DNA of 24,788 nt, from NCBI GenBank assembly GCA_900299205.1, contig OMIW01000036.1:1-24788 (forward strand), read 5' to 3'. Origin of the DNA: Pseudomonadota bacterium. GTDB taxonomy: Bacteria; Bdellovibrionota_C; UBA2361; OMIW01. This document shows positions 1-24,788 of this stretch, in pieces (the first letter of the stretch is position 1; each line of letters begins with the position of its first letter). The position numbers were made by a program, and so were the translations under genes. The notes under the pieces were generated by a model. The model was not told the origin of the DNA, did not search any database, and saw only the letters and a list, made by a program, of their open reading frames with translations.

Positions 1-2
1 AC

Positions 3-1067
3 ATCTTGACCCTGAATGGAGATTTATCCAGCCTCACTTCTACCCTCTCTAATCTGACCAATACCCTCATACCTGATGCGAATGGTCTGATAGGTTCCCT
101 GACAACGCAGCTGAATGGTTTTATTGATCAGGCAAACCTCCTAAATCTGGTCGACATCCCATTTCTCGACACAGCGGTACAGTCGCTCAATAGCTTCTTT
201 GGTGGGGCGAGCCTCTCAACCATATTTTCGAGTGGCCAGGGCTTCCTGAGCAAGCTGGGGTTGGGGGGAAGTCTTGGAGGAATCAGCTCGATCCTGAAGC
301 TGATAGACCTGGTCGGCAAGGTGAGCCAAGCGATCAATTTTGTGATGAGCAGCTATCAAGCCGTGATTGCGGTCGTCGACTTGGTGACCAATCTCATGTC
401 GGGGGATTTTCTTCAGGCGGTGCTGGCGATAGTGGATAATCCTGTCAATCTGGCGATAGGATTTGTGGATGACGTCGGCACTGCCCTGATAACGAAAGGA
501 TCCGTTTCATTGAACGATACGTCGATCGACGAGCTCGTCAGCTCGGCGGGGAATGTGTTCGGCATGTCGGTACTAACAAACTTTGCGAAGGCGATAGGGG
601 GGTTGAGCAAGCTTGTAAACGACGCCCCCGGGGTCTTTTCCGGCATTTTCGGTAGCGGAGGGGGGTCGGGTGGAAGCGGAGGCGGGGTGGTCTTTGCGAT
701 GAAAGTGGATGAGAGCAGCGATACCGTCCCTCTGATAGCGCGTGCTACCTCCGGAGATCCATCGAAGAAATTGGTATTCGGGGATTCCTCTCGGAAGACA
801 ACGAGCAAAAACTTCTGCTCGGAGTCTCGTAAGGGAGCTGCGAAGAAGAAGTGCATCAAGCGGGAGAGAGCCATCTGGTTAAAATTCCAGGCAAGACTTC
901 GCTCTCACCTCAGAGGCGGTGTGAAGCAGATTAGGTCGTCGAAGGTTCGCTCCCAAATCCAGAAGAAAGCTTTCAAGGGCAAAACGCTAGCGATCATTCT
1001 GAAGGAGGTGGTCGGCGATATCCAATCAACCACAATTCCGCCGGAGTTGCTCACCCCAGCAAGTTGA
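3..1067 (+). CDS. Hypothetical hydrophobic protein with Gly-rich linker and basic C-terminus (5' partial)
   Basis: I do not recognise this protein. The reading frame is open to the left edge of the window, so the start is probably outside; a TTG at 6 is the first possible start inside. The first ~215 visible residues are rich in Leu, Ile, Val, Ser and Gly, with several long apolar stretches (for example around residues 95-170) that could be amphipathic or membrane-associated helices. A flexible linker of Gly and Ser (GSGGGSGGSGGG) follows at about 217-228. The last ~100 residues are strongly basic, with many Lys/Arg and two cysteines flanking a Lys-rich segment. It ends at TGA 1065-1067. The two-part build suggests a membrane- or envelope-associated region joined to a basic, possibly nucleic-acid- or polymer-binding, tail, but this is inference from composition only. 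No operon partner is visible: the next gene starts about 400 bp later. Confidence 0.7.
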   Translation: MLTLNGDLSSLTSTLSNLTNTLIPDANGLIGSLTTQLNGFIDQANLLNLVDIPFLDTAVQSLNSFFGGASLSTIFSSGQGFLSKLGLGGSLGGISSILKLIDLVGKVSQAINFVMSSYQAVIAVVDLVTNLMSGDFLQAVLAIVDNPVNLAIGFVDDVGTALITKGSVSLNDTSIDELVSSAGNVFGMSVLTNFAKAIGGLSKLVNDAPGVFSGIFGSGGGSGGSGGGVVFAMKVDESSDTVPLIARATSGDPSKKLVFGDSSRKTTSKNFCSESRKGAAKKKCIKRERAIWLKFQARLRSHLRGGVKQIRSSKVRSQIQKKAFKGKTLAIILKEVVGDIQSTTIPPELLTPAS

Positions 1068-1463
1068 ACGCGCGGACCGTCATCGGGGGCTTGCGTTACA
1101 AGATACTCGAGTCAAGTGAGGTTGCCACGTGGGGAGATTTACCTTACTGTGGGGACGTTCGAGAGGTCGCAGTTCTGGCACCCAACCTTCGCTCGACCAT
1201 CTTCACCCGATGTCGTGGATGGAGTCAGGTTGGGAGCCGATTGTAAAAAGGGTGTTTCCTAAAGAAGGGCCGATCCGTGCGAGGCGCGGTCGCTTACTAA
1301 CGGAGCGGACTGCGAGAACCGAGGCGGACCGCCTGTTGTGACTTTCAAGGACTGTGTTACTCCTTCTTCTCGTGGCTTTGTTTTCGTCACGAAGAATTAT
1401 CTCCTCTCTATCCTGAATCATAAAGTATTCCCCCTCGCAACTGCATCACTATTTTCGATAACC
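1068..1463. other. Gene-free stretch upstream of the reductase gene
   Basis: No coding region is convincing here. The reductase frame stays open back to a GTG at 1338, but those 42 extra residues have no family resemblance and no signal peptide, so they are probably untranslated. A small GC-rich dyad (AGGCG-GAC-CGCCT, 1322-1334) and an 11-base palindrome (TTCGT-C-ACGAA, 1383-1393) are present. Either could be part of the control region of the downstream gene or the end of the upstream transcript. I could not assign a promoter with confidence. Confidence 0.5.
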
Positions 1464-2240
1464 ATGCTAAACGCCACCCTTATCAAGCGAATCGATATTA
1501 CCCCTGAACTTGTTGTCCTTCGGGTAGAACCGGATGCGGGCGTTCCTGAGTTTAAGGCGGGCCAGTACGTTGCCCTCGGCCTTCCTGGAGCCGCTCCTCG
1601 TCCTGCCTCGTTTCCAGCGGAGGATCCCGCGCCTGACCCGACAAAGGTTATCAAGCGAGCATACTCGATTGGGTCCTCGCCCACGGTACGAGACTACTTT
1701 GAATTTTATGTTGCTATTGTCCCTGCTGGATCGCTGACATCTCGTCTCGCGATGTTGAATGAGGGAGATCGGCTCTTTTGTGGCCCCAAGGTAACCGGCC
1801 ACTTTACCCTCGCTCCGGTCCCCTCCTCCGCTCACCTCATATTCGTGGCAACCGGCACCGGGTTGGCTCCGTTTACCTCAATGATGGGACTTGAGGAAAC
1901 CTGGGTTCCGGGAAGGACGATAACCCTGCTCCACGGCGTCCGTCACCTCGAGGATCTGGGTTATCGGGATGAGCTCGAGCAGCTGCAGGAAGCCCGGGGT
2001 TCTTCGTTTCGGTATATTCCGTTCGTCAGTCGCGCAGCCCCACCCGCATCAGGCCTTTCCGGTCATGTGACCAGATTCTTTGAAGAACGGCTTGCTCCGT
2101 ACACCCCTGAGACTCACCACATTTTGTTATGTGGCAACCCTGCGATGATCGATGCGGTGGAGCAGGTGACCGTCACCCAAGGCTTCACGGTCCACTCGAA
2201 AAAAGAGGCCGGAAATCTTCACTATGAGAAGTACTGGTAG
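1464..2240 (+). CDS. fpr: Ferredoxin/flavodoxin--NADP+ reductase
   Basis: This is a 258-residue cytoplasmic flavoprotein of the bacterial Fpr type. It moves electrons between NADPH and ferredoxin or flavodoxin. The FAD-binding barrel is N-terminal, with the motif RAYSIGSS at residues 65-72. The NADP-binding domain carries GTGLAPF (131-137) and CGNPAMI (223-229). The C-terminus ends in an aromatic residue (HYEKYW), as in short bacterial Fprs, where it stacks on the flavin. The length matches the family (about 250-260). A 15-20 residue Pro/Ala-rich insertion (about 41-60) lies just before the FAD motif. I chose ATG 1464 because homology begins there (LNATLIKRIDITPEL); the frame extends upstream to 1338 without family features. 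No clear Shine-Dalgarno precedes 1464. It stands alone and is convergent with the next gene. Confidence 0.93.
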   Translation: MLNATLIKRIDITPELVVLRVEPDAGVPEFKAGQYVALGLPGAAPRPASFPAEDPAPDPTKVIKRAYSIGSSPTVRDYFEFYVAIVPAGSLTSRLAMLNEGDRLFCGPKVTGHFTLAPVPSSAHLIFVATGTGLAPFTSMMGLEETWVPGRTITLLHGVRHLEDLGYRDELEQLQEARGSSFRYIPFVSRAAPPASGLSGHVTRFFEERLAPYTPETHHILLCGNPAMIDAVEQVTVTQGFTVHSKKEAGNLHYEKYW

Positions 2241-2273
2241 GCCGATCGGGAGAGAAGAGGGTTCAGCCACAAA

Positions 2274-2287
2274 GGTCTGCAAAGACC
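2274..2287. terminator. Small hairpin between convergent genes (candidate terminator)
   Basis: GGTCT (2274-2278) and AGACC (2283-2287) pair across a GCAA tetraloop, 33 bases past the reductase stop. GNRA loops are unusually stable. There is no T-run after it, so intrinsic termination is uncertain. Confidence 0.3.
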
Positions 2288-2372
2288 GTCAATAGCGTCC
2301 TTGATTGGGGTTATCGGGGACGGGTCCTGCCTGCGGTGCGTCTGCCTTTTCCCGCATGGAGCCGTCTCATAA

Positions 2373-2383
2373 GGGCGACGCCC
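2373..2383 (-). terminator. Short GC hairpin downstream of the TPR gene (weak terminator candidate)
   Basis: GGGC-GTC-GCCC on the minus strand lies 23 bases after the TPR gene stop and is followed by TTATGA. The stem is only four base pairs and the T-run is poor, so this is a weak candidate. Confidence 0.2.
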
Positions 2384-2405
2384 GCTTCAAGCTAACCATC
2401 GTCCG

Positions 2406-3380
2406 CTACATCCGCTGCGTATCGAGGTCAGATATAAGCTCCTCGAGTGCAGCAATGTTCGGATATCGGCTCGTTATGAGACGAGCTTCGTGGTGCGCTC
2501 GTTCCGCCATCATCTTTGCGGTTGAGAATTCACCTCTCCGAAATTGAGCGTCAGCAGAGAGATGGAGCAACTGAGCCGACCGCCACCCTGAACCCCGGCA
2601 TGCATCGAGAGCGAGCTGCGCGGCGAATTCTGGCTTGTAGCTTTTGGGATTAAGGTAGCACTGAGCAAGAAGCGCCATCGTTAAGGGATAGCCTGGCCGC
2701 AAAGTCAAAACCCTATTGAGTTCCTCGCGAGCTTCTTTCACCAAACCCAAATCGATCAGCACCGATGCGTAGGCTAGTATCGCCTCTACCGACTGCCGAC
2801 GGGGAGAGTGAGAAAGACGATGCAGCTCCTGAACCGATGACTTGCGCTCGCCATCGCGATACCAATCCCAGTTTCTTGCCGCTTGAATCACCGATTCCCC
2901 CGCCCGCTCCTCTGGCGATAGTGCGAGCTCAAGCTCAAAGGCCTCGTCCAGCAGCTCGCGCGAGCTTCCCGCACTGACAAAGCACCACGCCGCAAGGCCA
3001 ATCAGCTCAGCGTCAGGGGCGAACCGTTTCGCGGCCCGAATCGCCATCAACCCTGCTTCGTGAAAAAGGCCCTGCCACATCTTGAGCTTGACAAGTCGGA
3101 TGTAAGGCCGCCTGTCGTCGGGACGTTGGAGCACGAGGAGCCTTAAATGATCCTCGGCCTGCTGAAATCGCTGAAGTGTTACGAGGCATTGAGCAAGGTC
3201 GAGCCGCGCGCAGAACGCCGCCGGGTGGTTCGGACTTGCTAAAAGTCCCCGCTCGTACTGCCCTACCGCTGCCTCATACAGCCCCGCGCGATGTGCCCGA
3301 GCCGCCCGGACCCAAGACAACTTCGGCACCGTTCGCCACGCCCTCACAAAATCGATTGAAAGTAAAAAGAACTGATACAT
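2406..3380 (-). CDS. TPR-repeat protein
   Basis: This is a predicted 324-residue helical-repeat protein. Tetratricopeptide-like units are visible as paired helices with small residues at turns: about residues 25-58 (GLYEAAVGQYERGLLASPNHPAA), 59-92 (ARLDLAQCLVTLQRFQQAEDHLRLL region), 200-233 (LAYASVLIDLGLVKEAREEL region, ending LRPGYP) and 268-300. The first 20 residues (MYQFFLLSIDFVRAWR) are apolar and could be a short anchor or a poor signal. TPR proteins act as scaffolds for protein-protein contacts, and nothing here shows a specific partner. I chose the ATG at 3380 because GGAGG (minus strand, 3391-3395) lies 10 bases upstream; the open frame extends to 3533 but the extra 51 residues are Arg/Gly-rich without repeats. 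It is divergent from the FAD-linked oxidase gene. Confidence 0.75.
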   Translation of the reverse strand: MYQFFLLSIDFVRAWRTVPKLSWVRAARAHRAGLYEAAVGQYERGLLASPNHPAAFCARLDLAQCLVTLQRFQQAEDHLRLLVLQRPDDRRPYIRLVKLKMWQGLFHEAGLMAIRAAKRFAPDAELIGLAAWCFVSAGSSRELLDEAFELELALSPEERAGESVIQAARNWDWYRDGERKSSVQELHRLSHSPRRQSVEAILAYASVLIDLGLVKEAREELNRVLTLRPGYPLTMALLAQCYLNPKSYKPEFAAQLALDACRGSGWRSAQLLHLSADAQFRRGEFSTAKMMAERAHHEARLITSRYPNIAALEELISDLDTQRM

Positions 3381-3524
3381 ACCCCTAGCCCCTCCGTCCC
3401 CAGAAGATGATATCTGCGCCCCGCGATTCCGCATCATCCGCTCTCTCCCTCTTATCTCTCCAAATACGCAGTTTGGTTCTACCGCACCCCGCGTCAATCG
3501 ATGTTTTACAAATTTTGCCCCGAC

Positions 3525-3553
3525 TTTACACACTCTTCGAGGAGAGGTATAGC
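3525..3553 (+). promoter_or_regulatory. Candidate sigma-70-type promoter of the oxidase gene
   Basis: TTTACA (3525-3530, five of six matches to TTGACA) is followed by a 17-base spacer and TATAGC (3548-3553, four of six matches to TATAAT). It lies 40 bases upstream of the ATG at 3594, and the ribosome site AGGAG (3578-3582) falls between the expected transcription start and the gene. Confidence 0.5.
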
Positions 3554-3593
3554 GAAAAAAGGATTTTTTTAATTGCGAGGAGCATTAACTGAT

Positions 3594-5000
3594 ATGTCCC
3601 CTGCCTCGACTGACCTTTCGACCGCCCTTTCGAGCGTTTGTACGACGCGGAGTGATACGGAATCTTGCCTATCATATGGAAAAGACTGGCTAAAAGACTA
3701 TCAGCCAGCACCGTTATGCATCTGTTTTCCCCGCTCCGTTGAGGAGGTTCAGAGCGTTGTCCGCCTTTGTCACCAGGCCAGGCATCCCATCGTCCCTTCT
3801 GGCGGTCGGACCGGACTCGCGGGTGGCGCCACGGCATCAGATGGCGAAGTTGTCGTTTCGCTCGAAAAAATGAATCGCATCATCGCGGTCGACGTGGCGG
3901 AGCGGACGATCCGGGCTGAGGCGGGGGTGACGACAGAGGCTCTCCAGATGGCAGCTCATGAGGCGGGGCTTTTTTTGCCGATCGACTTTGCCTCAAAAGG
4001 GTCAAGCCAGCTTGGGGGTAACATCGCAACGAATGCCGGGGGTATCCGGGTCATTCGATGGGGCATGACCCGAGCCCATGTAGCCCATCTCGACGCAGTG
4101 CTCGCTGATGGGAGTCTCATCAGATGTGGTCACGGGCTCATTAAGGACCAAGGAGGATACGATCTCAAGCAGCTGTTTATTGGATCGGAAGGTACCCTGG
4201 GGATCATTACCGAAGCGACCCTGAGACTTACGACACCTCCCCCTCCTTCACTTCGCGTTTGGGCAGGGCTGGAAACCCTGGTGCAAGCTACCTCTCTCCT
4301 CGATTTTTGTCGTGACCGGGGAGTGATTCTTGATCTTTTCGAGCTCGTCATGCGCGAGGCGTTGGAACCAGTGCTCACTTTCAAACAAAAGCGTGACCCC
4401 CTTGCTCAAAATTATCCCGTATACGCGCTCCTGGAGGCGGAGATTCCGTCGGCTCCAAATGGCAGGGAAATAATCGAGGAGATTCTCATCGAAGCCTGCG
4501 AGCGGGGACTCGTCGCTGATATGGTGGTTGCAGAGTCGACAACTCAGGCGCAAGAGCTTCTGTCACTGCGCGAGCTGGTGAGCGAGACCCTTTCCTCTCA
4601 CTACACCATCCACAAAAATGACGTGTCGGTAAAGTCGACCACGATTCCGGCTTTTATAGACGAGATTATTACCCGAGCGCGCGAATGCGAGCCGACCTTC
4701 GTGGCCGCAATATTCGGCCACCTCGGTGATGGAAACCTTCATATTAACTTCCTCTAACCACCCGCACTGACAGATGAGGCCTTCTTTGCACGGTGTCATA
4801 CCCTCGACGAGGCACTTTTTTCGTGTGTCGCCCGGTACCACGGAAGCGTCGCCGCTGAACACGGCGTGGGGCTCCTGAAGCGGGATTTCCTCCATTACTC
4901 CCGCTCCCCAGAGGAAATCGCAGTGATGCGCTCCATCAAAGAAGCGCTTGATCCGAACCATATCTTTAATCCAGGGAAGGTTATCCCATTTCAGGGCTAA
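3594..5000 (+). pseudogene. FAD-linked oxidase (glycolate/D-2-hydroxyacid dehydrogenase family), interrupted by an in-frame TAA
   Basis: The first segment (387 codons, 3594-4754) carries the FAD-binding PP-loop typical of the GlcD/D-lactate/D-2-hydroxyglutarate dehydrogenase family: SGGRTGLAGGA at residues 69-79 and GGNIATNAGGIR at 141-152, then GSEGTLGIITEA at 198-208. These enzymes oxidise a 2-hydroxyacid to a 2-oxoacid using FAD. A TAA at 4755-4757 follows GDGNLHINFL. The same frame then continues for 80 residues to TAA 4998-5000, with the family's C-terminal signature (AAEHGVGLLKRDFL, then NPGKVIP). Together they give about 468 positions, the usual family length. Homologues I know of commonly have Lys-Pro here, so AAA to TAA is the simplest lesion. 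Without the tail, the flavin/substrate-site His-Gly-Val-Gly segment is lost. Start ATG 3594 has AGGAG 11 bases upstream. A sequencing error or stop readthrough are alternatives to a real pseudogene. Confidence 0.85.
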
Positions 5001-5377
5001 CGCGCTCATCGCAACGGGGGAATCTCGTATCGGCTTTCCCCTTTCCGAGGAAAAATGGGGTGCTTTGCAACTTGGCAAACATCCCCTTTCTCCCAGATTC
5101 CGCCACGCAATATTCGTGAAAAAAAAAGACGGCACCGAAGCAGACAGATTCGAGCAGGAATATCAAGAACTGGGGTGATACCGTCGTTTAGCCTCTCATT
5201 GGCGAGATGGGGTGGATTGATTGTTGATATCACCACAAAGCGACCTAATGAGCGAGGGTCACCCCTCATTCTGCAGAAACAGGGCAAAATACGCCCTTCA
5301 AGCGCATATCTATCTCCAGTTATCAATCGGTACTGTTCCAGCGGTAAAACCGCAGGGCGGACAAGCGGGAGAATCTC
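5001..5377. other. Gene-free, dyad-rich leader upstream of the HTH gene
   Basis: No convincing coding region is present. Several palindromes occur: TGATATCA (5225-5232); a hairpin with AATGAG (5247-5252) and CTCATT (5265-5270) arms plus an inner GGG-TCA-CCC; TTCTGCAGAA (5269-5278); AGGGC/GCCCT (5281-5297); and GCGGT-AAA-ACCGC (5341-5353). Most lie in the 130 bases before the HTH gene, which suggests operators or a folded 5' leader. I could not assign a promoter. Confidence 0.5.
5341..5353. promoter_or_regulatory. Palindrome just upstream of the HTH gene (candidate operator or leader hairpin)
   Basis: GCGGT-AAA-ACCGC is a perfect 5-bp dyad 24 bases before the HTH start codon and 13 bases before its ribosome site. 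Small HTH proteins often autoregulate from such sites, so it could be an autoregulatory operator; this is inference. Confidence 0.3.
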
Positions 5378-5593
5378 ATGGACAAGAACGTACTGTTGTT
5401 GAACGTCGCGGAGGTATCCGAGATACTTCGGATTAGCCGTGCCAAAGTATACATTCTTTTACAAGAGGGAACCTTACAGGGCTTTAAGCTCGGGGCTGAT
5501 TGGCGGATAAAGCGAGATTCCCTTGAGCAGTTGGCGGGCCCAATCCCTGATGATTTTTTCAACCGCAGGCGAAGGCAAAAAAGAGCTGCGTAA
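5378..5593 (+). CDS. Small excisionase-type helix-turn-helix DNA-binding protein
   Basis: This 71-residue protein matches the winged HTH_17 / excisionase-family pattern related to MerR. The core LLLNVAEVSEILRISRAKVY (residues 6-25) is the helix-turn-helix, followed by the wing LLQEGTLQGFKLGADWRIKR (27-46). It ends with an Arg/Lys-rich tail (NRRRRQKR, 62-69). Proteins of this type bind DNA as small regulators or architectural factors; many sit outside phages despite the name, and no integrase is nearby. GGGAG (5367-5371) lies 6 bases before ATG 5378, a good ribosome site. It is on the same strand as the MoxR/Bat cluster that begins 158 bp later, so it could regulate or co-express with it, but no direct evidence links them. 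The family call is confident; the function is not. Confidence 0.85.
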   Translation: MDKNVLLLNVAEVSEILRISRAKVYILLQEGTLQGFKLGADWRIKRDSLEQLAGPIPDDFFNRRRRQKRAA

Positions 5594-5663
5594 CACAAGG
5601 GTCCCGTTAAGCTCAAATCTCCAAAGTGCAGCAGTACTTGGTCAAGTAATCTACCATCCCCCA

Positions 5664-5691
5664 TTGCGCGCCCGCCGATTCCCATTATCAT
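5664..5691 (+). promoter_or_regulatory. Weak candidate promoter upstream of moxR
   Basis: TTGCGC (5664-5669), a 16-base spacer and TATCAT (5686-5691) form a possible sigma-70-type promoter. The -10 box matches five of six consensus bases; the -35 box is poor. It lies 61 bases before the moxR start. Confidence 0.3.
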
Positions 5692-5720
5692 ATTCCTACG
5701 TCATTCAGTCCGATCACTCT

Positions 5721-5743
5721 CTCAGTAAGCTCCTTCCACTGAG
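5721..5743. promoter_or_regulatory. Inverted repeat next to the moxR start codon
   Basis: CTCAGT (5721-5726) and ACTGAG (5738-5743) flank an 11-base spacer containing CTCCTT. The repeat ends 8 bases before ATG 5752, where a ribosome site would normally lie. It may be an operator or an RNA hairpin affecting translation. Confidence 0.35.
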
Positions 5744-5751
5744 CTCTTAGA

Positions 5752-6747
5752 ATGGACGGAGAACCTCAACACCCGGTCGTATTCGTCATGCCGCATTCCC
5801 CATCTTCAGCGCTTCACTCCGTTGCTGCCCTAACGAACGAAATCGGTCGTTTCATCGTCGGTCAAGGTGCCTTGATCGAGCGGTTAATTGTGGCGTTGCT
5901 CGCGCAGGGACACGTTCTCCTTGAAGGAGTTCCCGGACTTGCCAAAACTCGCACCTTATCGATTCTTACGAGGTGTCTCTCGGTTCAGATGGGGCGGATT
6001 CAGTTCACTCCCGATCTCCTCCCCTCTGACCTCATCGGCACGGAAGTGTACCGACCCCAAACGGGAGAATTCGTCACCCGAAAGGGCCCACTCTTCACGA
6101 ATCTGCTCCTGGCGGATGAAATAAACCGAGCCCCCGCCAAGGTTCAATCGGCGCTCCTCCAGGCGATGCAGGAGCGATGCGTTACCATCGGAGAGGAGAC
6201 CTACCCGCTCCCCTCTCCCTTCGTCGTCCTCGCGACCCAAAATCCTATCGAACAGGAGGGAACGTATCGGCTTCCCGAGGCCCAGCTCGACAGATTTTTG
6301 ATGAAGATCATCGTTTCGTATCCATCCTTCGATGAGGAACTTGAGATCCTGCGAATGGTGATAGAAGAAGATGAGCCCACCCCCAGAGCGGTGATCACCC
6401 CCGAACAGCTTGCTGACATGCAGCGCGCCGCCCGTGCAGTGCACACTGACCCCCGCATTGATGCGTACATCGTGTCACTCGTCCACGCTACCCGCCGAGG
6501 CGACGCCCACGGACTCGGAGGGATGATCGATTGGGGAGCATCGCCCCGAGCTGGTATTGCTCTTAAGAGCTGTGCCAAGAGTCTTGCGTATGTGAGAGGT
6601 CGGGAGTTTGTGACACCAGATGAAGTGATCGATCTCGCCCCTGATGTGCTTCGACACCGTGTGCTTCCAAGTTTCGAAGCGGAAGCACAAGGAATATCGG
6701 CAGACGATATCGTTCGTCAAATACTTCGGAGTGTGAGCACCCCGTGA
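5752..6747 (+). CDS. MoxR-family AAA+ ATPase of the Bat locus
   Basis: This 331-residue cytoplasmic AAA+ ATPase of the MoxR family is thought to act as a chaperone-like factor in maturing or gating vWA-domain partners. Walker A is GVPGLAKT (59-66), Walker B LLLADEIN (118-125), sensor-1 region [20 protein letters not shown] (161-180), and an arginine follows at 181. The length fits MoxR proteins. Its companions downstream (DUF58, DUF4381-like, vWA, vWA-TPR and BatD genes) are the standard MoxR partners. The start is uncertain: ATG 5752 lacks a clear ribosome site, and ATG 5788 (residue 13) is an alternative, since family similarity starts around residue 22. The gene is separated from the DUF58 gene by 34 bp. 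Confidence 0.92.
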
Positions 6748-6781
6748 CCGAACACCGTGCACGAGCGAGGTTATCGTTGTT

Positions 6782-7708
6782 ATGAAAAACCCGATATTTG
6801 CTCACCCTGAGATAAGACGACTTCAACTACGAACAAAACATCTTGTTCGTAGCGGCCTTTCTGGCGGGTATCGGAGTGCGTTTCGGGGCTCAGGGTTGGC
6901 CTTTTCGGAGCTTCGCTCGTATCAACCCGGGGATGATGTCAAACGGATAGATTGGCGGGCGAGTGCCCGAAGTGGTAACACTCTCGTCAAATCGTATGAG
7001 GAGGATCGCCACCTCTCGATGATGGTGCTTCTCGATACAAGCCTCTCGACCGGAGTTCCGCTGGGCAACATCACGGGACAGCCGGACACACACTCATCGC
7101 AGGAGGGAAACGTACGTGCCCAACTATTTGCATCGCTCGTCGTTTCAGTTGCGATGCAGCATGGCGATGAGGTTGGGTTATGTCTCTGTGGTGGATCAGT
7201 AGAGGAGTACCGCACCCCCAAAAAGACTCGCTCTCACGGACAATCAACTCTCGAATGTATCGCCGCCTATCCAAAAAAGCTCGGAAGCCAACCCGCATCT
7301 CGCGGAACAAGCGATCTGCGTCCTGGCATCGATGCAATCATGCAGCACCAGAGGAAAAGGGGAATCGTCTTCATCATATCAGATTTCTTTCTTACTGACT
7401 GTGAACTCCATCTTCGACGGATCGCCCACCGGCACGACACCATCTGCGTACAGTTGCGGCACCCGTTTGCTGCATCAATCCCCGCCGCCGGTATCGTTTC
7501 ATTTACCGACCCTGAAACGGGAACCCCAGTCCTCATTGATACCTCATCTCGTACCACCCGTCGCAGGGTGCAGGAGACTATCGCTCGTCATGAGCGGGGG
7601 CTCGCCGAGATGTGCAGGCGCTCTCGGATTGAGCTGATCACCATCGACCGCGATCCAGTCGCCCCTTTCGTTGAGCTGCTCCGATCCCGTATGGCGAGGC
7701 TGCGATGA
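6782..7708 (+). CDS. DUF58 domain protein (vWA-like)
   Basis: This 308-residue protein belongs to the DUF58 family, which almost always accompanies MoxR. The signature is RSYQPGDDVKRIDW (45-58), followed by a possible metal-ion-dependent adhesion motif DTSLS (85-89). There is no transmembrane segment, unlike many DUF58 proteins, so it is probably cytoplasmic or peripheral. The biochemical role of DUF58 is not firmly known; it is usually proposed to connect the ATPase to the membrane vWA proteins. Start ATG 6782 has GAGG 11 bases upstream. Its last four bases (ATGA) overlap the start of the next gene, indicating translational coupling. Confidence 0.9.
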   Translation: MKNPIFAHPEIRRLQLRTKHLVRSGLSGGYRSAFRGSGLAFSELRSYQPGDDVKRIDWRASARSGNTLVKSYEEDRHLSMMVLLDTSLSTGVPLGNITGQPDTHSSQEGNVRAQLFASLVVSVAMQHGDEVGLCLCGGSVEEYRTPKKTRSHGQSTLECIAAYPKKLGSQPASRGTSDLRPGIDAIMQHQRKRGIVFIISDFFLTDCELHLRRIAHRHDTICVQLRHPFAASIPAAGIVSFTDPETGTPVLIDTSSRTTRRRVQETIARHERGLAEMCRRSRIELITIDRDPVAPFVELLRSRMARLR

Positions 7709-8235
7709 ATCCGACCTCTGCACCTCCCATCCCCACCCCCTACGACATCACCACGGTGCCTTACATTCCGTACACCCCGAGTTGGCTCGCATGGGTCGCA
7801 CTTGTCATTACGGTAGGTCTCGGGGGGTGCCTTACCATCTGGATCACGCGCCGTCGGAATCCCCCTTCACACTCCCCGAGCGACACCGTTCTCCAGGAAC
7901 TTTCCTCGATCGAGAATGCTGGCTCTGGTGCCTTTCTCTCTCGGCAGGAGTGTGTGGCAGCCTCGCTTATTGTTCGGCGAGCACTTGACGCATCTTATCA
8001 CCTCGGGGTGCACGCGATGGGATCAAACCAGCTTCGTGATCTGGCAACTTCACATCCCCATGAGTCAATCCGAGATATCGCGACGATCTTAGCCGAGCTT
8101 GATACCGCCAAGTTTCTCATCGGGGAAGAGAGCACCATATCGCGCTCCCAGCTCGGTGCGCTTCGAGTATTATTTGTTGTGCTCAGTCATCAGACTATTT
8201 CGGATCAACCCCCTGCAATTGGGGATGTCGCTTAA
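7705..8235 (+). CDS. Small membrane protein of the Bat locus, DUF4381-like
   Basis: This predicted 176-residue protein has one N-terminal transmembrane helix (about residues 27-47, WLAWVALVITVGLGGCLTIW) after a Pro-rich stretch, then a soluble helical region. Position and shape match the DUF4381-type gene that sits between DUF58 and vWA genes in MoxR operons; the sequence match itself is only moderate. The Pro-rich lead (PYDITTVPYIPYTPSW) resembles the family's N-terminal pattern. It is likely an inner-membrane component of the MoxR/vWA complex, with its soluble part facing the cytoplasm or periplasm (not resolved). It overlaps the DUF58 gene by 4 bp, with GAGG 5 bases before the ATG, and lies 23 bp before the BatA-type gene. 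Confidence 0.75.
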   Translation: MNPTSAPPIPTPYDITTVPYIPYTPSWLAWVALVITVGLGGCLTIWITRRRNPPSHSPSDTVLQELSSIENAGSGAFLSRQECVAASLIVRRALDASYHLGVHAMGSNQLRDLATSHPHESIRDIATILAELDTAKFLIGEESTISRSQLGALRVLFVVLSHQTISDQPPAIGDVA

Positions 8236-8258
8236 CAGAATGAGCGGAGGCTTTCGCA

Positions 8259-9212
8259 ATGACATTGGATAATCCATGGGCATTAATTATCGCCCCCTTC
8301 GTCGCGATCCTCGCCCTCGTACGACGCCCGACACCGAACCACATCCTCACCCCGTTTTCCTCTCTTCTCCAATCGATCCCCCCGAGCTTTCGGCTACGAT
8401 GCCGGAGCCCAATTCTTGCCGGAGGATGTGGAATCGCCACCCTTCTGCTTTCGCTGGCCGCCACGCGCCCCTTCGCCGTCATTGATCAGATTGAACCGCA
8501 TGAAGCGCGGACCATTATCCTCGCAATCGATATCTCCCGCAGTATGGAGGCGATTGATTTTGAATCACCGATCGGCACTATAAGCCGTTTTGCCGGAGTA
8601 ACGCAGGTCGTGTCGTCATTCCTCGAACGTCGACACACCGACCGGATTGGCCTCGTTGTGTTTGGTGCATCGGCATTTGTGCAATCCCCAGTTACCCAAG
8701 ACCACGGATTGATCGCACAACTCGTCAAGGGTCTTCGGGTCGGAATCGCGGGAGACGGCACTGCACTTGGCGATGGATTAGGGGTCAGCGTCAAGCGTGC
8801 TCTGGAGGTTCCCGCTCGTTCCCGCGCGGTGGTTCTTCTTACCGATGGAGTGAATACCGCTGGCTCTGTCTCCCCTCAAAAAGCCTCCGAGGTCGCGCGT
8901 GATCTTGGGGTAACGGTTCACACTATCGGAATTGGCGGCACCCGCATTGCACAGGGCATGCAGGGAGCGGAATTTGATGAGGGTCTTCTGCAGAGAGTCG
9001 CTCACACAACGGGTGGCACCTATTCAAATGCGTCATCGGTTGAGCAGCTCGAGGCGGTTTATGATCGTATCGAGGCACTTGAGTTATCGCGTGATGATGG
9101 CCAACGAGAGCTGCTCGTCGAAGAATATTACCCCCTCTGTATTACGGCAGCCCTCGTTCTGTATGTCGGGGTCGTGCTGTCGGCTCGGACACTATTTTTG
9201 AGAATCCCGTAA
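8259..9212 (+). CDS. batA: BatA-type vWA-domain membrane protein
   Basis: This 317-residue inner-membrane protein has a central von Willebrand A domain. The N-terminal membrane region (about 6-20 and 52-68) precedes the adhesion motif DISRS (91-95), with the family Thr in GDGTALGDG (T168) and Asp196 in TDGVN. These three form the metal site (MIDAS). A second membrane helix lies at about 290-310. The vWA domain is expected between two helices and probably projects to the periplasm. Bat proteins were first described through aerotolerance in Bacteroides; their exact role is still debated, and envelope stress or protein maturation is often suggested. Start ATG 8259 has GGAGG 8 bases upstream. The gap to the next gene is 25 bp. 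Confidence 0.88.
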   Translation: MTLDNPWALIIAPFVAILALVRRPTPNHILTPFSSLLQSIPPSFRLRCRSPILAGGCGIATLLLSLAATRPFAVIDQIEPHEARTIILAIDISRSMEAIDFESPIGTISRFAGVTQVVSSFLERRHTDRIGLVVFGASAFVQSPVTQDHGLIAQLVKGLRVGIAGDGTALGDGLGVSVKRALEVPARSRAVVLLTDGVNTAGSVSPQKASEVARDLGVTVHTIGIGGTRIAQGMQGAEFDEGLLQRVAHTTGGTYSNASSVEQLEAVYDRIEALELSRDDGQRELLVEEYYPLCITAALVLYVGVVLSARTLFLRIP

Positions 9213-9237
9213 TGGTCGAGCGAGGGTGATAAAAGCT

Positions 9238-11247
9238 ATGGAATGGGGATTTCGAAACGCCGCGGTACTTACTCTCATTCCCCTCATCGGTATTCTTGGT
9301 GGTGGGTTGCTGTATCGACTCGAGCGAAATCGTAATGCTCGACTTGCCTCGGTGGGCGCTGTACTGAGGGGCATCTCGTGGCGACGGATTATCGCTCCAC
9401 TTGTCCTCGTGGGGCTCATGCTCATAGTCATCGCCCGCCCGTATCGTGGCTTTCGGGATATATCCGTTTCGGAACGAGGACACGATCTTATGATTGTACT
9501 CGATGTAAGCCTCAGCATGGAGGCCGCCGATGCGCTTCCATCGCGGCTTGGCGCGGCAAAAAGAAAGGCGACCGACATCATTGATTGGATATCCCGTCAC
9601 CGAGCAGGTACCAAGATTGGATTGACTCTCTTCGCCGGTTCCGCGCACCTCTATTGCCCCCTCACCGCAGACTACGGAGTGATAAAACAGTTCGTGCAGT
9701 CGGTCCAGTCGAGTTTTATATCGAGCGGTGGGAGTGGTCTCGAAGCTGCTCTCAGGGAGGCATCGCGGGCGCTCAACCCATCTCTTGCCGGAGCTGGCAC
9801 GTCCTCCACCACGAATAATCCGGTCGGCTCGATTATACTCCTTTCTGACGGGGAGGACCGCTCTCTATCGGACCGTTCGCTCGAGTCAATAAAAGCGGAA
9901 CGGCTCTCGATTCAAGCGTTGGGGTTTGGAAGCCCCGAGGGAGCTCCGATAATAACCACGAGTGGTCAACACCTCCGAGATAATGCAGGGAATACGGTGA
10001 TTACCTCCCTTAAACTTGATTCCCTCTCGAAAATAGCCAAAATAACGGGAGGAAACGCCGCTCGCGCCGTCGCCACCGATGACGATTTTGCACCATTTCT
10101 CGAGGCAACGATTCCTGATGGTATCCGAGACAATCAGGGAGGTTCAAGCGCCCGTACCGTTCGGGTTTACGATGAAGTGGGTCCGCTCGTGGCTTTAGCG
10201 ATACTCGCGGCTCTCTCGGTCATCGTCATGACCGGACACCACCGCTCTTGGTTGCTCGTGGTGTTAGGGTGCATCCTTGTTCCATATTCGTCGTCACTTG
10301 CACACGCCGACACCCCGTCCGCCTCGACGCCGACCACTGCTCGCGAGGCGTACCTCGCGTATCAACGGGGGGAATATGCGGCGGCTTACGAGGGATTTAG
10401 GGCAGCGCGAGAGAACGAACCGACGAATAGCGATCTCCTCCACGGCCATGCGAGTGCGGCGTTCCGGTTACAGCGGTATGATGAATCAGCCCAGCTCTTT
10501 GATAAGCTCGCCTCGGTAACGCCCCGAGCTTCGCAGCGCTTTGAAGCGCACTTCAATCGAGGAAATGCCGAGCTCGCAGCTAAGAATTTTTCGAAAGCGA
10601 TCGAAAGCTACGACAGGGCTCTTAATCTTCGAAAGGACGATATCCCAACCACGGCAAATCGCGCGCTCGCTGAACAGCTCCTTAACAAGGAGGAAAAACA
10701 ACTGGAGAGGAAAAGGCAGAAGCAGCACGACGAGAAGAAGGGGAATCAAGCTACGGATACGAACCAGGGGGAATCATCCGAGAATCATCAGCGGGAGAGT
10801 GGTTTAAATAAGGATAATTCGCCCACTGAACGCTCCCAGAATGAAACAAGCACCTCTGATCCCAGTAGCCCAGAGAAACCAGCGCCCGCACCGGACAGGA
10901 GCGAGGACGAACAACACCCGAAAGAAAAAACCGGCGGCGAACAACAAGAGCGAATAGCCCCACCATCATCGGTGGTGGCGAACAATCGAGCCGAAGGGAA
11001 CGGTTCTCCGAGCGCGAATCCAACCCCGATGCAGTCCCCAGCTCAGTCAGCCACCCCACAAACAGATATCGACAATAAGACCACCCTCACCCAAGAGGGC
11101 ACCTCCCAGAAGGGCAGCACCGAGGCCCAAGACCACCTCCCTGCCACCCAAGCCCGCGATTGGCTTAATTCCCTCCCCGAGGCACCAGTCCTCCTCCGAC
11201 GCTACCACGACTCTCGATCAGAACAGCGAACTGGGCAGTGGTGGTAA
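9238..11247 (+). CDS. BatB-BatC fusion: vWA domain plus TPR domain
   Basis: This 669-residue protein joins a BatB-type vWA domain to a BatC-type TPR region. N-terminal membrane helices (about 9-26 and 50-66) are followed by MIDAS motif DVSLSM (89-94), with the family Thr position occupied by Ser (SGGSGLEAAL, S166), and Asp204 in SDGED. Two further hydrophobic stretches (about 314-332 and 337-356) precede the periplasmic-type TPR region: repeats at about 367-400, 400-430 and 435-470. Residues ~482-640 are low-complexity, rich in Glu, Gln, Lys, Ser and Pro, and the C-terminus is aromatic (TGQWW). I chose ATG 9238 (GAGGG about 11 bases upstream) over the GTG at 9226, which has little ribosome site. 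In other genomes batB and batC are often separate genes, and fusions are known. It follows batA by 25 bp. Confidence 0.88.
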   Translation: MEWGFRNAAVLTLIPLIGILGGGLLYRLERNRNARLASVGAVLRGISWRRIIAPLVLVGLMLIVIARPYRGFRDISVSERGHDLMIVLDVSLSMEAADALPSRLGAAKRKATDIIDWISRHRAGTKIGLTLFAGSAHLYCPLTADYGVIKQFVQSVQSSFISSGGSGLEAALREASRALNPSLAGAGTSSTTNNPVGSIILLSDGEDRSLSDRSLESIKAERLSIQALGFGSPEGAPIITTSGQHLRDNAGNTVITSLKLDSLSKIAKITGGNAARAVATDDDFAPFLEATIPDGIRDNQGGSSARTVRVYDEVGPLVALAILAALSVIVMTGHHRSWLLVVLGCILVPYSSSLAHADTPSASTPTTAREAYLAYQRGEYAAAYEGFRAARENEPTNSDLLHGHASAAFRLQRYDESAQLFDKLASVTPRASQRFEAHFNRGNAELAAKNFSKAIESYDRALNLRKDDIPTTANRALAEQLLNKEEKQLERKRQKQHDEKKGNQATDTNQGESSENHQRESGLNKDNSPTERSQNETSTSDPSSPEKPAPAPDRSEDEQHPKEKTGGEQQERIAPPSSVVANNRAEGNGSPSANPTPMQSPAQSATPQTDIDNKTTLTQEGTSQKGSTEAQDHLPATQARDWLNSLPEAPVLLRRYHDSRSEQRTGQWW

Positions 11248-11491
11248 TTGGGGGCTTCGGGCCGAGGGTTGAGAGGTCGCATGGGTAGGGGGCGTTCGGT
11301 GTACTCATAATTTCTCCAATCGGATTCTTAAGCGGAGCCTCTCTCGAATTCTTATCTCGTGGGTGCCAAGGTTTGAGTCCTCAGATTTGACCCGCATCGC
11401 GATCACATTTGCGAAAAACAGAGGGAGACCTCGCTCATTTGTTATCGTATGATCGGTGCCATTAAACCGCTTCTTTGCCACGCGAGCTGCT

Positions 11492-12025
11492 ATGCGATAC
11501 TCCCGTTCCTTATTCTTTTGGAGCCTCGTTATTCTCGTTCTGTCCGGCTGCGGGGTGTCGGTTCGAGAGTATGAGAATGAGAAGCCTGTGCTGGTCGTTG
11601 AAGAGTTTTTCGCGGGAGAACTGAAAGCCTTTGGCGTGGTTGCCGAGCGTAGCGGCAAGGTAATCAAGCGGTTCTCTTGCGACATGAAGGGAAGCTGGGA
11701 TGGTCACACGCTTGTGCTTGACGAAGACTTTACCTGGTCGGATGGCTCTCGACAGAAGCGAGTGTGGCGGTTGGCGAAGAAGGCTGATGGGACGTTCTCT
11801 GGAACGGCTGACGATGTCATCGGCGAAGCATTTGGGGAGGTTTCAGGAAACACCCTCCATCTTGTCTACGATCTCTCCGCTCCGGTTAACGGATCAACGA
11901 CAATCCTGCATGTCGATGACTGGCTCTACCTCGTCACTGATTCAGTGATCATGAATCACTCAGAGCTCACAAAGTTCGGAGTGCATGCAGCGGATGTGTT
12001 TTTGACAATTCAGAAGAAGGGGTAA
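11492..12025 (+). CDS. DUF3833-type lipoprotein, inside the Bat locus
   Basis: This is a predicted 177-residue lipoprotein with a signal peptide (MRYSRSLFFWSLVILVLSGC) and lipobox LSGC, so Cys20 would be lipidated. The mature part fits DUF3833: a beta-rich protein with a repeated pattern (EEFFAGELKAFGVV, FSGTADDVIGEAFGEVSGN, DDWLYLVTDSVIMN). Function unknown; it is probably an outer-membrane or periplasmic-face lipoprotein. I preferred ATG 11492 over the GTG at 11456 because it gives a canonical signal peptide; both have weak ribosome sites. It lies between batBC and batD with spacers of 244 and 235 bp, whereas the earlier Bat genes are tightly packed. It therefore looks inserted and may have its own transcription. 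DUF3833 is not a usual Bat component. Confidence 0.8.
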   Translation: MRYSRSLFFWSLVILVLSGCGVSVREYENEKPVLVVEEFFAGELKAFGVVAERSGKVIKRFSCDMKGSWDGHTLVLDEDFTWSDGSRQKRVWRLAKKADGTFSGTADDVIGEAFGEVSGNTLHLVYDLSAPVNGSTTILHVDDWLYLVTDSVIMNHSELTKFGVHAADVFLTIQKKG

Positions 12026-12027
12026 AA

Positions 12028-12096
12028 GGTCTTTGAGGGGAAGAGGTATAGCTGCCCGTAAGAACCTTTTCCAAATGGTATAGCTGGTCAAAGACC
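12028..12096. repeat. Nested inverted and direct repeats after the lipoprotein gene
   Basis: GGTCTTTGA (12028-12036) pairs with TCAAAGACC (12088-12096). Inside, AAAAGGT (12024-12030) can instead pair with ACCTTTT (12064-12070), and GGTATAGCTG occurs twice (12045-12054 and 12077-12086, 32 bases apart). The two pairings share bases, so alternative folds are possible. It begins right after the lipoprotein stop codon, and no T-run follows. Confidence 0.45.
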
Positions 12097-12260
12097 CCTC
12101 GAATCGGCCCCAAAGCCACAATCAACAGCCTCCCCCCCAAGGTGTTAGAAACCCTCGGGGAGCGAAGCCCCTCCCCTCACCGCCCGACCCCGTATTCCCC
12201 GAACAGCCCTCTCCGCGTACAATCTCGGAATGCGGTGAACCTTCCCGATATCTTTTTGCC

Positions 12261-14096
12261 ATGGCAGCGCTCTTTTCTATCCCCTTCCCTCTCGGTCGAC
12301 CTCGACATATCTTTCCTGTGTGCGTCTGTCGGTACCTTGTCCTCGTTCTCGCCATCCTCTTTGCACCTCTTATCCGTGCGGAGCCGTTGACGACGCAGCT
12401 TTCCCCTCAAGCGGGTACCATGGATGACACGTTTACCCTCGCGATTACGGTCCGTGGGAGAGGAGAACCGACGATGCCCTCGACTCCGGACTCGCCCGAC
12501 TTTGCCATTCGGTTTATCGGCCCGCAAACCGCTATCCAGATTATTAATGGAGTCCTCCAGCAAGAGACCTCTTTGCTGTTTGAACTCACCCCACGGCGGG
12601 TGGGAACCCTTACCGTGCCATCTCTGGAAATTTCAATCGAAGGGTCTCGTCAGAAAAGTGAACCCATCTCCGTCACCGTCACCGCTGCTGACACCTCGAC
12701 GAAGAGCGACGATTCGATCATCCTTGAGCAATCAATCTCTTCATCGACTCCTTTTCACGGTGAACAGGTACAGTATCAGCTAACCTTTTTGACACAACTT
12801 CCGATAGCCGAGCTCGCCCTTCCCGACCTCACCTTCGATCAATTCTGGTCAACTCAACCAAACGAAAACACCGCGGAATCAACGGTCCGTCGCGGGGGGA
12901 AGAGCTATCGCTCTGTCTCGGTTAGTCGAGTCCTGTTTCCCCTTACCTCGGGAGATTTTACCCTTCCAGAGCTCACAATAAATCCCAAAGTGGTTGAGAG
13001 GGGGCCACGGGCTCCTTTCCCTCCGGGGGCGATCGATCCATTTGATATCTTCGCAAACTCTCGCCACCTTTTTGGAGCTCCACAACAAACACGACGACGC
13101 ACCGTTCGTGCGCCGCCTCTCGCCCTCTCGGTAGCCCCTCTTCCCCCGGCCCCGGCCGATCTCCACCTCTGGGATCCCAACCACCCCCTCGTCGGACCGA
13201 CCAGCATCACGGCAACGTACGACGACACCCCGATCGACAGTGGCCAGGGAAAAACGGTTACCCTAACCCTCACGAGCGAGGGGAACATCTCTTCCTGGAG
13301 GCGTCCACTCATTCAATCGAACTCGTCCTTCCGCGTATATGAAGAAACTGTCCAGACAGCGACCGCTCTCCACGGTGACAAAATTGTCACACAGAGAACA
13401 ATTCCTCTCACTATCGTTCCCCTCTCCGGAGGGAATGTTACCATTCCGCCAATCAAAATATCGTTCTTTGATCCTGTAACCACCAGCTATCAGATAACCA
13501 CCTCTCGACCGATTTCTTTTGAAGTTCTCGGGAAAGTCGCAGAGTCAACGCCTCTGCCACCACCCACGATCCAACCACCCCGCCTCCCCACCCAGCCTCA
13601 TGGTACCGTTTCACCGACGCTCAATCCCCTCCCCGCCGATGCTTCCGCAAAGAGTGATTCAGCTTCATCATCTATCTCGACTATTCTTCGTAACCTTGGA
13701 ATTCCTCTCGTTCTCTTTATTTCGACAGCATCGCTTAGTGCTGCCGCTCTGATTTTGTTGACAATTATTCGGATACGACGCCGTCGCCTTCCCTCTCTTG
13801 CAAAGGCCAGAGGAGAGATCGAATCATGCCGAACCAGTAACGAGCTGACCTACACATTCGGGCGGATCCTCACCTCGCTTGTGCACCGAGGAATAGCCCC
13901 CGACAGCGGTGAAAGCCTTAAGGCGATTGTACGATCTACTATTCATGAACCCGCTCTGCAGTTTGATCTCCTTAGCTTCATCGACCACCTCAACGCCGCC
14001 CGATTTTCCGGTGCCGAACCCCAGAAAAATGACATCATCATCATGAAGGAACGCGCCCGTACACTTCTGGAGCGGGTTGCTCGTTATTCGCTATGA
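12261..14096 (+). CDS. batD: BatD family protein
   Basis: This 611-residue exported membrane protein is the large Bat component. A signal peptide is predicted (about residues 24-40, YLVLVLAILFAPLIRA, cleavage likely after Ala40). The body is beta-rich with repeated immunoglobulin-like strands, then a Pro-rich segment (about 430-460), a single transmembrane helix (about 480-503) followed by IRIRRRR, and a short helical cytoplasmic tail. This matches BatD proteins, in which the large N-terminal part lies in the periplasm. BatD is thought to interact with the vWA proteins. No ribosome site is visible before ATG 12261. The GTG at 12318 (residue 20) would also give a good signal peptide, so the true start is uncertain. 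The gap from the lipoprotein gene is 235 bp, so batD may have a separate promoter. Confidence 0.88.
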   Translation: MAALFSIPFPLGRPRHIFPVCVCRYLVLVLAILFAPLIRAEPLTTQLSPQAGTMDDTFTLAITVRGRGEPTMPSTPDSPDFAIRFIGPQTAIQIINGVLQQETSLLFELTPRRVGTLTVPSLEISIEGSRQKSEPISVTVTAADTSTKSDDSIILEQSISSSTPFHGEQVQYQLTFLTQLPIAELALPDLTFDQFWSTQPNENTAESTVRRGGKSYRSVSVSRVLFPLTSGDFTLPELTINPKVVERGPRAPFPPGAIDPFDIFANSRHLFGAPQQTRRRTVRAPPLALSVAPLPPAPADLHLWDPNHPLVGPTSITATYDDTPIDSGQGKTVTLTLTSEGNISSWRRPLIQSNSSFRVYEETVQTATALHGDKIVTQRTIPLTIVPLSGGNVTIPPIKISFFDPVTTSYQITTSRPISFEVLGKVAESTPLPPPTIQPPRLPTQPHGTVSPTLNPLPADASAKSDSASSSISTILRNLGIPLVLFISTASLSAAALILLTIIRIRRRRLPSLAKARGEIESCRTSNELTYTFGRILTSLVHRGIAPDSGESLKAIVRSTIHEPALQFDLLSFIDHLNAARFSGAEPQKNDIIIMKERARTLLERVARYSL

Positions 14097-14149
14097 TCAG
14101 AAAAATCCAAAACGGCTATCTACAATTTACCGATTGACCATCACGGATA

Positions 14150-14185
14150 CTGCGCATGATACTCGTTTATTACGAGTGAGCGCAG
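14150..14185. other. Two-tier hairpin after batD
   Basis: CTGCGC (14150-14155) and GCGCAG (14180-14185) form an outer stem. ACTCGT (14161-14166) and ACGAGT (14172-14177) form an inner stem with loop TTATT; the outer and inner stems are joined by a 5/2-base internal loop. It lies 53 bp after batD. No T-run follows, so it could be a processing or stability element rather than an intrinsic terminator. Confidence 0.45.
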
Positions 14186-14207
14186 ACAGCATCAGGTAAG
14201 TACGCTG

Positions 14208-14261
14208 TTGGAGTTAATCGACTCGCACTGGGCTAACCTATTCATAAGTGGTTGACTCCAA
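14208..14261. other. Imperfect inverted repeat upstream of a small unknown gene
   Basis: TTGGAGTTAA (14208-14217) and TTGACTCCAA (14252-14261) are near-perfect complements (one T/G position, tolerated in RNA). The loop is 34 bases and contains a CACT...AGTG pair. The repeat ends 20 bases before ATG 14282, so it could be a leader structure or a regulator site. Confidence 0.35.
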
Positions 14262-14281
14262 ACTACTCTGAGAGCGTCATC

Positions 14282-14599
14282 ATGCTATCCCAAAACAATC
14301 GCGATACATTTCTTGATATACTTCAAAAAATCTCGCTCGGGCGGGAGGTATCGCTCGAGGAGATGAAATTCGTCCAAAAATTAGCTGGCCAGTCGACCGA
14401 GATGAAAAATTTACTTACTCGGGCCCGCCGTCAGGCGATCCAAGGTAAGGGAGAAAAAGGCTCTCTCGATGAATTCCTCGATCAGCTCAATTTTGGGGAA
14501 CCAGACCCAAGCACCCACATCACTCGAGAAAGCTCAATCGATGACCTTGCAAATTTTTTTATGCGGGGCGCGCCGCAGGACTGGAGACAGACCGATTAG
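14282..14599 (+). CDS. Small hypothetical protein
   Basis: I do not recognise this 105-residue protein. It is hydrophilic and mostly helical by composition, with an acidic C-terminal half (SLDEFLDQLNFGEPD) and a basic segment around 48-60 (RARRQAIQGKGEKG). There is no signal peptide or membrane helix, so it is likely cytoplasmic. GAGAG lies 7 bases before ATG 14282; the frame also offers a TTG at 14252 but without support. It has coherent, non-shadow composition and follows the Bat locus, separated by two inverted-repeat elements, so it may have its own transcription. It is convergent with the pyr operon. Confidence 0.6.
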   Translation: MLSQNNRDTFLDILQKISLGREVSLEEMKFVQKLAGQSTEMKNLLTRARRQAIQGKGEKGSLDEFLDQLNFGEPDPSTHITRESSIDDLANFFMRGAPQDWRQTD

Positions 14600-14652
14600 A
14601 TCAAAACTCCGATTCAGATCGCATATCCACGGAGCGCGCCCGAGTTGATATG

Positions 14653-14701
14653 AGGCCTTGAGAAGTCAGTGAACTTATCTCACTCCTTGCACTTCAAGCC
14701 T
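14653..14701 (-). terminator. Imperfect hairpin right after carB (candidate terminator)
   Basis: On the minus strand, AGGCTTGAAGT (14691-14701) begins immediately after the carB stop and pairs imperfectly with ACTTCTCAAGGCCT (14653-14666). An inner GTGA/TCAC stem sits inside. There is no T-run, and it lies at a convergent gene junction, so it may serve both sides. Confidence 0.35.
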
Positions 14702-17700
14702 TCACCCCAAGCGCGAGTGGTACTCCTGTAAACTCACCACTGTGCGCTCGTGTGGCACCCTAAGCAGCGCGATTGATTCCGCCGCCGCAGCAACAGCGGC
14801 AACGGTGGTAAATATCGGTATCCGAAGTTCATTCGCAACGAGTCGAATTGAACGCGAATCGAGGAAGGTACCGTGACCTTCGGGTGTATTGATGACGAGT
14901 GAGATCTTCCCTGAGCCCAAAAGATCAATCACATGAGGCGACCCCTCACGCACCTTCTGTATTGTCGAAACGGATACTCCGTGAGATGTCAGAAACGCCG
15001 CGGTACCCGCGGTGGCGTAAAGGGAAAAACCGAGCTCTGCGAGGCGACGCGCGACCGGTACAACCTCTTCCTTGTCCCCATCATTCACACTGACAAACGC
15101 GCCCCCCGAAAGCGGAAGCTGAACTCCTCCCGCAAGCTCCGCGCGGGCATAGCCCCCGGCAAAGCTTGTGTCAATACCCATGACCTCGCCCGTTGAGCGC
15201 ATCTCTGGTCCCAGCAACGGATCGAAACCCCGAAACTTCGCGAAAGGGAATACGCACGCCTTGATGGAATAATAGGGAGGATTTTTTGGTCCACTACCCG
15301 CAAGAGACGAGATTCCCAGCTCCCCGAAGCTCTTACCCGCCATAACGCGCGCCGCAACCTTCGCCCACGGTATCCCTGAGGCTTTACTCACAAACGGCAC
15401 CGTACGCGAAGCTCGGGGATTGGCTTCGATGAGGTAGATCTCTTTCCCTCCCTGGACTGCAAACTGAACATTCAGCAGCCCGCGCACTCCGAGCGACTCC
15501 GCAAGCAGACACGCCTGTCTTTTGAGTTCGGCAACAACAGCATCGGAAAGAGTATGAGGAGGCATACAACAAGAGGAGTCTCCAGAGTGCACCCCCGCCC
15601 GCTCGACATGCTCCATCACCCCTGCCACCAGGGAGGTTGTACCATCACGGATGGCATCAACATCAACCTCTATTGCGTTTGTCAGATATCGATCCAGAAG
15701 AACTGGACGATCATGTGAAACCGAAACGCTTTCCTGCATATATGAACGAAGCTCAGCCTCGGTCGTCACTACCCGCATCGCTCGCCCTCCCAAGACAAAA
15801 GAGGGGCGTATCATTAGGGGAAAGCCTATCGTGCGCGCAGCAGCCACCGCCTCGTCTACCGAGCGAGCGAGCGCTCCCTCAGGCTGTCTCAACCCGAGCT
15901 TTTTCACCAAGGCAGAAAATCGCTCCCGATCCTCAGCGATATCGATCGCCTCAACGGAGGTACCGATAATCGGCACACCTGCAGCCGCAAGGTCAGCAGC
16001 TAATTTCAGCGGCGTCTGCCCTCCGAACTGAATAATCACCCCATGAGGGCGCTCCCGTTCGACGATTGCGAGCACCGATTCAAGGGTTAACGGCTCAAAA
16101 TAGAGCCGATCGCTGATGTCGTAATCAGTCGATACGGTCTCTGGATTGCAGTTCACCATTATAGCTTCGTACCCATCGGCCCGTAACGCCTGAACGGCGT
16201 GAACACAACAGTAATCGAACTCAATCCCCTGCCCAATCCGATTCGGACCAGAGCCAAGTATCATAATTTTTCGTCGCTCGGTCGGGGGAGCGTCGTTATG
16301 ATCGTCGTAATTTGCGTAGAGGTACGGAGTGAACGCTTCAAATTCAGCAGCACAGGTATCAACCGATTTGAATGAAGGGAGCACTCCCAGCGCTCGGCGC
16401 CGTTCGCGGACCTCCGCCTCACGACACCGAAGGAGCGTGGCAAGCCGCGCATCTGAGAATCCCCGTTGCTTGAGGGACCGTGCCTCATCACCCTCGATAG
16501 AAGAGAGTGGACGCTCCCGAAGCCCTTCCTCCTCTTCGATTATCGATTGGATGGTGCTCAGAAACCATGGGTCAATTCCGGTCGTTTTGTTGAGGGCGGC
16601 GACGGAATTACCCGCTCTCAGCGCCTCTCCGAGATACCAGAGCCGCTCGGCGCGAGGCAATCGGCACTCCTCAAGCACCTCATCGCGCCCCAAATCGCGG
16701 GCCCATTGTTCCCGATCAAAACCAGCACTCCCCAACTCCATCGAACAGATCGCCTTCTGCAACGCCTCAGAGAATGTTCGTCCGAACGATAAAACCTCAC
16801 CCACCGATTTCATCTGTGTCCCGAGCGTTGTTTCAGCTAGGGGGAACTTTTCGAAATTAAATCGGGGTATTTTCACCACAACATAATCGATCGACGGTTC
16901 AAAACATGCTGGGGTTTCTTTCGTGATGTCGTTGGTAATCTCATCAAGGGTATACCCTACCGCCAGCTTAGCCGCGATCTTTGCGATGGGAAAACCGGTC
17001 GCTTTTGAGGCTAGTGCCGAGCTTCGCGATACCCTTGGATTCATCTCGATGACAATGATATCCCCGGTATTCGGATTGAGAGCAAACTGCACATTCGATC
17101 CACCAGTTTCTACCCCAATCCTTCGGATGATAGCGATCGCGGCGTTTCTCAGGAGCTGATACTCCTTATCGGTTAGGGTCTGTATCGGAGCTACCGTAAT
17201 CGAATCGCCGGTGTGCACCCCCATGGGATCAAAGTTTTCGATCGCGCACACGATCACCACGTTGTCCTTTAGGTCACGCATCACCTCGAGCTCTATTTCC
17301 TTCCAGCCGATCAGCGACTGCTCGATCAGCACCTCCCGATTGGGACTCGCGGAGAGCGCCTGCGAAACCTTCTGAATAAGCTCCTGCGGATGCTCAACGA
17401 TCCCCCCTCCCGTGCCACCAAGAGTTCGGGAGGGACGAAGGATAAGTGGATATCCGATTTTTTCGGCGATCGCTTCGGCATCACGGACCGATCGCGCAAC
17501 TCCTGATCGCGCTGACGCAAGCCCAATCTCCTCCATCGCCTGCCGAAACAGCTCACGATCCTCAGCCGTCTTGATCGCATCGACCGTTGCACCAATAAGC
17601 GCACACCCATACCGAGCAAACACTCCTCGCTCATCTAGCTCGAGTGCAATATTCAGTGCCGTTTGTCCCCCCATCGTCGGCAACACCGCATCTGGTCGCT

Positions 17701-17941
17701 CTTTTGCGATGATACTCTCGACATAATCAGCGGTGATCGGCTCGATGTACGTCACATCCGCAAACTCGGGGTCGGTCATGATCGTCGCGGGATTTGAGTT
17801 GATGAGAATAACGCGGAACCCTTCCTCCTTCAGGGCCTTTATCGCCTGAGTGCCGGAGTAGTCAAATTCACAAGCCTGACCGATAACGATAGGACCTGAA
17901 CCGATAAGGAGTATCGACGAAATATCACTTCTTTTTGGCAT
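14702..17941 (-). CDS. carB: Carbamoyl-phosphate synthase large subunit
   Basis: This 1079-residue protein makes carbamoyl phosphate from bicarbonate, ammonia (tunnelled from CarA) and two ATP. It shows the usual duplicated build: a first synthetase half starting at [20 protein letters not shown], then GGQTALN, and a second half starting at [17 protein letters not shown] (about residue 560), each with an ATP-grasp domain. The C-terminal ~140 residues form the MGS-like allosteric domain, which in enterobacteria binds UMP, IMP or ornithine. Length equals the family norm (about 1070). ATG 17941 has AAGGA 7 bases upstream. The gene follows carA by 74 bp and is the last gene of the operon in this window. 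Confidence 0.97.
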
Positions 17942-18015
17942 AGCCGTTCCTTCGCTGAAATTCTTTACTCCGTTCCGTGATTATCGTTATCTCCGCGGTC
18001 GTTATCGACTACCGC

Positions 18016-19173
18016 TCAGACATGAACCTGATCACCAACCACCGCCTGATAGAATCGCTCAAAAAGATATCGCGAGTCGTGCGGGCCAGGTGATGCCTCG
18101 GGGTGATATTGAACACTGAATGCGCGCAGCTCTGGGACCGCAAGTCCCTCGACGGTGCCGTCATTTAGATTAAGATGGGATACCACCACGTTATTCGGAA
18201 GCGACCCCTGATCGACTGCAAAGCCGTGATTCTGGACCGTTATCTCAACCTTTCCGGTTGCAAGATCCTTCACCGGATGGTTGCCCCCCCGGTGCCCGAA
18301 CTTGAGCTTGAAGGTTTTTCCACCTACCGCCTGACCAAGGATCTGGTGTCCAAGACAGATACCGAAAAATGGCACTGTGCCGAGCAACGCCCGGGCCGGT
18401 TCAACAACATAATCGAGTGTCGCTGGGTCACCCGGTCCATTAGAGAGAAATACCCCATCGGGACGGAGCGCCCTTATCCCGTCAGCCGAGGTTGATGCGG
18501 GAACCACCGTTACCCGAAATCCCACATCAACAAGCAACCTCAGGATATGCCGCTTGATACCACAATCCACCGCAACAACGTGGGGTCTGGTCACCAGCGA
18601 CTCAAAAGGCACCTCCTGAATCCCGCGCGCAAGATCCCAAGGCAGTTCATTCCACGCATACGGCTTCGCGCAGGTGACGGCCTTTACATAATCTTTTCCC
18701 TCCATCGACCCAGCAGCCCGAGCCATCGACACCAGATCGTCAACCCCGATACGATCCCCCGCGAAAAGCGCCCCCATCTGCGCACCATGAGAACGAAGGT
18801 GGGTGGTCACTGCTCGGGTATCGATTCCACCGATACCCGTCACCCCGGCATTCCGCAAATACTCACCGAGAGACCGTCGAGCCCGAAAGTTTGAGGTTAT
18901 CGCGCTTACCTCGCGGACGACAACACCATCAACGAACACCCGTCCACTCTCAACATCGTCATCGTTACAACCGACATTCCCGATATGCGGGTAGGTGAAG
19001 CACATGATCTGCCCCGCATAGCTCGGGTCAGTCAGGATCTCCTGATAGCCGTACATCGAGGTGTTGAAAACTACCTCTCCAACTGAAGGGCGAAGGCTCG
19101 GCGCACCGAATCCATACCCACGAAAAACAGTACCATCCGCAAGGGCGAGCACTGCTGGTATCATCCCTTTCAT
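18016..19173 (-). CDS. carA: Carbamoyl-phosphate synthase small subunit (glutaminase)
   Basis: This 385-residue subunit hydrolyses glutamine and passes ammonia to CarB. The N-terminal domain carries the [19 protein letters not shown] segment (42-60). The class I glutamine amidotransferase domain has the catalytic Cys273 in FGICLGHQ, and His357 and Glu359 in YHPEAS complete the triad. The length fits the family (about 380). ATG 19173 has GGAGG 5 bases upstream, and its first 4 bases overlap the pyrC stop (ATGA), pointing to coupled translation. ATG 19164 (residue 4) is a lesser alternative start. The operon setting means it serves pyrimidine synthesis, though the same enzyme also supplies arginine synthesis if no second copy exists. 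Confidence 0.97.
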
Positions 19174-20474
19174 ACGAGCCTCCCCTCACGAACCACTACT
19201 TTGCCCGCGACCATCACGAGCTCAGCCATCCCATGCATCTCCGAATCAAGGAAAGGAGTATTTCTGCTCTTCGATGCGATCCGGTCGCTCGAAAGGGTCC
19301 AGATGCGATCGGGGTCAACAATCGCGATATCAGCAGGAGATCCCTTCACCAGTGTCCCTATTCCCGGCACCAGTTTTTCGAGGGAAAAGCACTTCGCTGC
19401 CTCGACGGTCATCGCTGCCACCGCCCGAGTTCTCGTCAGAACCCCCTCCCGAACAAGCCCAAGAATAATCGGCAAGGTCGTCTGCAATCCGAGGATGCCA
19501 AATGTCGCCCGAACAAACTCAACCCGCTTCGAGTCAGGATCGTGGGGGGCGTGATCCGACGCGATACAATCAATCGTCCCATCGGCAAGTCCCTCCCGGA
19601 GGGCCGCCACATCTTCCGCCTCCCGCAATGGGGGACTCATCTTATAGGCGGTATCGTAGAGACCCACCTTATCCTCAGTGAAAACAAGATGGTGCGGGGT
19701 CACCTCTCCCGTCACCCTCAACCCATCGTTCTTCGCGCGCCGCAGCAATTCAACACCCCGCGCGGTCGAAAGATGGCACAGGTGAACCCGACCCCCGGTC
19801 AATCGAGCTAACTCGATATCGCGGGCGATCATTACATCCTCGGCGACCCGTGGCATTCCTGGAATACCGAGCCGATACGAGAGGGGAGATTCGTTCATCG
19901 CTCCCCCGTGGCTGAGCTGTTTATCCTCTTCGTGGCACGAAATGATACCGTCATGCATTCGCGCCCACTCGAGGGCGCGTCTCATTAAACCAGAATCAGA
20001 GATCGGCTCACCATCATCGGAAAACGCGACACACCCGGCCGCTGTTAGTTCCGAAAGAGGCGCGAGCTCGACTCCCGCCAAGCCAATTGATACCGCACCA
20101 ATCGGGTACACCCGCGCACGCCCCGCCTCAGCCGCTTTTCCCCTGATGTAGCTCGCCACCTCAGCGCTATCGGTGCGAGGAATCGTGTTTGGCATACAAC
20201 ATACCGTCGTAAAACCTCCCAACACCGCCGCAGCAGAGCCCGTGTCTATCGTCTCCTTCCACTCCTGCCCTGGCTCGCGCAGGTGGGTATGAATATCAAT
20301 GAGGCCCGGAAGGACCCACCGACCGCTCGCATCGATTATCTCATCATCCTTGCTCGGAACTATCGTCCCGTGAGCAGCGATAGCTTCGACCGTTCCCGAC
20401 TCAATAAAGAGATCAAACGCCCCTTCACCGACCCCCCCAGGGTCAATCACATATCCCCCAACAACCGCCTTCAT
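19170..20474 (-). CDS. pyrC: Dihydroorotase
   Basis: This 434-residue amidohydrolase cyclises N-carbamoyl-aspartate to dihydroorotate, the third step of UMP synthesis. It is a type I (long) dihydroorotase by length and motifs. Metal ligands can be read: His62 and His64 in [10 protein letters not shown], Asp152/153 in FSDDGEP, His181 in SCHEED, His234 in LCHLST, and Asp307 in ASDHAPHD. All expected residues are present, so it should be active. The ribosome site GGGGG lies just before ATG 20474. It overlaps pyrB by 4 bp and carA by 4 bp, so the three genes are probably translated together. In several bacteria type I dihydroorotase works with PyrB as a complex; that cannot be judged here. Confidence 0.97.
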
Positions 20475-21442
20475 ATCGCCCCCCCCTCACTACTCTCTGA
20501 CGTTCCTGCTCCTCTGATTGCCGCGAGGGTGACGAGAATCGCCATCCGCATCGCCAGGCCACTCTGCACCTGCAAGGTGACCAGAGACCGCTCCCCATCG
20601 GCAACATCCGAATCAATCTCCACCCCTCGATTCATCGGCCCCGGATGCAGAACCACCGCCTCGGGTGCGTGAATACGAAGGACCTTTTCCGAAACTCCAT
20701 AGTGACGGGCGTACTCCTCCAGCGACGGAATAAAGAACCGGGTCATGCGCTCTCGCTGCAAGCGGAGGCACATCACGACGTCTGCCCCCTTAAGCCCCTC
20801 ACCGAGCGAGTGATGCACTGTCACTCGGTTACCGAAGCACCGCGGATGCGCAAGATCCGAGGGAACAAGGGTCGGTGGACCAACGAGGCGCACCTTATTT
20901 CCAAGGAGGCTGAGCGCAAGAATGTTGCTTCGCGCGACCCGCGAGTGCGCGACATCACCGACAATCGCAACGGTTTTTCCCGTCGGAATCTCGCCGAAAT
21001 GGCGCATCAGCGTCAAACAATCGAGAAGAGCCTGACTTGGGTGCTCGTGAGTACCATCACCCGCATTAACGACACATGTCGATGACAGATAGCGAGCAAG
21101 AAGATGCGGCGCACCACTCGCTTGGTGTCGAACCACCAAAATATCCGGGGACATCGAAGCAAGGGTAATAGCAGTGTCGAGGAGCGACTCTCCCTTTTTT
21201 GTTGAGCTCGCCGACTCGCTGATATTAACCACATCAGCAGAGAGCCGCTTACCCGCCAGTTCAAAACTGGTGCGAGTTCTGGTACTCGGCTCCATGAAGA
21301 GATTGATCACTGTCCGACCCCGCAAGGTCGGAACCTTCTTGATTACCCGCTCCGACACCTCGTGCATCGTCATCGCGTTTGTCAGCAGGGTGTGGATATC
21401 CTCCACCCGCATACCTTCAATTCCGAGTAGGTGTGCCCTCAT
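20471..21442 (-). CDS. pyrB: Aspartate carbamoyltransferase, catalytic chain
   Basis: This 323-residue enzyme transfers the carbamoyl group to aspartate, the committed step. The carbamoyl-phosphate loop STRTRTSF (53-60), the Lys-containing loop (TKKGES, 81-86), HPSQALLD (134-141) and HPGPMNRG (near 272) are intact. The C-terminal VQSGLAMRMAIL matches the usual substrate-site helix. No regulatory chain gene (pyrI) is present in the window, so it is likely the unregulated type or one assembled with dihydroorotase. ATG 21442 has AAGGG 6 bases upstream. The gap to pyrR is 136 bp and holds an inverted repeat. Confidence 0.97.
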   Translation of the reverse strand: MRAHLLGIEGMRVEDIHTLLTNAMTMHEVSERVIKKVPTLRGRTVINLFMEPSTRTRTSFELAGKRLSADVVNISESASSTKKGESLLDTAITLASMSPDILVVRHQASGAPHLLARYLSSTCVVNAGDGTHEHPSQALLDCLTLMRHFGEIPTGKTVAIVGDVAHSRVARSNILALSLLGNKVRLVGPPTLVPSDLAHPRCFGNRVTVHHSLGEGLKGADVVMCLRLQRERMTRFFIPSLEEYARHYGVSEKVLRIHAPEAVVLHPGPMNRGVEIDSDVADGERSLVTLQVQSGLAMRMAILVTLAAIRGAGTSESSEGGAI

Positions 21443-21478
21443 AGTGTGCCCTTATACTGCAGCCCCTTCCTGATCCAT

Positions 21479-21500
21479 CTGAGCGAGACATCTTGCTCAG
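21479..21500 (-). promoter_or_regulatory. Inverted repeat in the pyrR-pyrB gap
   Basis: CTGAGC (21479-21484) and GCTCAG (21495-21500) bound a near-perfect 22-base palindrome, with arms CTGAGCGAGA and TCTTGCTCAG. It lies about 37 bases before the pyrB start. It may fold in the mRNA, but no T-run follows on the minus strand, so a terminator is not supported. Confidence 0.4.
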
Positions 21501-21578
21501 TCCTGCGCGCGTGACGATGCAACGGCTTGTTAAAGGTCCCAAAGCCCATCACAAAAGTCGAAACCTCGAGCTCAGGGA

Positions 21579-22148
21579 CTATCGATCGCCTCCTCGATGC
21601 ACTAGGTACACCGCGTCCTGGTATCCCATCTCAGAAACTCGTAGCCGGACCATATCGCTCTTTGAGGTGGGTACGTTTTTCCCCACAAAATCGGGGCGTA
21701 TCGGCAGCTCTCGGTGTCCCCTATCCACCAGGACCGCAAGCTCCACCGTCTGAGGGCGGCCAAAATCCATAATCGCATCAAGCGCAGCTCGGATCGTACG
21801 GCCGGTGTAGAGAACATCATCAACCAGAATAATCCGCGAGCCCGTCACCCGAAACGGCAGGTCAGTATCCTTGATGGTTGGATACGTTTCGGAGACCCCG
21901 ATATCGTCCCGATAGAGGGTAATATCGATTACCCCAAAAGGCACAAGGGTCCCCTCAATCTGTTGTATCCGTTGCTGAATGCGCTTGCCGAGAACCTCCC
22001 CACCCGTTTTGATACCAACGATGGCAAGACGGGAGATATCCCCTTCTTGCTCAAGGATTTCGTAACTCATCCGCGAGATACATCGAGAGATAGTCTCGGT
22101 ATCAAGCATCTCCTTCCATTCGCGAGGAACGTGTTTAGGTTGAGTCAT
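21579..22148 (-). CDS. pyrR: Bifunctional pyr operon regulator / uracil phosphoribosyltransferase
   Basis: This 189-residue PyrR protein binds pyr mRNA in response to UMP in many bacteria and also has uracil phosphoribosyltransferase activity. The PRPP loop is ILVDDVLYTGRTIRAAL (107-123). LVDRGHRELPIRPDFVGKN (140-158) and VPTSKS (159-164) are the family's C-terminal signature. Length fits the family (about 180). ATG 22148 has AGGAG 11 bases upstream. It heads the operon, as in Gram-positive bacteria. I did not find a clear PyrR-binding attenuator upstream; a stretched version spans its own stop codon. It could act by another RNA-binding mode or mainly as an enzyme. Confidence 0.93.
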   Translation of the reverse strand: MTQPKHVPREWKEMLDTETISRCISRMSYEILEQEGDISRLAIVGIKTGGEVLGKRIQQRIQQIEGTLVPFGVIDITLYRDDIGVSETYPTIKDTDLPFRVTGSRIILVDDVLYTGRTIRAALDAIMDFGRPQTVELAVLVDRGHRELPIRPDFVGKNVPTSKSDMVRLRVSEMGYQDAVYLVHRGGDR

Positions 22149-22504
22149 GGGGATGAGGTCTCCTGATGAGTGCGTGGTCCTAATGATTAAGCGGTCCCGA
22201 CGAATTGGTGTTCATCGTTGCCGCTGATTTTTTGCCACTCAGTATGCCCTCCTCGTACCAAGCAGAGAACGCGCGAAAACAAGCCCGTCCCGAGCCATTA
22301 CGAACCGGCCCTAAAGATGAGGAGCCTAGGGCGGAGAACTGAGAGCGAAATGCCAAGTAAGGGAAACAACGGAAGAAGCGGAAGGGCCAACAGGCAAGAG
22401 CAGGCGCAGGCAGTACATTGAACTGAAAGACAGCCCCAGCGCGCCTATCTGACACACCAAACCTGCCCTACTAAACTCGCCAACGTCACCACTAATCTGG
22501 TAGC

Positions 22505-22540
22505 GCTCTTTGCAAATTCACGGATTCACACTTAAAGAGC
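22505..22540. repeat. Inverted repeat with internal tandem ATTCAC
   Basis: GCTCTTT (22505-22511) pairs perfectly with AAAGAGC (22534-22540). The 22-base spacer holds two ATTCAC copies 2 bases apart. Dyad plus direct repeat suggests a regulatory protein site or an RNA hairpin for the pyr operon, about 360 bp upstream of pyrR. Confidence 0.35.
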
Positions 22541-22588
22541 ATTTGGAAGAGGGTAGCAGATGTGAGGCGGTGTAATCAAGGCAAATGG

Positions 22589-22613
22589 CGCCCGCCAACC
22601 CCCTTTACGGGCG
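22589..22613 (-). terminator. GC-rich hairpin after the chalcone-isomerase-like gene (candidate terminator)
   Basis: CGCCCG (22589-22594) and CGGGCG (22608-22613) pair with a 13-base loop, 62 bp downstream of the gene's stop on the minus strand. Only a short T-stretch (CCATTTGCC) follows. It would separate this transcript from the pyr operon. Confidence 0.35.
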
Positions 22614-22674
22614 GCTTTGATGGAACGCCTATTCCCAGCCCCCCTCCAGTTGCGCCGAGCAGCCTTTTCCTCCC

Positions 22675-23352
22675 TTACTCCCTCTCCCCAAAAACCTCAT
22701 CGGTGAATTCCTTTCCAACAGAGTATTCCGATAGCCATATGCCGAAATAAGCCCGAGCGAATGCGGAGCTTTTTATCGCTATCAGCTCTGGTTCCCGTTC
22801 GTTTAACCACAACTTCATGGTGCCTGATTCAGGCTCATAGGCAATTGCGTAACGATCGCCCTCCTTGACGCCAAGATATGCGTTGTTAATCGCAGAGAGG
22901 TGAGGCTCTAGCGCAGCGAGCTCAACTCCCGGGGTATCCTCAAGCACCTCCTGCGACTTCTCACGGAACTGATCAGGGCTCACCGATCGATGGTAGCAAA
23001 GGACGAGTTTTTTCTTCACCTCTCCTCGAACGGCATCGCGCGATTGCGCTGTTGGGGGTGCGTAGAGAGCCCCGGTGTAAACCCGAAATCCCCAATATCG
23101 GAAGGTGCTAGTACCGCGGAGTGACAGCACTTCACCATTAAGCTCAATGCTCGGGACAAAACAGCATCCGTGGTGGCAGCGAGGAGAATGTTTGGAGGAT
23201 GTGTCATTCTCTTCCCCACCTGCGCCATGGGCGGACGTGCGGAGGAAGAGGCAAAGAACAACAGCAGCTGAGCTTCTCACCAAAGTGCCGAGGAGAGCAC
23301 GCTTCCCCCCTTCCGAAACCCAACGATATAGCGAGAGAGAGTCTTTGAACAT
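22675..23352 (-). CDS. Chalcone-isomerase-like exported protein
   Basis: This 225-residue protein fits the bacterial chalcone isomerase-like family: LNGEVLSLRGTSTFRYWGFRVYTGALY (71-97), FREKSQEVLED (129-139), the ending INNAYLGVKEGDRYAIAYEPESGTMKLWLN (155-184) and SSAFARAYFGIWLSEY (195-210). Bacterial members are usually exported and of unknown function; they lack evidence for flavonoid chemistry. The N-terminus has a signal peptide-like segment (about 19-43, ending TSAHGA). A Cys/His cluster lies just after it (CHHGCCF, 59-65), which is not typical and could bind metal. ATG 23352 has no strong ribosome site. The start lies 29 bp after the kinase stop, so it is probably co-transcribed with the kinase. 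Confidence 0.8.
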   Translation of the reverse strand: MFKDSLSLYRWVSEGGKRALLGTLVRSSAAVVLCLFLRTSAHGAGGEENDTSSKHSPRCHHGCCFVPSIELNGEVLSLRGTSTFRYWGFRVYTGALYAPPTAQSRDAVRGEVKKKLVLCYHRSVSPDQFREKSQEVLEDTPGVELAALEPHLSAINNAYLGVKEGDRYAIAYEPESGTMKLWLNEREPELIAIKSSAFARAYFGIWLSEYSVGKEFTDEVFGERE

Positions 23353-23381
23353 GAGCAGCGACTGTTCAGCGGGTTATTCAA

Positions 23382-24788
23382 TTATCTGCGACCCCCTCGT
23401 CGCACGTTCAGATTTGCCCAGTACACATACGAGAGATTGATGAGGGAGAAGATCCACTGAGTTGGAGAGAGATACAGCATCATCTCACCCAGCACAAGCT
23501 TCTCGGATACGGCCGAGATTTCGAGTAAAATGATGAGGATTGATTCGATTGCGAGGATCATTACAAATCGGCCGGTTATTACCCGATTTTCCTCCTTTTC
23601 AAGGGCTGAAACCTTTCTTCTAGGTGGCCTCATCAATCCTCCGATGAGATACACCCACGAAATAAGGGCAAGATACGAGACTATACTCGAATAGAGCGAC
23701 GGGGGCGAAGATACAACCCAAACCTGAACTTCACCGAGATTGACCCCGGAAACACCCCACTGTGCTGGCGTCAGGGCAGCTATCTGGAGAAAAAGTACTG
23801 CTGCGCCGAATACACTCGTCACCATTTGCTGCGCTAAAATATCCGTCGATAACGAGGGCAAAGTCGCGATAATCGAAGGAACAAAGAGCGACAACCAAAT
23901 AAGGATTGCTACTCCCCGAATATGGCGCACAAGCACCTCTCTGACCGCCCTTTCATTCGAGGTTAATCCGAGCCGAAATGCACCCCGAGAGAGCGCTGCC
24001 GATACGAGGCCGCTTGTTACTACGATAGAGGCGTATCCCCCTACCATCGTCAATGGCGATTCGAATGATGAGCCAAAAACATTCAGAGTGATGTGGAGAA
24101 AAACAGCCGAAACTATCGCTGCTGCACATACCACCGCGCCGAGCAACAAGGCGGCTAAAAATGAGTGCTCAACCCCCATCTGACGAAACACTCCTGAGGC
24201 AGGCTCAACCAATCGCGATATTGCTAAAGGACTCGCCGCGAGAGGACCGTCTGAAAAAGGGGTATTAACAGTGGGCTGAGCAAACGTTCCAGATTGACGC
24301 CGAGAGCTGAGGGTTACCCCCGCTATTTCGCTGAAAAGCGCGTCATCACACAAAGGTCGATTCGCAGGATCTTTATCGAGAAGACTCAATATCAGATCCT
24401 CGAGACCCGCCGACACCGTAACAATCTCAGATGGAGCAACTGGCAATTGCTCAAGGTGTGCCTGCATCATCTCCGTCATCTTTTCCCCCTTCCACGGCGC
24501 GATACCAGTTATCACCTGATACAGGATAACTCCAAGTGCGTACATATCACTGGCAAATGAGGGATCGGCGCCATCCCATAGCTCGGGAGCGAGATAAAGG
24601 GAGGTTCCCATGAGGGCATTGGTCACGGTCAAATCGGATTGAATCGAGCGGGCGAGTCCGAAGTCAATTATCTTGACGATATTTCCCGCAGTAAGGAGGA
24701 TGTTAGAGGGCTTGAGGTCTCGATGGACGACACCCTTAAAATGAATCGCCGCTAGTCCCTCAACGATCTGCTTTATAAGTGGGACACT
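23382..24788 (-). CDS. Ser/Thr protein kinase with C-terminal multi-pass membrane domain (5' partial)
   Basis: The frame is open to the right window edge, so the N-terminal lobe is missing. The visible 468 residues begin in the kinase catalytic core: HRDLKPSN (22-29), the metal-binding DFG (42-44), the activation-segment APE (about 67-69) and SDMYALGVILYQ (80-91). All catalytic-loop residues seen here are intact. After the kinase domain come a linker and six or seven hydrophobic helices (about 210-232, 250-272, 292-310, 322-338, 370-385, 408-426 and 440-458), so the kinase domain faces the cytoplasm and is tethered to the membrane. Substrate and signal are unknown. It ends at TAA 23382-23384, 29 bp before the chalcone-isomerase-like gene. 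Confidence 0.9.
   Translation of the reverse strand, partial: SVPLIKQIVEGLAAIHFKGVVHRDLKPSNILLTAGNIVKIIDFGLARSIQSDLTVTNALMGTSLYLAPELWDGADPSFASDMYALGVILYQVITGIAPWKGEKMTEMMQAHLEQLPVAPSEIVTVSAGLEDLILSLLDKDPANRPLCDDALFSEIAGVTLSSRRQSGTFAQPTVNTPFSDGPLAASPLAISRLVEPASGVFRQMGVEHSFLAALLLGAVVCAAAIVSAVFLHITLNVFGSSFESPLTMVGGYASIVVTSGLVSAALSRGAFRLGLTSNERAVREVLVRHIRGVAILIWLSLFVPSIIATLPSLSTDILAQQMVTSVFGAAVLFLQIAALTPAQWGVSGVNLGEVQVWVVSSPPSLYSSIVSYLALISWVYLIGGLMRPPRRKVSALEKEENRVITGRFVMILAIESILIILLEISAVSEKLVLGEMMLYLSPTQWIFSLINLSYVYWANLNVRRGGRR

Follow-up and report, generated by a model that had tools for sequence, protein, structure and literature searches.

A single in-frame TAA interrupts, at codon 388, an FAD-linked oxidase gene in the window (the whole stretch of 24,788 nucleotides that was analyzed), and it is very probably a lone nonsense point change, that is, either a very young and perhaps unfixed null mutation or an error in the assembly consensus. 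One substitution in a lysine codon, presumably AAA to TAA, would have been enough to produce it in an otherwise intact flavoenzyme gene, probably of the D-2-hydroxyglutarate/glycolate/D-lactate dehydrogenase type. Translation would then stop at residue 387, with the loss of the third metal ligand (Glu422), of the base (His423), and of the NPGK motif, and the resulting enzyme would be expected to be inactive. The sequence feature is real, and the biology is ordinary. The source draft genome of an uncultured bacterium, hereafter G000, amounts to 2.45 Mb in 206 contigs, is 89.75% complete, and is the sole searched member of its genus and family.

Table 1. Parts of the interrupted dehydrogenase gene, with positions counted from the first nucleotide of the window.
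Feature	Position	Strand	Content
5' part, 387 codons	3594..4754	+	FAD_binding_4 and first two thirds of FAD-oxidase_C; His metal ligands 376 and 383
In-frame TAA, codon 388	4755..4757	+	Lys in 17/19 distinct homologues
3' part, 80 codons and terminal TAA	4758..5000	+	Rest of FAD-oxidase_C; Glu422 metal ligand, catalytic His423, NPGK

Translation of the gene (3594-5000, plus strand) yielded 387 sense codons before the TAA and 80 between it and the terminal TAA, bearing out the sequence-only reading, which had described a frame kept on both sides of the stop. GHLGDGNLH was located before the stop, and the motifs AAEHGVGLL and NPGKVIP, which that reading had listed, were located after it. In the Pfam analysis, the first part matched FAD_binding_4 (2.6e-40) and positions 10-174 of the FAD-oxidase_C profile (3.8e-20), and the second part matched positions 187-248 of this same profile (1.9e-21). 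As both matches are significant and cover complementary stretches of the same profile, chance is ruled out, and it is thus a single domain that is interrupted in frame.

Other genes of the window were noted as well. A short helix-turn-helix gene of the HTH_17 (excisionase) type, which was missing from the list of 80-aa ORFs, is located downstream (5378-5593, plus strand), and the DNA of this region shares 71-78% identity with loci from three of the order's genomes; an overlapping minus-strand ORF (5323-5691), for which Pfam returned nothing, is probably not a real gene. The region from 5752 to 14096 (plus strand) is a Bat (aerotolerance-type) gene cluster, encoding in a row a MoxR ATPase, a DUF58 protein, a weak DUF4381 match, two VWA proteins (the second with TPR), a DUF3833 protein, and BatD. 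The minus-strand genes between 14702 and 22148, all with open frames, are those that we take, from recognition of their sequences, to be the pyrimidine genes carB, carA, pyrC, pyrB, and pyrR. Finally, a serine/threonine protein kinase gene (23382-24788, minus strand) is cut by the contig end, and its kinase domain is followed by a long region, membrane-bound in appearance, with no further Pfam match.

Taken across the stop, the interrupted gene encodes the FAD_binding_4 and FAD-oxidase_C domains of D-2-hydroxyglutarate dehydrogenase-like oxidases. The read-through sequence aligned over nearly its full length with R. palustris 3PM9 (6e-89) and with the human D-2-hydroxyglutarate dehydrogenase (D-2-HGDH) 6LPN (6e-77), and the matches ranking after these two were glycolate oxidase and D-lactate dehydrogenase chains. 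The D-2-hydroxyglutarate dehydrogenase of Pseudomonas aeruginosa also counts among the closest known enzymes. The best NCBIfam match was GlcD (TIGR00387), which has the same two-domain architecture, but the first and second parts of the gene scored 221.1 and 54.5 bits, respectively, against a curated cut-off of 567.9, and equivalog status was not reached by either part. To judge from these matches, the gene product is an FAD- and metal-dependent 2-hydroxyacid dehydrogenase of an ordinary kind, belonging to the D-2-hydroxyglutarate dehydrogenase family.

Read on both sides of the stop, the gene retains the Arg, Lys, Asn, two His ligands, Glu, and catalytic His of the human-type enzymes. Arg386, Lys401, and Asn443 of the human enzyme correspond to Arg326, Lys341, and Asn385, which are all located before the stop, as are Ser330, Phe374, His376, and His383. 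Glu422 and His423, corresponding to Glu475 and His476 of the human enzyme, are located after it. In human D-2-HGDH, the metal is bound by His434, His441, and Glu475, with His476 as the proposed base, and mutation of any of these four residues abolished activity (PMC7801405); equivalent roles were proposed for His374, His381, Glu420, and His421 of the P. aeruginosa enzyme (PMC10034468). The gene analyzed here differs from its human counterpart in that the frame ends before the Glu/His pair, Thr390 is replaced by Ser, and Tyr432 by Phe, and its substrate is putative. A product ending at residue 387 would represent 83% of the full length and would not contain the complete His/His/Glu metal ligands and the catalytic His, since Glu422 and His423 follow the stop. 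Without these two residues and the C-terminal NPGK, the truncated protein should be inactive.

The gene was found in 22 of the 28 genomes of the order, G000 included, and in 12 of the 13 high-quality ones. At the position of codon 388, a sense codon was present in each of the 19 distinct homologues found in the order (40-53% identity; L022, being the same as L010, was not counted separately), namely Lys in 17 (8 AAA and 9 AAG), Met in one, and Gly in one. A search of related genomes for the same allele, as the sequence-only reading had advised, returned TAA in none of the 19. Its proposal of a single substitution, for example AAA to TAA, fits the lysine codons found at this site, and AAA accounts for 44% (2137/4806) of the Lys codons in long ORFs sampled from G000. 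The Lys-Pro pair that it had described as common in homologues held for Lys, and the Pro after it was confirmed only in part. Apparent recurrent internal stops in the homologues from G010 (TGA), G015 (TAA), and G003 (TAG) were rejected. The stops of G015 and G003, once placed, proved to be terminal ones that sit past the NPGK motif, and no stop was present in the part of G010 that aligned. Placement covered G015 and G003, and G031, from another order, was also flagged in the search.

With the closest homologue at about 53% identity, synonymous sites are presumably saturated, and decay was thus gauged by conservation ratios and retained invariant residues in place of Ka/Ks. Of the 64 columns that are invariant in the relatives, 61 were kept, and the three substitutions at the others, Ile to Leu, Tyr to Trp, and Phe to Leu, were all mild; in intact homologues, between 0 and 8 such columns are changed. 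When identity to the relatives was split at the stop, the ratio of C-terminal to N-terminal identity was 1.07, compared to 0.96-1.17 in intact homologues, and the last 80 codons were coding-like according to a logistic classifier. In a neutral simulation, the probability of observing no further stop together with 61 retained residues was 0.44 at 0.5% divergence and 0.18 at 1%, and fell to 0.04 at 2% and 0.006 at 3%, suggesting that the divergence accumulated since inactivation would be less than about 2%. Selection has therefore acted on the gene up to the very recent past, or acts on it still. The view that the rest of the gene is undegraded, so that any loss must be recent, was thus upheld, and the gene shows the pattern of a young pseudogene, with one disabling lesion, little other decay, and absence of the lesion from relatives.

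Other nonsense-interrupted genes were sought with a coding-frame logistic classifier (cross-validated AUC of 0.98) applied to 666 kb, or 27% of the genome; it was used instead of an earlier codon log-odds scan, which was too weak and missed the window's own TAA. Most of the candidate stops resembled ordinary boundaries between neighboring genes or lay in unsupported reading frames, and ten of the candidates were examined with Pfam. One further clear case was a trypsin-like (PF00089) serine protease gene with a TAG at positions 2760-2762 of contig C135, where the Trypsin domain spans the stop, located at the conserved Trp of 'LIAPQ-stop-VLTAAHC'. The genome's remaining five matches to the trypsin family contained no internal stop. 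This count of second lesions is a lower bound, since the scan misses many cases. The two lesions, a TAA at a Lys and a TAG at a Trp, differ both in the stop and in the ancestral residue, which is consistent with point lesions or errors that arose independently and does not fit a single recoding rule.

Several explanations of the TAA were weighed. Programmed or tolerated readthrough, yielding some full-length enzyme, would be consistent with the intact and still coding-like frame downstream of the stop, and many in-frame stops have been proposed to be read through (PMC7918605). However, no UUA anticodon was present among the 41 tRNA hits of the genome, whose anticodons are all ordinary, the RNA 3' of the TAA folded no better than shuffled sequences (z = 0.90), which led us to reject a stimulatory stem-loop, the stop is conserved in none of the 19 orthologues, and TAA is an ordinary terminator here, ending 102 of the 342 long ORFs of the 666 kb sample. 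Rare readthrough, suggested in the sequence-only reading, was therefore left unsupported, and we consider it improbable; useful readthrough by an unrecognised mechanism, with the single-copy dehydrogenase expressed at a reduced dose, appears more improbable still. A restart of translation was also rejected, as the first in-frame ATG, GTG, or TTG after the stop is a GTG at codon 425, beyond Glu422 and His423. Reassignment of TAA to a sense codon throughout the genome, for which the open frame alone speaks, is extremely unlikely, since about 30% of the long ORFs end with TAA, a cognate tRNA was not found, and no other in-frame TAA within a recognised domain was seen among the candidates checked in the 666 kb. 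Reassignment and suppression were thus rejected on the tRNA set and stop usage, in agreement with the earlier judgment that a change of code was unlikely.

Recent inactivation and sequencing error, both raised in that reading, are retained, given the sense codon in homologues and the lack of further decay. There is about an even chance that the TAA is real and marks a null allele of very recent origin, whether fixed or still segregating, in a population that has lost or is losing the dehydrogenase. It lies one step from AAA, a second nonsense-interrupted gene was found in the genome, most real in-frame stops of bacterial genes are SNP-like alleles that last only briefly (PMC7918605), and young bacterial pseudogenes are removed fast (PMC2916853). 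Against this stands the lack of a visible backup: no other FAD-oxidase_C gene and no YdiJ-type dehydrogenase were found in G000, in which, at 89.75% completeness, a backup could be missed, and yet SerA-like genes with open frames, scoring below the curated cut-off, persist on contigs C61 and C68. D-2-hydroxyglutarate can be made by SerA and removed by dehydrogenases of this kind (PMC9504171). With the SerA-like genes intact and no backup found, a null allele may be costly, which moves weight to a polymorphism or a consensus error over a fixed loss; if the putative substrate is indeed D-2-hydroxyglutarate, fixation of the loss would be somewhat surprising. A consensus error only, the organism's gene being intact and the TAA an assembly or sequencing artefact, is a serious possibility to which we give slightly less than an even chance. 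It is consistent with the fragmented and incomplete draft, the absence of other decay, the conservation of this single-copy gene in the order, and the intact SerA-like genes, and low-coverage assemblies often yield spurious internal stops (PMC11017572). A point against it is that the TAA does not lie in a homopolymer. A lone point lesion, in a draft genome and within a gene that is otherwise intact, is also what has been described for single-nonsense bacterial pseudogenes and for those made by assembly (PMC2916853, PMC11017572), and no qualitative difference from these was observed here.

The finding is thus mainly of value for annotation, which should mark the gene as a pseudogene or a possible consensus error. 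If the allele is real, this lineage would be without its only detected dehydrogenase of the D-2-hydroxyglutarate type, a putative substrate assignment, while keeping its SerA-like genes.
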